DNA of 64,000 nt from Microcaldota archaeon. GTDB lineage: Archaea > Micrarchaeota > Micrarchaeia > Micrarchaeales > Micrarchaeaceae. The position numbers were made by a program, and so were the translations under genes. Under the pieces are notes generated by a model, which was not told the origin of the DNA, searched no databases, and saw only the letters and a list, made by a program, of their open reading frames with translations. The stretch is taken from the NCBI GenBank assembly GCA_021799475.1, contig JAJZAJ010000001.1:372001-436000 (forward strand). Reading direction: 5' to 3'. Of this stretch, positions 1-64,000 are shown piece after piece (position 1 is the stretch's first letter; every line of letters begins with the position of its first letter).

Positions 1-359
1 AACATCCCACTAGCGTCCTTTCTAAGATAAAACTCAGTACCTATAGGTGCATTGACGAAGAATGATTCATGCATGATCGGAGGGTTGCCGAAGGGATGGC
101 TCTTTATGATAAACAGCTCAACCTCATCAGAGTCTGGTATCGATGCAATGGAGAATGCCCTTGCAGCCATTATCTTTTTAGTCTGCTTATCGATTCCATA
201 GATCATCACGAACATGCCTGGCTCGAACTGCAGCATATGGCCATCAGCGGACTTGAATCTCACTATAAGCACTTCCGGAGTCTCATCTATCTTTTCAGTC
301 AAAATAAACTTCTTATCGACATTAGGATCAGACACCACCATAGAACCACCTATCCGCAT
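1..359 (-). CDS. FAD/NAD(P)-binding oxidoreductase, FNR-like (3' part runs off the window)
   Basis: The N-terminal domain of a ferredoxin-NADP reductase-type flavoprotein, read leftward and cut by the window edge. The motif RAFSIAS matches the RxYS flavin-binding signature of the family, preceded by a beta strand with PGMFVMI. Such proteins pass electrons between NAD(P)H and iron-sulfur partners (PyrK, sulfhydrogenase gamma subunit and related enzymes); the exact partner cannot be told from this fragment. An ATG at 359 and another at 341 are in frame; a TATA-like AT stretch at about 418-436 on the minus strand favours 359. Family assignment is good, subfamily unknown. Confidence 0.75.
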   Translation of the reverse strand, partial: MRIGGSMVVSDPNVDKKFILTEKIDETPEVLIVRFKSADGHMLQFEPGMFVMIYGIDKQTKKIMAARAFSIASIPDSDEVELFIIKSHPFGNPPIMHESFFVNAPIGTEFYLRKDASGM

Positions 360-539
360 TACACGCACTGCAATTTTTGCCACGTGCGTACTCAGCAGGA
401 AAATCCGTATCTACATCATCATATACTTATTTATAGTATTTCACTTGCCGTTTTCATCCAGCTTCTGGAAGATGCGGGAGTTGCCAGATGTGAAAAGAGG
501 ATAAACAAACGTCATGCAAAACCATATCTACGCTAATCT

Positions 540-547
540 ATTTATAC
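540..547 (+). promoter_or_regulatory. TATA box of the lplB-lplA operon
   Basis: ATTTATAC is centred about 25 bases before the lplB ATG at 569, the distance expected for an archaeal TATA box with a leaderless transcript. Confidence 0.5.
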
Positions 548-568
548 AAGTGTGCCAAATTCAATATC

Positions 569-847
569 ATGCAGATATCAAGCATCTACAAAGCAGAGAA
601 AGGGCTCATAAAAATTACGGCAGATTTTGAGCAGCAGGAGATAAAAGAGATCAGCATCACGGGAGATTTCTTCATGATACCCGAAGAGGCGATAGTTATA
701 TTGGAAAGAAACCTGAAAGGAAAACCCCTTGAGACCAACGCGATAGCAAAAGTCGTAGAGGATTTTTACTCTCTCGGGATAATAACTCCATCGGTGGAGA
801 AAGAGGATTTCATAAAGGCGATAATGAGCATAAAGGCGCTGGAATGA
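569..847 (+). CDS. lplB: Lipoate-protein ligase accessory subunit LplB
   Basis: A 92-residue protein that matches the detached C-terminal domain of lipoate ligase, as in Thermoplasma acidophilum, where LplA needs separate LplB to activate lipoate and load the E2 protein. Visible features are the ITGDFFMIPEEAI segment and a helical C-terminus. It overlaps the next gene by four bases (ATGA), so the two are translated together. The presumed substrate is the lipoyl domain of the E2 encoded at 7962-9194. Confidence 0.85.
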   Translation: MQISSIYKAEKGLIKITADFEQQEIKEISITGDFFMIPEEAIVILERNLKGKPLETNAIAKVVEDFYSLGIITPSVEKEDFIKAIMSIKALE

Positions 848-1617
848 ATGAGTTCAGGTTTTTGGACATAGAATATCCGGAAGAGCCGCACCTCAGCCTT
901 GCGACCGAAGAAGCGATATTCCTAGAAGTGATGCGCGGCAATTCTCCGCCAACTTTCAGGTTCTACAGGCACAGCAATGCTGTGATACTGGGATGCTTCC
1001 AGCTGGCGGATCAGGAAGTCGACATGGATGTGGCAGAAAGGAACAGCATCAAGATAGTAAAGAGGTTCACCGGAGGGGGTGCGGTATACCATGATATGGG
1101 GAACCTTAATTTTTCTATCATAACGAGGGATACATTTGATATAGGGCTTAATGTAACGAAGCTGTACAGTACGATGATAGGCGGTGCAGTAAACGCCTTC
1201 AGGGGCATGGGAATGGACGCAGTCAGCGGGAAGCTTAATGATGTGACTGTAAACGGCAGGAAGATACTCGGGGCAGCGGCGACCATACGGGAAAAGACAC
1301 TTCTGTTTCATGCGGCGGTGCTGGTGGATACAAACTTAAACACTTTAGCCTCGGTGCTGAAGGTGCCAGGAGTGAAGCTGAAGGACAAAGGAGTGCAGAC
1401 TATACTCGAAAGGGTCACGAACATAAAGAAGCTGTCAGGCCATGATATTACAGATGTAAGGAAGGCGCTGATGGACTCGTATTCAATAGAACTAGGAATA
1501 ACTATGAAAGAAGGAGATATCACGGAAAAGGAAAAGAGGCTTGCCAGGGAGCTCCTAGCAAAGAAATACAGCAGGAAGGAGTGGACGCACGGAAGGGAGA
1601 TGATAAACCCGGCCTGA
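844..1617 (+). CDS. lplA: Lipoate-protein ligase A, catalytic subunit LplA
   Basis: A 257-residue ligase of the LplA/BirA fold that adenylates lipoate and transfers it to a lysine of E2 lipoyl domains. RFTGGGAVYHD (residues 74-84) is the lipoate/AMP-binding loop and NGRKILG (138-143) carries the conserved catalytic lysine K140. It lacks the C-terminal accessory domain, supplied by the preceding lplB. Length and motifs fit the Thermoplasma-type split enzyme. Confidence 0.92.
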   Translation: MNEFRFLDIEYPEEPHLSLATEEAIFLEVMRGNSPPTFRFYRHSNAVILGCFQLADQEVDMDVAERNSIKIVKRFTGGGAVYHDMGNLNFSIITRDTFDIGLNVTKLYSTMIGGAVNAFRGMGMDAVSGKLNDVTVNGRKILGAAATIREKTLLFHAAVLVDTNLNTLASVLKVPGVKLKDKGVQTILERVTNIKKLSGHDITDVRKALMDSYSIELGITMKEGDITEKEKRLARELLAKKYSRKEWTHGREMINPA

Positions 1618-1657
1618 AAGCGTCGAGTTCAAAACAACGCACGCAGATTAGGAAACC

Positions 1658-1733
1658 GGCTTTGTTGATTTAGTCCTACTTTCTCAACAAAAATCATACT
1701 TTATCAACAAATTTTGGCTTTTTCAACAAAGCC
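1658..1733. repeat. Inverted repeat at the left edge of an AT-rich island
   Basis: GGCTTTGTTGA at 1658-1668 is the exact reverse complement of TCAACAAAGCC at 1723-1733. Between them lie further CTTT(T/C)TCAACAAA units spaced about 20 bases apart, so the block is a small array of one short motif in both orientations. This could be a recombinase or protein-binding site; no function is proven. Confidence 0.6.
1677..1730 (+). repeat. 54-bp direct repeat, left copy
   Basis: Matches 3266-3319 with 51 of 54 identical bases and no gap. The two copies bracket about 1.5 kb containing a membrane protein with an in-frame stop and transposase debris. The core CAACAAAAATCATACTTTATC is identical in both. 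Confidence 0.8.
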
Positions 1734-1777
1734 AGGCTTACTGTAAGATTATTATAGTGTTACTGTAATTGTTAGGT

Positions 1778-2569
1778 ATGACAAAAACAGGCAATCCAAA
1801 ATCTAATGATATCCCTTACTTGCCCATTATCATTACTTTGGTTTTGGTGGTAATTGGCGTTGGGTTCCTATACATTCAAAAATCATCTGCATACTCTCAA
1901 GAGATTAACTCTTATGGCAGCCTGAACTCAAATTATACCTCATTCAAAACACAATCACAAAATGCATATAACCGTCTAAACTCCTCATTAAGTAACTTGC
2001 AGAAAAATTATGATACTATGAAAAATATGACCACGGCACCGTTTATTGAAGAGTTGGCTATAAATAAATCAGTAACAGTGCCACAATCTAATTTTAGCAT
2101 TCCTTTCTACAATTCAAATTATAATCTTTATAATAACTATACGATAAATGGAGATTACTTCATTAATTTTACTGCACCGTACGATGGATATATGCTTCTA
2201 TACCTATATTCAAGCACTGGAGAAAATGGCACATATAGTTTTGAAATGAATTCGAATACTTCTAGACTCTTTTATCCTACTGGTTTTAGACCGATACAAT
2301 ACTGTGTAAATCCGTACGGATATACCTGTAGTTCTACAATCCAGGCAATTTCTGGATATGAGGAAGTACCAAATACTACTGATGCATTATATATAATGCC
2401 AATATTAAGGGGAGAAGCATCATTTGTAATACAAAATAGTAATAACCACGCAATAAATGTTACATTTTCGTTGCTTTACATAGGTGAATATTTTGCCAAC
2501 ACCCCTATAGATACAACCTATACTGGCAGTCATGAAATGCCGCAACACTTTAACAATTCAACAAGGTAA
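1778..2569 (+). CDS. Membrane-anchored extracellular protein of unknown function
   Basis: A 263-residue protein with one transmembrane helix near residues 13-35, a polar possibly coiled-coil segment to about 85, then an Asn/Tyr/Thr-rich beta-type outer domain with many N-x-S/T sequons. ATG at 1778 is chosen over TTG at 1769. The codon use is AT-rich compared with neighbours, suggesting transfer. The reading frame continues open after the TAA at 2567-2569 for another 100 codons, so the gene may be broken by a nonsense mutation. No family recognised. Confidence 0.7.
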   Translation: MTKTGNPKSNDIPYLPIIITLVLVVIGVGFLYIQKSSAYSQEINSYGSLNSNYTSFKTQSQNAYNRLNSSLSNLQKNYDTMKNMTTAPFIEELAINKSVTVPQSNFSIPFYNSNYNLYNNYTINGDYFINFTAPYDGYMLLYLYSSTGENGTYSFEMNSNTSRLFYPTGFRPIQYCVNPYGYTCSSTIQAISGYEEVPNTTDALYIMPILRGEASFVIQNSNNHAINVTFSLLYIGEYFANTPIDTTYTGSHEMPQHFNNSTR

Positions 2570-2869
2570 TTAAATTATTCGCTTCATACACCATTGCAAG
2601 TATTGTATAGCGGACAGAATATAACGCTAGGTAACTTTAAAATCGCTCTAACTGGATTAAGTAAACCAAATCAGAATAACGTTTCATTTGCACTTATGAA
2701 CATATATTATGATGATGTACTTACAAATACGACACAATTAAGTCCAGGATCTTATGAAATATTTCAGATAGGAAATCAAAAACTAAATGTTGAAGTAAAT
2801 AAAACATTTCTTGGATTATATACATATGAACAATGGGCTAAGATTAAGGCTACTTTGAACAATTCTTAA
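2570..2869 (+). pseudogene. In-frame continuation of the membrane protein after a TAA stop
   Basis: Directly after the TAA the same frame reads LNYSLHTPLQVLYSGQNI and runs to 2869 with the same Asn-rich, beta-type composition. A separate gene could start at TTG 2594, but there is no good start or ribosome site. The simplest reading is one protein of about 363 residues split by one stop codon; readthrough or a sequence error are alternatives. Confidence 0.55.
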
Positions 2870-2953
2870 GAGTTACAAATTTTCCATTACCAATAAGAAA
2901 AGCACTTTTTTATCTTCCGTTAATTACATTTGTTTTAACGCATAGGTTTCTAT

Positions 2954-3085
2954 CTAAAAGTTAGCTTGTATTCCTAATTCAAAAGTCTCTTTAATCAAGC
3001 AGCAAATATTATGGCATGTCAGCTTCAGATAAACCTCATTTATGCAGGCTGTTTCCATCTTGCTTCTTAGATAATCCAACCTCGT
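2954..3085 (-). pseudogene. C-terminal remnant of a DDE transposase
   Basis: The minus strand reads LDYLRSKMETACINEVY followed by LKLTCHNICCLI and a short tail. This is the typical C-terminus of IS4/IS1634/ISH-type DDE transposases (RSK-x-x-TAQ-x-NE then K-x-x-CHN). A stop lies immediately upstream at 3086-3088, so only about 43 codons remain. It marks an old insertion within the island. Confidence 0.6.
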
Positions 3086-3162
3086 TTAGAGAGTTCATAC
3101 CCTACCATATGTTCGCCAATCTTACCGAACATGCCCTCTTTTAGTTCCTTTTCTTCAACCAT
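3067..3162 (-). pseudogene. Short truncated reading frame (GEHMVGYELSKRGW)
   Basis: A 31-codon frame starting at an ATG with an AT-rich promoter-like stretch before it. GEHMVGYELSKRGWII resembles the N-terminus of PD-(D/E)xK-type nuclease-like proteins, but it ends where transposase debris begins in another frame. It may be a truncated gene start or part of the same decayed element. Confidence 0.3.
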
Positions 3163-3265
3163 ACTCTAAAATTAGATGAAAATCTATAAAATCCTATCTT
3201 ATATTTACTTTAGGAGCAAGATGGACTAAAGGAGCAAAGCCCTAACGTGCTAAAAGCTTAAATAC

Positions 3266-3319
3266 TACTTTTTCAACAAAAATCATACTTTATCAACAAA
3301 TTTAGACTTTTTCAACAAA
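3266..3319 (+). repeat. 54-bp direct repeat, right copy
   Basis: Partner of 1677-1730 (51 of 54 identical). It closes the AT-rich island; the inverted GGCTTTGTTGA arm seen on the left is absent here. Confidence 0.8.
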
Positions 3320-3456
3320 CCCTAAGAAACCAATACTGTTAAATAGTTTCATGCCCAATGCTCTGCTGCCCATCCGGGCTTGGCCAGTCCCGGCTGTGAT
3401 AACCAGCAATATTCAATAAGCGATAAGAGCGACAAGAGCGATAAGCAAGTGATAAT

Positions 3457-4077
3457 ATGGAAAGCATAGCGAAGCAAGGCTTGAGCGAAGAACAGATAAG
3501 GGATAAGGAGGCACGTTACGCATTGCCTGCAGTAAAAGAGACAGTGATGATGCTGGCCAAAGAATTTGGCGTGTCTGCGCAATCTCCGATAATGGCATTG
3601 ACCAAGCTTGTACGCAGGAGCCAACCAAGGCAGCTAAGAGTGTATCTTAAGGAAATAGCCGATATAACAGAATCTCTGAGCGAAGAGGCAAAAGAGGTGT
3701 CAAAGATTGAGAGGGCGGAGATTGCAGCGGCATACATACGCAGCATAGATGCGGACAACCAATGCTATCAGTATAGCAAGGAGTTCGACCTTCAGCTCGG
3801 CAGCATAGTGCGCGAGGGATTGAACAGCGCCGGCATAATTGTAAATGTAGCTGGCTGGAAACCCAGGCCAATACCTGTGCTCAGAATCGGTGATTCCGTG
3901 CAGCTTAGGAAGCAGATATCGCCGCATACGCCGTTTATCATGGACCTTGTGCCAAGCCAGGCCCAAAAGGCACGCCAGCAGCAGGCACCGGTACCTCTTC
4001 GCGTATCTCCTACCAGATCACAGGCATTTACCGGGATTTCATACAAGTCTGACGGGGTAAAAGCCACTGCTCTGTAA
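3457..4077 (+). CDS. Hypothetical protein, 206 residues
   Basis: A largely helical, charged protein in its first 110 residues followed by a beta-rich part and a Gln/Arg/Pro-rich tail. No signal peptide or transmembrane segment. Not recognised. Base composition returns to that of the core genome, unlike the AT-rich island just upstream. It is convergent with the hydrolase gene, with an 11-base gap. Confidence 0.7.
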   Translation: MESIAKQGLSEEQIRDKEARYALPAVKETVMMLAKEFGVSAQSPIMALTKLVRRSQPRQLRVYLKEIADITESLSEEAKEVSKIERAEIAAAYIRSIDADNQCYQYSKEFDLQLGSIVREGLNSAGIIVNVAGWKPRPIPVLRIGDSVQLRKQISPHTPFIMDLVPSQAQKARQQQAPVPLRVSPTRSQAFTGISYKSDGVKATAL

Positions 4078-4088
4078 GCGGATCTGTA

Positions 4089-4862
4089 TCATCCCTGCTG
4101 ATTCCTGCCGACAAAATCGATGATGAGCTTTGCCACTTCTTCCGCATTCGTGAAATGCGCGTCATGTCCTGCCCCGTTTATTACGTGCATCTCGCTCCCG
4201 CGCACCTTTTCAGCCAGCTTCTCGCCATAGCTTACGTCCACCATCTTGTCATCAGATCCCCAGATCACCATAGATGGTACTTTTATTTCAGACAAGAGCG
4301 CATCATCAAGCTGGTCTTCCAGAATATCTGAGTCGACAACGCTCCTGATCACGTATTCCCTGTTGCCGCTTATCATCATCGCATTTCTGATCATGTTTTC
4401 CTTGTATCGCATTATCCCTTCCTCTCCTGTTTCTTTTATCTTATCGAACATTTCCTTCAGGCCAGCCGCATCCTCAAGGATAATCCCCTTGCATCCTGTC
4501 GGCTGCGCTGCATAGAAAGCGGCTACCCAGCCACCATAGGAATGCCCAAAAAAGAAAGCACTGCCGTTGTTCTGCAATGACGTGAACTCCAAAAGCGCTT
4601 GGTACTGGTTGCTAACTGTATATTTAACATCAGCAGGCGCATCCGACTGCCCATGCCCCAGCAGGTCAACGAGATAGATATCCATGTCGTCAGGAAAGTA
4701 ATGCACCAGCCTCTTCCACACCATTGTATTTGCGCCAAGCCCATGCAAGAAAATGATCTGAGTCGTCTTTCCGGCATGGTGCCTGAAGTGCAGTTTTCCG
4801 AAAGAAGTATCCGCATATTCATCGGAAAAATCATTGTCGTAATCCATGCGCCTATTGTGCAC
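4089..4862 (-). CDS. Alpha/beta hydrolase
   Basis: A 257-residue alpha/beta-hydrolase fold enzyme. FLHGLGAN (38-45) is the oxyanion-hole HG region, GHSYGG (106-111) carries the nucleophile S108, WGSDDKMVD holds the likely acid, and GAGHDAHF near the end the catalytic histidine. Substrate unknown; family members are esterases, lipases and peptidases. ATG at 4862 or 4847 are both possible. It follows lpd on the same strand after 80 bases. Confidence 0.88.
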   Translation of the reverse strand: MHNRRMDYDNDFSDEYADTSFGKLHFRHHAGKTTQIIFLHGLGANTMVWKRLVHYFPDDMDIYLVDLLGHGQSDAPADVKYTVSNQYQALLEFTSLQNNGSAFFFGHSYGGWVAAFYAAQPTGCKGIILEDAAGLKEMFDKIKETGEEGIMRYKENMIRNAMMISGNREYVIRSVVDSDILEDQLDDALLSEIKVPSMVIWGSDDKMVDVSYGEKLAEKVRGSEMHVINGAGHDAHFTNAEEVAKLIIDFVGRNQQG

Positions 4863-4942
4863 GGAACATTCTTAAAATATCGAGTATGCTGTATGTATCC
4901 GCGTCCACATTATGCCATGCTCCATTCAGGCCAGCACATGCT

Positions 4943-6307
4943 TCACTGTTTCGGTCTGAAGAAATGAATCCCTCTTCCGAGTGCACTTTCCGCTGCTTCC
5001 ATCAGCGCTTCCCCATAGGTTGGGTGTGGGTGTATCGTGTCCGCTATGTCTTCCAGCGTGGCCCCGAGCTCTATCGCGAGGCAGGCTTCGCTTATGAGGC
5101 TGCTCGCCTCAGGTCCGACTATCTCTATCCCTTTCACAAGTCCAGAAACATCTGCCGCGATTTTCACAAATCCGCCTGTCGTGCCGAGGGCGACCGCCCT
5201 CCCCAGTGCAGTCAGCGGGAACTTCGTTATAGTGACTCCATCAACAGGCTCTATGCTGCCTGCTATCGCTATTTCCGGATCCCCGAATATTACTGCAGGT
5301 ATCACAAGATTGTCGAACGAAGAGTTCATTCCTGATGCGGCTTCAGCTGCGACTACCCCCTGCCGCATAGCCTTGTGCGCGAGCATCGGCTCTCCCGATA
5401 CATCGCCTATCGCGAATATGTTCTGCTCGCTCGTCCTGAGCTGTGCATCCACCTTGACAAATCCTTTCTCATCTATCTCAATTTCCGTATTCTCAATCCC
5501 AAGGCCTTCAATGTAGGGCTTGAGCCCGGTCGCGACTACGCAAACCTCTGCATCTATTATCTCGCCGTTTAGCATCTTGATGGCTCCATTAAGAAAATTC
5601 AGAGGGGTAGCGTTAACCAGCACCCTTACCCCGATCTCCTGCATCCTCAGCTTTACCAATGCGACAGCATCCCTATCGAAGTGCGACAGCACGTCAGACC
5701 TTGCAAGTATTGTAACCTTTGTGCCGAGCTTAGCGAACAGCATCCCTATTTCAACCGATACATATCCTGCGCCGATTATCGCCATGCTCCTTGGTATCCT
5801 GTCAAGCATCAGCGCCTGCTTGTAATCTATGATCCCGTTGCCGAACTCGAATCCCTTGAGCACTGCGGGCACCGATCCGGTGGCTATTATCGCTTTCTTG
5901 AATTCAAGTGTCACTCCATCTGTCAATTGGAGGGAATGATTGTTCAGGAATGTTGCAGTTCCTTTGAAGAAGTCGACCTGATTGGATTTCAGAAGAAATG
6001 CGACCCCTTCCTCAAGCTTCTTTGAGACTCCCATCCTCCAATCGAGCATCTTCTTTGCGTCGAGAGAAAGCGTTCCGCTTATGCCAAATTTCTCAGAGTG
6101 ATGTGCATCGTAAAAGAGGTCTGATATGTGTATCAGCGTCTTGGATGGTATGCACGCGTAGTTGAGGCAGTGCCCTCCCAGCTTCTCTTTTTCGACGATG
6201 GCGACGCTCATTCCTAACTGCGCCGCACGTATCGCCGCTACGTAGCCTCCGACTCCGCCGCCTATTACAGCGAGGTCGACCTGCTCAGGAAGCGAACCCA
6301 TTACCAT
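4943..6307 (-). CDS. lpd: Dihydrolipoamide dehydrogenase (E3)
   Basis: A 454-residue flavoprotein that reoxidises dihydrolipoamide on E2 with NAD. GGGVGG (16-21) binds FAD, CLNYACIPSK carries the redox pair C47/C52, GAGYVSVEIG begins the NAD site, and HPHPTYGE near the C-terminus supplies the catalytic His428-Glu433 pair of the partner subunit. It belongs with the E1-E2 genes at 7962-11252 but is separated from them by an inserted two-gene module. Confidence 0.95.
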   Translation of the reverse strand: MVMGSLPEQVDLAVIGGGVGGYVAAIRAAQLGMSVAIVEKEKLGGHCLNYACIPSKTLIHISDLFYDAHHSEKFGISGTLSLDAKKMLDWRMGVSKKLEEGVAFLLKSNQVDFFKGTATFLNNHSLQLTDGVTLEFKKAIIATGSVPAVLKGFEFGNGIIDYKQALMLDRIPRSMAIIGAGYVSVEIGMLFAKLGTKVTILARSDVLSHFDRDAVALVKLRMQEIGVRVLVNATPLNFLNGAIKMLNGEIIDAEVCVVATGLKPYIEGLGIENTEIEIDEKGFVKVDAQLRTSEQNIFAIGDVSGEPMLAHKAMRQGVVAAEAASGMNSSFDNLVIPAVIFGDPEIAIAGSIEPVDGVTITKFPLTALGRAVALGTTGGFVKIAADVSGLVKGIEIVGPEASSLISEACLAIELGATLEDIADTIHPHPTYGEALMEAAESALGRGIHFFRPKQ

Positions 6308-6374
6308 AGAATCGAATCGTATTCACAGAGCATTCATAAATAGCTTGCGCAACAGATTTGCAGGTGCATCCAAC

Positions 6375-7010
6375 TCAGTAGTTGAAAAGCGCTTTTATCC
6401 TCTTTTTCATATCGCCTGCCATTGCCTTGTAGTCCTCCGTGCCTTTTATTATGAAATCGGCGAACGCGAACCCTTTGTCTAAGTACTCTATCATCACGTC
6501 GGTCGTTCTCCTTCTTTCGAGCTTGTATTTCTTGATGTACTGTTTTACTTCGTCCAGATTTATGTTACTATAGAACAGAAGCGACACAACGTCTATCACA
6601 TCTTTATTCAGCTTAGTTTCGTCGTTGCTGAAGTAGCCCCATAGTTTTAGCAGAAGCAGCAGCTCTTTTTTCACGACTTTTATGTTGTCTATTTTTACAT
6701 AATTCGACAGGATTATACTGACTGGGAACGGGAGATCCTTGTCGGTAAACTCGGGAATGAACAGATCAACTGTTATGCCGTCAATTATCACGTAATTGAC
6801 GTTCATGCTTCCGTATTTCTGCATCCCATAAGCCCTGAAATATTCTACTGACCCGTAGTCTACTGCTATATCTATATCAAGGCTCCGCTGAAGCCCCGTG
6901 TATGCGTGCACCGCCCACCCTCCTACGAGCACGAAATCCGCTTCCTTGGTTATCCTATACAGCACCTCGCGGCTTGCGTCTGCCCGTTCACTGTAGAATT
7001 GCCTTTGCAT
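6375..7010 (-). CDS. Nucleotidyltransferase of the AbiEii-like toxin type
   Basis: A 211-residue protein whose N-terminus has the nucleotidyltransferase signature GG(W)AVHAYTG with R42 and the acidic pair D45/D47 in RSLDIDIAV. The remainder is helical. It overlaps the upstream regulator gene by 23 bases, the arrangement of AbiEi/AbiEii type IV toxin-antitoxin pairs, in which the enzyme transfers nucleotides to a target such as tRNA. Toxicity is inferred; a non-toxic transferase is possible. Confidence 0.75.
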   Translation of the reverse strand: MQRQFYSERADASREVLYRITKEADFVLVGGWAVHAYTGLQRSLDIDIAVDYGSVEYFRAYGMQKYGSMNVNYVIIDGITVDLFIPEFTDKDLPFPVSIILSNYVKIDNIKVVKKELLLLLKLWGYFSNDETKLNKDVIDVVSLLFYSNINLDEVKQYIKKYKLERRRTTDVMIEYLDKGFAFADFIIKGTEDYKAMAGDMKKRIKALFNY

Positions 7011-7635
7011 ATTTATCCTCTATCCTCTGCCTGAGCTTCTTCAGGAATTCATAGGCAAACCAGTCTTTGTTATTCCAGAGATCCACATAAATCTGGGTAA
7101 GTGGCGCCGCAGCTTTCCTGAGGGTATGCTCCTCTATCATTATCTCCATTACAGGATCTGCCTTGAGCACCAGAATATTACTGTAACCAGGTTTTCCCTG
7201 AAGTTCCATCTCCGGGAAACGCCTCATTACCTCCTTTAGACCGCTTTCTGTAGCATAGACGTATATTTTGTCATAGTCCGAAACGTCATTACCGAACAAT
7301 GCCACATACCCGGAATAACATGTGTATGCCACCTCTGCAGGCATGCGCTTTTCTATTTCTGCAATCCCAAGGCTGGAGTATGTCCTGTATTTTATATCAT
7401 GGTCAAGGTTCCTGACTACAGACCAGAAGACGAGGAGTTTCTCAAGGCTCGTCACTCCAAAATATCCGTTGTATTTTGTTACTGCACCTACCTTTGCCAA
7501 CTGCATAGCTGCAAGGCTAACGGTGTTGGGCGAAAGCGCCAACTCTCTCGCAATTCCGCGAAGGGTAAAGTGCCTTTTCCTATCGTTGAGTACGCCTTCG
7601 GCAAAATACCTATAAACCATTTGGGCCTTCTTCAT
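6988..7635 (-). CDS. Winged-helix regulator, AbiEi-like antitoxin
   Basis: A 215-residue protein with an N-terminal helix-turn-helix (about 20-60: TLRGIARELALSPNTVSLA) and a longer C-terminal domain, partner of the overlapping nucleotidyltransferase. ATG 7635 lies about 30 bases after a TATA-like TTTATAAATA (minus strand, 7662-7671), so the transcript is leaderless. A 20-bp palindrome sits directly upstream of that box, suggesting autorepression. Confidence 0.75.
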   Translation of the reverse strand: MKKAQMVYRYFAEGVLNDRKRHFTLRGIARELALSPNTVSLAAMQLAKVGAVTKYNGYFGVTSLEKLLVFWSVVRNLDHDIKYRTYSSLGIAEIEKRMPAEVAYTCYSGYVALFGNDVSDYDKIYVYATESGLKEVMRRFPEMELQGKPGYSNILVLKADPVMEIMIEEHTLRKAAAPLTQIYVDLWNNKDWFAYEFLKKLRQRIEDKYAKAILQ

Positions 7636-7673
7636 CGAATCTGTCCTATCTGATATCTAATCTATTTATAAAG

Positions 7674-7693
7674 TGTCCTATAAATATAGGACA
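7674..7693. promoter_or_regulatory. 20-bp palindromic operator between the TA-like pair and a divergent promoter
   Basis: TGTCCTATAAATATAGGACA: two exact 9-base arms around AA. Half-site copies occur at 7642-7648 (TGTCCTA) and 7729-7734 (AGGACA-like). It adjoins the TATA box of the regulator gene and the opposing TATA-like AGTATAAATATAAATA at 7693-7708. Confidence 0.7.
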
Positions 7694-7961
7694 GTATAAA
7701 TATAAATACCATTCTATTTAGGACATCGAAAAACCAAGAGACATGCAGCTATGGATCAACATGCAGGGCAAACAACCATGGCATTTGTATTTCAATTGCG
7801 GACGGTTTCGTCCGAAAGGGCAAAACACAAAATCGGCAAGGCCGGAGATTACAGGCACCCAAAACCGCATCATGATCCAATACTGGCTGCGATAAGGAAG
7901 ACATTGCGGCCCACTCTTTCATCGGCCTGCAAAGGAAAATAGAGATGCTTTCCAAAGAGAG
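7694..7961. other. Intergenic region with one weak small ORF
   Basis: After the palindrome there is a rightward TATA-like sequence and a 50-codon frame (7743-7895, beginning MQLWINMQGKQPW) with no recognised family. It lies opposite the 3' end of the E2 gene transcript. The frame is too weak to call a gene, but it is the only rightward candidate for the promoter. Confidence 0.3.
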
Positions 7962-9194
7962 CTAGAGCATCTCCAAAAAGTCGGGGTCCTCAAGATAACC
8001 CTTTATCGCATTGCCCAGTTTTACTGCTTCCGCTCCATCAACGACTCTATGGTCGAACGTGATGGTAAAGGGCAACACTTTTCCTACTGTCATCTTTCCG
8101 TTATCAGCGAAGACCCAATCCCTTATCGACATGATTCCCACTATTGCTACGTCAGGCGGGTTTATCATCGGCACAGCAAGGAAGCCGCCCCCCAGACTGC
8201 CAATGTTGGTTATCGTTATTGTCGTGTCGCGCATCTCATCTATCGTAATAGTCTTATCGGCTATCTTTTTGTGCAGCGCCTCTATCTCCTTCGCTATCTG
8301 CACTATGCTCCTTCTTTCAGCATCCTTTATCACAACCACCTTGAGCCCGTCACCGCTTTCCGCAGCGAGGCCGATGTTGTAGTACTTTTTGACTATTATC
8401 TCGTTTGTTTCATGGTCGTAGCTGGCGTTGAAGTGCTGGTTCTCCTTCAGTCCTTCAACCAGCGCCTTTATTACAAAAGGAAGGAAAGTAAGGTGTACGT
8501 CCTTCTCCTTCATTTTAGGCTTCTCCTTTATCACCATATTCCAGAGCTCCGTTGCATTTATCAGGTCCATGTGCGTCGCCCTCGGTATCTTCCACGACTC
8601 CTCCATGTTCCTTGCGATGGCCTTCCTTGTCATCGACATCGGAACTCTCTCTATTTTGTCATCGTGCTTCTCCTCAAGCGCCTCGGAGAACTTCTGTGCC
8701 GGAGCTGCCTGCTTAACGGCTCCGCCGGCGGCCGCTCTGACGTCATTTTCCATTATTCTGCCATTGGGTCCTGTACCAGTTATCCTTGAAATGTCTACAC
8801 CAAGGTCATGAGCGAGCTTTCTTACAGATGGCGTCGCTATTGCCTCTTTTGGCTTCTGCGCAGCAGGTCTCAGCGGCGCAATCTCGGTCTTCTTCGCCGT
8901 TGTGGTCATCTTTATCCCGACAGGCGGCTGTGCCGCTCCGGGCTTGTAGCCGTTTATCTCGTCAGCTGCGCCTATCGCGGCGACGACGTCACCAAGGTGC
9001 AGGATAGAGTCTTCCTTTGCAACCTCCTTGATCATGCCGCTGATCGGAGCAGGCACGTTCACGACTGCCTTGTCCGTTTCCACCTGCGCGACTGACTGGT
9101 CTTCCTTGACGGTATCGCCGTCCTTCACGAGCCACTTTATCAAGTGCCCTTCCGTTATTCCTTCACCAACATCAACAAATCTGATTTCCTTCAT
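7962..9194 (-). CDS. pdhC: Dihydrolipoamide acyltransferase (E2) of the 2-oxoacid dehydrogenase complex
   Basis: A 410-residue protein with all three E2 parts: an N-terminal lipoyl domain with ETDKA (lipoylated lysine K42), a peripheral-subunit-binding domain near 120-155 (TPSVRKLAHDLGVDISRI), and a catalytic acyltransferase core ending with FDHRVVDGA (H382, D386). It forms the scaffold of the complex with E1 alpha/beta, 16 bases upstream, and E3. Whether the substrate is pyruvate or branched-chain oxoacids cannot be decided from motifs. Confidence 0.95.
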   Translation of the reverse strand: MKEIRFVDVGEGITEGHLIKWLVKDGDTVKEDQSVAQVETDKAVVNVPAPISGMIKEVAKEDSILHLGDVVAAIGAADEINGYKPGAAQPPVGIKMTTTAKKTEIAPLRPAAQKPKEAIATPSVRKLAHDLGVDISRITGTGPNGRIMENDVRAAAGGAVKQAAPAQKFSEALEEKHDDKIERVPMSMTRKAIARNMEESWKIPRATHMDLINATELWNMVIKEKPKMKEKDVHLTFLPFVIKALVEGLKENQHFNASYDHETNEIIVKKYYNIGLAAESGDGLKVVVIKDAERRSIVQIAKEIEALHKKIADKTITIDEMRDTTITITNIGSLGGGFLAVPMINPPDVAIVGIMSIRDWVFADNGKMTVGKVLPFTITFDHRVVDGAEAVKLGNAIKGYLEDPDFLEML

Positions 9195-9210
9195 AGGCTC
9201 ACCCCAATTC

Positions 9211-10182
9211 TCATTCCTTCATTATCTTATCTATTGCCTCCATTACCTTCTTCTCATTTGGTATGTAGAAGTTTTCATATCCCGGGTAAGGGTACGGAAG
9301 GCTTGGGCTCGCAACTCTTAGCACCGGAGCGCTAAGCTCGAATATCGCCTTTTCAGCAATCCTTGCAGCTACCTCTGCTCCGGCACCGAACGAGAGGGAT
9401 GCCTCATGCACTATCATCGCCCTGCCTGTCTTCTTTACGCTCTTTATTATCGTTTCCTCGTCCATCGGGTTTATCGTTCTAAGGTCTATTATCTCAGCGT
9501 CCACGCCCATCTTCTCAACAGAATTCTTTACAGTCTGGACCATCGTGCCCCATGTTATTATCGAAAGGCCATCTCCCGGATGCACTATTTCCGCTTTCCC
9601 TATTTCGACTTCGTATGATTTCTCAGGGACCTCCTGCTTGAATAGCCTGTAGAGCTTTGTCGGCTCAAGGAAGATCACAGGGTCATCCATATGTGCTGCC
9701 TTTATCATCAATCCCTTTGCATCGTACGGAGTCGACGGCTCTACCACAATCAGCCCGCCGATATGGGCATAATACGCTTCAGGGCTGTCGGAATGGTGCT
9801 CCAGAGTCTTCACTCCTCCCGATACCGGGGTCCTGACTATCATCGGCAGCTTCATTGTCCCTCTTGTCCTTGTCCTGTATCTTGCCGCATGATTTATCAG
9901 CTGCGAGAATCCGAGTAGCATGAAACCGGCGAACTGGCATTCCGCAATCGGCCTAAGCCCAGACAGCGCCATGCCTATGGATGTCCCTATGATTCCGGAT
10001 TCCGCAAGCGGAGTGTCGATGACACGCCTTTCCCCGTATTTAGAGTAAAGCCCGTCCGTAACTCTGAAGACTCCTCCGTCCTTGCCAACATCCTCTCCCA
10101 ATATTACCGCATTCTTGTTTTCCTGCATTATGGTATCGAGGGCGCTGTTGAGAGCCGAAACCATGTTCATCATCATTGTCAT
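9211..10182 (-). CDS. pdhB: 2-oxoacid dehydrogenase E1 component, beta subunit
   Basis: A 323-residue transketolase-like beta subunit. Typical features are the ILGEDVGKDGGVFRVT and DTPLAESGIIG segments, and the C-terminal region with EASLSFGAGAEVAARI. It overlaps the alpha-subunit gene by four bases, so both are made together as an alpha2beta2 thiamine-diphosphate enzyme that decarboxylates the oxoacid and transfers the acyl group to lipoyl-E2. Confidence 0.95.
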   Translation of the reverse strand: MTMMMNMVSALNSALDTIMQENKNAVILGEDVGKDGGVFRVTDGLYSKYGERRVIDTPLAESGIIGTSIGMALSGLRPIAECQFAGFMLLGFSQLINHAARYRTRTRGTMKLPMIVRTPVSGGVKTLEHHSDSPEAYYAHIGGLIVVEPSTPYDAKGLMIKAAHMDDPVIFLEPTKLYRLFKQEVPEKSYEVEIGKAEIVHPGDGLSIITWGTMVQTVKNSVEKMGVDAEIIDLRTINPMDEETIIKSVKKTGRAMIVHEASLSFGAGAEVAARIAEKAIFELSAPVLRVASPSLPYPYPGYENFYIPNEKKVMEAIDKIMKE

Positions 10183-11252
10183 TCACCTTTCCAGTAATCC
10201 GCGGCAACCGCGGCATCCTCTTCCTCTTTCAGCGTCTGCGGCATATAACTGTATACTGTTTCAAACATATTTTTCGGATCAGGGACAAACGCCTCTGCCT
10301 TCTCCACCGCCTCATCTATCTTCTTTAGCTGGTCAGCTGCCATCGCATTCTCCAATGCCTCATTCCACAACCCCTTCCTTACCAGATAAGATTTCAGCCG
10401 CGCAATCGGATCCTTGGACTTCCACGCCTCAACGTCAGCATCGCTCCTGTATTTTGCCGGGTCATCAGCAGTTGTGTGCATGCTCATCCTGTAAGTGACG
10501 CATTCTATTATAGTAGGACCATTCTTCGAGTTCGCAATCGCGTCCCTCGTTGCCTTGTATACTGCAAAGACGTCGTTGCCGTCAACCTGTATTCCCGCTA
10601 TTCCTGCCGCTATCGCTTTCTGCGCAAGGGTCTGCGCTTTCGTCTGCCTGTTTCTTGGTTCTGATATCGCCCACCCGTTGTTCTCTATTATTACAACAAG
10701 CGGTACGCCAAGAGCACCAGCGAAGTTTATGCCTTCGTAGAAGTCACCCTCCGACGTCCCTCCATCTCCCACATATGCTACGACAGAAGCGCCAGTTCCT
10801 CTGTATTTCTGCGCGAACGCGACGCCAGTAGCGTGCGGCATCTGAGTTGCTACCGGAACATTATAAGGGAAGCCCCCTATCTTCGCGATGTCTCTATTGC
10901 CTTCCTCATAACCCTTCCAGTAAAGCATGAAAGTGTCAAGAGGCAGCCCTCTTACAAGATATACTCCATGCTGCCTAAAATTCGGCACAAAGAGATCATG
11001 TTCTCCCATAGCCATCGCGCTGCCTATCTGCGTAGCTTCCTCTCCTATAAGGGGGGCATAAGTAACTGCCCTGCCCTGCCTCTGCAGGCTCAGCACTTTG
11101 GCGTCAAGCGCCCTTGCGAACGACATAAACTTGTACATCGAGACGATTTTCTGCCCATCGAGCTCCTTCGGGATAAGGGATTCATCCGCATTTCCTTTCT
11201 CGTCAAGAATCTGCATGTAGTCAACAGATCCCTCATAAGCTTTGGATATCAT
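10179..11252 (-). CDS. pdhA: 2-oxoacid dehydrogenase E1 component, alpha subunit
   Basis: The thiamine-diphosphate-binding subunit, about 357 residues. YVGDGGTSEGDFYEGINFAG with the following NN is the ThDP motif (GDG to NN); the phosphorylation-loop-like HTTADDP is also present. ATG 11252 is preferred because GGTG lies 8 bases before it and the TATA at 11298-11305 would place transcription start near 11276, downstream of the alternative GTG at 11282. First gene of the E1-E2 operon. Confidence 0.93.
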   Translation of the reverse strand: MISKAYEGSVDYMQILDEKGNADESLIPKELDGQKIVSMYKFMSFARALDAKVLSLQRQGRAVTYAPLIGEEATQIGSAMAMGEHDLFVPNFRQHGVYLVRGLPLDTFMLYWKGYEEGNRDIAKIGGFPYNVPVATQMPHATGVAFAQKYRGTGASVVAYVGDGGTSEGDFYEGINFAGALGVPLVVIIENNGWAISEPRNRQTKAQTLAQKAIAAGIAGIQVDGNDVFAVYKATRDAIANSKNGPTIIECVTYRMSMHTTADDPAKYRSDADVEAWKSKDPIARLKSYLVRKGLWNEALENAMAADQLKKIDEAVEKAEAFVPDPKNMFETVYSYMPQTLKEEEDAAVAADYWKGE

Positions 11253-11297
11253 TGAAGCACCGGAATAGAATACAATACTCACTTATAGCAGCAAAGC

Positions 11298-11305
11298 AAT
11301 ATATT
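11298..11305. promoter_or_regulatory. Palindromic TATA box shared by two divergent genes
   Basis: AATATATT is its own reverse complement and lies between pdhA (minus) and the LUD gene (plus), about 25 bases before the expected start of each transcript. No second TATA candidate is evident in the short gap. Confidence 0.45.
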
Positions 11306-11334
11306 CGTTGCCCTGCAACTTACAAGAGGTCAAT

Positions 11335-11943
11335 ATGGCATGGGACAAGATCGCAGATTATGCAACGGTAAAGAGGACGATTTCTGCGCTGAAGTTGCAC
11401 AATATCGAAGCCGTGATCGCAAAGGACGGAGCGGAAGCGAAGGCGATGCTGCTCGCAATGGTACCGAATGGCTCAAAGGTATTCGTTGCGACATCTACTA
11501 CCCTTGAGCAGATCGGCGCCGCAAAGGAACTGGACGAGAGCGGCGCATATGATTCCGGAAGGAAAAAGATATCTGCAATATCGGATGCGAAGGAGCGCGC
11601 GCACGAAAGAAAGGCGCAGACGATCAGCGACTACACGGTTGGAAGCGTGCACGCGGTGACAGAGGACGGATGTATTGTAATAGCATCCGCATCAGGGAGC
11701 CAGCTGCCGGGATACGCGTTCAACGCCGAACATGTGATATGGGTCGTCGGCACCCAGAAAATAGTAAAGAACATTGAACAGGCGATGGAACGCATAGAGG
11801 AATACTGCGTCCCCCTCGAAAATGAGAGGGCTATGAAGGCATACGGCATCGGAACGTCGCTCAACAAGATACTCATAATTAGGAAGGAGGGAACTCCCGG
11901 CAGGATAAAGATAATATTTGTCACGGAGAATCTGGGGTTTTGA
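11335..11943 (+). CDS. LUD-domain protein (LutC/YkgG-like)
   Basis: A 202-residue LUD-fold protein. Seen features are TSTTLEQIG and the C-terminal VGTQKIVKNIEQAMERI segment typical of the family. Family members include the lactate-utilisation subunit LutC; here there are no LutA/LutB genes nearby, so the substrate is unknown. ATG 11335 follows GAGGT by a few bases; an upstream TTG/ATG-like start at 11308 is less likely. Its stop overlaps the ATG of the nitrilase gene. Confidence 0.8.
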   Translation: MAWDKIADYATVKRTISALKLHNIEAVIAKDGAEAKAMLLAMVPNGSKVFVATSTTLEQIGAAKELDESGAYDSGRKKISAISDAKERAHERKAQTISDYTVGSVHAVTEDGCIVIASASGSQLPGYAFNAEHVIWVVGTQKIVKNIEQAMERIEEYCVPLENERAMKAYGIGTSLNKILIIRKEGTPGRIKIIFVTENLGF

Positions 11944-12728
11944 TGAAGGTTAGGATCGCTGTAGTGCAGCCAAGGATAAAGGCTGGAGACGAAGCGTCAA
12001 ACCTGCGAAACGCAAAGAAGGTTCTTCTTGGAATAAGGGGAAAGGCAGACATAGTGCTGTTTCCCGAGCAGTTTCTCACGGGGCCTGTCGGGAAAAAAAC
12101 AGGAACGCTGAAATCCGAGAAAGAATATATCGACGATCTCGCGCCGCTCGCAAAGGCTGCTAAGACTGACATTGCGTTCGGTCTGATAGTCAACGGTAAC
12201 GGCACGGCGCTCAACAGGGCATACTATATCGATAGGAACGGGAAGGTGCTCGGGCGCTACACTAAATCCAACCTGTGGCACTCTGAAACAGATCAGGTAA
12301 AAAAAGGAAAGTCAATAAACGTGTTCAGAACACGGTTCGGCATGGTCTCTCTCGTCATCTGCTGGGATATTATGGACGACGTGCTCTTCAGGAGGATCGC
12401 AAAAAGAAAAGCTGAAATAATACTCTGCCCTGCGCTGTGGTGGAAAGGCAGCTCATCTCCAGGGATTAAGCGCGACAGGGAATTCTCAAGGAAGTTCGTC
12501 GACGCGATGTGCCTGTCAAAGGCGTATGGAAACAATGCAGTAATCGCATTCTCAAACGCAGCGGGCATATTGAGATTTGATGGATTCAGCGACGCTTCGA
12601 TAGGCAACTCGCAGGTTGCAGTCCCGTTTGCAGGATATGTAGCAAGAATTAATGGCAGCAGACAGGGGGTTGCGATAGCGTCAGTAGATATGGGGATTTT
12701 AAAAGAAGCAGCAGGGTATTTCGGATAG
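11943..12728 (+). CDS. Carbon-nitrogen hydrolase (nitrilase superfamily)
   Basis: A 261-residue nitrilase-fold enzyme with the full catalytic set: E42 in LFPEQF, K108 in YTKSNLW and C140 in VICWD. Members hydrolyse amides or nitriles; the substrate is not evident. ATG at 11943 overlaps the stop of the LUD gene, so the two are co-translated. Confidence 0.88.
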   Translation: MKVRIAVVQPRIKAGDEASNLRNAKKVLLGIRGKADIVLFPEQFLTGPVGKKTGTLKSEKEYIDDLAPLAKAAKTDIAFGLIVNGNGTALNRAYYIDRNGKVLGRYTKSNLWHSETDQVKKGKSINVFRTRFGMVSLVICWDIMDDVLFRRIAKRKAEIILCPALWWKGSSSPGIKRDREFSRKFVDAMCLSKAYGNNAVIAFSNAAGILRFDGFSDASIGNSQVAVPFAGYVARINGSRQGVAIASVDMGILKEAAGYFG

Positions 12729-12875
12729 CGCTATCCTATGTCACCATTGCAGCTCTCTATAATCTTTCTTATGATAAACTTTTTCGATGCCGGCATGCCT
12801 CTGCTAGATTCCAACTGCGGATAAGGTGCACAGACAGTATTTAGCTCTTTTTACCTATATTCATATGGTGAAAAA

Positions 12876-13082
12876 ATGGCGAGAGAAATAAGCAACTGCG
12901 AGTACAATGTGCACAAGCAGCTTGTCAAGAGGATGCAGTTTCTGTGGCACGCGGAAAGATATGCAAAGGAGTCTAGAAAGGACAGGCACGCGAAATGCTC
13001 TGCAATGTGGGGCAAGATAGTTGCAAACGAGAAAAAGAACGTAGCGCTGCTGCAGGAAGCCGTAAAGAGGGATTCAGCATAA
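12876..13082 (+). CDS. Small basic protein, unknown
   Basis: A 68-residue helical, Lys/Arg-rich protein with no membrane segment. The sequence GGTGA just before the ATG and a TATA-like stretch near 12838 support expression. No family recognised; a nucleic-acid or ribosome-associated role would be a guess. Confidence 0.6.
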   Translation: MAREISNCEYNVHKQLVKRMQFLWHAERYAKESRKDRHAKCSAMWGKIVANEKKNVALLQEAVKRDSA

Positions 13083-13198
13083 TCCGGGCATATGGCACAA
13101 GCACGGCTCCGGCTCAAAAGAGCATACGAGCAATAGAAGTAGATGCAGGGATGCTTAATATGGGTTACGAGTTATTCTGATTACAGCGCAGTGGTTAT

Positions 13199-14233
13199 AT
13201 GGAGCAGCAGGGCAATCGCGAGGAGCAAAAAGAAATGAAGACAGAACTTCTTGTAATGTTAGGTATCGGCTCGTTTATTCTAGTGCTGGGTTCAGTATTC
13301 ATGATACAGCTCTTCTCAGTCATGTATGGAGCGGCTATAGGTGCAATAGCGCAGAGCGTCTCAGAAAATGCTCCTGTGGTGCAGGGATTACAGTCCGCAG
13401 TGTTACAGGTTAACTCGCTGCACAGCAGCATAATGCAGTCATATGTGGTTCTGATAATCGCGCTGATGCTTCTGTCGACTGCGTTCCTGATGTTTATAAG
13501 AAGGCAAGAGCGCGGGACAAACACCGTAAGGAAATATTCAATGATGCACGGAGCATTAGCCGTCGTCTATCTTATGATGATATTCATAGTCTTCGTGCAA
13601 TTTTACGCGGATATATCTTTCATTTACATAGATGCCATATATTTCGGCGTGGCGCTCTGCCTGGTAGTCGATGGATATCTGAATTATGCAGTAAGGATGC
13701 AGGAGCACCCAAAGAAAGCAAAAATAAAGAGCAGTGTCTCTATAGACCCGAGCAAGCCTTTTTCCAATGTGCTGAACATACATGAACACCTGTTCGCAAA
13801 CCTGTCGGGAAACCTGTATATAATAGATAAGCATTTCAATTCCCAGGCACTTGCAAATTTCCATAGGCTGTTCTCGGGCGCGGAATCAAATGTTAAAAGC
13901 ATAAGCGTCTTGACATCTACGGATATGCTGGATGCCGGATTTCAAAGCAACGTGAATGACTTCAGAAGAGAATTGGAGTTGATGGGGATAAGGCTCGACG
14001 TGCGCATCATGGACGACCGGGACAGGGTAGAGCAGCACGAGCGTCTGATAATGGATGACGGGAAGGCCTTCACAATCCCTCCTTTTAACATAATAAATAA
14101 GAGAAGCGAACACATAAACAGGATAGGGTTTGGTGAGGCGAAACGGCGCTTCGATCAGCTGTATAGCAGGTCGATAACATTGGAGAACCATGCTGTAAAG
14201 AATGCTAGAGGACAGGAGCAGAACCATGGTTGA
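13199..14233 (+). CDS. Membrane protein with a C-terminal PLD-like domain
   Basis: A 344-residue protein with four hydrophobic helices (about 15-45, 80-100, 118-140, 143-163) and a soluble C-terminal part from about 175. That part has NLYIIDKHFNSQAL and HERLIMDDGKAFTIPP, the pattern of one phospholipase D-like half domain (H-x-R/K plus D), but no complete HxKxxxxD motif, so it may be a binding rather than a catalytic domain. Unknown role; convergent or co-directional partners do not help. Confidence 0.65.
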   Translation: MEQQGNREEQKEMKTELLVMLGIGSFILVLGSVFMIQLFSVMYGAAIGAIAQSVSENAPVVQGLQSAVLQVNSLHSSIMQSYVVLIIALMLLSTAFLMFIRRQERGTNTVRKYSMMHGALAVVYLMMIFIVFVQFYADISFIYIDAIYFGVALCLVVDGYLNYAVRMQEHPKKAKIKSSVSIDPSKPFSNVLNIHEHLFANLSGNLYIIDKHFNSQALANFHRLFSGAESNVKSISVLTSTDMLDAGFQSNVNDFRRELELMGIRLDVRIMDDRDRVEQHERLIMDDGKAFTIPPFNIINKRSEHINRIGFGEAKRRFDQLYSRSITLENHAVKNARGQEQNHG

Positions 14234-14265
14234 AAACACAACCGAAGACGTAAGAGGCAAGCAGA

Positions 14266-14280
14266 ATATATTTATATATT
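14266..14280 (+). promoter_or_regulatory. TATA box of the large pilin-leader protein gene
   Basis: ATATATTTATATATT precedes a likely transcription start near 14300 and the ATG at 14350. Confidence 0.45.
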
Positions 14281-14349
14281 GCTAGTGCATTACCAACAGG
14301 TGTCTGATTGGCTGCTTCATCAAGCAATTCTATTCATCAAAGGAAAAGG

Positions 14350-17121
14350 ATGTTGCACAAAAGGAAAGCGCAGTCCGCCATGGAGTATCTTGTCACTTAT
14401 GGCTGGGCGATACTGATAATAGCGATCGCGGTAGGCGTGCTGGTATTCTTTGTGGTTCTTCCCTCATTTGCCGCACCACCTGTCTGCAACGTAAGCGCCC
14501 CCCTAGTCTGCCAGGACCTTCTAGTATCGGCAAATCCTACTAATACTGTAATAACGGTTAATATAATCAACAACCAGCAGCTTGCCCTCGACAACCCGAT
14601 ATTATTCGCCAATATCAACGGCACAAATACTTCCGCGGCAGCGTGCCTTCCCGCCTACATGCCTTCCGGACAGTTTTCTGTCTGCAGGCTGACGATAAAT
14701 CTGCCGTCAAAACAAAACCAGGCGTATTCCGGAAGCCTTTATTTCAAGGTCAACAACTGCGCGCTGCTCCCTAATTTCAGCATAACCGGCAACTGCATCG
14801 GCGCTCCTGTACAGACAATATCCGGCTCATTCGATACAAAAGTCGGCGGCCCATCCTCATATTCCGCATCAACCACAAGCATCTCAACAACGACTGCTCT
14901 TATAAACAGCACGACTACCTTAGGAACGTCTACCGCAACGACCACTGCTCCTGCAACTACAACTTTCACTCCGCTGACGATAGCAGCTCCATCAGCAAGC
15001 GTTGCAGCAATGGATCTCGGTACAGGCTCAATATCATTATCCGATTCCGGCGCATCAGGGGGTGAATCGCCTTACAGCTACCAGTGGTACAACAACTGGA
15101 ATGGCGGCGCTTACGGGGCAATATCCGGTTGCACGTATACAACATGCTCCTTCACTCCTGCCGTTTCAGGTACGTTCGACTTTTACATAGTGGCTGATGA
15201 TTCGGAAACGCCGGTAGCAACAGCGCAGTCATCCATCGTGTCAGTGACTGTATATCCGACGCTAACTCTTGCGGCTCCATCTCCTTCAAACGTAAAGATG
15301 GACCAACGCCAGGGCATAACGCTGTCCACAAGCGCCTCAGGAGGCGAATCGCCTTACACTTATTCATGGTATTTCGAGCCTCCGGGATCCGGAACCTACT
15401 ATCTGGATAGCAGTTGCTTAAATTCATCATGCACCTTCCCGACAAACACTCTGACAACTATAGGCACATTCAATTTCCGTGCCACAGCAACAGACTCGCT
15501 CAGCAATGTGGTCACATCCTCAAGCAATCCTGTCACATTGTACGATGCTCTATATACGCCGTTGCCGTCTGCTTTAGGCGGTCTTCTAGACGTCGGACAG
15601 TCGTTAAGCGTAGGCAGTGAAAATGTTGGTGGTGGCACAGGTAGCTACGCATATCAATGGTATGCGCTCTGGCCATCTACAGAGACAGGGTCGTGCAGCC
15701 TGGCAAACATCGGCTTTTGGAAATACGGCTGCTACAGTGCATTATCCGGGGCGACAAGCAGTTCATACTCATATTCATCAAGCTCTAGCCAGCTCTCTCC
15801 ATCAGGAACCAATAGTTCTGTTTTCTTCTATATGAACTACACGGACACTGGTGTATCGAGCCAGGCAACACCGACCGCCATGGCTTCAATGAATATAATA
15901 GCAAACGTGATACAATATGGACTGCGTCCAGACATGGCACCCACGCAGACCCCAAGCAGTTTGACGATTATGGCAGGAAATGTCTTTAACATATCAATCG
16001 CATCGAACGGTGGTACTGGAAGGTACAGCTACCAATGGTATTCAGAATCGCCATCACAATATTCTGGTTGCGGTTCACCAGATCCTCTCACCTGCGGCAG
16101 TGCGCTAGGAACGCCAATAGATAAATACGCAGTAGGGTGGAGCAATGTTAAATTCACTTTGTCTACACAGACAAGCACGCAACAGGGTACGTGGTATTAT
16201 GCGGTGCAAATATGTGATATAGGCACAGTGATAGGAAAGCCCTGCAGTGACACTGGCAGTGCATCTACGGCTGTTGACATAGTTGCGCCATATTCGCCTC
16301 CACCATCATCACCGCCATGCCAACTAACAATCAGCTCAAGCACCTCTCTTGCCACTGACCTGAAGACATTATGTGACATCACAATAGATAGCGGTGCAAT
16401 ACTTACTACAGACGGATTCAGCATAATAACGGGCAATGCGCTTGTGAACGACGGAACGATTGCGTCAACACCTGTCGGCAATGGCGGGATGGGAGGCAAT
16501 ACTGTATATCCATCTGCCACATCAGGCGGTAGCATGTTTAACTCATATGGCGGTAGCGGAGGGGGCGGAGGAGGCATTACTCTATTACAGATACCGGCCA
16601 CCGGCGGTTTTGGAGGGAACACCTTAGCTGCAGGAGGTCTTGGTGGCGGTCCAGCTAATAATTATGGAGGAAATGGTGCAACTCCATCTGCGCCATCTCT
16701 GAGCTCTTCCCTATTAAACACATGGTACGGCAACGGGATGCAAAATTATATTGAAGGCGCAGGTGGTGGAGGCGGAGGTGATGCTTACGCTGATACGAGT
16801 GTTGAAAATCCAACTGGCGGTACTGGTGGCAGTGGCGCATTTGGGGTGTACATACAAGCGAATAGCATTACTGCTGGGACAGTAGATGCAGTGGGCAACA
16901 GCGCCGGTTCCTGCAATGGAGGAGATGGCGCAGGCGGCGGAGGCGGCGGTGTTATTGTATTTGCATATGGTGCAGGCGGTTATTCCAGCGGGACTACAAA
17001 TACAGGTGGCGGACTTGGAGGTGCAAGCTGTGGCACTCTTACCAGTACATATGGAGGCAATGGCGGAAACGGCCAAGTACTAACATATAATTATGGAAGC
17101 TCGCCTCCTGTGGCTCCATAA
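14350..17121 (+). CDS. Very large surface protein with class III (pilin-type) signal peptide, Ig-like repeats and Gly-rich tail
   Basis: About 923 residues. The start has HKRKAQSAMEYL followed by a hydrophobic helix, the class III signal processed by a prepilin peptidase. A Ser/Thr-rich linker follows, then four Ig/PKD-like modules each marked by GG-x-(S/T)-PYxYxW(Y/F)-type strands (from about 15050, 15340, 15640 and 16015), and a C-terminal part (from about 16450) rich in GGxGG. Domain roles are inferred: cell-surface fibre or adhesin. ATG 14350 after AAAGGAAAAGG is preferred over TTG 14308. Confidence 0.8.
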   Translation: MLHKRKAQSAMEYLVTYGWAILIIAIAVGVLVFFVVLPSFAAPPVCNVSAPLVCQDLLVSANPTNTVITVNIINNQQLALDNPILFANINGTNTSAAACLPAYMPSGQFSVCRLTINLPSKQNQAYSGSLYFKVNNCALLPNFSITGNCIGAPVQTISGSFDTKVGGPSSYSASTTSISTTTALINSTTTLGTSTATTTAPATTTFTPLTIAAPSASVAAMDLGTGSISLSDSGASGGESPYSYQWYNNWNGGAYGAISGCTYTTCSFTPAVSGTFDFYIVADDSETPVATAQSSIVSVTVYPTLTLAAPSPSNVKMDQRQGITLSTSASGGESPYTYSWYFEPPGSGTYYLDSSCLNSSCTFPTNTLTTIGTFNFRATATDSLSNVVTSSSNPVTLYDALYTPLPSALGGLLDVGQSLSVGSENVGGGTGSYAYQWYALWPSTETGSCSLANIGFWKYGCYSALSGATSSSYSYSSSSSQLSPSGTNSSVFFYMNYTDTGVSSQATPTAMASMNIIANVIQYGLRPDMAPTQTPSSLTIMAGNVFNISIASNGGTGRYSYQWYSESPSQYSGCGSPDPLTCGSALGTPIDKYAVGWSNVKFTLSTQTSTQQGTWYYAVQICDIGTVIGKPCSDTGSASTAVDIVAPYSPPPSSPPCQLTISSSTSLATDLKTLCDITIDSGAILTTDGFSIITGNALVNDGTIASTPVGNGGMGGNTVYPSATSGGSMFNSYGGSGGGGGGITLLQIPATGGFGGNTLAAGGLGGGPANNYGGNGATPSAPSLSSSLLNTWYGNGMQNYIEGAGGGGGGDAYADTSVENPTGGTGGSGAFGVYIQANSITAGTVDAVGNSAGSCNGGDGAGGGGGGVIVFAYGAGGYSSGTTNTGGGLGGASCGTLTSTYGGNGGNGQVLTYNYGSSPPVAP

Positions 17122-17265
17122 TATAAATCGCAACGCTGCGATATTCTTTCTATATAGTCATCAAAATCAGATGAACTTAATGGCTAAAAACCTTGAGTTT
17201 TAACGGAATTATCCAAACAACAAGGGAAACGATAATGTTTTATATTTGATATGTTGCACATAATT

Positions 17266-17865
17266 ATGTGTAAGAATATGTCATTCGCAAAAACTCCAGT
17301 ATTGACAAAAGAAGATTTCGAGGAGATGGATCGCCTTGAAAAATTTATTCCACTGCATTTGCTAGACCAGAAGGCAGGACGCGTCCTATCTTATTTGAGG
17401 CGCAGGTCTAAAGATAGTAATGACGCTGCCGCACATGATATAAAACGAACCCTGCGTCTAATAAACACTTATCTTCCGTTCAGAATCAGGAATCCAGATG
17501 AGGATATAACAATAGGGGAGATAAAAGAGCTTTTGGAGAAGAGAGTAATGGCAAATCTCGAATGGGCATCTGCGGATAAAATGCTGTCCGGAGCATCTTT
17601 CGTAGTGATGCTGCTTGGAAATGGCGCAACAGAAGCTAACTATGGTACACCAGCACCACTAGCCGGGACACTTACATTTACGGCCTTAGGACTGACACTA
17701 TATGGTGTCTCTCAGATACAAAGCTATTTTGCAAAACGCAATCAGGATTCTCTTGATATATTCTTGGAGTCCGTGAGGGATGTGTTCAGTGGGAGGAGGA
17801 GAGAAGATGCAATGCTCAGCGCCATGAACGACATCCAAAAAATAGGCAGTGGCGAACGACCATAA
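17266..17865 (+). CDS. Hypothetical protein with two central hydrophobic helices
   Basis: About 199 residues: a soluble helical N-terminal 100 residues, two hydrophobic stretches (around ASFVVMLLG and LTFTALGLTLYGV), and a charged C-terminal helix. A TATA box at 17238-17246 places transcription start at or near ATG 17266 (leaderless); ATG 17278 is the alternative. No family recognised. Confidence 0.6.
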   Translation: MCKNMSFAKTPVLTKEDFEEMDRLEKFIPLHLLDQKAGRVLSYLRRRSKDSNDAAAHDIKRTLRLINTYLPFRIRNPDEDITIGEIKELLEKRVMANLEWASADKMLSGASFVVMLLGNGATEANYGTPAPLAGTLTFTALGLTLYGVSQIQSYFAKRNQDSLDIFLESVRDVFSGRRREDAMLSAMNDIQKIGSGERP

Positions 17866-18052
17866 GACCTACAATGTCAGCAGCGCAAGCCTAAAAAGCA
17901 GTTCTGCCGACAGAGATGTGCCAGACGCATATGCATAAATATGGTTTGACTATATTTTGATCCAGCCCAATCTCGTGTAGAAACAGATGAATCTGGAAAA
18001 TACTATGTGGCGCAGCATTCTTTGCCACCCGCTGATCCGGCAGACAACCAAA

Positions 18053-18715
18053 TTAGTTTGTTTTTGTGCGTCTGCGCAGGTCAGTTATTCTTCCTTCTAT
18101 TATCTCCTTATCGCGCTCCAGTCTTTTGAGCAGCGAGTTGCTGTTCATTATGGCTACTGGGCACGGAATAGTCGGAAATACGTGTTCAAAACAACCTGTT
18201 ACCCCAAGTTCGCCCCAGTTACCAAGGTAATCATTGACAAATTTCAAGGGCTCTCCTTTCTTTATTGATTCAAGAACGCTTTTATGGAACGTTAATCGTA
18301 AATGGAATTCATTTATCTTATAAAACCGTTCTGCATCCACTATCTTTATTCTGTCATCCTCGCTTACAGCTTTCCTGTTGATTAAAGTATAGACAAATCC
18401 TGTCTCCGGAGCATTCTCAAGAGCAGTTATGATGTGCTGCGGAATATCAGCTGAGTCTATTAAACAGACAGAATGCCTGTTCTTCATAAGCCATTCACGC
18501 TCCATTGCAATGTCGTTTACTTTGGCTTTGTCAGGCACTCCTGCAGCCTCTTCTGGGGTAGTGTTATATGGAGTAAAGCATATTGCATCGTTATTGCAGT
18601 TAGCTTCCGGTTTGAAAATTTCCTTCAGGCGGTCTTCAAAACTGTGGAAAATACCATAATCATAGAAATTAGCTCCAGAGTCGAACGGAACCCGTAACTT
18701 ATTCGTTGCTGCCAT
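18053..18715 (-). CDS. Hypothetical soluble protein, 220 residues
   Basis: No transmembrane or signal segment. Mixed alpha/beta composition with a basic C-terminal helix (LERDKEIIEGRITDLRRR). An AT-rich TATA-like stretch (minus strand, about 18742-18752) lies about 30 bases before the ATG. Not recognised; the 187 bases downstream towards 17866 hold nothing I can identify. Confidence 0.65.
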   Translation of the reverse strand: MAATNKLRVPFDSGANFYDYGIFHSFEDRLKEIFKPEANCNNDAICFTPYNTTPEEAAGVPDKAKVNDIAMEREWLMKNRHSVCLIDSADIPQHIITALENAPETGFVYTLINRKAVSEDDRIKIVDAERFYKINEFHLRLTFHKSVLESIKKGEPLKFVNDYLGNWGELGVTGCFEHVFPTIPCPVAIMNSNSLLKRLERDKEIIEGRITDLRRRTKTN

Positions 18716-18794
18716 TTTCTCACTTGTTATATAGCGTCAGGATAAATATTTATAGATGTGTGCACGCATGGTTTTTGTGGCACTCAGGCATTAT

Positions 18795-19040
18795 TTAACC
18801 AAACCTGCCGCCAAGCTTCCTCTGCATATATTCAATTGCGAAATCTCTATTTTTACCATCGAAAAACCTCACGTTGACAATGTAATCCTTGCCAGATTCG
18901 GAGAGCAGCACTTCCTCTATGCCATCAATCTCTATAAGCCTCTCAGCAAGCGCTTCTGCGCTTGCTCCTACTACTGACTTCGGAAAAAGGAACCTGTGGG
19001 ATGCGCCATGTTTCCGCACACCTGAATTTTTACTCGGCAT
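18795..19040 (-). CDS. Small conserved-type protein, unknown
   Basis: About 81 residues from ATG 19040 (GTG upstream is possible). The second half alternates strand-helix-strand (ERLIEIDGIEEVLLS then YIVNVRFFDG), compatible with a ferredoxin-like fold. TATA-like CTTATAAG is about 20 bases upstream. No known family. Confidence 0.6.
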   Translation of the reverse strand: MPSKNSGVRKHGASHRFLFPKSVVGASAEALAERLIEIDGIEEVLLSESGKDYIVNVRFFDGKNRDFAIEYMQRKLGGRFG

Positions 19041-19386
19041 AAGCAGCACTACCTGTTCTTATAAGGCTGTAAGGTTATAAACCGGCAGAGCCATGGCTCT
19101 GCAATCAACAAAAGATGGGTATGAGGGGGCAGATGGGTTTGGGTTGTAGTTGAATGAGAAAGCCTTTTTTAGGGGCTTTTGGTGATCCCCTCTCATATTA
19201 CCATCAAAATCATATATGTTTGACATGGTATATATAAATAATCAATATATCAGACAAAAACTCCAGTGCTCTATGAGCAACTATTCTATATTTATATGTA
19301 AAAAGACCCGTAAAACCGATATACTACCCATATTAAACAGAATCTATGACGCAAAGCATTTATATCTGTCATGCATAAAAACCCAT
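19041..19386. other. Divergent intergenic region with palindromes and a possible 45-codon ORF
   Basis: Holds an 18-base perfect palindrome GCAGAGCCATGGCTCTGC (19085-19102) and nested hairpins around AAAGCC/GGCTTT and AGGGG/CCCCT within 19153-19193. On the minus strand a 45-codon frame (19059-19196) reads KKAFSFNYNPNPSAPSYP and has a TATA-like box about 34 bases upstream. It may be a small RNA, a small protein gene, or regulatory DNA for the flanking genes. Confidence 0.35.
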
Positions 19387-20808
19387 ATGCAAGAAATCCC
19401 AGAAGCCGTTTCGACGGCATTGGATGCGATAAGGGAAGGAAAGAAGCATTACGTCGAGATAAAAGTAATCAAGGGAAGGTTCTGCGTATTTGAATCAACA
19501 TCGAGATGGGATAAGGCAAAAGGCAGGCCAAGGAAGGTAACGAACTACCTCGGTACAATAACCGAAACCGGGATATTCACTCCAGGGAAGAAGAGAGTGC
19601 CTAAGCAGGAGGATAACGAGCCGCACAAGCAGCAAGCGGAGCTGACCGAAATAGAAAAGACTGTATTAGTGAACTTAAGCATGAATGCAAGGATGTCGAT
19701 GCCTGTCCTTGCAAAGAGGATAGGAAAGACCAAGAGAGCCACGGAAGGGATAGTAAAAAGGCTTGAGAAGAGGTTCGGAATAAGATATATAGCGGAAATA
19801 GACGTAGAAAAGCTAGGCTATTCAAAATATCTGCTGTTCATCAAGTTTGGCGCGTCATCTCCTTCTAACGACGAAATATACGAGTCGCTTGCAAGTGAGC
19901 CAAACATCCAGCTTGCGATGATAGCTATCGGCAAGTATAATATGATCGTATACTTCCTTGCGGAGGACAATTCAGAAGCATCATCCCTTGTTTATACTCT
20001 CGAGTCCTCCTCGAAACTCGGAAAGTATGTTTCCAGATGGTACGTAACCCCATTTGCCGAGAGCTATAATTTCGTTCCGTTGCGCGATGAGTTCTTCAAC
20101 AGGTTGAAGAAGAACGTATGGCATAGATCAAGGGACACTCCAAGACCTGGCCCTAGGGATATCACAAGAAACGAGTATGCAGTAATGAGAGAGCTGAATG
20201 CCAACGGCGTGGAGAATTTCACAGATATAGATAAGAAGAACGGATTTGGCAAAGGGACGGCACAATTCACTTATTACCGGCTAAAGAGCAAGGGTCTGAT
20301 AAAGCGCATAACGCTTACTATGCAGTCTGTGCCTCTTAAATATTACTCTGCTATACTGATGTTCAGGACGAACGGCATTGCGTTCTCTAATAAGAGGGAC
20401 AACCTGCTCAAGGACATAATAGAGCAACCGCCAACGCCACTGAACAAATACTCGCTTGTAGGGGACATAAGCACGCCTACTGGCGGTATATTCATAACCC
20501 CGATATTCAACGACGGTGACCTTCAAGCAATGCTTGAGAATTTCAAAAAGGTGCTCTCCGGCGTGTATACTACTGAGCTAGTGATAACAAAGTTCGTAGT
20601 AGGTTTGCTCGCGAACAGAAGGTTGGACAACATCTACACATCGCAATACGAGACTATAGTGGGCAAGAATCTAATGCAGAAAACAAGAAAAGTTAATTAT
20701 GAAGAAACGGGAAGGCAGAAAAAACACAGAGTAGTTACAGGATTCAGGGGAGAAAGAACCAAATCGACTGACTCTAAAGAAGGCGAGTTCAGCGTATACT
20801 CAGAATAA
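19387..20808 (+). CDS. Lrp/AsnC-like winged-helix regulator, large form
   Basis: About 473 residues from ATG 19387, which lies 24-28 bases after TTTATATC. An N-terminal basic beta segment (KGRFCVFESTSRWDKAKGRP) resembles the N-terminus of some archaeal transposases. From about residue 85 there is an AsnC-type helix-turn-helix (EIEKTVLVNLSMNARMSMP, then VLAKRIGKTKRATEGIVKRL) and a RAM-like ligand domain; a second copy of the HTH/RAM arrangement follows from about 270. So it looks like an internally duplicated Lrp. Target genes unknown. Confidence 0.75.
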   Translation: MQEIPEAVSTALDAIREGKKHYVEIKVIKGRFCVFESTSRWDKAKGRPRKVTNYLGTITETGIFTPGKKRVPKQEDNEPHKQQAELTEIEKTVLVNLSMNARMSMPVLAKRIGKTKRATEGIVKRLEKRFGIRYIAEIDVEKLGYSKYLLFIKFGASSPSNDEIYESLASEPNIQLAMIAIGKYNMIVYFLAEDNSEASSLVYTLESSSKLGKYVSRWYVTPFAESYNFVPLRDEFFNRLKKNVWHRSRDTPRPGPRDITRNEYAVMRELNANGVENFTDIDKKNGFGKGTAQFTYYRLKSKGLIKRITLTMQSVPLKYYSAILMFRTNGIAFSNKRDNLLKDIIEQPPTPLNKYSLVGDISTPTGGIFITPIFNDGDLQAMLENFKKVLSGVYTTELVITKFVVGLLANRRLDNIYTSQYETIVGKNLMQKTRKVNYEETGRQKKHRVVTGFRGERTKSTDSKEGEFSVYSE

Positions 20809-21064
20809 TCTTGTCGGTCTCGTGGCTGGTCGTGGTGCACCTCCTGTGCCTGTTTCATTGCCGTCCTTGTCTTTTGCGTTTATGATGTTCAAGAGCATCA
20901 CTTTTTATATTATAAATTTTTCTTATACAATATAAATACCTTTCGTTCACCTGTATTGCTTGCTTTAACCTACGACAGCAGTCTAATAAACTAATGGCTC
21001 AGGCATCGCAGCTCCTGAAACCGAAACCAGCGCTGCATGTCTTCAATCGACAAAGTAGCAAGGA
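20809..21064. other. Non-coding stretch before the tRNA-Ala element
   Basis: AT-rich promoter-like sequence around 20900-20940 faces both ways, with a doubtful 32-codon minus-strand frame at 20801-20899. No other feature seen. Confidence 0.3.
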
Positions 21065-21114
21065 TGGACTCGGAGGATTTGAGCCAGCGGCCTCATCGTT
21101 GCGAACAACGCGCG
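21065..21114 (-). repeat. Degenerate copy of the 3' part of tRNA-Ala (possible att remnant)
   Basis: Aligns over 50 bases with 22478-22528, same orientation, about three quarters identical with one gap: shared TGGACTCGG, GGATTTGA and CGTTGCGAAC blocks. It keeps the CGC anticodon loop and a foldable anticodon stem but not a proper T arm or acceptor stem, so it is not a working tRNA. It lies 1.4 kb from the intact gene, at the far side of the integrase remnant. Confidence 0.55.
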
Positions 21115-21331
21115 GGTTCCTAGTTTTGTATCCGAGCTTTTGTTTCATTCTAGCCACAGTGTCTATTCTGCCTACCCTAATATACACCTACAATTTGTCT
21201 TTGATTGGATCTATGCGTTCTTTGTGATGAATTAATGTCCGTTTGGCTTCCAGTGCGGCTAGCGCCACTGAGTAGATTCTGCGCTGCGTATGATCACACT
21301 GGCTCCAGAGCCTATAACGAGCTTCAACATC

Positions 21332-21877
21332 TCATGTTCCTCCTGCGCCCCTGGGCTTGACCGGCACAGACCTCCATCTTCTAGCGTTACTGATGACCTC
21401 ATTCGGCTTGGCTCTTATATAATACCCGAAGCGCCCAGCCTTCTTGTACGGCCTGAATCCTAGGTCATGGTAGAAGCCCATGGCTCTATCGTCCTCGCTC
21501 GATACGCCGGAGTAAATCCATTTGGCATGGTTCCTGGCCCCCAGCTCTGCTACGCTGCGAAGCAGACCGGTACCGATGCTCCTGCCAGGCCTACTGGAAC
21601 ACACGAACATTAGCTTAACGTTCCGCGACTTGTTGAACCTGAAGTTTACAATACCGTCTAGCACTTTTCTGGTCTTGTGGACGAGGCACACTGTTTTCAG
21701 GAGTTCTTGCCTTATGGCGTCACGACTCATACTACCTGGCGGGATCTCCATAGAAAGTCCATGCTGGAACAGCGTAACGGCGGCTTCGACATCCTTCCTG
21801 GCCAATCTTTCGATGACGCCAGCTCGGCGGCCTTGAGAGTCCTTAGCGTTTACGCTAGTTCCCTTCTTCAGAAGCAT
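21332..21877 (-). CDS. GNAT acetyltransferase with an N-terminal ankyrin-like piece
   Basis: A 181-residue protein. The first residues LLKKGTSVNAKDSQGR are the end of an ankyrin repeat, then a GNAT-type domain (FVCSSRPGRSIGTGLL is the acetyl-CoA loop, with DRAMGFYHDLGF after it). The first half of the ankyrin repeat is encoded just upstream in a different frame, so the true gene may begin at 21942. Acceptor unknown. Confidence 0.65.
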   Translation of the reverse strand: MLLKKGTSVNAKDSQGRRAGVIERLARKDVEAAVTLFQHGLSMEIPPGSMSRDAIRQELLKTVCLVHKTRKVLDGIVNFRFNKSRNVKLMFVCSSRPGRSIGTGLLRSVAELGARNHAKWIYSGVSSEDDRAMGFYHDLGFRPYKKAGRFGYYIRAKPNEVISNARRWRSVPVKPRGAGGT

Positions 21878-21942
21878 ATAGCTACCTCCTCAACGTTACC
21901 TCTCTCTATCGCAGCAAATAGTTGACCGTTGAGGCTGCCCAT
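21868..21942 (-). pseudogene. Frame-shifted start of the ankyrin/GNAT gene
   Basis: ATG 21942 opens 24 codons ending LFAAIERGNVEEVA, the first helices of an ankyrin repeat, then stops at 21868-21870. Removing one AT of the local ATAT would join it to LLKKGTSVNAKD in the next frame. An AT-rich promoter-like stretch precedes the ATG. Either a decaying gene or recoding. Confidence 0.5.
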
Positions 21943-21974
21943 CTTACCAATAGTAGTTATGGATTGGAAGATAC

Positions 21975-22397
21975 TTAAAAGTTGCCACTTTCTATGGCCT
22001 TGCTATGCTCCTCAATGAAGGCCAAAGTCGCTTGAAACAGCGGCGCAGGAATCCGCAGGCTATCCAGAGTCATAGCTTTCTCTGTCTTTATCATCAGCTC
22101 CCTGCTCTCGAACTTTATGTCCTTTATGCTTATGTGGACTGCTTCGCCGATGCGAAGCCCGAACCGAGCCTGATACGAAAATAACAGCCTGAATTCCGCA
22201 TTGTCTATTACTTTGAAGACCTTGACCAGTTCTTGTTCAGTAAACCATTTGTTCAGGGAGCCATACTTAGGTATTCGGCTCCGCTGAAGCGTTTCCTGAA
22301 CTGCTGCATCACCATCTTCCGTATCTCTACGAGATGGTGTTTTGGTAGGTAAGGAAGAGTTTTGTCCAATTCGCTCTTTAAAGAGATGAATTGGGCT
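21975..22397 (-). pseudogene. Truncated tyrosine recombinase (integrase) fragment
   Basis: An open frame without a usable start codon whose translation contains KWFTEQELVKVFKVID and QARFGLRIGEAVHI, the latter holding the first catalytic Arg of tyrosine recombinases. It ends at a stop about 35 residues before the expected H-x-x-R and with no Tyr. It lies just beyond the 3' end of tRNA-Ala, the usual place for an archaeal integrase. Confidence 0.7.
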
Positions 22398-22477
22398 TTA
22401 GATTCGCACACGGGGACTGGTTGCACCAGACTGCCTTTGCTGGTTTCGCACACTGGCGTGTGGGCGGGATTTTTTAG

Positions 22478-22549
22478 TGGACTCGGCGGGATTTGAACCC
22501 GCAACCCCTACGTTGCGAACGTAGTGCGCTACCGTTACGCCACGAGCCC
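22478..22549 (-). tRNA. tRNA-Ala (anticodon CGC)
   Basis: A full cloverleaf on the minus strand: acceptor GGGCTCG/CGAGTCC (one G-U), D arm with GGTAGCGC, anticodon stem CTACG/CGTAG with loop TTCGCAA, T loop TTCAAAT. CCA is not encoded. Its 3' end borders the integrase remnant. Confidence 0.95.
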
Positions 22550-22613
22550 TGTGCGCAGTGAAGATTCGGCACTTCATTATTTAGCCTTTTCTTACCATCT
22601 CTGTAATGTTTTT

Positions 22614-24047
22614 ATGGCAGTCAAGAGCGCAATGGAGGGGAAAAGCGGAATATCAGCATTCCAAAGAATAAAGCTTGAGGGTATAGTGCGAAGAGTGCTC
22701 GATGATGTAAAGCCTACGGAAGATGAGATGCGCAGAATAACCGCGTACTCTAACGAACTGATGGGCAGGCTCAAATCGGCAGCTCCTAAGGATGTTGAGA
22801 TAGCCTTCGTAGGCAGCGCCGCAAGGGGTACGCAGATAAAAGGAAGCTACGACATGGACATATTCCTGTTATTCCCGAAAGGGCTTAAGGAAAGGGAGAT
22901 GGAAAACAAGGGGCTTGCGATAGCAAAGAGCATAGTAAACAGAGGTAGGGGCGAGACTTTCATCATAAAATACGCAGAGCACCCGTATCTTAAACTGATA
23001 GTGGACAGCGGCACAGGCTTGACTGCGGACATAGTTCCCGCCTTCAAGATAGAGAATGCAAGGGAAATTGGCACTTCAGTTGACAGGACGCAGCTGCACA
23101 ACAAATTCATCAGTGCGCGGCTGACCGAATCGGAGAAGGACAATGTACGCGTATTGAAAGCGTTCCTGAAGGCCCATAACATCTACGGGGCAAATGCAAA
23201 ATATGAGGGATTCTCAGGCTACGCATGCGAGCTCATGGTTTATCAGTTTGGATCTTTCATCAACGTACTTCAGGAATTCTCAAAGCTCAATCTGCCTCTT
23301 GCGCTGGATCCGCTCAACAGGGAGACATACAGACCTCATCACGAACGCACTGGCATATTGGCAAAGAAGTTCAAGAGCAGATTCGTGCTTATTGATCCTA
23401 CTGATGAAAACAGGAATGTAACTGCTGCTACATCCATCGAATCCATAGCGCGTCTATGCATCACATCAAGATTGATGCTGAAAAAACCAAGCATTGGTTT
23501 CTTCTACGGCCCGAGGCATTCCGACACATACTCATCTAACAGGATAAGTAAATTGAGGAAAGAGCTTGGAATAGATTTATACCTTGTGCGATTTGCGGTC
23601 CCGAACATATCGGAAGACATAATATGGCAGCAGCTGCGCAGGTTCTCTAAGAGACTATCAGATATGCTGGAGGACAACGGATTCTCCACCGCGCTATCGG
23701 TGGATAGCGTATCGAAAGAGGGAGCGATGGCTGCTTTTTTCATAAGCAGGATGAAAAAGCATTATGACATAATAGAGGGACCCAGCTCCTTCATGCACGT
23801 CGCTTCCGACAGGTTCCTCGATTCGCACGGCAATGCAATCGGCACTTTCTTCAAGGATGACAGGCTCGTGTTCATAGAAGAATCCAGGTTCAGCGACCCA
23901 GAGGAGGTCCTTAGGCATGCAATAAAGAACGAGAAGTCGCTGCCATCGTATCTGGACAGGAAGAAAGTAAAGATTTATGCCAATGAGATACCGGAGGAGC
24001 TTGCAAAACCATTATACGATTCATTCATAAGGAAGACGAGCATATGA
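22614..24047 (+). CDS. cca: CCA-adding tRNA nucleotidyltransferase, archaeal class I
   Basis: About 477 residues. Adds or repairs the 3'-CCA of tRNAs from CTP and ATP. GSAARGT (67-73) and the catalytic acid pair D80/D82 in SYDMDIFL match the class I active site. ATG 22614 fits the family length; ATG 22632 is an alternative. Needed here since tRNA-Ala, tRNA-Thr and tRNA-Lys do not encode CCA. Confidence 0.93.
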   Translation: MAVKSAMEGKSGISAFQRIKLEGIVRRVLDDVKPTEDEMRRITAYSNELMGRLKSAAPKDVEIAFVGSAARGTQIKGSYDMDIFLLFPKGLKEREMENKGLAIAKSIVNRGRGETFIIKYAEHPYLKLIVDSGTGLTADIVPAFKIENAREIGTSVDRTQLHNKFISARLTESEKDNVRVLKAFLKAHNIYGANAKYEGFSGYACELMVYQFGSFINVLQEFSKLNLPLALDPLNRETYRPHHERTGILAKKFKSRFVLIDPTDENRNVTAATSIESIARLCITSRLMLKKPSIGFFYGPRHSDTYSSNRISKLRKELGIDLYLVRFAVPNISEDIIWQQLRRFSKRLSDMLEDNGFSTALSVDSVSKEGAMAAFFISRMKKHYDIIEGPSSFMHVASDRFLDSHGNAIGTFFKDDRLVFIEESRFSDPEEVLRHAIKNEKSLPSYLDRKKVKIYANEIPEELAKPLYDSFIRKTSI

Positions 24048-24074
24048 TGAATATATTCAAGCGCTCCAAAATAC

Positions 24075-24662
24075 TTAGAGGCCGTATCTGTTTCCTTTTT
24101 TTATCAGAGTCATCAGCTCCTTCATCCTGTTACCTATTGCAGCGGCATCCGGTTTCTTCCTTTTCTTTCCATATGACCTAGCAACGATATATGAAATAAT
24201 TGCTCTCCTGTCCTTTGCGCTTTCAATCTCATAAACCTCCTTGCACTTTATGCGCCTGCGTCTGCGCAACCACTCCATCGATATCTCAGCTGAAAGATTT
24301 TCCGCTATCTTCTCCTTTTTGTAGCCCCTTCTCTCCATCCTTCCGGCGAGCTTTTCAAGTTTCTCCCTGATAACAACCAGTATATCGGCATGAACGCTGA
24401 CAGCCGGTGCGAGATGTCCAACAAGGATTATGTTGCGTTTCCTGCTTCTTTCCAGCGCGAGTTTCACTGCCATGTCAAGCTTCCTGAGATTCACAATGTA
24501 AGAGCCAAACCTGTCTTTTCCGGAATATGCCTTATACTTCTTGACAAGATCATTGAGCTCTATAATGGTAGAATCGCGTAGTCTGCTTCCGAGCTTCTTC
24601 GCAAATACGCTTTTTCCAGAAGCCGGCACTCCAGTGACAACAACTACGAATATTTCAGTCAT
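24075..24662 (-). CDS. Fap7/AK6-type adenylate kinase, ribosome maturation factor
   Basis: A 195-residue P-loop kinase with VTGVPASGKS (Walker A, 11-18) and a helical, very basic C-terminal half. Archaeal Fap7 assists late small-subunit maturation at the decoding end. It follows on the same strand after 24672-25283 with a 9-base gap. Confidence 0.8.
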   Translation of the reverse strand: MTEIFVVVVTGVPASGKSVFAKKLGSRLRDSTIIELNDLVKKYKAYSGKDRFGSYIVNLRKLDMAVKLALERSRKRNIILVGHLAPAVSVHADILVVIREKLEKLAGRMERRGYKKEKIAENLSAEISMEWLRRRRRIKCKEVYEIESAKDRRAIISYIVARSYGKKRKKPDAAAIGNRMKELMTLIKKGNRYGL

Positions 24663-24671
24663 GCTCGCTCA

Positions 24672-25283
24672 TCAGACTTCAGCAAGAAAGCTCAAAGCTG
24701 CCGTGAAGAGGGAATCAAGTTCTTCCTTGGAGGCCTGAAGGCTCAGCACCTCGCTTGGAGGCAGATATGCTCTTATGACATAGTTCTTCTGTCCGGAAAA
24801 CAGCCATTCGCCTATCCTGTATTTTCCGAAATTGGTTCCATAATCTGCTATATAGACGGAGGAAGCGCACAGCTTCTCAACAAGAGCCAGCACTCCGGAA
24901 TCCAACGTATTGATATAGACTGTTTCGTCTTTTGACATATCCCTGTCAATCATCACCGGTTTCACTATGGGTATCTTGTACTGCTTAGCCTGCATGCTTA
25001 CGTTTTGAGCGAGCTGAGATGTCAGAGAATCTGCCTTCATTGCTGCGTCATCGAGCGCCTTCTGCTCTGCACTCATGGTGGAAAGGGCGTCATCTATATA
25101 GTTGTCAACCTCTTCCTTGAGGTTGCTTACGGTGTTTCTTATGTTTGCCGTCTTCGAGAACCTGCCTGGATTGGCGAGGAGCTCCCTTATTGTTATTTTA
25201 TATTTGCTGCCCAGTTTCTTGTCCATCTCCGTAATCAAGCTATCGGATATATCACTCCAAAGTGCTGCCATGTCATCATCCAA
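24672..25283 (-). CDS. Hypothetical protein, 203 residues
   Basis: N-terminal half helical and coiled-coil-like (LKEEVDNYIDDALSTMSAEQ), C-terminal half mixed alpha/beta. No membrane segment or known motif. Likely co-transcribed with the Fap7 gene. ATG 25283 is the first of two possible starts. Confidence 0.65.
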   Translation of the reverse strand: MDDDMAALWSDISDSLITEMDKKLGSKYKITIRELLANPGRFSKTANIRNTVSNLKEEVDNYIDDALSTMSAEQKALDDAAMKADSLTSQLAQNVSMQAKQYKIPIVKPVMIDRDMSKDETVYINTLDSGVLALVEKLCASSVYIADYGTNFGKYRIGEWLFSGQKNYVIRAYLPPSEVLSLQASKEELDSLFTAALSFLAEV

Positions 25284-25332
25284 TAAGCTTATAATGCAAG
25301 AGGAAGATTAATAAAGCATTTAGGCTGTCAGC

Positions 25333-25593
25333 GTGAACGGGGATAATGTCAAGGAAAGGGTCCTGAAGGCAATTATGCTGTTCGATAGCAGCGTAGCCGG
25401 GTTAAAGCTACCGGATAACGCTCCAAAAGAGACGAGAAAAGTCGTCGAGCTGTCAAAGATGTATGCCAGCGATGCACGCAGCTTCCTAGAAAAGGGCGAC
25501 ATATACACGGCATTTGCGAGCATAGAATACGCTCACGGCCTTCTGGATGCAATAAGGGAGTTGAATGGTCAGGGATACGGCTCAGAAAAATAG
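25333..25593 (+). CDS. DUF357-type small helical protein
   Basis: An 86-residue protein with the DUF357 pattern: YASDARSFLEKGDIYTAFAS followed by IEYAHGLLDA, predicted HEPN-like helices. GTG start. It overlaps the Trm1 gene by 29 bases, so both are in one transcript. Molecular role unknown. Confidence 0.8.
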   Translation: MNGDNVKERVLKAIMLFDSSVAGLKLPDNAPKETRKVVELSKMYASDARSFLEKGDIYTAFASIEYAHGLLDAIRELNGQGYGSEK

Positions 25594-26692
25594 AGACGCA
25601 GTATACAGGGAGGGAGCAGCAGCCATCGCAGCCGGCAAAGCGTTCCTAAATCCAGAATCAAGATTTTCCAGAGATGTAAGCATAGCATTCGCGTCACTGG
25701 TAGCGAATAAAGAAACGAGCATACTTGATGCCACGGCAGCCACCGGCATAAGGGGGATAAGGTATTATCTGGAAACAAAATCAAGGGATATAACAATGCT
25801 GGATATGAACAGGGATGCATACCTGTCAGCAAAGAGGAATGCGGCATCCAACGGTGCAGCTGCAAGGATATTCAACAAGAGCATCCAGCAGTTCTGCAAT
25901 ACTACACGCGAGCGCTTCAGCATAGTCGATTACGACCCTTTCGGAGGAGTCGCACCGACCCTTTTCGATCTCTTCAAGGTGGTCAAAGACAATGGCTATC
26001 TGATGCTGACGGCAACCGATACCGCAGTGCTCTGCGGCGCACATGAAAATGCATGCCTGCGCTACTATGATTCAAAGCCGATGCACAACGAGCTCTGCTA
26101 TGAAGTCGGACTGAGGATCCTTGTTGGATACTCTGCCAGGACGGCATCGCAGTTCAATTTCGGCATAGAGCCGGTCGTATCATTTTCTTACAAGCATTAC
26201 ATGAGGTCGATCCTGCGGCTCAGGCACGGTGCGGAGAGCGCAAAACAGTCCATCAAAGACATGGGACATGCGAGTATGTGCAATAGATGCGGCTACCGCT
26301 CCACAGAGAAAGGCCCGGTTGCATCCGCAACAGTATGTCCGAACTGCAGCTCTGAACTAGCTACTGCGGGGAAGCTATGGCTGGGGCAGCTAAACGACAA
26401 ACCGATAATAAGGAAAATGCTCTCTAAGAAACGAAATACATTCGAGAAAGATGGGATAAAGCTCCTAGAAACAATAATAAACGAGGCAGATGCCACTCTG
26501 TATTATTCAATACCGAGAATGTCGAAAAGACTAGGCCTGCCTTCATCAAGCCCTTTCAAGGTAATGGAGAGGCTGAGAAGTAACGGATTCACGGCAACAA
26601 GGACGCATTATGACCCAGATGCGGTAAAGACAGACGCGCCAATAGAAGAGGTAATGCGTGCAGTATCTAAAAGCCAAAATCAGGGACTGTAA
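25565..26692 (+). CDS. trm1: tRNA (guanine26-N2)-dimethyltransferase Trm1
   Basis: A 375-residue SAM-dependent methyltransferase that makes m2,2G26 in tRNAs. DATAATGIRGIRY is the SAM-binding motif I, DYDPFGG the catalytic D-P-F-G motif, and MCNRCGYR with VCPNCSSE forms a C-terminal zinc site. Length is normal. Confidence 0.93.
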   Translation: MVRDTAQKNRDAVYREGAAAIAAGKAFLNPESRFSRDVSIAFASLVANKETSILDATAATGIRGIRYYLETKSRDITMLDMNRDAYLSAKRNAASNGAAARIFNKSIQQFCNTTRERFSIVDYDPFGGVAPTLFDLFKVVKDNGYLMLTATDTAVLCGAHENACLRYYDSKPMHNELCYEVGLRILVGYSARTASQFNFGIEPVVSFSYKHYMRSILRLRHGAESAKQSIKDMGHASMCNRCGYRSTEKGPVASATVCPNCSSELATAGKLWLGQLNDKPIIRKMLSKKRNTFEKDGIKLLETIINEADATLYYSIPRMSKRLGLPSSSPFKVMERLRSNGFTATRTHYDPDAVKTDAPIEEVMRAVSKSQNQGL

Positions 26693-26831
26693 ATCCAAAA
26701 GCCGCTTGCGCCTGTTTTGCAGATTATGAATTTATAGTAGCGAAGCTCCGCACTTCCGCTATTGCAAAACGATAGCCGGATTTGACAAGCTTTAAATATT
26801 TCCTAGCCCGCTAAAGTTATCAATCAGGTGC

Positions 26832-26891
26832 ATGGAAATGCGCGCTTGGGAGGGGGAAGATGGCGGAGGGAAATGTCTCTCTGGTGGGTAA
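26832..26891 (+). other. Possible 19-codon upstream ORF before the zinc-ribbon gene
   Basis: An ATG about 35-40 bases after the TATA-like CTTTAAATATTT (26789-26800) opens a 19-codon frame ending TAA four bases before the next ATG. It would be the first frame of the transcript; leader or translational-coupling role is a guess. Confidence 0.3.
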
Positions 26892-26894
26892 ACG

Positions 26895-27305
26895 ATGAGC
26901 GAAATACAAGAGCAAGAGGGTGTAGAGCGCTGCGGAAGATGCGGCGTGCAGGTATTCTCTTTCTCTATGAAGAGAGCGGAAAGCGACCAGATGGCCTACT
27001 GTACGAAGTGCGCGGAGAGAGTAGACAGCGAATACATGGCAAAGAATCTCTGTTCGGTGTGCACAAGGCTGCTCAGCAAGGGAGAAGTGAGGTTTCTGCT
27101 GCCATCAATGCTCTACAGCGACGAGAGGCTTGAGATCTCAAAGAGACTTGTGTGTTCCGGCTGCTACAGGAAGCTCTCTACCAGCGTGAGGAGCAGGATG
27201 CAGTTTGCCAGCAGGGCGAGGCAGATACGGGAGAGCCTAAGAAGGAGCATTGTCAGAAGAATGTTCACTGCAAAGACAGCAACACTGCAGAAGGCGAATC
27301 TATAA
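26895..27305 (+). CDS. Zinc-ribbon protein with multiple CxxC motifs
   Basis: A 136-residue protein with four cysteine pairs (RCGRCG, YCTKCAE, LCSVC, CSGC) forming two likely zinc ribbons, then an Arg-rich helix. Likely a nucleic-acid- or ribosome-binding protein, by composition only. The start follows GGTGGG closely. Confidence 0.7.
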   Translation: MSEIQEQEGVERCGRCGVQVFSFSMKRAESDQMAYCTKCAERVDSEYMAKNLCSVCTRLLSKGEVRFLLPSMLYSDERLEISKRLVCSGCYRKLSTSVRSRMQFASRARQIRESLRRSIVRRMFTAKTATLQKANL

Positions 27306-27338
27306 ATATCTAAGCGGACTGATTCGCAGCGTGGTAAA

Positions 27339-27803
27339 ATGACCGTTACGAAAGCACCTGGTAAAACGAACAGCAACATGGTAAGCCTGAGGAAGAGCAG
27401 AAATTCAGGCTCGATATGCCTTGATTGCGAGGACCGCTGGTCTTTCACGCTTAACTGTAATAAGAAAGATCAGGATGGAGGCTTCAGGGAGTACCACATC
27501 ACGTTACGCTGGAGTAACAATGGCAACATCAATTTCCTCTCAGCTAAAATAGAATATCATACTCCTACCGGCACGATATCGGTAAAACCGGATCCCGGAA
27601 AAGAAGCAGATCCGATTAGTTTGATAAAGAAGCACCATGCAAAGATCGTGGCAGTGCGGGAGGGAGAGATGCAGCTCACTTCATCGAGCGCAAAAATACC
27701 ATCAGACATAAGGATAAGGAATAATGGGATAATGGTTGCAGGAACATTCCTGAGATTCAAGCGCCACAACGGGATCGGCGTAAGCGTAGAAACGCAAACA
27801 TAG
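27339..27803 (+). CDS. Hypothetical beta-rich protein, 154 residues
   Basis: Basic, mainly beta-strand composition, no signal peptide. A TATA-like TATAAATAT (27301-27309) is about 33 bases before the ATG. Not recognised. It converges with the C39-like gene across 66 bases of AT-rich sequence. Confidence 0.6.
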   Translation: MTVTKAPGKTNSNMVSLRKSRNSGSICLDCEDRWSFTLNCNKKDQDGGFREYHITLRWSNNGNINFLSAKIEYHTPTGTISVKPDPGKEADPISLIKKHHAKIVAVREGEMQLTSSSAKIPSDIRIRNNGIMVAGTFLRFKRHNGIGVSVETQT

Positions 27804-27869
27804 ATAATGGCAGGCAACGGCCTCTCCTATACTGATAGGCTAAATTTTATTGCTAAATTCTATTGTCTA

Positions 27870-28574
27870 TTATCTCTTTTTCATGCCGCGAGTGCTTACG
27901 CAGACCATGTGATGGTCTCCTTCAAAGCCCAACGCATTCTTGAAGAGACTGGGCTCTATCGCCATGGTGCTATCCGAATAAGGGTCATTTATGTAAAAAG
28001 TGTCCTTATCGTATCCTTTTATCACGACCCAGTGGGGCGTCGCATCAACCCCGTCATTTAGCTCCTTTGTATTGACTAGTACAATCGGTATATTTCCTTT
28101 ATTGAGCTGTTTCTTTATCGCATTCAGTGAAGTTACACCATACTGCTCCTCTACGTTCAGTGCAAGGGCCTTCTTCTTAACCTCGTTGAAGGCTGAAGAC
28201 AGCGTATCAAGGTTTATCCCTTCGTACACGGCAAGCTTTTTTTCATAGCCTTCGTCCTTAACGTTGCTGAATATCTTGACGCTGGCGCCTCTTTTTGCAA
28301 GGGAATAGGCAAGGCCGAACCTGGAGCCATGCCATACGCTCCCGTTTATAGCCTCCTGCCATATGTCAAATTCCGTATCCTTCTTCATCTTGAAGTTCTT
28401 GTTCAGGTACTTAAGCACCATCATAGCTGAAGCAGCAGAACTGGTGAACTCATACGTCTGCGCATATGTAGGCACTTCGTACATCTTTGCTTCCTTCATT
28501 CTGGCCTTATGGCTGGATACACCTCTGCTTTTTGGTTTATTCCTCATGGATTTCCTAGATGTTTTCTTAGCCAT
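27870..28574 (-). CDS. Peptidase C39-like protein with the catalytic Cys replaced
   Basis: A 234-residue papain-like (C39/DUF3335 type) fold protein with a very basic N-terminus and no signal peptide. The usual TCGPA(A/S) nucleophile motif reads TSSAASAMMVLKYL; the histidine (TPHWVVIKGYD) and the aspartate (INDPYSD) are kept. Without Cys it is probably not a thiol protease, unless Ser acts instead. It ends 16 bases before tRNA-Leu. Confidence 0.75.
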   Translation of the reverse strand: MAKKTSRKSMRNKPKSRGVSSHKARMKEAKMYEVPTYAQTYEFTSSAASAMMVLKYLNKNFKMKKDTEFDIWQEAINGSVWHGSRFGLAYSLAKRGASVKIFSNVKDEGYEKKLAVYEGINLDTLSSAFNEVKKKALALNVEEQYGVTSLNAIKKQLNKGNIPIVLVNTKELNDGVDATPHWVVIKGYDKDTFYINDPYSDSTMAIEPSLFKNALGFEGDHHMVCVSTRGMKKR

Positions 28575-28590
28575 TCAATCGCCGTTTTTT

Positions 28591-28678
28591 TGGTGCAGGG
28601 GGAGAGATTCGAACTCCCGTAGACCTAAGTCAACAGATCTTGAGTCTGCCGCGTTTGACCGAGCTCCGCCACCCCTGC
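28591..28678 (-). tRNA. tRNA-Leu (anticodon CAA), CCA encoded
   Basis: A class II cloverleaf: acceptor GCAGGGG/CCCCTGC, anticodon loop CTCAAGA, long variable arm TGACTTAGGTCTACG, T loop TTCGAAT, discriminator A and encoded CCA. A TATA-like ATATATTTAAT lies about 30 bases upstream on the minus strand. Confidence 0.95.
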
Positions 28679-28768
28679 CCGTTATAATTTCATGTATATT
28701 GATTAAATATATGTAGGTCAGGGGTTCCATATCTCAAATTTTTCCCTACTACTTTGATTATATCTCTG

Positions 28769-28780
28769 GTAATATATATA
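28769..28780 (+). promoter_or_regulatory. TATA box upstream of the tRNA-Glu body
   Basis: TAATATATATAC; a start near 28805 would give a leader of about 140 nucleotides before the recognisable tRNA sequence. Confidence 0.4.
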
Positions 28781-28921
28781 CCTTTGCAGGGAGAAAACCG
28801 AAGGGAACAAATGATATTTGCGACGGTAACTTCGGGTTCGGAAGGAAAAAGCAAAGCAAAAGGAACACGCGAAAAGACGGGTTCGGAACTTGTCTTGGTG
28901 ATTGTGCGAAAAGCGTAAAAG

Positions 28922-28942
28922 TTTCGTCTCCCTGCGACGAAA
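28922..28942 (+). repeat. Perfect hairpin touching the tRNA-Glu body
   Basis: TTTCGTC, loop TCCCTGC, GACGAAA: a 7-bp stem ending exactly at the base before tRNA position A14. It occupies the place where acceptor and D-stem 5' strands should be. Confidence 0.8.
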
Positions 28943-29007
28943 AGCTCGGTCAAGGACACGGCCCTCTCAAGGCCGAAACTCGGGTTCAAATCCCGAGGGG
29001 AGCACCA
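28943..29007 (+). tRNA. tRNA-Glu (anticodon CTC), positions 14-76 only
   Basis: From A14-G15 onward all canonical parts are present: D-loop GG, D-stem 3' strand GGAC, anticodon stem CGGCC/GGCCG with loop CTCTCAA, 4-base variable loop, T arm TCGGG-TTCAAAT-CCCGA, acceptor 3' strand GGGGAGC, A73 and CCA. No sequence within the preceding 200 bases can pair as acceptor GCTCCCC plus D-stem GTYY. It is therefore either the 3' piece of a split or intron-bearing tRNA, or a 3' fragment left by element integration. Confidence 0.75.
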
Positions 29008-29109
29008 CCAACGTTTTGTCGTCGAGAGGTGGTTTTCAATAAAAGTTCTGTCGTCGAAAAATACGGGGTTATATTACCCTTTTTTCACGCTATTGGAATG
29101 ACTCCTTTT

Positions 29110-29202
29110 AGATAGATAGATCACCGTGTATTTATCTATCTGGATAATATATACCCCTACACTTTATCACAAATAACAAATATATATAAATGTGTAGGGG
29201 TA
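29110..29202. promoter_or_regulatory. Two inverted repeats around the promoter of the first Fic gene
   Basis: AGATAGATA (29110-29118) pairs with TATCTATCT (29133-29141). TACCCCTACAC (29152-29162) pairs exactly with GTGTAGGGGTA (29192-29202), the arms flanking the TATA box ATATATATAA at about 29180-29190. The second pair is a likely operator for autorepression; the ATG at 29212 is leaderless. Confidence 0.6.
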
Positions 29203-29211
29203 AGTATAATC

Positions 29212-30117
29212 ATGGTAGAAATAAGGGAGAGGAAAACGGGAAATAACACGTATTACTATCTGGAGCACTCCTTCAGGCTTAATGGAAAGGTTGTGAAGAA
29301 GGAGCTTTACTTGGGCAAACAGATACCAAAGAACATAGACAGCATAAGGGCAAAGTTTCTTCAGGAAGTTTACAACCAAAAGTGGTATGTTCTGTTAGAC
29401 CGGATAAAGGCGAATTACAAAAAGGATATGAGATCCGCAACTGTATCAGAAAGAGAGAAAGAGCTTGAGGGGTTCATGATAAAGTTTACCTATGATACGC
29501 AGAGAATAGAGGGCTCCACGTTAAATCTCAAGGAAACTGCAAACCTACTACAGCATGGAATAACTCCGTCAAACAGACCGAGTAGGGATGTGAAGGAAAC
29601 AGAAGCACATTCAAAACTATTTTACGAAATGCTCGATTACAAAAAGGACTTAAATCTGCAAACAGTCCTGAGTTGGCATTACCTACTTTTTAGGGACACG
29701 AAGCCAGATATTGCTGGAAAAGTGAGGACTAGGCAAGTACTGATAGTTGCAACGAAATTTGTACCTCCCTCTCCCGCCGTTGTATCTGCCGAATTGAACG
29801 ATTTTTTCAAATGGTACAATAAAAACAAGGACAAGATACATCCAGTAGAATTAGCTGCGCTTGTGCATCTAAAGTTTGTGACGATCCACCCATTTGTGGA
29901 TGGGAACGGTCGTATGTCAAGGATTTTGATGAACTTTGTTTTAAATAAGCACGGTTATCCTATGCTTAATATCCCTTATGTTAATAGGGCTGGTTACTAC
30001 ACCTCACTAGAACGCGCTCAGGTTAAAAGGAATGATTTAGTGTTTGTTTCATGGTTCTTTAGGAGGTACGAAAAAGAGTACGGCAGATACGCGAAGACGC
30101 CACCATCTAAATCCTAA
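29212..30117 (+). CDS. Fic-domain AMPylase-type protein, class II (cassette 1)
   Basis: A 301-residue Fic/DOC protein. The catalytic motif HPFVDGNGR (226-234) is intact, and TQRIEG (96-101) is the inhibitory (S/T)xxxE(G/N) helix N-terminal to it, so the enzyme is self-restrained. The first 60 residues form a charged beta/helical domain shared with the second Fic protein. It would transfer AMP or another phosphate group onto a protein target. Part of a cassette ending in the 149-bp repeat. Confidence 0.9.
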   Translation: MVEIRERKTGNNTYYYLEHSFRLNGKVVKKELYLGKQIPKNIDSIRAKFLQEVYNQKWYVLLDRIKANYKKDMRSATVSEREKELEGFMIKFTYDTQRIEGSTLNLKETANLLQHGITPSNRPSRDVKETEAHSKLFYEMLDYKKDLNLQTVLSWHYLLFRDTKPDIAGKVRTRQVLIVATKFVPPSPAVVSAELNDFFKWYNKNKDKIHPVELAALVHLKFVTIHPFVDGNGRMSRILMNFVLNKHGYPMLNIPYVNRAGYYTSLERAQVKRNDLVFVSWFFRRYEKEYGRYAKTPPSKS

Positions 30118-30141
30118 TGCCCAGAATTAGTGTTTCGTCGG

Positions 30142-30290
30142 TTCCCGCTGCTCGACTCGCCCAGTAGCTATTGCCTCCCGGCTCGGACAGGGCGAAGAAC
30201 CAGTGCCTGATTCAATAGACTAATATGTTAAAGCATATAGATCAATATTGTTTGGGCAGGGATAATCCTTTACACGAGAACGAGGGGAGC
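30142..30290 (+). repeat. 149-bp cassette 3' element, copy 1
   Basis: Nearly identical to 31381-31528, most strictly in the first 60 and last 25 bases. It can fold: GGTTC (from 30140) pairs with GAACC, enclosing CTCGCCC/GGGCGA. It ends CGAGAACGAGGGGAGC, whose CGAGGGGAGC (plus AC beyond) repeats the acceptor end of tRNA-Glu. On the minus strand its first bases read GCTCCCCTCGTTC. No open frame of note; likely structured DNA/RNA. Confidence 0.8.
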
Positions 30291-30306
30291 ACAATCGACG
30301 ATAAAT

Positions 30307-30352
30307 CGACGACAGAATTAGGCAGATAGATTTTGATTGTTTTATCTACCTA
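30307..30352. repeat. Left-end motifs of cassette 2
   Basis: TCGACGACAGAA (30307-30318) is the reverse complement of TTCTGTCGTCGA at 29046-29057 in cassette 1. It is followed by an imperfect inverted repeat TAGGCAGATA / TATCTACCTA, resembling the GATAGA hairpin of cassette 1. So both cassettes share left-end as well as right-end structure. Confidence 0.6.
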
Positions 30353-30367
30353 ACTAAATTGCAGAAA

Positions 30368-31276
30368 CTAGTCAGGCAATGCAATTGTATACTGTGCAAG
30401 CATCTGCTCTGCCAAAAATACTGCAAAATTCTTTTGATCGCCCCTGTCCGCATGTTCAATACACGTGTAATACCGCTCCTTGTTTGTTACTTCTATTATC
30501 ACTGCGGGAAAACGGTTTCTTTGCAAAATCCAGTTCATCAGAAGCCTAGAAGTCCTTCCATTACCATCAGTAAATGGATGTATTTTTACCAACTTGTTGT
30601 GCATTAGCGTGGCGAGTTCTATCGGATGCAGTTCTTTCTTCTCTTTATTGTATTCTTCAAATAATTTTTGCATGAGCATGGGAACTTCTGAGGGCTTTGG
30701 TGGGATGTGTTCGGATCCTCCTATCCTAACTTCACTATCTCTGTAATCCCCCTGAATCCTACAATATGTATTTTTTGTTATCTCGTATTGGACCTTACAA
30801 ACGAACTTCTTGTTCAATTTTCCTCTATATTTTTTTACAAACTCCCATGCGTCTAAGGAGTTCAGAGCTTCAATCACGTCATTTGTTCTCGCCCCATCAG
30901 GCGCAATCTTATCAGAAAGCACTAAAGCCGTTTGCCTGAGTGTTAATTTGTTTCCCTCAATGGCGTTTGTGTTGTATGTATAACGTACAAGAAAATCCTT
31001 TGGTAAAACATCTCCCGGTGTTTTATGAAACACTACCACTGACGCCCTCAGATCCTCCAAATTTTCTACTAACTCTTTAGACAACCATTTGCCCTTATAC
31101 TCAGAGACTGCCTTTTTCTCTATCTCAAAGAGGTATTTTTGCAGCTCCTCGTGCTTTGGAACTTCTCTGCCCAGAAATATCCTTACCTTTTTTGCTTTTG
31201 TAGAAGATATTCTGACATTCTTGACTAGGTAATAATAGTAATGTTTTCCATGCCTCTGTTTTTCTATAAATGACAT
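30368..31276 (-). CDS. Fic-domain AMPylase-type protein, class II (cassette 2)
   Basis: About 302 residues from ATG 31276, chosen because it aligns with the first Fic protein and lies 24 bases after TTTAAATAT. Catalytic HPFTDGNGR (233-241) and inhibitory TNAIEG (103-108) are both intact. Clearly a paralogue of 29212-30117 but diverged, and encoded on the opposite strand of its cassette. Confidence 0.9.
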   Translation of the reverse strand: MSFIEKQRHGKHYYYYLVKNVRISSTKAKKVRIFLGREVPKHEELQKYLFEIEKKAVSEYKGKWLSKELVENLEDLRASVVVFHKTPGDVLPKDFLVRYTYNTNAIEGNKLTLRQTALVLSDKIAPDGARTNDVIEALNSLDAWEFVKKYRGKLNKKFVCKVQYEITKNTYCRIQGDYRDSEVRIGGSEHIPPKPSEVPMLMQKLFEEYNKEKKELHPIELATLMHNKLVKIHPFTDGNGRTSRLLMNWILQRNRFPAVIIEVTNKERYYTCIEHADRGDQKNFAVFLAEQMLAQYTIALPD

Positions 31277-31281
31277 ATGTA

Positions 31282-31317
31282 TGTCTACAACATTAAGATA
31301 TTTAAATCTTGTGGACA
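31282..31317. promoter_or_regulatory. Inverted repeat flanking the promoter of the second Fic gene
   Basis: TGTCTACAA (31282-31290) and TTGTGGACA (31309-31317) pair with one mismatch and flank the TATA-like TTTAAATAT, itself in a palindrome AGATATTTAAATCT. The same layout as in cassette 1 but a different sequence. Confidence 0.5.
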
Positions 31318-31380
31318 TAATGGCTACAAAAGAGCATACTTAGCAATATGTGGCCATATGCAATAAATCAGTAATCCTTT

Positions 31381-31528
31381 TTCCCGCTGCTCGACTCGCC
31401 AAGTAGCTATTGCCTCCCGGCTCGGACAGGGCGAAGAACAGTACCTGATTCAATAGCCTAATATGTTAAAGCGTATACGTCAATAGTGTTTGAGCAAGGG
31501 TAATCCTTTACACGAGAACGAGGGGAGC
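31381..31528 (+). repeat. 149-bp cassette 3' element, copy 2
   Basis: Second copy (148 bases, one deletion and about 15 substitutions relative to copy 1), again ending ACACGAGAACGAGGGGAGC. A tight hairpin GCCGTGG-AAA-CCACGGC (31527-31543) follows directly, then the glycosyltransferase gene, converging from the right. Confidence 0.8.
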
Positions 31529-31634
31529 CGTGGAAACCACGGCATTCCTATTTTGAAAATGCTGGCTGAAGGCGGTGGCATGGAAAAGCCCCTCAAATAA
31601 AAATACAGGAGAAGCCGCTTTTGGCACGCGAGGA

Positions 31635-32867
31635 CTATGCTTTTTCAGCAAGCCGTTTCATGGCTGTGACATATCCTTCTATTTGCTTATCTTTGCTGTA
31701 TGTCGCCGCAATATCCTGCGAAAGAGCAAGAAGCTCCTGCTGTTTTCTTTTGTCTGAGAAGAACAGCTTTATCTTGCCTGCCAGCTCCTCAACGCTGTAC
31801 GGATTAAATGTGAATAGCCTTCCATCAAACTGCTCTATTATATCTTCGTTGATGCTCTTTGTCGACAGCAGCAGAGGAACTCCGAAATATGCCGCTTCAA
31901 TGAAGTTTGCATTGAATGATTCCCAGAATGACGGGAGTACAAAAAGGTCGGCAAGGCCGTAGTAGCAGCTGAGGCGCTCGTCAGATATCTTTCCGGTAAG
32001 CACCATTATTCTCTTGTCGCCCTTCGCAAGGTTCCTATACGCTTCCTCAGACTTGCCGTTTCCGGCTACTATGAGTCTCATCGAACTGTCATCAATCGTT
32101 TCGAATGCCTTTATCAGCGTGCTTATGTTTTTCTGCATGTCCGCAAGCCTGCCCCACGAAAGGACTACTTTGTTGCTTTCGTCCAAACCGAGCTCCTTGC
32201 GCACTTCCTCAAGAGCCTTCCTGTCTATTTTTTTTACCGATATGAGCGGGCTGCTGTGTATTACGACGGCATTTTTATTATACTCTGTCACTTTCCTGTA
32301 CTGCTCCTTGTTGAGTGCGACTATCATGTCGAAGAACTTGAAAAACCGCTTCCTCGCGAAAGCCAACGGAACTGGAGCGCCTGTTCCAAACGTCAACGCG
32401 AGTATATTTCTGTCAAACATGCTGGAATAGATGCCGGAGGCGTTCGCATGCTCTACAAACACGAGCTTCGCATTTCCAAGATACTTCCTGATGGATTTGA
32501 GCAGCACGAAATCGTTTATGGAATTCGATATAACTACATCTGGTTTTATTTCCTCTATCCATTTCTCTACTCCTTTGATTTTCGTGCCAAGCAGCGAATG
32601 CAGCACCATATAATATCCGATCCTGACCGGTGTGGTCTCATTTATCATTCCGAGGCCGAGTCTTTCAACCGTATTTTTGAGCTTCTTCTGCTTCGGCGAC
32701 TCAATAAAGAACGCGTTTTTGTCGTCTTCCATGAAAACGGTCTTGCAACCGAGGTAATATGTCTCGAAACCTCTTTTCCTGAGCTCGTAGAACAGCGATG
32801 CGGAAACTCTCTGTGCGCCACCCAGTGCCCCTACTTTCGAACTTATGTCGACTACAAGAATTCTCAT
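31635..32867 (-). CDS. Glycosyltransferase, family 4 type
   Basis: A 410-residue GT-B fold enzyme. The N-terminal GGAQRVSASLFYEL motif is the usual nucleotide-sugar glycosyltransferase start, and VLPSFWESFNANFIEAAYFG is the E-x7-E donor-binding region of GT4. Probably acts on glycolipid or surface glycoprotein glycans. It overlaps the next upstream gene by four bases. Confidence 0.85.
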   Translation of the reverse strand: MRILVVDISSKVGALGGAQRVSASLFYELRKRGFETYYLGCKTVFMEDDKNAFFIESPKQKKLKNTVERLGLGMINETTPVRIGYYMVLHSLLGTKIKGVEKWIEEIKPDVVISNSINDFVLLKSIRKYLGNAKLVFVEHANASGIYSSMFDRNILALTFGTGAPVPLAFARKRFFKFFDMIVALNKEQYRKVTEYNKNAVVIHSSPLISVKKIDRKALEEVRKELGLDESNKVVLSWGRLADMQKNISTLIKAFETIDDSSMRLIVAGNGKSEEAYRNLAKGDKRIMVLTGKISDERLSCYYGLADLFVLPSFWESFNANFIEAAYFGVPLLLSTKSINEDIIEQFDGRLFTFNPYSVEELAGKIKLFFSDKRKQQELLALSQDIAATYSKDKQIEGYVTAMKRLAEKA

Positions 32868-34393
32868 ACTATCGGCCCATACCTGGGATCAGTATCATGC
32901 TTTATCCCAAAGAGCTTGAATACCGTCGGTGCGACGTTGTAGACATAGAGCTTCTGTCTCGCTATGGCTGCATAGTCTATCCTGTTCCCGTAGTTCAAGA
33001 TCCCGAATATCCCGTTGCGCAGGTGGTCGCCGCATTTTGCTGGTTCAGGTTTTATGAAAAGCTTGCCGCTCTTCAGGAAACCGAACGCATCCATTATATA
33101 GCCCGGTCTTATCTCTGCAAACACGTCTGGTGCAATAAACAGGTTAGTCCCTTCATAATAGCCGTCAGCATCCCACGTCTCTAGTATAATCTGCTCCTCT
33201 TTATCATTTTTCACTTTCATGAGCTCCTCCCTTATCTTCTGCTTCAGCGCCTGCTTCTCCTCCTGCTTTACTATTCCTTTGTCGAAACGTGAGTCGTTTA
33301 TATATATCGTGCACACCGGGCAGTTCGCTATGCTCGCAAAAGCGAGCGTCTTGCCCATATCGAAGTCAAAGTCGTGTATCCTCATATAGTCCCCTTCCGA
33401 TGTTCCGGAGAGTCCCTTCTTGACTATCGTCTTCACCACGTTTTTGCCGATTTTCGGAAGCTTGTCATACACCTTTTTTCTTAGCGTCGTTTTGAGCAAT
33501 TTCTCCCTCATGCTGTACTTAATCTTTCCGCCCCCGTTCTTCCTCATGCTTTTTTCTATCGACTCATCAAGTTTTATGAACCCGTTGTTTATCATCCAGC
33601 CGTTGGTAATGAATTTCTCATCGATTGGCTGCGCACCATGGTCGGATATAACCATTACTTCCGCTCCTTCCTTCTCTGCACGGGCATGCACCCACAGAAG
33701 GAAATCCGAAATCTCTTCGTAGAAAGGCATCACGAGATCCTTCCATTCAGGTTTGTTTAGTGAGAAATGCTGCATCCTGTCCTGCTCAGTAAAGCATATA
33801 AACGCAAGGTCATAATCCCCTCCATCTATAAGCTCCTTGCTCACGGCTATCCTCTTCTTTGTCCCGCCGCCAAGGTAGATGCTTGCGGAGTCCTTCAGCG
33901 AAAGCTCCCCGCTCTTCATCTCTTTCTCTATTTCAGGCTCTCCGGAAAAGCCGTGCTTGCCTGCAATGTCCCTGATTCTCTTCGAGGAAAATTTTGCAGG
34001 AAGCGGAAATCCCGTTATCATGTCGACATTCGGCTCGTCTGAAGGCTTGACGAGCATGGCAGGAGTGACTACGAGGCACTTGTAGCCCTGTTTCGCCATC
34101 ACATCCCAAAAAGGCGCCTTTATCCTGGTATCGTAGTAAACCACGCTCTTCGTGTAATTTCTCTCCATCTTCAGGAACTCCGGAACGCCATGCGCTCCGG
34201 GCCGGAATCCGGTGTATATGCTGGGCCATGACGGCCCGGTCATGGGCGGCATTGTCGACTCCATATCCATCAGCACTCCTTCATCGAGAAACTTAGTGAA
34301 TCCGGAGAGCCTGTACTGCTTCTGCAGATCCTTGATTATCCAGAGCGGTGCCGAATCTACTCCTATAATATACAGCTTCTTCCTGCCATCCAT
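32864..34393 (-). CDS. Type I phosphodiesterase / alkaline phosphatase superfamily protein
   Basis: About 509 residues. GVDSAPLW begins the metal site, MPPMTGPSWPSIYTG contains the nucleophile Thr/Ser, and VISDHGAQ the second metal-binding D-H pair. Archaeal relatives act on nucleotides or surface phosphoesters. Next to a glycosyltransferase, a role in glycan or lipid-linked phosphate handling is possible. ATG 34393 is chosen over GTG 34402. Confidence 0.85.
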   Translation of the reverse strand: MDGRKKLYIIGVDSAPLWIIKDLQKQYRLSGFTKFLDEGVLMDMESTMPPMTGPSWPSIYTGFRPGAHGVPEFLKMERNYTKSVVYYDTRIKAPFWDVMAKQGYKCLVVTPAMLVKPSDEPNVDMITGFPLPAKFSSKRIRDIAGKHGFSGEPEIEKEMKSGELSLKDSASIYLGGGTKKRIAVSKELIDGGDYDLAFICFTEQDRMQHFSLNKPEWKDLVMPFYEEISDFLLWVHARAEKEGAEVMVISDHGAQPIDEKFITNGWMINNGFIKLDESIEKSMRKNGGGKIKYSMREKLLKTTLRKKVYDKLPKIGKNVVKTIVKKGLSGTSEGDYMRIHDFDFDMGKTLAFASIANCPVCTIYINDSRFDKGIVKQEEKQALKQKIREELMKVKNDKEEQIILETWDADGYYEGTNLFIAPDVFAEIRPGYIMDAFGFLKSGKLFIKPEPAKCGDHLRNGIFGILNYGNRIDYAAIARQKLYVYNVAPTVFKLFGIKHDTDPRYGPIV

Positions 34394-34416
34394 AAAACGC
34401 ACGGTTTGTGTTGACC

Positions 34417-35502
34417 TTACTTCGTTATCTTATAATTCCTGACCTTCTGGTACAGCTCCTGCGCATGCCGGTTCTTCTCGAAATGCTCGCGGATAGGGCG
34501 TATTATCTTCTCAAGCTCATCCGCCACGTACGCCTTCAGGTCTATAGGGTGGATTTTTCCCTCGGAGTAGAACTTTACCAGTTCCGCATAGTCCTTGGCC
34601 TCAATCGCCCCGCCGAACTTCTGCGGCCTTTCTATCGTAATCGGCAGATCCCTGCTTTCAAGGATTATCATCTCTATATAATTGAAGAGAGGGTTGCCCT
34701 CTATAATCCTTTCTGGGCAGTATGCTGAATTTATCTTTTCCTTTATCTCCTCCGCGGTATTGTGTACCAATATAGAGCTCTTTGGATTTGACTTTGACAT
34801 CTTGTACTGCATCAGCACTCCTTCATCGCTGCTTTTCTGCGCCTCCTTTGGCACGCCCTGCAGCCCAAGAATATACGGGTGGCTCACTATCGCAGGCACC
34901 TTCCACTTGTATTTCTGCGCAACTTCTCTAGCGAGTATGTTCGCTCTCCTCTGGTCTATACCAAGCTGGCAGATGTCTATGTCCATCTGGAAGATGTCAG
35001 TAACCTGCATCGGAGGGTAGAACAGCTGTGCAGTGTCAAGGGAATCGCCCTCGCTCCTGCCCATTATCGTTATCGCCCTCTTTGTCCTGTCTAGAGATAC
35101 TGCCTTGCCTATCTTGATGAACCTGTCCCAATATGTAAAATCATCCATCAGGTCCTTCGCCCATATTATCTCTACCTTGTCCATATCTATTCCAGACGCT
35201 TTCCAGACTTCTATGAAATACCTACCGGTTTCCCTTATTCGCTCAAGGTTGCCCTCCAGCTTGTTGTTTATAAGAGCGAAGTAATCAGCAAGGTAAAGCT
35301 TGAGATGTATGCCGATGTCGAGCATCTTGTTCGCGTTCTTCGCCCTCAGCGGGCCGAAATGCAGCGGGGCAAGGCCGGATGGCTCGAAACCATCGTACGC
35401 TACAGGGTGGTGGTTCGTCTCAAAGATATGCCTGAGTTCAGCTTCGGTGACTATCTCCTGCGCAAAACTCTTCATTGCATCAATTTTCGTCTCTACGTCC
35501 AT
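34417..35502 (-). CDS. tyrS: Tyrosyl-tRNA synthetase
   Basis: A class I synthetase of about 361 residues. YDGFEPSGLAPLHFGP holds the HIGH-type motif (HFG) and the substrate pocket, and YKMSKSNP is the KMSKS loop. Archaeal size. ATG 35502 (MDVETKID) is preferred over the upstream ATG at 35541. Confidence 0.93.
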   Translation of the reverse strand: MDVETKIDAMKSFAQEIVTEAELRHIFETNHHPVAYDGFEPSGLAPLHFGPLRAKNANKMLDIGIHLKLYLADYFALINNKLEGNLERIRETGRYFIEVWKASGIDMDKVEIIWAKDLMDDFTYWDRFIKIGKAVSLDRTKRAITIMGRSEGDSLDTAQLFYPPMQVTDIFQMDIDICQLGIDQRRANILAREVAQKYKWKVPAIVSHPYILGLQGVPKEAQKSSDEGVLMQYKMSKSNPKSSILVHNTAEEIKEKINSAYCPERIIEGNPLFNYIEMIILESRDLPITIERPQKFGGAIEAKDYAELVKFYSEGKIHPIDLKAYVADELEKIIRPIREHFEKNRHAQELYQKVRNYKITK

Positions 35503-35547
35503 CGAATCCCATTTACTCTTGTTTGCAAAGGCTAAAAACATTGTCTT

Positions 35548-35805
35548 TCAATGGAGCAGGTATGTGAAGAGCACCCACAGCACTACCATCACGACTCCTA
35601 TCGCTAATGCAATCAGCGCGATGTTTGTGTTGCTGCCGAACACTATCGGTACCGGTCCAATGAAGACAACGCCTCCCGCCTGCACGCTGCTATTTTCAGC
35701 ACTTTTTCCTGCACCCTGCGCGTTCAGTGCACCATAAAGGAAGAACACGAATACGCCAAGCAGGACCAATCCTATGCCGACAAACGGGAGAAAATCATAC
35801 ATGCA
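35548..35805 (-). CDS. Small membrane protein of the DUF131 type
   Basis: About 85 residues with two hydrophobic helices (FVGIGLVLLGVFVFF and IALIALAIGVVMVVLW) and a small outer loop rich in Gly/Val/Pro, the DUF131 pattern of archaea. The ATG at 35805 lies only 7 bases beyond the tRNA-Thr 3' end, so it could be made from the same transcript. Confidence 0.7.
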   Translation of the reverse strand, partial: CMYDFLPFVGIGLVLLGVFVFFLYGALNAQGAGKSAENSSVQAGGVVFIGPVPIVFGSNTNIALIALAIGVVMVVLWVLFTYLLH

Positions 35806-35811
35806 ATCACA

Positions 35812-35883
35812 AGCCTCGGATGGGAATTGGACCCACGGCCTTTCGCTTACCAAGCGAACGCTCTGCCACTGAGCTACCGAGGC
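35812..35883 (-). tRNA. tRNA-Thr (anticodon GGT)
   Basis: Complete cloverleaf: acceptor GCCTCGG/CCGAGGC, anticodon stem TTCGC/GCGAA with loop TTGGTAA, T loop TCCAATT (C at 55). Discriminator T, no encoded CCA. Confidence 0.93.
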
Positions 35884-35919
35884 ACGGATTCTCTATTGGT
35901 CATTCCTTTATATAGAGCT

Positions 35920-37419
35920 TTATGTGAAGTGCTGCAGGGCCCCAAAGGCCACGGCAGGCATTGCCCCATTTGGCGGATAATCTCTGATTCTGATCCAGTT
36001 TATCGTCATGAGATTGCTTCCGGAACAGCAGTATACTCCAAGCGACGGATAAATGCGGGATGGCAGGACAAGGTCTCCTGAAGTGGCACTGCTCTTTGTA
36101 TAATTCTTGTAGTAAGCTTGAGATGTAGACGACAGCCATGTCTGTCCATCAACTCCGGGCACAATTACCTGCAGGTCTATGTTTTGCGTGCCGGACATAC
36201 CTGTCTGCAGCGTTCCTTCTCCTATGCTCCCCGTCCATTCATTGAAATCGTAGCCAAGCGATGTCGGCGCATTGCCTGTCTGGAGGGCCGTGCCACCGGA
36301 CTCGGCCCCTCCACTCTGCGAGGCTATGTATACATCGTATATGAACGGCGGGTTATACGCGTTCTGCAGAACCAGCCCAGCAGCAGAGGCGGTGCCGGTG
36401 TTTATCGAAATGCCGTTATCCTGTGTAACGCTGGCGCCGGAGGGAACGTACTGCAGGAAAGAAGACGAAACGGTGCTGCCTTCAAAATTGTTGTAGTAAT
36501 TGAACACAGCGGCGCCGTTGTCAAATTGCGCATATTGGCTTGACTTCGTCGGGTTTTCCCCGGCGAATACTCCGTCATAGTTAACACTATTAGAAAGAAT
36601 CCTCATGTCTATCGTGACGTTCGCCAGCGGATTTATCGGATTGGCGAGCTTTACCCAGAAGAGGGCATTCCCAGCCGCGCTGCTAGAGCAGTTGGCCTCG
36701 CACCATGACGGCAGCTCGCTGCCTCCTTCATAAAACCGTATATTTCCAAGATTGGAAGCCTCATAGCTCTGGAACAGTGCGTTATCCGGGAGGAAAGTTA
36801 TCATCTGCTGGAACTCCGAAGGCACGCTAATATCCTGGCTGTTTGTTATCTTTATAGGTATGTAGTAGTAAGACTGGCTGCTCTTATTCTGTATAATATT
36901 AGGAGGCATGGTAAACACGGAAGGGGTAAGCCTCAGTCCGCCTCCATAAAAGACGCTGTTGCTGGCTATGCAGTTCGCTGTAGATATATTGTTTGGGGAG
37001 GGAGCGCAGTAGTTTGCAGCAATCTTCATCACTCCGGTATATGTGACGGAGTTTGACGGGACAAACGAGAAGTTCGCTATGCAGTAGAAGGGCTGCCCGG
37101 CCGTCAGCTCTTTCGGAGTACACCCGCTCGTGGTGCTGTTCTGGTAATTAAGCACGGCGTTGAATGTAGATATGTTTATTATCCCGGGCTCGGCATCTGT
37201 GCCGAAAACCAGGAGCCTTGCCCCTCCTGACAGAGAATTGTATGCCAGCACCTGGTCGGTGCATGTAAGCCCGCTGTAGAAGCTGCACAGCGGCGGGAGT
37301 ATGGATTTTGGAAAACCGACATACAAAGCCGCCATCGTAATCACGAGCGTCACTATCAGTATGGCGAAAGAATACGTGCTCAGGAACTCCAGCGCGCTTT
37401 GCCCTTTAAGCAGTCCCAT
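35920..37419 (-). CDS. Pilin-leader surface protein with DUF2341-type domain
   Basis: A 499-residue protein beginning KGQSALEFL with a hydrophobic helix (class III signal). The middle (about 190-290) has the DUF2341 pattern (ITNSQDISVPSEFQQMITF, IRFYEGGSELPSW); the rest is beta-rich with many sequons and Cys pairs, possibly a concanavalin-like C-terminal module. Likely exported and assembled or anchored like a pilin. Confidence 0.8.
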   Translation of the reverse strand: MGLLKGQSALEFLSTYSFAILIVTLVITMAALYVGFPKSILPPLCSFYSGLTCTDQVLAYNSLSGGARLLVFGTDAEPGIINISTFNAVLNYQNSTTSGCTPKELTAGQPFYCIANFSFVPSNSVTYTGVMKIAANYCAPSPNNISTANCIASNSVFYGGGLRLTPSVFTMPPNIIQNKSSQSYYYIPIKITNSQDISVPSEFQQMITFLPDNALFQSYEASNLGNIRFYEGGSELPSWCEANCSSSAAGNALFWVKLANPINPLANVTIDMRILSNSVNYDGVFAGENPTKSSQYAQFDNGAAVFNYYNNFEGSTVSSSFLQYVPSGASVTQDNGISINTGTASAAGLVLQNAYNPPFIYDVYIASQSGGAESGGTALQTGNAPTSLGYDFNEWTGSIGEGTLQTGMSGTQNIDLQVIVPGVDGQTWLSSTSQAYYKNYTKSSATSGDLVLPSRIYPSLGVYCCSGSNLMTINWIRIRDYPPNGAMPAVAFGALQHFT

Positions 37420-37489
37420 TCAATCTCTTAATTCTCAGTGCCTATAAATAAAAGCTTTGTCATCTAATTTCTAATTGGATGGTGCTTCA

Positions 37490-38815
37490 GTGAAACGCGT
37501 AATTCTTATCGGAGCGGCAGGACGCGATTTCCATAATTTCAATGTCCTTTTCAGGGACAATGCGGAATACAGGGTCGTAGCGTTTACCGCTGCGCAGATA
37601 CCTTACATATCAGATAGATTATATCCTAAGGAGTTGGCTGGAAGGCTATACGAGAACGGCATAAAGATATATGACGAGAAAGAGCTGCCTTCATTGATAA
37701 AACGCCTAAAAGCGGACATCTGCGTGATGTCCTACAGCGACCTGATGAATGATACGGTGATGCAGAAGGCTAGCATTGCCAATGCGGCCGGAGCGGATTT
37801 CTGGCTTGTCGCGCCGGAGCATACTATGCTGAAATCAAGCAAGCCCGTGATAGCGGTATGCGCCGCCAGGACGGGGTCGGGAAAGACGCAGACAACCAAA
37901 TACCTATCATCGATGATAAAACAGATGGGCATCAGGGTTGTCATCGTGAGGCATCCGATGCCGTATGGCATTCTCAAGGAGCAGAAAGTGCAGCGCTACA
38001 CCCGGCTTAGCGACCTTGACAGATACAAGTGCACCATAGAGGAACGCGAGGATTACGAACCGCATATAAGGAACGGCATAACGCTGTATTCCGGAGTAGA
38101 CTATGCAGCGATACTCGCCATGGCGGAAAAAGAGGCTGACGTGATAATATGGGATGGCGGGAACAACGATACTCCTTTCTTCAAGCCAGATCTCCTAATA
38201 GCTGTAACGGATCCCCTAAGGGCGGGAGACGAGATATCATATTACCCGGGAGAGACTGTTGTCAGGATGGCGGATATCGCGATAATCAACAAGGCAAACT
38301 CGGCAAGCGCGATACAGGTCAAGACGGTAAGGAGGAACATAGGGATACTAAACCCGAAAGCCAGGATAGTGGTTGCCGATTCTATAATAAGCGTAGACAA
38401 TCAGGGATTGATAAATGGCAGGCGCGTGCTTGTCGTAGAGGACGGACCAACGGTAACGCACGGAGGCATGAGTTTCGGTGCGGCAACCTTGGCAGCAAAG
38501 CAGTTCAAAGCCAGGTCTATAGTTGACGTAAGCAGATATGCTGTAGGAGAAATAAAGAGGACTATTCAGAGATATCCTCATCTGAAGAAGGAGCTCCCTG
38601 CCGTGGGATACAGCAAAAAGGAGATTCGCGACCTTGAAACGACAATCAACACGGCGGACTGTGATTCTGTTGTTTCAGCTACGCCTATAAACCTAAGCAG
38701 CGTAGTGAATATCAATAAACCCGTGGCGCAGGTCAGCTACGAGCTGAAACCACGAGGGGCTTTATTAAATAATTCGGTGAGAAAGCTCCTGAAAGAGCGC
38801 ATTGGCAGTGTATAG
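37490..38815 (+). CDS. Cyclic 2,3-diphosphoglycerate synthetase-like P-loop enzyme
   Basis: About 441 residues. AARTGSGKTQTTK is the P-loop, with IVRHPMPYG after it and IIWDGGNNDTPF in the middle, the features of the archaeal cDPG synthetase family. The product would be an acid or heat osmolyte. GTG 37490 is preferred because GGTG lies upstream; TTG 37475 is possible. Its stop (TAG) directly precedes the VKOR start. Confidence 0.8.
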   Translation: MKRVILIGAAGRDFHNFNVLFRDNAEYRVVAFTAAQIPYISDRLYPKELAGRLYENGIKIYDEKELPSLIKRLKADICVMSYSDLMNDTVMQKASIANAAGADFWLVAPEHTMLKSSKPVIAVCAARTGSGKTQTTKYLSSMIKQMGIRVVIVRHPMPYGILKEQKVQRYTRLSDLDRYKCTIEEREDYEPHIRNGITLYSGVDYAAILAMAEKEADVIIWDGGNNDTPFFKPDLLIAVTDPLRAGDEISYYPGETVVRMADIAIINKANSASAIQVKTVRRNIGILNPKARIVVADSIISVDNQGLINGRRVLVVEDGPTVTHGGMSFGAATLAAKQFKARSIVDVSRYAVGEIKRTIQRYPHLKKELPAVGYSKKEIRDLETTINTADCDSVVSATPINLSSVVNINKPVAQVSYELKPRGALLNNSVRKLLKERIGSV

Positions 38816-39223
38816 ATGGACAAGAGGATGGTTCTTGCAGCAATTATCTTGCTTGCCGCAATAGACGCGGCATATCTAGTAGCGGTACAGCTAAGCCCCG
38901 GCTTACTCTACTGCTATACTTCCGGGCCATTCAACTGTGCAGGAGTCCTTGAGAGCGCATATTCGCACGTATTCGGCATACCTATGAGCTTCCTTGGCTT
39001 AATATGGTCCATCATTGCCTTCTACATATTCATCAAATCCAGGAACAGCACCCTGCACTTCATCTGGATAATAGCCGGTGCGGGAGGCGTTCTATACTCT
39101 CTTACCGCGATGACCCTTTTATGGGAAATCTGCGAATACTGCCTCGCTCTTGATGTACTTATCTCCCTTACGATCATTACATTCCTATGGAAATGGAAGG
39201 CGGTGCTTCCGCAGCACAGCTAA
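38816..39223 (+). CDS. VKOR-family disulfide-forming membrane protein
   Basis: A 135-residue four-helix membrane protein with the CEYC redox pair (C106/C109), the loop Cys pair C33/C41 and the S50 region GIPMS. It oxidises a thioredoxin-like partner and passes electrons to quinone, making disulfides outside the membrane; the Cys-rich pilin-like proteins here are possible clients. Translationally coupled to the upstream gene. Confidence 0.88.
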   Translation: MDKRMVLAAIILLAAIDAAYLVAVQLSPGLLYCYTSGPFNCAGVLESAYSHVFGIPMSFLGLIWSIIAFYIFIKSRNSTLHFIWIIAGAGGVLYSLTAMTLLWEICEYCLALDVLISLTIITFLWKWKAVLPQHS

Positions 39224-39257
39224 AAACCTTGTTATCAAAATAACTAGCGCTTATCCT

Positions 39258-39332
39258 GGACCCGTAACTCAGTTTGGTCAGAGTGGCTGGCTCTTAACCA
39301 GCAAGTCGAGGGTTCAAATCCCTCCGGGTCCG
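39258..39332 (+). tRNA. tRNA-Lys (anticodon CTT)
   Basis: Acceptor GGACCCG/CGGGTCC, anticodon stem GCTGG/CCAGC with loop CTCTTAA, T loop TTCAAAT, discriminator G. CCA not encoded. The last 13 bases recur at 40216-40228. Confidence 0.95.
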
Positions 39333-39578
39333 TATGTATTCAAACATACCCGTATGACCTAGTGTAAAACATAAAGCGCAGATATATTATCCGCGCTCAG
39401 AGCTTTGGGTCTATTGGCTGGCGCACCGTTAGCGTTTATCCTGTTTGGGCAAACACTATGTGAAGTCCAACTGGTAGGTGGACTTACAGTTCTAATCACG
39501 TCTTTTGTGTTATCAACGTTGAAATGAAAGCACCATAAACGACTTAGTTTAACATAGTTTGTATACGAACGCCTTACT

Positions 39579-39602
39579 CTGACCCACTTGGATAGGCGCT
39601 CC
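39579..39602 (+). repeat. 24-bp direct repeat, left copy, in the RelBE cassette
   Basis: CTGACCCACTTGGATAGGCG and on to 39602 matches 40179-40202 with one mismatch, the two copies exactly 600 bases apart and flanking the antitoxin and toxin genes. Confidence 0.75.
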
Positions 39603-39648
39603 AGCTCTCTCAGTCTATCTCCTTCCGCTGACAATAAACCTTAAATAA

Positions 39649-39667
39649 TTACACTGCTACAGTGTAA
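39649..39667. promoter_or_regulatory. Operator palindrome of the RelBE-type pair
   Basis: TTACACTG, CTA, CAGTGTAA: 8-base exact arms just after a TATA-like CCTTAAATAA and two bases before the antitoxin ATG. A classic position for toxin-antitoxin autorepression. Confidence 0.65.
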
Positions 39668-39669
39668 CT

Positions 39670-39864
39670 ATGGCGAACATGAAAATGGAAGTAAGCTCTA
39701 TAGAGAAAAGATTGGACAACATAGAGGCACAGATAGCTCTGATAGTAAACGCAATGAAGAAAAAGAAGTCAGGCGGACTAGAGTTGGGATTGGAGGAGAT
39801 GAGAAAGGGCAAGGTACACAAGTACAAGTCCGTGAAGGCCCTTGTAAATGATGTTTGGGGCTGA
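39670..39864 (+). CDS. RelB/Phd-type antitoxin-like small protein
   Basis: A 64-residue protein with an N-terminal coiled-coil (SIEKRLDNIEAQIALIVNAM) and a basic tail that should bind the toxin. Paired with a RelE-like gene 21 bases downstream. The function is inferred from the partner and the operator. Confidence 0.7.
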   Translation: MANMKMEVSSIEKRLDNIEAQIALIVNAMKKKKSGGLELGLEEMRKGKVHKYKSVKALVNDVWG

Positions 39865-39885
39865 CCTCGAAGCCGGTGCTTTCCT

Positions 39886-40140
39886 ATGGCTTATGAAGTA
39901 CACCTAGTCGATAGCGTAAAAAAGAAGCTTAGGAAGATGGTCAAGAAGGATTCGCTTACTTACAGACGCCTTATAGAGACCTTCAATCAGCTTTCTGAAG
40001 ACCCGCACGGCGTAGGCAAATGGATGCATAGCGAGTATGCTGGAGTTAGGGAAAGGCATATGGGTCACTTTGTGGTAAAATACGTGATAGATGAGAGCAC
40101 GAAGATAGTCACCATCGTTGAATATGACCATCATGCATAA
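39886..40140 (+). CDS. RelE/ParE-type toxin
   Basis: An 84-residue protein of the RelE fold: KKKLRKMVKKD, then a central GVGKWMHSEYAGVRERHMGH with the conserved basic core and a final VTIVEYDHH strand. Members are ribosome-dependent mRNA nucleases or gyrase poisons; which one cannot be told. Part of a 0.9-kb cassette behind tRNA-Lys. Confidence 0.8.
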   Translation: MAYEVHLVDSVKKKLRKMVKKDSLTYRRLIETFNQLSEDPHGVGKWMHSEYAGVRERHMGHFVVKYVIDESTKIVTIVEYDHHA

Positions 40141-40178
40141 TGGTCAATATGACCCGGTCTGCGCCCAAACCTACCATC

Positions 40179-40202
40179 CTGACCCACTTGGATAGCCGCT
40201 CC
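40179..40202 (+). repeat. 24-bp direct repeat, right copy
   Basis: Partner of 39579-39602 (23 of 24 identical). Confidence 0.75.
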
Positions 40203-40215
40203 TTCAGGGCTTCAG

Positions 40216-40228
40216 CCCTCCGGGTCCG
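40216..40228 (+). repeat. Duplicate of the tRNA-Lys 3' end (att core)
   Basis: CCCTCCGGGTCCG equals 39320-39332, the last 13 bases of tRNA-Lys, in the same orientation, 896 bases downstream. TTCA- just before also resembles the T loop. It marks the right end of the integrated cassette. Confidence 0.75.
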
Positions 40229-40350
40229 CATTAAGCTCAAAATACAAAAACATAGTCTTAAATACCTGAATAACTGATGAAATATTACATTACGGAGCGA
40301 AAGCGAAAGCTGATTCTGCGTAAAGTACAGAAAAGAAAAAAGTGAAATAA

Positions 40351-40686
40351 ATGGACGAAGAAGGAATGGGTTCATCCATGGAAAGTGGAGAACAGCAAGA
40401 GCAAGGACAGACTGAAGGAAGGGAAGGCGGCTTTGGCCGCGGAAGGCCTGGTGGCAGAGGAAGGAGAGAGGGAGGCATGAACATAAAGCCAAACTATTTC
40501 CTGCCGAAACCGGTAAAGCCCGGAGATGAAGTCGAGGTGACCGTAGAGGCGGTAGCCGCAAAGGGCGACGGCATTGCGAAGAAGGACGGGTTCGTCATCT
40601 TCATAAAGGATGCCAAGCAGGGCGAAACCATAAAGGTCAGGATCGTCGATGTGAAAGCAAGGTTCGCAATCGGAGAAAGGATGTAA
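40351..40686 (+). CDS. TRAM-domain RNA-binding protein with an RG-rich N-terminus
   Basis: A 111-residue protein: a Glu/Gly/Arg-rich flexible N-terminus (GRGRPGGRGRREGG) and a C-terminal TRAM beta-barrel (PGDEVEVTVEAVAAKGDGIA, then GFVIFI, GETIKVRI). Single TRAM proteins of archaea bind RNA and act as cold-shock-like chaperones. TATA-like CTTAAATACC at 40258-40267. Confidence 0.85.
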   Translation: MDEEGMGSSMESGEQQEQGQTEGREGGFGRGRPGGRGRREGGMNIKPNYFLPKPVKPGDEVEVTVEAVAAKGDGIAKKDGFVIFIKDAKQGETIKVRIVDVKARFAIGERM

Positions 40687-40763
40687 GTATCCGTAGCGGC
40701 TGACACACATTTAATTTAATTTTTCTTTTTTCTTATTCATATTAAGGCATTGCAGCGGGTGCT

Positions 40764-43244
40764 ATGATGTACAACGAAGACACCGCCAAGTGGATCAGGT
40801 ATTGGAAAGAGAATAAGCTTTTTCTTTTCGATGACAAGAGCGATAAGCCCCTGTTCGTCATTGACACTCCTCCTCCATTTACGGATGGGGCGCTGCACAT
40901 GGGGCAGACCTTCTGGGTATGCACAATAGACACTATAGCGCGGCAGCGGAAGATGAAGGGATACAATGTCCTTTATCCGCAAGGATGGGATATCCACGGA
41001 TTTCCGACGGAACGCGCAGTCGAGAAGAAATATGGGAAGGGACTGCCTAGGAAGGAATTCTATGACAGGTGCATGGAGGTTTCCAAGGATGCGATAGCTA
41101 CAATGAGAAACCAGATGCTGGCTTTGGGGGCATCATTCGATGAGAGGTTCGACTACTATACTATATCGGATGACTATCTCGCCAAGGTGCAGCTGTCAGT
41201 GCTGCTCATGTACGATAAAGGCATGGTGTACAGGGCAGCGCATCCGGTGGAATGGTGCGTGTACTGCGCGACTGCGATTTCACGGGAGCAGTTAGAGGAA
41301 AAAGAGGAGGACAGCTTCCTCAACTATATCGATTTCCCTGTCTCAGAGGCACCAGAAAAAAAGATAACCATAGCGACGTCGAGACCGGAGCTGCTGCACG
41401 CATGCGTTGCAATCGCAGTTAACCCGGAAGACCACAGATACACTGCATTTATTGGGAAAACAGCAAAGGTCCCGATGTACTCCAGGGATGTTCCAATAAT
41501 CGGCGACAACGCGGTTGACAAGGAGTACGGTACTGGCGCAGAGATGGTCTGCACTTTCGGAGACAAGAGGGACATAACACTCTATTACAAGCACAAGCTT
41601 GCGCTGATAGATGCGATGGACGACAAGGGCGTGCTCAAGAATGCGGGCAAGTTCAACGGAGTAAAGATAAAGGATGCGAGAGGCGCGGTCATAGACGAGC
41701 TGAAATCGCAGGGGCTCCTGAAGAAGCAGGTCAAGATAAGGCACGTCATCAAAATACACGACAGGTGTTCAAACCCGATAGAGTTCATCACTTCAATGCA
41801 ATGGTTTATGAAGACGAAGGAGAACGCAGATAAGATAAAACAGCTTGCCAACGAGATAACATGGATCCCAGAGTTCACGAAGCAAAGGCTGCTCGACTGG
41901 GCGGATTTCATAGACTGGGACTGGGTGATATCTAGGAATAGGGTGTTTGGCACCCCTATACCTTTCTGGAGCTGCGAAAAATGCGGCGAAATAGTTCCTG
42001 CAGACAGGAAAAAACTGCCGGTGGATCCGGTTACGGCAAAAACTCCTGTCAAGGAGTGCCCAAAATGCCATGGCAGGCTGATAGGCGAGAGCAGTACCCT
42101 TGACGGATGGATAGACACGTCTATAACGCCCATGATCATAGCCGGATGGCCTGACAAGAAAGACCTTTTTGAAAAAACATTCCCGAGCTCGATAAGGATA
42201 CAGGGGACAGACATAGTCAGGACATGGGCATTCTATACGATATATAGGACATGGGCGCTTTCCGGCTCTAAGCCGTGGGAAAGCGTAATAGCCCATGCCA
42301 TGATACTCGGCCCGGACGGAACGGAAATGCACAAGAGTCTCGGCAACGTGATACTGCCTAGCGAGCTCATGAGCAAGTACCAGATAGATGCGATAAGGCT
42401 ATGGGTCGCCCTTTCCGGAGGCATAACAAAGGACAAGCCATTCCTGTATCAGGACATGGACTATGCGAAGTCATTCATAAATAAGCTGTTCAATACTGCT
42501 AATTTCGTAAAGCTTGCCCTCGATAAAGGCAGGCTGCCGAAGAAGGAGCCGCACAAAGACCTAAACATATTCGATATGTGGATCCTGAACAGGCTGAACG
42601 AAACAGTGAAGTCCGTAAGCAAGGCCTACGACGGATACATGCTGTACGAGGCGTTGAATACGGCGATAAACTTCTACTGGCATGAGTTCGCGGACTTTTA
42701 CATAGAGGACGTTAAGCACCGCGTATACTCTGAAGACGCTAAGATGAAGGGCAGCAAGGAAGCTGCCCTGTTCACTCTAAACAACGTGCTCTCGACCATG
42801 CTCAGGCTTTTCGCCCCCGCCGCGCCATTCGTATGCGAGGAGATAAATTCCATGATGGGAAACAAGAAAAGCATATTCACCCAGCAATTCCCGTCATATA
42901 CGGAGGAGAGCTCCCCCGCATCATACGCAATAAATGGTTTGGTATTCAGGAGCGCCGTACTTGACATAGACTACATAAATGCCGGAGCATTCATAAATGG
43001 CATAATAAGCGAGGTGAGGAAGCAAAAAGCGCAGGGAAGGGTCGCACTAAACAGGGAGCTAACATCAATAAATATAAATGTTCCTGATGAATACTATAAC
43101 GCTGTTTTGGTGGCCAGAGCTGATATCATGAAGATCTGCAAGGCCGCGAAGGTAGAAGTGGAAAAAGGGAATCTCTCAGTAAGAATCGAGATTCCAGACG
43201 AAAAGCCCGGCGCTGATGCCGGAGCCGGCAAGCAAGTGTTCTGA
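40764..43244 (+). CDS. valS: Valyl-tRNA synthetase
   Basis: An 826-residue class I synthetase with catalytic domain, editing domain (TSRPELLHACVAIAVNPED), zinc-ribbon insert (CEKCG, CPKCHG), STLDGWIDTSITP (typical of ValRS) and anticodon-binding helices. Signature sequences are unusual: HMGQ (45-48) in place of HIGH and EMHKS (521-525) in place of KMSKS. Its stop overlaps the start of the uS15 gene. Confidence 0.85.
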   Translation: MMYNEDTAKWIRYWKENKLFLFDDKSDKPLFVIDTPPPFTDGALHMGQTFWVCTIDTIARQRKMKGYNVLYPQGWDIHGFPTERAVEKKYGKGLPRKEFYDRCMEVSKDAIATMRNQMLALGASFDERFDYYTISDDYLAKVQLSVLLMYDKGMVYRAAHPVEWCVYCATAISREQLEEKEEDSFLNYIDFPVSEAPEKKITIATSRPELLHACVAIAVNPEDHRYTAFIGKTAKVPMYSRDVPIIGDNAVDKEYGTGAEMVCTFGDKRDITLYYKHKLALIDAMDDKGVLKNAGKFNGVKIKDARGAVIDELKSQGLLKKQVKIRHVIKIHDRCSNPIEFITSMQWFMKTKENADKIKQLANEITWIPEFTKQRLLDWADFIDWDWVISRNRVFGTPIPFWSCEKCGEIVPADRKKLPVDPVTAKTPVKECPKCHGRLIGESSTLDGWIDTSITPMIIAGWPDKKDLFEKTFPSSIRIQGTDIVRTWAFYTIYRTWALSGSKPWESVIAHAMILGPDGTEMHKSLGNVILPSELMSKYQIDAIRLWVALSGGITKDKPFLYQDMDYAKSFINKLFNTANFVKLALDKGRLPKKEPHKDLNIFDMWILNRLNETVKSVSKAYDGYMLYEALNTAINFYWHEFADFYIEDVKHRVYSEDAKMKGSKEAALFTLNNVLSTMLRLFAPAAPFVCEEINSMMGNKKSIFTQQFPSYTEESSPASYAINGLVFRSAVLDIDYINAGAFINGIISEVRKQKAQGRVALNRELTSININVPDEYYNAVLVARADIMKICKAAKVEVEKGNLSVRIEIPDEKPGADAGAGKQVF

Positions 43245-43708
43245 TGGCAAGAATGCATTCAAAAAAACACGGAAAAGCGAAGTCGAGGAAGCCTGTCGTA
43301 GAGCTGGGCAAGCCTCCGGAAGGAGTTTCAAGCAAGCAGGTGGAGGAGCTTGTCGTAAGCTATGCTAAGCAGGGCGTACCGCAGGCTATGATAGGCGAAA
43401 AGCTGAAGAAGGAGCACGGCATACTATACGTGAAGCAGGCTACCGGAAAGAGGATGCATCAGATCTTGGATGAGCACAAAGTGGCTCCGCAGATACCACA
43501 AGACCTGCTCGACCTGATGAAGAGGGCTGTAGGGATGAGGGCGCACATAGAGCGCAACAAGCAGGATATCCACAACACCGTAAGGCTCCACAGGGCAGAA
43601 TCCAAAATATGGAGGCTTACGAGATACTATGTAAGGGAGGGTAAACTGCCCGAGAACTGGAAGTACGATCCGAACGAGGCAGCCCTGATAATAAAGGGCA
43701 AAGCATAA
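43244..43708 (+). CDS. rps15: Small-subunit ribosomal protein uS15
   Basis: A 154-residue archaeal-type uS15 with the N-terminal extension (MHSKKHGKAKS) and the core that binds 16S rRNA (MRAHIERNKQDIHN, RLHRAESKIWRLTRYY). Starts within the ValRS stop codon. Confidence 0.95.
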   Translation: MARMHSKKHGKAKSRKPVVELGKPPEGVSSKQVEELVVSYAKQGVPQAMIGEKLKKEHGILYVKQATGKRMHQILDEHKVAPQIPQDLLDLMKRAVGMRAHIERNKQDIHNTVRLHRAESKIWRLTRYYVREGKLPENWKYDPNEAALIIKGKA

Positions 43709-43810
43709 GCGGGAAAATACTATAAAGCAAAAAACGAAAAACTGAAATCCGCATCAAAATCAAAATTAAATAGAAATTGAAAACGAAAACAAGGCAAACG
43801 GCTGATATTA

Positions 43811-44380
43811 ATGGCAATAGCAAAAGGGATTGACAAATGGAAACTCAAGAAGTGGTTTTCCGTATATGCTCCAAAAACCCTCAATGGCGCACTGGTGGGC
43901 GAGATGCCCGCAAACGATGAAAAATCCGCCGTGGGCAGGAACATAATCGTAAGCCTCGACACGCTTACGCATAATCCCTCGCATGCGTATACCAATATAT
44001 CCTTGAAGGTCACGGAAGTCAAGGGGGAAGCCGCGCAGACGCGCCTAATGGGTTTTGAGCTTCTTTCCAGCTACATAAGGTCTTTCGTAAGGAGATACAG
44101 AAGCATCTCTACAGCCGTGATACCTGCCACGTCAAAAGACGGCACCAGCATGGTTGTCAAGCTCATAGCAGTAACCAGGCAGAGGACAGCGGCAACAAAG
44201 ACGAGGAGCATCAGGCACGATATGTCCTCATTCACCAATCTTTTCTTCAAGGAAAATAATTCTGATTCAATAGTCGCTGCTATGCTGGAAGGGAAGTTCC
44301 AGGCAGAGATGGGCGCTAAACTGGGCCACATAGCGGGAATAAGCAAGGTCGAGGTAAGGAAGCTCGAGATTGTCGCTTAA
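43811..44380 (+). CDS. rps3ae: Small-subunit ribosomal protein eS1 (S3Ae)
   Basis: A 189-residue eS1. Recognisable segments are KKWFSVYAP, GRNIIVSLDTLT and SSYIRSFVRRYRS. Slightly short at the C-terminus compared with other archaea. Its end overlaps the stop of the convergent gene at 44377. Confidence 0.93.
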   Translation: MAIAKGIDKWKLKKWFSVYAPKTLNGALVGEMPANDEKSAVGRNIIVSLDTLTHNPSHAYTNISLKVTEVKGEAAQTRLMGFELLSSYIRSFVRRYRSISTAVIPATSKDGTSMVVKLIAVTRQRTAATKTRSIRHDMSSFTNLFFKENNSDSIVAAMLEGKFQAEMGAKLGHIAGISKVEVRKLEIVA

Positions 44381-44925
44381 TCGTTGAAGTCCTCAAGCCG
44401 ACTGTTCCGCAGCATGGGGTGGTGCGTTCTGTCCAACCGGATGCACTTTTCCCTATAATATAAACGCTCCCAACAAGAGTTTATAATTTTGTCACCACCC
44501 ATTACGCAGAGCACTTGTTCTCCAAACGGGGTCAGGCAAAATCGCGCAGAATTAGGATATCCCTCAGAAGTAGGATTATAATATAAAAGATCTGCAGCTT
44601 CAAGCATGAAATATTCGTCTAATTTTCCGGTCGGCGGCTTGCGTTTTATATTGAATATGAGATCAACAAATCTTTCCGCCTCTGGATTGGAACTTGCAAT
44701 CCCGTCACGAACAATATCCCTGATCGCGATGGCGAGAAGCCTGTCGTTATCATAGTTGCGCTGTTGCCTTACCCGATATTCACGCTGCTGCTTTACTTCA
44801 TTCCAGTCGCGCCTTGACCTGACAGAGCATTCTCTTGCTATGAAATCAAAGACGGAGTGCTCCGGCGCCGTCGCTTCTGCTGCTATCTGTTCATCCGGTT
44901 CTATCCCTGTTTTCAATGCAAACAT
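44377..44925 (-). CDS. Hypothetical protein, 182 residues
   Basis: Helical and rich in Arg/Gln/Asn, without membrane segment or known motif. It overlaps the eS1 gene tail-to-tail by four bases. Unrecognised. Confidence 0.6.
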   Translation of the reverse strand: MFALKTGIEPDEQIAAEATAPEHSVFDFIARECSVRSRRDWNEVKQQREYRVRQQRNYDNDRLLAIAIRDIVRDGIASSNPEAERFVDLIFNIKRKPPTGKLDEYFMLEAADLLYYNPTSEGYPNSARFCLTPFGEQVLCVMGGDKIINSCWERLYYREKCIRLDRTHHPMLRNSRLEDFND

Positions 44926-44981
44926 AGACTTACCCTGAAAAATGATTAATCATGAAGGAATATATACCTGCATTATCGGGT

Positions 44982-45335
44982 TCAGCTCGTTCCAACGAGA
45001 ACCACGCCTATGAAGATTATGGCAACACCGACCCATCTCATGACAGGTATGCTTTCACCGAGGGCGTAATATGCCAGGACTACCGTGAATATGTAACCCA
45101 GACCGGTAAGACCGTATGCCCAGCTAAGATGCACCTTGCTCAGTGCGAAGAGGTAGTAGACGGTAGAAACCACATATACCGCGAGCCCTATCGTAATAAG
45201 CAGCACAAGCATCGCCGGATCCTGCAACCCTGCTTTGAACAGGGTCTGTCCCACCGCGGCAAGGAACGCGGTAAAGGTAAGGAAAACCGCTATCTTGAGC
45301 TTATTTTTCCCTTTTTTGTTCTTCATATGTGCCAC
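44982..45335 (-). CDS. Small EamA/SMR-type membrane transporter, half-size
   Basis: A 117-residue protein with four hydrophobic helices and a LSWAYGLTGLGYIFTVVLAYYALGE segment, typical of EamA/SMR proteins. With the adjacent 143-residue gene on the same strand it may form a two-chain transporter. Substrate unknown. Confidence 0.75.
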   Translation of the reverse strand: MAHMKNKKGKNKLKIAVFLTFTAFLAAVGQTLFKAGLQDPAMLVLLITIGLAVYVVSTVYYLFALSKVHLSWAYGLTGLGYIFTVVLAYYALGESIPVMRWVGVAIIFIGVVLVGTS

Positions 45336-45342
45336 CGTTTAC

Positions 45343-45702
45343 TTACAATGTCAGTGATATTACCGCAACTCCTATGAAAATGAGCAAAACACCAAAACTC
45401 CTCCTGATGCCTATCTTTTCATGAAACGCAAAATGCGACAGCAATACCGTGAATATGAACGTGCTGGCGAATATCGGGTACACAAAGGAAAGTGGTGCGT
45501 TTGCAAGCGCATAAAGGTAAACGGCAAAAGCAAGAAGGTTGAGGCCGATGCCGCAGAGTATCGACCTGTTTTTCAACAGGGGAAGGACATGCCTCACCCT
45601 TGCAATCTCATTCGGAAGCCCTTTCTTGTAAAAGAACTGGGTAAGCGATGCAAGCAGCGCCGCAAAAAGTGTTAAAAGGATAACTATATAGATATCCAAC
45701 AT
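45343..45702 (-). CDS. EamA/SMR-type membrane protein, partner half
   Basis: About 119 residues with four helices and the end-of-domain motif FVYPIFASTFIFTVLLSHFAFHE, followed 7 bases later by the second half gene. ATG 45702 or 45711 (MVTMLDI) are likely; both sit inside the palindrome that also starts the opposite gene. Confidence 0.75.
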   Translation of the reverse strand: MLDIYIVILLTLFAALLASLTQFFYKKGLPNEIARVRHVLPLLKNRSILCGIGLNLLAFAVYLYALANAPLSFVYPIFASTFIFTVLLSHFAFHEKIGIRRSFGVLLIFIGVAVISLTL

Positions 45703-45907
45703 GGTTACCATGCCGAAGCAAAGGAGGAAGGAAAGAAGCAGCACAACCAAGCCTGCCATCCTGTCAATCGCCACAATACTTCTTGCAATATTGGCAACAG
45801 CTGTTTTTATAACCTCCGGCGGAAGCGCAGTGTTCTATTCTATATGCGTGGTAGCGATAGTGGTTGCGCTATACAACACGATAACAATATCAAAGCTCAA
45901 GAGATAG
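45701..45907 (+). CDS. Small two-helix membrane protein
   Basis: A 68-residue protein: basic N-terminus (KQRRKERSSTTK) and two hydrophobic helices (ILSIATILLAILATAVFI and SICVVAIVVALYNTITI). The start ATGGTTACCATG overlaps the divergent EamA start. No family recognised. Confidence 0.55.
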   Translation: MVTMPKQRRKERSSTTKPAILSIATILLAILATAVFITSGGSAVFYSICVVAIVVALYNTITISKLKR

Positions 45908-45989
45908 ATGGTAACTGCAGGAAACTGCATCATGGAATACCAGAGCGCTCTATTACTATCCTTCAGGTAGGGGAGGATGTCAGACTCTA

Positions 45990-46316
45990 TTACAGATTTC
46001 TTACTCCTTCGATGGTCTTCGCGAACTTGTCGACTCCTTTTATCACTGGCTTCATCTTCGGGTTCAGCCTGTAGCCCAGCCCGTAGCCCTTTTCCGTCCT
46101 TATATGCGTCGGCTGTATTATGTTGAGGTCCAGCGACAGTTCCCTAAGCGTTATAATCAGCGTCTTTCTCGTGAATTTCTTTTCGAGCAGGGAATAAAGC
46201 TCCCTTGTTGTCCTTGGAGATTTCTGGAGCAGCAGCTTCATGATAGCGTAGTTTGGCCTGCTTATCGCCTTCCTGAGCATCCAAATCTCATCCTTCTGCT
46301 TTTCCCTGTCGGACAT
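45990..46316 (-). CDS. Winged-helix DNA-binding protein
   Basis: A 108-residue single-domain winged helix: SPRTTRELYSLLEKKFTRKT is the HTH and RTEKGYGLGYRL the wing. Lies divergent to the pilus ATPase gene across an AT-rich promoter region (46317-46452), so it may control that operon; this is inference. Confidence 0.75.
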   Translation of the reverse strand: MSDREKQKDEIWMLRKAISRPNYAIMKLLLQKSPRTTRELYSLLEKKFTRKTLIITLRELSLDLNIIQPTHIRTEKGYGLGYRLNPKMKPVIKGVDKFAKTIEGVRNL

Positions 46317-46452
46317 GGTTGTATATTATTTGAAAAGCTTTATAAAGGTTGCTTTGGTCCACTTTTGTTATTGCGATAAATCACTTATATTAAGATATAA
46401 ATATTATACTTGTGTAAATAAATGTATATTTGTATATCAAATATTGGCACTT

Positions 46453-47979
46453 ATGCCTAAAGTGATAATATTGAACTGGTTATTGACGGAACTGGGGATT
46501 AACAAAGCCCGGCCAAACGATAAAACTGAACCCCTGCCGCTGGGCTTCACAATACACAACGAATATCCGGAGAAGGTTCTCGAGGCTGACAGAGCGCGCT
46601 TTGTGGCGATAGGCAGGAAGGGCGTGAATATGCTGTATTCCATGCTGTGCCTGAACATGTCGCAGCACGACGTTGGTGTGATGGAGGACATAAAGGGAAA
46701 GGTTGTCGGCCGCCTTCTTGCGCGCCAATCTTCCATTATAGATGCGAAGGAGGTGGAGCAGCTATGCATTGCGGAACTGCAGGGCAAGCCGACAGGGGAG
46801 GAGCGCGGGCTCCTTGCGATGCTCCTAGTCAGCGACATCTCCGGATATGGGCCTATCAGCGTGCTGATGCGGGACCCGAACATAGAAGAGATAGAAATAA
46901 ACTCGCCGACTGCACGGATATCTGTTTTTCATGCGAACTATGGCAGGTGCATTACAAATCTCTCGTTCAGGAGCGAACCAGATTTCAGGAGCGCAATCAA
47001 CAGGCTCATGGCGGAATCAGACAAGGAACTGAATTCCCTCAATCCTGTCATAGATGCGCAGCTTGGCGACGGCGCAAGAATAAACGCGCAGCTTCGGCCG
47101 TACGCGGTCAGCGGGGCAGTCGCTACAATAAGGCTGCAAAGCAGGAAAAAGTGCGACATTAGGAAGCTTCTCGAAAACGGGACGCTGAGCGCCCAGGCAA
47201 CCGCATATCTCTGGATGGCCATAGAGGCGCAATGCAACTTTGTGATATCCGGATCGCCAGCTTCAGGGAAAACGACTCTGCTAATGGCCCTTCATGCATT
47301 TGTGCCTCCCTATGAAAGGACAGTAACAATCGAAGAGGAAGTGAACGAGCTTACGATGCATAGAAATTTCATGAATGTGGTGCCTCTGCAAGGGTCAAAA
47401 AAACATGGTTCTGTGAGCGTGTCTGATCAGGTAAAAAATGCGCTCAGGATGAGGCCTGACAGGCTGATAATAGGAGAGATAAGAGGCAGCGAAGCAAAGG
47501 AAGCGTTCTCCGGAGCAAATCTAGGGGTGCCCTTTATCACGACGATGCATAGCAGCGGCAACGGCGACGCAATAATCGGCAGGCTTAAGTCAAAGCCAAT
47601 GTCTGTAGAGGATTACAACATATCAATGCTCGACCTATCCCTCTTCATGGCGAAGCCCGCTTCAGGAGAAAGAAAGCTTTCCAGCATCGTGGAATACAGA
47701 TGGATGAGCAGGCTGGAGACGGGAATGCCGCAATCAGAAGGGCTAAACGTTCCCGCGGAAAAAGAGATGATTACTGTATTAGAGAACGGGAGCATGAACA
47801 GGAACCTGCTCAAGGATTCAAAAATCATCAAAAGATGGTCCTCTCTGAACATGACTACGGAAGCGAAGGCGCTGACTGAGCTCAGGAACAGGGAGAGGCA
47901 TATAATGAAGCTGCTCGACAAAGACGGCGTAATCGCGGATACGAGCCAGCATATATCGGAATATTATCTCAGCAGGTAG
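46453..47979 (+). CDS. Type IV pilus/secretion assembly ATPase (TadA/VirB11-like)
   Basis: About 508 residues. GSPASGKTTL (Walker A, 267-276), TIEEEVNELTMH (Asp/Glu box), RPDRLIIGEIRGSEAKEAF (Walker B/His-box region) and TTMHSSG identify the hexameric secretion ATPase of archaeal pili. ATG 46453 fits the family. First gene of a six-gene run to 50538. Confidence 0.92.
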   Translation: MPKVIILNWLLTELGINKARPNDKTEPLPLGFTIHNEYPEKVLEADRARFVAIGRKGVNMLYSMLCLNMSQHDVGVMEDIKGKVVGRLLARQSSIIDAKEVEQLCIAELQGKPTGEERGLLAMLLVSDISGYGPISVLMRDPNIEEIEINSPTARISVFHANYGRCITNLSFRSEPDFRSAINRLMAESDKELNSLNPVIDAQLGDGARINAQLRPYAVSGAVATIRLQSRKKCDIRKLLENGTLSAQATAYLWMAIEAQCNFVISGSPASGKTTLLMALHAFVPPYERTVTIEEEVNELTMHRNFMNVVPLQGSKKHGSVSVSDQVKNALRMRPDRLIIGEIRGSEAKEAFSGANLGVPFITTMHSSGNGDAIIGRLKSKPMSVEDYNISMLDLSLFMAKPASGERKLSSIVEYRWMSRLETGMPQSEGLNVPAEKEMITVLENGSMNRNLLKDSKIIKRWSSLNMTTEAKALTELRNRERHIMKLLDKDGVIADTSQHISEYYLSR

Positions 47980-48001
47980 TTGGATTACTGGAGGAAATGA
48001 T

Positions 48002-48847
48002 ATGTGGATAATTGACATAGAGGAAGGCGCTGCCTGCAAAGCCAGTAATGCGGGGAGCAAAGAGTATGGATCAGCCGGAATCAGAGGCAAGAATGCAGGA
48101 ACTGCTGGGAATATCCCAGTATATCTGGCGGGAGCTGTTGCAATGTTTACAATATATGAAGTGAATGGACTGACAGCGATCTTCTCTCTACCAGTTGTGC
48201 TCATATCATTGGCAATCGTAATAAGGTTCAAGAGGAAGAGCGCAGAACGCAGTGCAGAAAGGATGGATTACCTCCATCTACACTCTTCCCTGAGCTCAAT
48301 ATCGGTTTCACAGTCCAGAGGGGCTGGAAACGCATCTTCGGTGATGAGGGAGATGAAGAAGCATAGCAACGACGGCAGACTGGCGTTCTCATCGCTTTCC
48401 AGGATATATTCAATGATAACCTTCCGTTCAACCTTCCCAGGAGGATTGAAAAACAGCACAGGATACGGAAAAGGATACGGAGGCAAAAACACCAACACCA
48501 AGGAAAAAGAGAAAGAGGCAAAAATAACCGACGGGATAATAGAGGAGCTGAGGGATAAGGGTGAGTTTTCCGGGTCCCTGGACGTATCCATTAGATTGCT
48601 AGAAAACGAGGTGCTATCAAAAAGGGAGACTGAATATGGGAGTCTGAACAGGTATCTGATGACAAGCACCGTTTTATGCGGCATACTCCCTTCGCTCGCT
48701 ACTCTTGCATTTGTCGGCTATTCAATAATTTATTTTTCGCAGCTCACCGTGCTCCTCTATTTTACTGTAATACTTGGCATTATGCCTTTCCTGTACTGGG
48801 CATCGAAAATAAAGGTGAATGAGGTATATGAGCCGGATTTACAATGA
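48002..48847 (+). CDS. TadC-like pilus platform protein, first chain
   Basis: A 281-residue protein with hydrophobic helices at 41-60, 62-76, 224-245 and 247-268. The cytoplasmic domain holds a low-complexity loop rich in Gly/Lys/Thr/Glu (about 150-180). Its layout fits the GspF/TadC membrane platform of type IV pili. The C-terminal helical pair ends in the next gene's start region (29-base overlap). Confidence 0.75.
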   Translation: MWIIDIEEGAACKASNAGSKEYGSAGIRGKNAGTAGNIPVYLAGAVAMFTIYEVNGLTAIFSLPVVLISLAIVIRFKRKSAERSAERMDYLHLHSSLSSISVSQSRGAGNASSVMREMKKHSNDGRLAFSSLSRIYSMITFRSTFPGGLKNSTGYGKGYGGKNTNTKEKEKEAKITDGIIEELRDKGEFSGSLDVSIRLLENEVLSKRETEYGSLNRYLMTSTVLCGILPSLATLAFVGYSIIYFSQLTVLLYFTVILGIMPFLYWASKIKVNEVYEPDLQ

Positions 48848-49580
48848 GGCAATAGTCGCATCAGCAATCGCTTTGGCATCTTCTGCCGCCGCATTCCTGC
48901 AGATTTCGCCCCTCGCTCTGCTGTCAACCATAGCAGGAGCCGCCTTCCTATATCTTCCATCAGCAAAATCCCATGACGGGGACAGGGAGAAGGCAGTGAG
49001 ACTCGAAGCGTTCATCGAGAAGATGAAAAGGTATTATTCTGAAAAAAATAACCTCTCGAGCGCGATAGCTAGGGCAACTCCGATATATCCTAGGATGGGG
49101 GAGGCGCTGAAGCGCATAATGCTGTTAGGCAGAAGCGCCGATATCGGGAGCTGCATGAATCATCATGAGAGCGAACTCCTGAGGATAGTTGGTTCTGCAT
49201 TGCACACGGGATCTGACGTATCAAGCGAGCTAGATGCGCTGCTGCATGCCGTCTCATATGAAAACAGGAAAAGAATCGGCAGCATAGGCGCAGTCAGGAA
49301 CGCAATGTGGGTAAACTCAGCCAGCAGCTTTGTGTTCTTTCCCGCTTTTTCCGGGATAAGCCTCGGCATAATAAAATTCTCGTCTTTTATAGGCCAGGGC
49401 ACGGGGTCGATAAACCCGAACGCGATGATAATAGCTTTCACAGGATATATCGCATTGGCAGGAATCGTGGAATACAGCGCATCAAGAAGAAGCGTGCTCG
49501 CCGCAGCGTTTTTCTTCTCCTTGGGCGTTACGATACTGCTGCTTTCAGCCATGGTTTCCATGGAGTTTATCCAATTATGA
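48819..49580 (+). CDS. TadC-like pilus platform protein, second chain
   Basis: About 253 residues with N-terminal helices (IVASAIALASSAAAF, LALLSTIAGAAFLYL), a soluble middle with the T2SF-type pattern (SSAIARATPIYPRMGEALKR), and C-terminal helices. GGTGA precedes ATG 48819; ATG 48828 is possible. Together with the overlapping first chain it would replace the usual single platform protein. Confidence 0.75.
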   Translation: MRYMSRIYNEAIVASAIALASSAAAFLQISPLALLSTIAGAAFLYLPSAKSHDGDREKAVRLEAFIEKMKRYYSEKNNLSSAIARATPIYPRMGEALKRIMLLGRSADIGSCMNHHESELLRIVGSALHTGSDVSSELDALLHAVSYENRKRIGSIGAVRNAMWVNSASSFVFFPAFSGISLGIIKFSSFIGQGTGSINPNAMIIAFTGYIALAGIVEYSASRRSVLAAAFFFSLGVTILLLSAMVSMEFIQL

Positions 49581-49672
49581 AAACACAAACACTACAACGA
49601 AATTCAGAAAACAATAGAGCAGGAAAGCAAAACAAAAAAAAACAAAATAAAACAAAAACATAGGGTGTAAAA

Positions 49673-49933
49673 ATGAAAACAATAGACAGGATTACGGCGT
49701 TACTGCCGTTCGTGCCAGAAGCCAGGGCGCTGGCATGCTGCAGGAGGCTAAGGGGACAGGGGTCTTTAGAGTACATAATGATGCTCTCGGCGGTCAGCAT
49801 AGTGATCGTGATCGCCCTTGCGATGATAGCGCAGCTCAAGGGAAGCGCCATCCATGCGTTCTCTAACGGAACTAACCAGAGCATAACCTCCGAGCTTTCG
49901 AGGGAATTGGCAAACCTTACTTCATCCGGATGA
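49673..49933 (+). CDS. Pilin-like protein 1 with class III signal peptide
   Basis: An 86-residue pilin: RLRGQGSLEYIMML then a long hydrophobic helix (VSIVIVIALAMIAQL) and a short outer part with sequons. Cleavage by a prepilin peptidase before Q or G is expected. In frame with the pilus operon, five bases before the next gene. Confidence 0.85.
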   Translation: MKTIDRITALLPFVPEARALACCRRLRGQGSLEYIMMLSAVSIVIVIALAMIAQLKGSAIHAFSNGTNQSITSELSRELANLTSSG

Positions 49934-49937
49934 GCAT

Positions 49938-50324
49938 ATGAAGGTACAAACCGCGATAAGGTCGCAGATGTCTATCGAATTCCTGGTTTATACCGGGATC
50001 ACTGCGGCTTCACTGGTGGTAATGCTGGCTGTGTACATCAAGGCGGGCGCGGCAATCAGTGCAATGGACGCCAACTCCGGTCTCGAAAATTTCGCAGGGA
50101 CAATAAACATGAATATGGAATACCAGCGCTCTACCTTCATCGCATATGTGCCACCGCAGATCTGCGGGGCATCGGTAGTCAACGGCAGCATCATCTATTC
50201 CGGTTCCTTATTCGAGCTAGCAGGGCCGCTGTCCTTAGACAACGCGCTTCTCTGCGGCTATGCTGGAAGATTCGCCAGGCTTAGCCTCGTGCAGGAGCCG
50301 AACGGGACGTTTGCGCTGAGGTGA
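49938..50324 (+). CDS. Pilin-like protein 2 with class III signal peptide
   Basis: A 128-residue pilin-type protein beginning AIRSQMSIEFLVYTGI with a hydrophobic helix; the outer part has Cys pairs (ICGAS, LLCGY) and one sequon. Follows pilin 1 closely. Confidence 0.8.
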   Translation: MKVQTAIRSQMSIEFLVYTGITAASLVVMLAVYIKAGAAISAMDANSGLENFAGTINMNMEYQRSTFIAYVPPQICGASVVNGSIIYSGSLFELAGPLSLDNALLCGYAGRFARLSLVQEPNGTFALR

Positions 50325-50328
50325 GAGC

Positions 50329-50538
50329 ATGTTTTATACTGCAAGGGCGCAGTTGAGCATCGAACTGCTAATAGGTTTCACGATTGCTCTGTCATTCGTG
50401 CTGCTCGTATCCGCTTCAGGCCAGCACTACCTATTGCTAATATCATCGTCGAAAAGCAGCATTTCAAACAGTATCGAAAGCCTGTCAAACGCAATAGGCC
50501 AGGCAAGTCCCGTGATCATCCATGCCGGCACGAAATAA
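50329..50538 (+). CDS. Pilin-like protein 3, short
   Basis: A 69-residue protein beginning RAQLSIELLIGFTIAL, a class III signal, with a short Ser-rich outer part. Four bases after the second pilin. Confidence 0.75.
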   Translation: MFYTARAQLSIELLIGFTIALSFVLLVSASGQHYLLLISSSKSSISNSIESLSNAIGQASPVIIHAGTK

Positions 50539-50629
50539 GAGATAAAGGAACAAGACAGAAAAGGGACTGATAAGGAGCGAAATAAGATAAAAGAGAAAGT
50601 AAAAGAGAGAAAACGGGAAAGAGGAAAAA

Positions 50630-50935
50630 TCAGCTAAGCCCTATCTCTATCTGGACTGTGTCTGGAACAGGAATCCTCATTATCTGGCGCAACGCCTGCT
50701 CGCTTCCATCTATCTCTATCAGCCGCTTATGAATCCTCATCTCCCATCTTTCAAAAGTATGGCTTCCGTCAGCTCCTGCGTTCTTCCTTGTCGTCTGAGA
50801 TACTATATGGGTTGGCAGAGGCACCGGTCCGCTGCACTTGACTCCCAGGTTGGACGCAATGCCCTTTATCTGCGAGGCTATCATGTCGACGTCCTTCGCT
50901 ATGGTGCTTACCAGCTTTATTATCGCTATTCCCAT
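50630..50935 (-). CDS. rps10: Small-subunit ribosomal protein uS10
   Basis: A 101-residue uS10 with the expected GPVPLPTHI and HKRLIEIDGS segments. Follows EF-1 alpha in the usual archaeal order (tuf-rps10). Confidence 0.97.
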   Translation of the reverse strand: MGIAIIKLVSTIAKDVDMIASQIKGIASNLGVKCSGPVPLPTHIVSQTTRKNAGADGSHTFERWEMRIHKRLIEIDGSEQALRQIMRIPVPDTVQIEIGLS

Positions 50936-50975
50936 TAAACCCCTATATGTGCATGCACTATGTGCATTTCCGCAA

Positions 50976-52250
50976 TCACTTCCTTGGAGCGACCTCGAGT
51001 ATTATCCCTGCTCCAATAGTTTCTCCCATATCTCTTATTGCAAATCTTCCGAGCTGTGGGAATGCGGAATAATTCTCGCATGCAACTGACTTTGTCGGCT
51101 TGATCCTGACTATCGCTATATCTCCGGTCTTCAGGGTCTGCGGGTTCTGTTCAACCGTTTGTCCTGTCTTCGGATCCTTTTTCTCGAGAAGTTCCTCAAA
51201 GGTGCATGCGACCTGCGCTGTGTGTATGTGGAACACTGGCGTATATCCTTTCGTTATGACATTCGGATGCTTTAGTATAACTACCTGCGCCTTGAATGAT
51301 TCCGCGACCATCGGAGGATTGCTCGAAGGCCCAATCACATCTCCCCTCTTTATGTCCTTCTTCTCGATAGCTCCTTTTATCGCAAATCCTACGTTGTCAC
51401 CAGGCTCCGCTTTAGGCAGCTGCTGATGGTGCATCTCTATGCTCTTGATTTCACCCTTGGCCCCGCTCGGCATCACAATAATAGAGTCTCCGGGCTTCAT
51501 CACTCCCGCTTCCACTCTGCCTACAGGTATTATTCCGAACCCCTGTACCGTGTGCACGTCCTGTACCGGAAGCCTGAGAGGCTTGTCGGTCGGCTTTGCA
51601 GGCACCTTGAGCATGTCAAGAGCCTCAAGCAGCGTAGGTCCTGTGTACCATGGCATCTTATCGCTTTTCTTTCCTGCATTGTCTCCCATCTGTGCAGAGT
51701 ACGGCACATAGGCGACTATCATTTCTGGCTTGAAGCCAAGCGTCTTGAGCAGGTCTCCCATATTCCTCTTAGTTTCTTCGTATTTAGCCTGATCATAGTT
51801 GACAGCATCCATCTTATTGATGCCGACTATAACCTGCTTGATTCCCAACAGGAACGACAGTATCGCGTGCTCCCTGGTCTGCGCCTCTATTCCCTCTTTT
51901 GCACTGCAGATGAGCACAGCAGCATCGGACTGGCTTGCTCCTGTAATCATATTCTTTACAAAGTCCCTGTGTCCAGGTGCGTCTATTATGGTGAAATAAT
52001 ACTTCTGAGTCTGGAAATCCCTGTGTGCTATGTCTATCGTTATTCCTCTCTCACGTTCCTCCTTCAGCGAGTCCATTACGAATGCAAACTCGAAAGTCGG
52101 CTTGTTGAAGGAAGCTGTAAGCTCCTTCATCCTGGCCATATCTCTGTCAGTTATGGTTCCAGTCTCATATAGCAGTCTTCCGACTGTCGTCGACTTTCCG
52201 TGGTCGACGTGACCTATGAATATCAGGTTCAGGTGTGGTTTGTCTACCAT
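50976..52250 (-). CDS. tuf: Translation elongation factor EF-1 alpha
   Basis: About 424 residues. GHVDHGKST (13-21), [19 protein letters not shown] and the domain II/III sequence identify the GTPase that brings aminoacyl-tRNA to the ribosome. ATG 52250 (MVDKPHLN) matches the family start better than GTG 52259. Confidence 0.97.
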
Positions 52251-52574
52251 ATCTATCACTTATTTCTATTTAGCGTTATATTATATTGTCGTTGGCTCGT
52301 GGAGCATAATCTACACGCGCAAATGAAGCAACCGACTCTCTGATGAGAAAAATCAGCTTCCCGACGCTAATGTATCTATTGCTAAAATATATATACCTTA
52401 CGGCTCTTTCTCTCTCGGTTTTCCATCGGCCGCGCGGACGCATTTCAGCATCTGACCTGAATCAAAGACACAGTCTTATATTCGATGTCCTGCTGGTAAG
52501 CGGCTCACAAAGATTTATATAAGCACTGGTATATAACTCTCTGGAGGTGCAAGAGCACTATAGACGGTGTATAT
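52251..52574. other. Divergent promoter region between EF-1 alpha and the acidic peptide gene
   Basis: Contains an AT-rich TATA stretch near 52270-52285 serving tuf, and two rightward TATA-like boxes (52386-52396 AAATATATATA, 52510-52521 AGATTTATATAA). GGAGGTG at 52542 lies upstream of the acidic frame. A non-coding RNA between 52420 and 52500 is possible but not supported. Confidence 0.35.
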
Positions 52575-52679
52575 ATGAAGATATACAAAGCGGCTGACGA
52601 AGAAGAGGACGAAGACGAAGGCGACGACGAAGATGACGACTTCGACGATGAAGACGAAGGCGACGACGAGGATTACTGA
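52575..52679 (+). CDS. Ultra-acidic 34-residue peptide
   Basis: ATG AAG ATA TAC AAA then almost only Asp and Glu (25 of 34 residues acidic), ending DEDY and TGA. Promoter (AGATTTATATAA) about 60 bases upstream. Could be a nucleic-acid mimic, metal- or histone-like-protein-binding peptide; this is inference. Too short to recognise. Confidence 0.55.
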   Translation: MKIYKAADEEEDEDEGDDEDDDFDDEDEGDDEDY

Positions 52680-53011
52680 GAAACTGCGTTTCTTTATTTT
52701 TCTATTTTACTTGCTTTGTTCAAGGGTTCGCGTCCCATTTTAATTTCCATTTTTAACATTTTTAATTACTTTATACTATTTTATTTATAACTTCATAGCG
52801 GGAAAACCAACGACTTTTAACTGTGTGATGGAGGGACGGAAGAGAACCACAGATAAGTATATAAAGAAAAAAGGACATAAATAATAATATAAAGTATAAA
52901 GGGATTGTGTTGAAACCGCACAAGGCTGAAAGTTCTTGTGCGTGTAATGTGAATGGAGCCATCCGTTCCGGCAGGTTCCTTTACTGTTCAATCGATGATC
53001 GATGATATAGC
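52680..53011. other. AT-rich spacer before cdc48
   Basis: T-rich after the acidic gene (hairpin GAAACTGCGTTTC at 52679-52691, likely terminator), then A-rich promoter sequence. A possible 18-codon basic frame (52829-52885, MEGRKRTTDKYIKKK) is too weak to call. TATA-like GTATAAAG near 52892-52899 and a repeated ATCGATG before the cdc48 start are visible. Confidence 0.35.
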
Positions 53012-55168
53012 ATGGCTGAAGGAATAGAACTTACAATCGCAGGCGCTCTCGTAACAGATGACGGGAGAGGCATCGCCAGAATAGACAGCAAAGCAAGGAA
53101 ACTGCTCAACGTCATACCTGGAGACACCGTCGAGATAAAAGGGAAAAGAAGGAGCACGGCAGCAACCGTCGCGTCAAGCAACCAGCAGGATGAGGGGCTT
53201 GATTTCATAAGAATAGACGGTCATATAAGGCAGAATCTCGGTGTTGGAATAGGCGACAAGGTGTTTATCAAAAAAGCGGAAGTGTCTGATGCCGAAAAGG
53301 TAGTGCTGGCGCCCCCACCGAACCAGAAGATGACGATATCTCCTGACTTCTCGGAATACGCAAAGAACAAGCTGGAAGACAGGCCGCTCATAAAGGGAGA
53401 CGTGGTGCCTGTAGCTATGTTTGGTTATATGTTCAATTTTGTAGTCGCACAGGTTGCGCCGCATGGGGTCGTAAGGGTAACAAGGAACACGGAAATAGTG
53501 ATGCGCAATGAGCCTGTTTCAGAATCGATGGTAAGGATAGGCGATGTTCATTATGAAGACATAGGGGGGCTGAAGACGGAAGTGCAAAAGATAAGGGAGA
53601 TGGTGGAACTTCCTATAAGGTATCCTGAGTTATTCGAAAGGCTCGGAATAGAGCCTCCTAAGGGAGTGCTGCTTTACGGATCACCAGGAACAGGAAAGAC
53701 GCTGCTTGCAAAGGCCGTAGCTAATGAGAGCGACGCCCATTTCATAGACATATCGGGGCCTGAGCTGGTAAGCAAATTCGTGGGAGAGAGCGAAGAGAAG
53801 CTAAGGCAGATATTCATGGAAGCCAAAGAGAAGGCACCTACTATAATATTCATGGACGAGATAGATGCGATAGCGCCGAAGAGGGAGGAGGCGACGAACG
53901 AAGTGGAAAGGAGGATGGTGTCGCAGTTGCTCACGCTGATGGACGGAATGGGGTCGAGGGGGCAGGTAATAGTCATTGGCGCTACAAACAGGCCAAATGC
54001 AATAGACCCTGCATTGAGAAGACCTGGAAGGTTCGACAGGGAGATAGAGATAGGAGTGCCGGACAGGAGTGCGAGAAAGGAAATACTGGAGATTCATACG
54101 AGGAACATGCCGCTGGCAAAAGATGTGGCAATAGATGAGCTGGCTGACATGACCCACGGATTCACCGGAGCGGATCTGAGCGCGCTTGTCAGGGAGGCCG
54201 CAATGGCGACACTCAGGCACATACTGCCAAAGATCGTCGACAAGAAGGCGGTGCCGAACGAGGTGCTTCTTAGCCTGACTGTCAAGAGGGCTGATTTCAG
54301 GGAGGCTCTCGCGAGCATACAACCAAGCGCACTGAGGGAGGTGTTCATCGAAAGGCCGAATGTTCACTGGTCCGATGTGGGCGGCCTGGAAGATGTCAAA
54401 AGGCAGATGAAGGAGGCGGTAGAGCTGCCGCTCAAGCACCCCGAGGCGTTCGAGAAGATGGGGATACGGCCGGTAAAAGGGGTGCTGCTTGTAGGGGCGC
54501 CTGGAACAGGAAAGACATTATTGGCAAAAGCCGTAGCGACAGAGAGAGAATCGAATTTCATATCGATAAAGGGGCCAGAGGTGCTAAGCAAGTATGTCGG
54601 GGAGAGCGAAAAGGCCGTCAGGGAAATGTTCAGGAAGGCAAAGATGGCCGCCCCGTGCATAATCTTCATAGACGAGATAGATTCGATAGCGAGCGTGAGG
54701 GATTCGGATAATTTGGATTCAGGCGTAGCGGAAAGGGTAGTGGATACGATGCTGACGGAAATGGACGGACTGTCAAACATGAAAAACGTACTTGTAATAG
54801 CGGCTACGAACAGGCCTGATATGATGGACCCGGCACTGCTCAGGCCAGGAAGGTTCGACAAGATAATAGAGATACCGATGCCAGACAAAAAGACAAGATA
54901 TGAAATACTTAAGGTGCATACGAAGAAGATGCCTCTGGCAAAGGACGTTGACATGGAGGAGCTGACAAGACTGACAGAGAACTACACGGGGGCAGAGATA
55001 GAGAACATCACCAGGGAGGCAGGCATGAGCGCCATACGGAACAACAGGGATACAGTGACGAAAAGCGACTTTGATTCCGCGTTCCATGAGGTGCGCCCAG
55101 CAATACCAAAAGAGGTGACGGAGCGCATAAAGCGCTTCAAGGATGAGCCGGAAAACATGTACAGATAA
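53012..55168 (+). CDS. CDC48/VCP AAA+ ATPase
   Basis: A 718-residue double-AAA unfoldase: N-domain (1-180), D1 with GSPGTGKT (223-230) and [11 protein letters not shown]2 with GAPGTGKT (495-502) and FIDEIDSIA. Feeds proteins to the proteasome and remodels complexes. Full-length and intact. Confidence 0.97.
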
Positions 55169-55279
55169 AAACAACAAATATAAAACAACAAATATAACAG
55201 CGAACAGCGATAAGCTGACGGTCATTGGCCGCGCGGATTGCGTATCCCAATTTGAACAAAAATATATTTAGGTGAAATA

Positions 55280-55705
55280 ATGGCAGCAGTGAACAAGCTA
55301 CGGATAGTGTATTCAGACCCGAAGACGGGCAGGAGCGCCCAGAAAGAGCTGGAGCCAGGTGCAGAGGCAGCATTCCTTAACAGGAAAATTGGGGAAATAA
55401 TTGACGGAAGCCTGATAGGGCTTTCAGGCTACAAGTTCAGGATATCCGGCGGCAGCGACAGCAGCGGATTCCCAATGAAAAAAGGCATCGAAGGCCCGAA
55501 GAAGACGACAATGATGAGCACGATCTCGATGTCGGGCAGGCAGAAAGGCAGGCAGAGGCGCATGACTGTCAGGGGTGACACGGTAAGTGCAGATATAGCG
55601 CAGCTTAACCTGTCAGTGGTCGAATATGGGGAGAAGCCCGTTGACGAAGTGTTTCCGAAGAAAGAGGAGGCAAAAGAAGCGGCAAACGCCACGGAAAAGA
55701 AATAA
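55280..55705 (+). CDS. rps6e: Small-subunit ribosomal protein eS6
   Basis: A 141-residue archaeal eS6 (GSDSSGFPMKKG, RMTVRGDTVS). 17 bases before the aIF2 gamma gene, the usual archaeal pair. Confidence 0.95.
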   Translation: MAAVNKLRIVYSDPKTGRSAQKELEPGAEAAFLNRKIGEIIDGSLIGLSGYKFRISGGSDSSGFPMKKGIEGPKKTTMMSTISMSGRQKGRQRRMTVRGDTVSADIAQLNLSVVEYGEKPVDEVFPKKEEAKEAANATEKK

Positions 55706-55722
55706 GCGGTAAGTGATATATT

Positions 55723-56943
55723 TTGGACAGCTTGAAGCAGAGCGTGATGAACATCGGCACCCTTGGCCATATCGACCACGGGAAAACCTCTCTGACAAGG
55801 GCGCTGACCGGCGTCTGGACGGACAGGCACAGTGAGAGCCTTAAGAGGAACATGACGATAAAACTGGGATATGCTGATGCGATAATAAGGAAGTGCACAA
55901 AGGAAACCGGAACGGAAGCTTACACCGTATCGGAAACGTGTGCGAAAGACGGGAGCAAAACCGAACCGCTTATGAGGTTCTCGATTCTCGATGCGCCAGG
56001 GCACGAAACACTGATGGCAACAGCGATAGCAGGGTCGAGCGTGATAGACGGGATACTTTTCGTTATAGCTGCCAATGAGCCCTGCCCGATGCAGCAGACA
56101 AAGGAGCATCTTATGATAATAAACCTGCTGGGCATGAAGAACGTCATAGTAATACAGAGCAAGGTTGACATAGTGGGCAGGGATGCGGCAATAAAACATC
56201 ATGACCAGATACGCGCATTCCTGAAAGGTAGCGTGATAGAGGATGCGCCGATAGTGCCGGTCATGACCAACCACAACATCAACATAGACGTCGTATTGGA
56301 AAAGATAGCGAACATGCCGCTGCCGAAGCACGACCAGAACGCTAAGCCGATGATGTATGTTGTAAGATCATTTGACGTCAACAAACCGGGCATCGATGCA
56401 GAGAAGCTCAAAGGAGGGGTAATAGGCGGTGCGGTACTAAGCGGTAAATTCAAGGTGGGTGACACTATAGAGATAAGACCCGGGGCGAAGATACCGGTAA
56501 AGGCGCAGAAGAAGGATTCGTATTCTCCTATAGTGACATCAATCGTAGGGATAAGCAACGGCAGCGACGAGCTGCGGGAAGCTCTGCCGGGCGGGCTGAT
56601 TGGCATATCGACAGAGATAGATCCGGCATTCACGAAAGCGGATGGGCTGGTAGGCAATGTGGTCGGCCATGCAGGCAAGCTACCGGAATCGCTCCAGAGC
56701 ATAACGATAAAGTACCATAAGCTAAACAGGCCGGATCTGCCGGAGCAGGGGATAAAGGACAACGAAGCGTTTATCCTCGGAGTCGGCACGGCTACTGTAA
56801 TAGGATATGTCAAGAAGGCGAAGAAGGACACGATAGAGCTGGAGCTAAAGAGGCCGATCGCAGCAGAGAAAGGTTCCAGGATAGCGGTGATGCGCAGCAT
56901 AGGCCAAAGATGGAGGCTTGCCGGCTACGGGCTGCTCAACTAG
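55723..56943 (+). CDS. eif2g: Translation initiation factor aIF2, gamma subunit
   Basis: A 406-residue GTPase that carries initiator Met-tRNA. GHIDHGKTS (15-23), DAPGHE and the switch regions are intact. The zinc knuckle after switch 1 has kept only two of four Cys (RKCTKETG and ETCAKDG where CxxC is normal). TTG 55723 start assumed. Confidence 0.92.
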   Translation: MDSLKQSVMNIGTLGHIDHGKTSLTRALTGVWTDRHSESLKRNMTIKLGYADAIIRKCTKETGTEAYTVSETCAKDGSKTEPLMRFSILDAPGHETLMATAIAGSSVIDGILFVIAANEPCPMQQTKEHLMIINLLGMKNVIVIQSKVDIVGRDAAIKHHDQIRAFLKGSVIEDAPIVPVMTNHNINIDVVLEKIANMPLPKHDQNAKPMMYVVRSFDVNKPGIDAEKLKGGVIGGAVLSGKFKVGDTIEIRPGAKIPVKAQKKDSYSPIVTSIVGISNGSDELREALPGGLIGISTEIDPAFTKADGLVGNVVGHAGKLPESLQSITIKYHKLNRPDLPEQGIKDNEAFILGVGTATVIGYVKKAKKDTIELELKRPIAAEKGSRIAVMRSIGQRWRLAGYGLLN

Positions 56944-57021
56944 TTCCGCATTGCCCTGTCTATCAATCAAAAAGCTGCCATCGGAAGCCCACGATTCCAA
57001 TCGTTGGAGGATGCAACAAGC

Positions 57022-58311
57022 TTAGGGAGTCAGCCTTTTCCTGTCCCTTGGGAACAGAGTGGCTTCACGTATGTTTTTCATCCCTGTTACGGCCATCGCG
57101 AATCTCTCAAGCCCTATGCTCCATCCCGCATGGGGAGGGGCGCCGCATCTGAATGCATTGATGTAGAATTCGAAGCCTTTCGGGTTCAGGCCTTTCCTCT
57201 TCAGCGCGCCGACAAGCATTTCAGGGTCGTGTATCCTCTGCGCCCCGCTGCTTATCTCAAGGCCCCTGTATATATAGTCAAAACTGTTGGTAAGTTCCTT
57301 ATCCGACTCCTTTGGCATGGAATAGAAGGCGCGCAGCTCGGCAGGATAGTCCTTGACAATGACAGCTTCGCCGAAAGCATCCTCTATTCCCTTTTCATGC
57401 TCCTTCGAGAAATCATGGCCGTATTCTATGCTGTGGCCTTTCTTCTTCAATCCGTCTATTGCCTGCCTGTAAGTTATTGTTTTAGGTTCCGGCACCTCCA
57501 GCTTTATCCCAAGGGTCTCCAGGGCCTCCCTGTTATCCTCCTTCACCGATTTTATCATCGCTTTAACGGTTTCTGACAACGCTTTTATCGCATCGTCGGC
57601 ATCAGCAAATGCCATCTCCACATCCATCTGCGTTATCTCGTTGATATGCGAAGTGGTATTGGATTTTTCTGCGCGGAAGACGGGCATAATCATGAATACC
57701 CTGTCCATCCCGCCTATCACGGCAAGCTGTTTGTAGAGCTGCGGCGATTGTGCAAGATACGCCTTGTGCTCGAAATACTTGATCTCAAAAAGGTCAGACC
57801 CTCCCTCGCTGGATTCTGCTATGATCGACGGCGTCCTTATCTGCGAAAATCCTTTGGAATGCAGCGAGCCTGCAAAAGAATTCAGCATGGTTGATTCTAT
57901 ACTGAACACCGCGGCAGTCTCAATACGTCTAAGGTCTATGAACCTGTTGTCGAGCCTTACGTCTATATCCGCTGGGACCTTGCCCGTAACTTCAAAAGGA
58001 ATAGTAGTGGAAACAGGGTTAAGGTTTCTGATCTCAGAAGGTATTATCTCAAAGCCCTTCTTTGCTTCCTTGTTTGCCCTGACCTTCCCCTTGACCATGA
58101 TTACGCTCTCCTTCGGCAGCGACATAGACCTGATTACATCGTCAGGCACATCGCCTTTCTTGCCGAGCACCTGCACAAGACCTGTATTATCTCTTAGAAT
58201 AAGAAAGGTTATCTTCGCCGTCTCCCTGACTTCATGCACCCAGCCGCAAAGCGTTACTGGCTTTCCTTCTATCTGCGCGCTAAGCTCTCCAACATAATGC
58301 GTCCTCAACAC
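57022..58311 (-). CDS. aspS: Aspartyl-tRNA(Asp/Asn) synthetase
   Basis: A 429-residue class II synthetase: N-terminal OB anticodon-binding domain (CGWVHEVRETAKITFLIL), catalytic domain with EGGSDLFEI and C-terminal GLERFAM. Archaeal (non-discriminating or discriminating cannot be decided). Confidence 0.95.
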   Translation of the reverse strand: MLRTHYVGELSAQIEGKPVTLCGWVHEVRETAKITFLILRDNTGLVQVLGKKGDVPDDVIRSMSLPKESVIMVKGKVRANKEAKKGFEIIPSEIRNLNPVSTTIPFEVTGKVPADIDVRLDNRFIDLRRIETAAVFSIESTMLNSFAGSLHSKGFSQIRTPSIIAESSEGGSDLFEIKYFEHKAYLAQSPQLYKQLAVIGGMDRVFMIMPVFRAEKSNTTSHINEITQMDVEMAFADADDAIKALSETVKAMIKSVKEDNREALETLGIKLEVPEPKTITYRQAIDGLKKKGHSIEYGHDFSKEHEKGIEDAFGEAVIVKDYPAELRAFYSMPKESDKELTNSFDYIYRGLEISSGAQRIHDPEMLVGALKRKGLNPKGFEFYINAFRCGAPPHAGWSIGLERFAMAVTGMKNIREATLFPRDRKRLTP

Positions 58312-58390
58312 AGCATCGCCACCGCCAAGAATAGACCGGTATCCTTTCGGGACTACAGCTATAAATAATTATGTTCGTCACATCTACATC

Positions 58391-58816
58391 ATGACGGATA
58401 TCGACAAGCTAAAAGTTGGTGAGATAATGGACAGGAAGCTGATAGCGGTGTCACCAACAACCACCATAAGAGCGGCAGCGAAACTGATTTCAACAACGCA
58501 TGTCGACACCCTGCCGATTATCGAAGACGGAAAGCTCACCGGCATAGTCTACGATGACGATATATTAGGATATTCGGTGGAGCATGACGAGGAGGAGATG
58601 GCCAGCATTTCAATAGAGCAGCTGGTCAGGCCCCCGATTTTCCTAGAAAGCGGAATGAGCGCCAGGCAGGCCATACGCCTTGCAGCAGCGAAGAAGGCAA
58701 CAAGGATACCCGTCGTCGACAACAAGAACAGCATGCACTGCATCGGGATGATAAGCTCTACCGAGCTGCTCAGGGAAATAGTAAAAGCGGACAGGTTCAG
58801 GAAGCGGAACCTGTAA
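58391..58816 (+). CDS. CBS-domain protein
   Basis: A 141-residue protein of two CBS motifs (MDRKLIAVSPTTTIRAAAKL and ARQAIRLAAAKKATRIPVVD) forming one Bateman module that senses adenine nucleotides. Effector domain absent; partner unknown. Confidence 0.85.
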   Translation: MTDIDKLKVGEIMDRKLIAVSPTTTIRAAAKLISTTHVDTLPIIEDGKLTGIVYDDDILGYSVEHDEEEMASISIEQLVRPPIFLESGMSARQAIRLAAAKKATRIPVVDNKNSMHCIGMISSTELLREIVKADRFRKRNL

Positions 58817-58944
58817 TATCAAAAAGGAAATAAAGAAAAATAAAAATAGGAAATGCTGCCGCACTGCACGCTGCGGCATAGCCCCAACCGAGAGAGACTG
58901 AAAACGGAAACGGCAAAGCGCCAATTTCCTTCATTTCATTCCCT

Positions 58945-59262
58945 TCATTTCTGGAGCGTTATCTGTATCGAGCTTACCTTTGACCTGCTGCCATCTTCGT
59001 TTGTCAGCTCTTCAGAAGATGTCCTTATGCCCTTGTCCCTCAGGGAAGGAAGGAATCTGTTAACCACTATCTCTCTCACATCGACCGCTTTGGATATCGC
59101 ATTGCCCCTTGCCTTTATAGTGACCTCATTGAGCCCGCTGTTGAACTGCGTCACAACAGCAAGCACGTAGTTCATCGTCGGCTTTTTGCCGATGTACACT
59201 ATGTTCTCGCCATCAATCCTATTCTCTATCTGCCTCGTTTGTATGCTATCGTAGTTCTCCAT
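58945..59262 (-). CDS. albA: Alba DNA/RNA-binding chromatin protein
   Basis: About 105 residues with the Alba fold ([31 protein letters not shown]). ATG 59262 is preferred because GGTG lies 6 bases upstream of it; ATG 59277 and 59268 are alternatives. Confidence 0.93.
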
Positions 59263-59344
59263 TGCCATCACCTGCATCGGAATTATTCCTGTTGGTCAGC
59301 TATTTATCGCAGCGCAGATTTATAAATGGTTTGGCGCTGCGTGT

Positions 59345-60217
59345 TCACAACTGGGCCGCAAGCCTCTTTATTTCCTTAAGCTCCTCCTCTACATCGAGAC
59401 CAGCGTCCATCTCGTTGAGCACATGCAATGGAGAAGCTAATGATATATCGCAGAGAAGCTGCGCCTCCTTCTCTACCTTCGCCTTCCTGGCGAGTGGCAT
59501 CTCCGCCTGTATAGAGTTGTATATCCTTGCAAGAATCTGCCTCGCCAGCCAGCGCAGCCTATCCTTGCTTATTTTTCCAGACTTTATTATCTCCTTTACT
59601 TCATTGTCTCCGAGAAGCTCCTGCGCGTTCTCTCCCTTGAATATCTTGCCAACCGATCTCAAGAGCTCCGGAGCTACCGGATAAAACACTCTGTAGAAGA
59701 CAACGCCGAACGAAACCCTGTAAGAGTACCAGAACACTATCCTCTTCGCTATAAGCCTTTCGTGGCAATCCTTCAGCCCCTCAACAAAGTCGAATACCTC
59801 TACGAATTCTTTCGATGGCTTCCACGAGCCTTTTCCAAAACCTTCAATCACGTTTTTTATGGCTCTGGCATGCCTGGACTCGACTCCCGAGACCTCCCGG
59901 AAATGCTTTGCATATTCCCGGTCAATTTTAGGCGACTCCGTTGCCCACTTTTCCGACATCTTGCTTATCCTCTCTTCCCCGTAATAGAACAGATAGAGCA
60001 TCCTCATTATGTCGCCTTTCCTGAAAACATGGCCGTTGGGCAGCTTTATCTCATTCTTCGTTATCATGCCCTTTCTCCTTCCTGTGGCGATGAAGCTGGA
60101 GGCGTACTTTACCGCCCGTACAGGGTTGCTCCTCGCATAGCTGATAATATACGGTTTCACCCATTCCGGGATTCCGTGTTTCCTAAGCGTTTCATCAATA
60201 ATGCTGCTTCCTATCAT
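59345..60217 (-). CDS. Helical protein of unknown function, 290 residues
   Basis: Almost all-helical with E/H-rich pairs (EYAKHFREVSGVESRHARAI) that recall a ferritin-like bundle, but no complete metal motif. It overlaps the end of the upstream S-layer-like gene by 23 bases, so they are co-expressed. Role unknown. Confidence 0.65.
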   Translation of the reverse strand: MIGSSIIDETLRKHGIPEWVKPYIISYARSNPVRAVKYASSFIATGRRKGMITKNEIKLPNGHVFRKGDIMRMLYLFYYGEERISKMSEKWATESPKIDREYAKHFREVSGVESRHARAIKNVIEGFGKGSWKPSKEFVEVFDFVEGLKDCHERLIAKRIVFWYSYRVSFGVVFYRVFYPVAPELLRSVGKIFKGENAQELLGDNEVKEIIKSGKISKDRLRWLARQILARIYNSIQAEMPLARKAKVEKEAQLLCDISLASPLHVLNEMDAGLDVEEELKEIKRLAAQL

Positions 60218-61886
60218 GTCCCTTCCCCCCCTTTGCGTTAATTCTTTCCCTGATCTTTACCAGCACCGGAGCCACGGCCTTCGACAGCCTGTTTCTGTAT
60301 AAATATGCTACAGCAATTATGATTATCAATGCAACTACTGCTGTGGATGCGCCGCCGTAACCGGAGCTGCCGGATTGCTGGCCAGTTGCGGAGCCGATTG
60401 ACGCGAAGTAGTTATTGCTGTTTGAGAACTGCTGGGTCGAACCGCTGCCCGGCTGCTTCCACTGCTCATACAGCGTTATCGGATATGTTCCGTTTATCCC
60501 ATGGGAATCAACGTCGACGAAGAATGTGACGTTTGCGGACTGTCCCGGCCCAAGGCTATTCAGATACGCGTTTGGATTAGAAGGCGTGATCGGGAAAACG
60601 GTCTGCAGGCTCAGCGATATCTCCTGAGCAGGCTCATTGCCGGTGTTCTTGATAGTAATGGTTATTGGCTGGTATGTAGAACCGGGTAGAAGGTAGGAGC
60701 TGATGCCTGTTATGTTGAATGCAGCAGATCCCTCTAATGAAACCGGCATGTAAGTCAGCGCCATTATTGTATTCGCTCCGGCAACAGTATCATATCTAAG
60801 GGCCACAGGTATGCTGTATGAGGTCTGGTTAGCCAGTCCTGTTGCGCTTATCTGCACGCTCTCAGGTATAGAACTTCCCGCTGCCAATGTCCCGATGAAT
60901 ATGGTGGAGGCGCTGCTCTGTATCTTTATTTGCGGTGTGCTCTCGAATGTTAAGCTCAGGTTCTTCGCATCCCCGTGCCCTATGTTCTGTATCAGCACCT
61001 GCGCCGTCTGGTTGCCTCCCGGCGTAAGCTGGCTCGGCACCGCGCTTTCTATGCTTGCAACTATGTCAGGGGAATTCACCAGGAAGTTTATAGGGAACAT
61101 CCTGACTACGCTGTACTTTATCCCGGACTGGGCAGTGTAATTGAGCTGTATCGGCACAGATCTGATGCCTGCCGAGAGGCTCTGGTTCGCCTGCAGCGAC
61201 AGCTGTGCTGCTGCGGATTCTCCTGATCCTATTATTCCGAGGCTGAACTGAGCTGGGCCGTCTATTGTGAAATTTGGGTTGCTGAGCACCGTCATCGAAA
61301 CATTTCTTGCTGAATCTGTGCCGGAGTTGACTACGCTGATATCAGCTACAGTAGAAGCGCCAGGATTAACCGAACCAGCCAGCGTCCCGGACAGCTCAAG
61401 GTTCGGTACGCCGTAGACATACACATACAAAGGTATCGTGCTCTGCCCGGGCAATACCAGCGAAGCATCGGTAGAGCTTGTGGTCTCGTATGTAGCTACT
61501 ACATCTATGGTGTATTCTCCCGCCTGCAGCGTAGACGGTATGTGGAAATTGTAGCTGAAATAGCCTTCAGGCCCTCCTCCTCCGTACTCTCCTGTGCCCA
61601 CATCACCAACTTGCGTCGCAAACCCGAGAGACGAGTTGAAAATCGCGCTCGCGCTCGATACCTGTATGTTCGTGTCCTGCAGTGCCGATGAATATGAATT
61701 GAATATCCTGAAGGACAATATCGCATTCTGCCCGGCTATCAGCGGGGACGGCGTTATGTTCATGTATGATAGCGAAACCACTCCATCGATGCTTGAAGCC
61801 TGGGCTTGCGCCACCTGCGTCAATCCAATGCATGCGATGAATGCTGCGAGCGCAAAAGCTGCCCCAAACCTTTTCCCTATATCCAT
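60195..61886 (-). CDS. Membrane-anchored S-layer-type protein with CARDB-like repeats
   Basis: About 563 residues: signal peptide (RFGAAFALAAFIACIGLTQ, VAQAQ), four to five CARDB/COG1361-like beta domains (repeated NTGNEPAQEISLSL, NSGTDSARNVSMTV and similar), and a C-terminal transmembrane helix (STAVVALIIIIAVAYLY) with a basic tail. Cell-surface protein; possible partner of the ABC exporter just downstream. Confidence 0.8.
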   Translation of the reverse strand: MDIGKRFGAAFALAAFIACIGLTQVAQAQASSIDGVVSLSYMNITPSPLIAGQNAILSFRIFNSYSSALQDTNIQVSSASAIFNSSLGFATQVGDVGTGEYGGGGPEGYFSYNFHIPSTLQAGEYTIDVVATYETTSSTDASLVLPGQSTIPLYVYVYGVPNLELSGTLAGSVNPGASTVADISVVNSGTDSARNVSMTVLSNPNFTIDGPAQFSLGIIGSGESAAAQLSLQANQSLSAGIRSVPIQLNYTAQSGIKYSVVRMFPINFLVNSPDIVASIESAVPSQLTPGGNQTAQVLIQNIGHGDAKNLSLTFESTPQIKIQSSASTIFIGTLAAGSSIPESVQISATGLANQTSYSIPVALRYDTVAGANTIMALTYMPVSLEGSAAFNITGISSYLLPGSTYQPITITIKNTGNEPAQEISLSLQTVFPITPSNPNAYLNSLGPGQSANVTFFVDVDSHGINGTYPITLYEQWKQPGSGSTQQFSNSNNYFASIGSATGQQSGSSGYGGASTAVVALIIIIAVAYLYRNRLSKAVAPVLVKIRERINAKGGKGHDRKQHY

Positions 61887-61962
61887 ATTATTGTACATCA
61901 ACTCACCATTAAAAGCGTTATCCTCTTTGCCATTATCCGCATTATCAATATTGCCATGAAAA

Positions 61963-63069
61963 TCATTCTATCGTATCCTTCATCATCCTCAGGCTCAGGT
62001 ACAGCACAATGGCTATGAACACCGTCAGCACCCCGAGGTCTATCAGCATCGAATTGAGAGGATACACTCCCTGAAGAATAACATACCTGAGCCCATCAAC
62101 GGCATAAGTGACCGGATTTATTATGGCTACGGGGTAAAGCCAGCTGGGCAGAGACTGTATCGGCAGCAGCCCTCCGGAAAGGAACCAGAGGGGCAGGGCG
62201 ATGCCCTGCACGGCTATTACATAAACCTCAAACTTCCTTATCCTCGTCGCTATGACCAGCGCAAGGGCGGTGAAAGCAATCGACAAAAGCACCGATATCG
62301 CTATTATCCACAATATCCCGAAAAGGCCCATTGCTATGTGGCTGCCATTCAGCAGGCCTATGACCAGCGCTATCATGCCATACAATATAGACTGCACTCC
62401 CCCAGCCATCAGCTTTCCCAGCACTATCGCATTTTTGTTTATCGGAGCGACAAGGAACTGCTTGAGGTTGCCCAGCTGCCTGTCGCTAATGAGCGATACT
62501 CCGCCGCCAAAGAAAGACCCGAATATCACGACCATCGCGATAACCCCGGAAAGTATGAAATCCTTGTAGCTTCCTGTAGCGCCGTTTATCGCCGTGGCGC
62601 TGACGGTGCTTACCGATTTCTGCGGCTGGTAGACGGAAGTACCGAACTTCTGCGCCGAGCTTTGAATCAGGGGCAGCACAGCGCCTTCAACGCTGAACTG
62701 ATTGTTCGGATAATACACCATGACGGACGGGTTGCCGTTAATGCTGTTCGGAAACCCGGGAAGTATAACTATCACGAAATCAACTGTGCCGGAATTGAGC
62801 AGGCTCATTGCATCCTGCTGTGTTGTTATCGTCTGCACGGAAATTTCTTTGTTCAGCGTTAGCGCCGTTATGAACTGCGATGATTGCACATTGTTCGCGT
62901 AGTTTACCACCGCAGCAGGTATGTTGCTTATGCTGAAACCGAGGTTCCCGAGGAACAGGATTATCACAACGGGGAACATAACCGACCTCATCAGGTTTGT
63001 CCTGAGGTTGCTCCTGAATACGAGCATCTCTCTCTTGAATAGTGTAAACGAATCTACTGCAAGCCCCAT
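61963..63069 (-). CDS. ABC-2 type transporter permease
   Basis: About 368 residues from ATG 63069: one N-terminal helix, a large outer domain (about 50-170), and five C-terminal helices including GGGVSLISDRQLGNLKQFLVAP, the ABC-2 signature. Exporter for a lipid, sugar or drug; substrate unknown. The ATP-binding subunit gene precedes it with a few bases of overlap. Confidence 0.88.
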   Translation of the reverse strand: MGLAVDSFTLFKREMLVFRSNLRTNLMRSVMFPVVIILFLGNLGFSISNIPAAVVNYANNVQSSQFITALTLNKEISVQTITTQQDAMSLLNSGTVDFVIVILPGFPNSINGNPSVMVYYPNNQFSVEGAVLPLIQSSAQKFGTSVYQPQKSVSTVSATAINGATGSYKDFILSGVIAMVVIFGSFFGGGVSLISDRQLGNLKQFLVAPINKNAIVLGKLMAGGVQSILYGMIALVIGLLNGSHIAMGLFGILWIIAISVLLSIAFTALALVIATRIRKFEVYVIAVQGIALPLWFLSGGLLPIQSLPSWLYPVAIINPVTYAVDGLRYVILQGVYPLNSMLIDLGVLTVFIAIVLYLSLRMMKDTIE

Positions 63070-63073
63070 AGCA

Positions 63074-64000
63074 TCATCTTCCGGTCCTAAGCCTCCCAAA
63101 CTGCGAAGTCCCCTCGCTTAAAGTATCCCTTAGCGTCGCACCAGTGAGTTTTATGAAAACATCGTCAAGCGTCGGCAGGTGGGTGCTTATGGCTACCGGC
63201 TCCAGCTTGAGCCTCTCCAGTTCGATTGCCACGCGCACGAATGTCGTCCTGTGCTTCCCAGAAAGTTCTGCGGTTATCTTGTCTCCGTTGACTGTAGGAG
63301 AAAGAGAGAACTTCGACTTCAGCGCCTTCGCAATCTTTTCAACATCTGTCTGTTTTGCGGTTATCTCCAGTATGTTGCCAGTGCCGGCAAGCCTTTTTAA
63401 TTCGGTAGGTGTCCCGGAAGCTATTATCCTGCCGTGGTCTATTATCGCTATCCTGTCGCAGAGCATATCTGCTTCCTCAAGATACTGGGTAGTTAATATA
63501 ACTGTCGTCCCTCCTCTGTTGAGCTCCCGTATTCTCGACCACATAGACACGCGGTTCTGCACATCCAGACCCGTAGTCGGTTCATCAAGCACAAGAACTT
63601 TTGGATTCTGTATCATTGCCCTGACCAGTCCAAGCCTTCTCTTCATGCCTCCGGAAAATGTGCTAGCCTTCGCATTCTTAAAGCTGACTATGTCGGCTTC
63701 CTTGAGAGCTTCCGCAACCTTCTTCGGTATCTCCTTCTCCGGTATATGGTACAGCTTCGCGAAGATTTCCAGGTTTTCTTCAGCTGTCAGCTCCTCCTCG
63801 ACCACCGTCTCCTGCGTCATAAGCCCTATCATCTGCTTTATCTTTTCACTGTTTCCTCCAAGCCTGAACCCGTCTATGAGTATTTTTCCAGAAGTAGGAA
63901 CCAGAAGCGAGAGCATCATGTTTATAATGGTCGTTTTTCCCGCACCGTTCGGGCCGAGAAGCCCGAATATCTCGCCCTTCTTTACATCCAGATCGACGTG
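63074..64000 (-). CDS. ABC transporter ATP-binding protein (5' end beyond window)
   Basis: Walker A GPNGAGKTT, Q-loop TQETVVEEELTAEENL, signature FSGGMKRRLG and Walker B VLVLDEPTTGLD are all present, with a C-terminal extra domain of the ABC-2/DrrA type. The reading frame continues past the right edge. Confidence 0.93.
   Translation of the reverse strand, partial: HVDLDVKKGEIFGLLGPNGAGKTTIINMMLSLLVPTSGKILIDGFRLGGNSEKIKQMIGLMTQETVVEEELTAEENLEIFAKLYHIPEKEIPKKVAEALKEADIVSFKNAKASTFSGGMKRRLGLVRAMIQNPKVLVLDEPTTGLDVQNRVSMWSRIRELNRGGTTVILTTQYLEEADMLCDRIAIIDHGRIIASGTPTELKRLAGTGNILEITAKQTDVEKIAKALKSKFSLSPTVNGDKITAELSGKHRTTFVRVAIELERLKLEPVAISTHLPTLDDVFIKLTGATLRDTLSEGTSQFGRLRTGR

Follow-up and report, generated by a model that had tools for sequence, protein, structure and literature searches.

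The question raised by this locus is how two different Fic genes came to stand in tandem, each in a small unit that closes with the 3' end of a tRNA-Glu, and whether such units are moved as cassettes.

Architecture of the Fic array

The analysed window, i.e., the whole stretch of 64,000 nucleotides (G000:C3:372001-436000; G numbers denote genomes, C numbers contigs), stems from a host genome of 814 kb, and the genomes with which it was compared are nearly all draft assemblies of many contigs. Two tandem units, bounded as in the first-pass annotation (29005-30290 and 30291-31528) and containing one intact Fic open reading frame apiece, are confirmed by the following features of the window:

28799-28885, plus strand: left-end remnant of an int312-type element (AATGATATTTGCGACGG...), from sequence match
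28800-28809, plus strand: leftmost core, GAAGGGAACA, where the array meets the chromosome on the left (secondary, non-tRNA site)
28871-29005, plus strand: right-end remnant of an int312-type element, including a 61-nt tRNA-Glu 3' copy
28944-29004, plus strand: tRNA-Glu(CTC) copy of 61 nt, 5'-truncated, from D-loop to acceptor 3' end
28994-29004, plus strand: core 1, CGAGGGGAGCA
29005-29074, plus strand: Fic1 cassette, left arm, in which the motif TGTCGTCGA is present twice (29016-29025 and 29048-29057)
29110-29141, plus strand: hairpin AGATAGAT...ATCTATCT upstream of Fic1
29212-30117, plus strand: Fic1, class II Fic protein of 301 aa, cargo of cassette 1 (Pfam Fic, E 1.7e-23)
30142-30185, plus strand: one half of a REP-like repeat that is dispersed in the genus, 44 bp, fused to the right arm
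30186-30280, plus strand: right attachment arm of cassette 1
30281-30291, plus strand: core 2, CGAGGGGAGCA
30292-30361, plus strand: Fic2 cassette, left arm (CGACGATAAATCGACGACAGAA; inverted TTCTGTCGTCGA)
30320-30351, plus strand: hairpin AGGCAGATA...TATCTACCT directly behind the Fic2 stop codon
30368-31318, minus strand: Fic2, class II Fic protein of 316 aa, cargo of cassette 2 (Pfam Fic, E 9e-25)
31381-31528, plus strand: right end of cassette 2 (REP half and arm)
31519-31528, plus strand: core 3, CGAGGGGAGC, where the array meets the chromosome on the right (CGTGGAAACC)

Open reading frames, Pfam matches and motifs agree with the earlier statement that each unit holds one intact class II Fic gene and that the two are oppositely oriented. 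HPFxDGNGRxxR and the class II inhibitory TxxxEG are present in both proteins, and the motifs that define class II (HxFx(D/E)GNGRxxR and an N-terminal inhibitory (S/T)xxxE(G/N)) are located at residues 226 and 96, respectively, in Fic1 and at residues 247 and 117 in Fic2. As Fic1 and Fic2 are just 33% identical, unit 2 is no copy of unit 1, i.e., the repeat is shared while the cargo is not. None of the open reading frames of either unit encodes a recombinase.

The chromosome to the left of 28800 is common to relatives, up to the region upstream of tRNA-Leu, and since the leftmost core at 28800 lies outside any tRNA, the array is located at a secondary site. Judged from sequence, a peptidase gene and tRNA-Leu are followed by the tyrosyl-tRNA synthetase gene within a few hundred bases in the relatives read, with the exceptions of G005, where another gene lies in between, and G007, where the contig ends. 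In those relatives whose sequence was inspected the Fic array was not found at this locus, and in the host genome the array together with genes for a glycosyltransferase and a phosphodiesterase-like protein is situated between tRNA-Leu and the tyrosyl-tRNA synthetase gene. The empty chromosomal site is predicted to read ..CCGAAGGGA[AG]C / CGTGGAAACC...

The 87 bp at 28799-28885 are 86-90% identical to the stretch from core to integrase in G009:C12, G010:C36 and G011:C6, while the remnant at 28871-29005 aligns with the G011:C6 element's right end at 91% identity (137 nt). The int312-type element to the left of Fic1 is thus internally deleted to about 0.2 kb, and because its two ends are fused at 28799-29005, the array is arranged in the order chromosome, int312 remnant, Fic1, Fic2, chromosome. 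A tRNA-Glu gene had been annotated in front of the array. What is found there is only a 61-nt 3' copy that is not called by ARAGORN and scores 30.5 bits with Rfam, and the intact tRNA-Glu(CTC) gene resides on another contig (C2:18178-18252). The truncated copy at 28944-29004 is best regarded as an attachment site rather than a gene. A split or permuted tRNA-Glu was considered as well and rejected because of the intact gene on C2 and because the piece in the window recurs at int312-type right ends.

Right ends, cores and the resident integrative element

The right ends of the two cassettes, 30142-30290 and 31381-31528, are identical at 138 of 149 positions and both terminate in CGAGGGGAGC. The window contains exactly three copies of this 10-mer (28994, 30281 and 31519), each at a boundary, and no further site emerges there even when up to one mismatch is allowed. 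That the last bases of the repeat match the acceptor end of tRNA-Glu had been observed earlier; the core CGARGGGAGC(A) of 10-11 bp is the 3' end of tRNA-Glu. Across 14 genomes of the genus, GAACGARGGGAGC was encountered seven times, each time at such a boundary, compared with zero occurrences of the reversed control.

The 149-bp stretch had been described as one conserved element. Its conservation as a right end holds true, but it is a composite of half of a dispersed palindromic REP-like repeat of the genus (30142-30185) and an arm with its core (30186-30290). What it represents is the right attachment arm of tyrosine-recombinase elements, a family that integrates into tRNAs, with the REP half attached at its left, and the arm together with the preceding bases still encodes the final codons of the DGR reverse transcriptase of such an element (PARTGRRTSA stop). 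A model of the arm built from sequence alone retrieved six strong copies (>67 bits) from the 14 genus genomes, all ending at a tRNA-Glu core, five or all of which belong to the set from which the model was built (none was missed) and had been found by BLAST first. One new, weaker match in G013:C7 (E 3.8e-5) ends in CGCCCCCGCCA, the 11 bases at the 3' end of the different tRNA that is occupied by that element, whose integrase is 47% identical and belongs to the same family. Since this arm is combined with the 3' end of another tRNA, the last ~10 bases are the recombination core and the remainder is the arm, which shows the two to be separate modules.

A third copy of the arm leads to an apparently complete element elsewhere in the host genome:

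C1:35838-35912: tRNA-Glu(TTC), GAAGGGAGCA
C1:35912-53310: apparently complete integrative element of 17.4 kb that starts at tRNA-Glu(TTC)

The arm copy at C1:53197-53311 is the right end of this element and closes with ...ACACGAGAACGAAGGGAGCA; it shares 93% identity with the Fic1 arm over 115 bp. An integrase of 400 aa, int400, encoded at C1:35986-37185 (Pfam Phage_integrase, E 9e-23), begins 74 nt behind tRNA-Glu(TTC), such that the element combines an integrase gene with an att duplication, the tRNA 3' end flanking it on either side, as is characteristic of tRNA-targeted tyrosine-integrase elements. The best-scoring model for int400 is recomb_XerA_Arch, though the score stays below the cut-off of that model, and the enzyme may be termed XerA-like on sequence grounds. 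Of 80 related genomes in two families, 25 contain members of the integrase family, and a tRNA is located directly upstream of the integrase gene in 26 of the 30 checked loci (25 ARAGORN calls and one tRNA 3' end). Integrase copies that are at least 76% identical all reside at tRNA-Glu, and others are found at tRNAs for Asn, Gly, Thr, Asp, Val and more. The 17-kb element also encodes a DGR reverse transcriptase at its right end; a retroelement or SINE was nevertheless rejected as an explanation, because the reverse transcriptase next to the C1 copy is part of the DGR and the arm also occurs without it.

Left ends, cargo and the origin of the units

Shared left ends with a common motif and a GATAGA hairpin had also been proposed. 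The motif withstands scrutiny: in all 814 kb of the genome, the 12-mer TTCTGTCGTCGA is present at just two places, namely once per Fic left end and in opposite orientations. The GATAGA hairpins are present, but no counterpart was found at other left ends. The left arm of Fic1 has a counterpart of 79% identity (67 nt) in G009:C12, likewise at a left end but beside other cargo, and that of Fic2 is shared with G013:C8 and, more weakly, with a toxin-antitoxin cassette on G000:C2, so that left arms recur beside different cargo in other species. Small units with cores at both ends comprise:

G013:C2: third Fic unit, with the same right arm
G009:C12: HicAB and a 124-aa gene, with the same right arm
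G009:C12: HhH-GPD glycosylase and HD protein
G013:C8: AAA/DUF4143 ATPase unit

The same right arm is thus restricted to some of the small units (G013:C2 Fic and HicAB), while the others feature different right ends with the same core. In addition, a ParE-like pair lies behind another truncated tRNA-Glu in the host genome (C2:38616), for which a right core was not found. At tRNA-Glu(CTC), the upstream genes are common to nine genomes and the downstream content differs wherever the contig continues. Neither is the element confined to one fixed position in all relatives, nor are Fic genes and repeats found only apart from each other, the two observations that would have spoken against the cassette idea of the first-pass annotation. 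A pattern scan of all GTDB and viral contigs gave matches that, beyond two Micrarchaeota genomes, look like chance, some 15 being expected by our own estimate when an 18-mer with one ambiguous position is sought on both strands of 257 Gb; two matches that were inspected are unrelated GC-rich sequence.

Taken together, we consider it likely that each unit is an integrase-less integrative mini-element, in which a Fic gene is placed between the arms of a tRNA-Glu-specific tyrosine-integrase element and the integrase acts in trans. The units are probably CIME- or satellite-like cargo cassettes that accreted in tandem and were mobilised in trans. As their right end is common to them and the 17-kb element, they look like stripped-down passengers of the latter and not like RNA-marked or IS605-like entities, and the REP-arm junction that retains the last reverse transcriptase codons makes them look like derivatives of a 17-kb-type element, in which nearly everything has been replaced by a Fic gene. 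The original idea of a unit moved in trans, or of a cassette system at the tRNA 3' end, is borne out by core, arm, varied cargo and variable loci, and has to be amended insofar as no working tRNA gene is present at the array.

A circular form of such a unit would carry an attP composed of right arm, core and left arm, and an integrase provided in trans would insert the circle at any copy of the core and in this way generate tandem arrays. The likeliest helper would be int400 of the C1 element at tRNA-Glu(TTC), because that element has the same right arm. The sequence itself shows the boundaries, the common arms, the modularity of arm and core, the absence of the array from relatives, the variable content at orthologous tRNA-Glu genes and the recent transfer of Fic1. 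Beyond this we infer excision and circularisation, the helper role of int400 and that the cassettes are still mobile instead of being decayed relics; an excised circle or a clean attB was not seen in the genomes compared, nearly all of them draft. The weakest point is the left arm with its marginal resemblance to that of int400: the best score of the Fic left arms is 23 against a shuffle maximum of 22, reached with the G013 copy, and there is no significant match to the int400 left arm of the host genome itself. In view of this weak likeness the helper could be another integrase.

Fic1 itself has undergone recent horizontal transfer, since it is 98.3% identical at the nucleotide level over 1015 bp to a gene on G011:C3, compared with ~67-70% identity over the longer matches in chromosomal DNA shared by G000 and G011. 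In G011, the Fic1 copy has a complete REP-like repeat behind it, arm and core are absent and the left side is lost at the contig end, and Fic1 may for this reason have moved by a route other than the cassette ends. One possible reading is that it was joined to a resident arm through recombination within the REP-like repeat.

The main rival is decay and accretion without independent cassette movement. According to this explanation, which we regard as possible though not the one to be favoured, the units are dead remnants of full elements that lost their integrase after integration, the tandem grew as full elements integrated one after another, and none of the cassettes ever moved by itself. The adjoining int312 element on the left has indeed decayed to ~0.2 kb, the right ends retain the final reverse transcriptase codons as expected from internal deletion, and accretion of CIMEs is a known route (PMC5704250). 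On the other hand, the small units of 0.9-1.6 kb contain mostly one gene or toxin-antitoxin pair with intact open reading frames in three species, which points to selected cargo rather than random decay, and the same REP-arm junction is present in both Fic units, yet the genes are just 33% identical.

It is very improbable that the repeat at the right ends acts as a structured RNA, be it IS605/omega-RNA-like, a parallel that the first-pass annotation had offered only as an idea, or another boundary RNA. While the conserved inverted repeat and its position at the element end would fit, the fold z of -1.5, the covariation term of -0.08 and the lack of any Rfam match do not, and the terminal bases vary with the tRNA target, as in an attachment core. 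The parallel to IS605 was abandoned for the same reasons and because a linked TnpA or TnpB gene is missing from the array; the sole TnpB-type match in the genome, at C3:155189-155386, is unlinked and ~250 kb away. Least probable of all is an ordinary segmental duplication, by which local recombination copied the right end next to Fic genes that are mere neighbours: the two tandem copies are 93% identical, but other loci and species, too, have the arm at a tRNA-Glu core, the cores equal the 3' end of the tRNA, and the left ends recur elsewhere.

Comparison with known systems

Among tRNA-targeting satellites, tycheposons and others possess a tRNA-targeting tyrosine recombinase and carry cargo. 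The Fic units differ from tycheposons in that they occur in different hosts, are much smaller and have no packaging genes that could be seen. Tycheposons have been listed among phage satellites (PMC11389934). With MITEs the units share the non-autonomous character and the possession of only the ends of an autonomous element; unlike MITEs, they use a site-specific recombinase and a core instead of a transposase and terminal inverted repeats, and a cargo gene is present between their ends.

Integron gene cassettes and CALINs occur in Archaea, Micrarchaeota not being mentioned in the main text of the respective study (PMC9668308). The Fic units resemble them in layout as arrays of small units, each with a single gene and one recombination site, and with cargo of the toxin-antitoxin or defence type, on which a tyrosine recombinase encoded elsewhere can act in trans. 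Unlike integrons, they have a long arm and a tRNA-derived core instead of a folded attC with conserved R boxes, no covarying fold is apparent, the core is the tRNA 3' end and varies with the target, and int400 scores 54.6 bits with the integron-integrase (IntI) model, far below its cut-off of 265 bits. That an integron analogue exists in Micrarchaeota, in which a XerA-like integrase reshuffles single-gene defence and toxin-antitoxin cassettes in trans at tRNA-Glu-derived sites and cargo is captured via REP repeats, is a speculative and rather unlikely extension.

The closest likeness is to CIMEs, which keep attL and attR after loss of the integration genes and are stacked head to tail at copies of tRNA 3' ends together with decayed and complete elements (PMC5704250). 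In the same manner, the Fic units have cores and arms on both sides without an internal recombinase, and int312 remnant, Fic1 and Fic2 follow each other in tandem, each closing with the tRNA-Glu 3' core. CIMEs derive from an ICE or IME and are moved in cis by conjugation; relaxase or conjugation genes were not noticed in the regions read. Unlike CIMEs, the units are tiny (~1.2 kb), usually hold one cargo gene and occur in Micrarchaeota, the resident element with the same right arm lies outside the tandem, and the array is situated at a non-tRNA site. Such arrays are unreported in the literature searched, which does not prove their absence elsewhere.

DPANN archaea have small genomes, and the gain and loss of their defence and toxin genes are poorly understood. 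A tRNA-integrating family present in 25 of 80 related genomes and accompanied by single-gene satellites would constitute a concrete route of gene exchange in these lineages, for which a defined and testable set of enzyme, core and arm is now available. What sets the Fic units apart from known integrase-less accreted elements is the Micrarchaeota host and the single-gene cargo.

Genes carried by the 17-kb element

The integrase-bearing 17-kb element at tRNA-Glu(TTC), located on contig C1 of G000, the genome that holds the window, contains a retroelement and an Argonaute pair.

L149:16697-18831 (G000:C1): diversity-generating retroelement
L149:10124-13079: prokaryotic Argonaute and, adjacent to it, a Schlafen AlbA_2 / Ago-associated partner

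In the retroelement, mismatches 1-17 between template and variable repeat all fall on template adenines, and the reverse transcriptase is split into two frames where 11 consecutive G occur; a sequencing error may explain the break. The Argonaute matches pAgo class I in PADLOC (E 7e-147), and the pair is adjoined by type III R-M-like and AbiE-like genes.

Integrases at other tRNA genes and a possible further insertion

An integrase of the second, int312-type family at G000:C1:210126-210638 (63% identical) adjoins tRNA-Leu(TAG); this family, too, uses other tRNAs. Behind tRNA-Ala(CGC) (window 22477-22549), a weak integrase fragment (window 22071-22250; 24.5 bits, below the cut-off) is perhaps the remnant of another element. 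Glycosyltransferase and phosphodiesterase-like genes (window 31635-34402) separate the tandem array of int312-type remnant and Fic cassettes from tyrosyl-tRNA synthetase; they may constitute a further insertion, because the synthetase comes after tRNA-Leu in the relatives read.

Cassette ends and the dispersed repeat

On contig C2, a toxin-antitoxin pair has a left end similar to that of the second Fic cassette.

L107:8605-9285 (G000:C2): truncated tRNA-Glu copy, then ParE-like toxin-antitoxin pair, behind a ScpB-like gene

A left end of ~54 nt (AATG.TATTTGGGGTTATATATAAGTC.CTCAAATG) is common to C2, behind tRNA-Glu(CTC), and C1, behind the 17-kb element. The small genes following it differ between these tRNA-Glu loci, and it perhaps marks another cassette type.

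The genus repeat GGCGGTTCCCGCTGCTCGACTCGCCC...GCTCGCAGCGACCGCC is represented in G000 by halves only, which are found solely in both Fic units; at L007, L008, L010, L011, L013, L014 and other loci it is dispersed, palindromic and REP/MITE-like.
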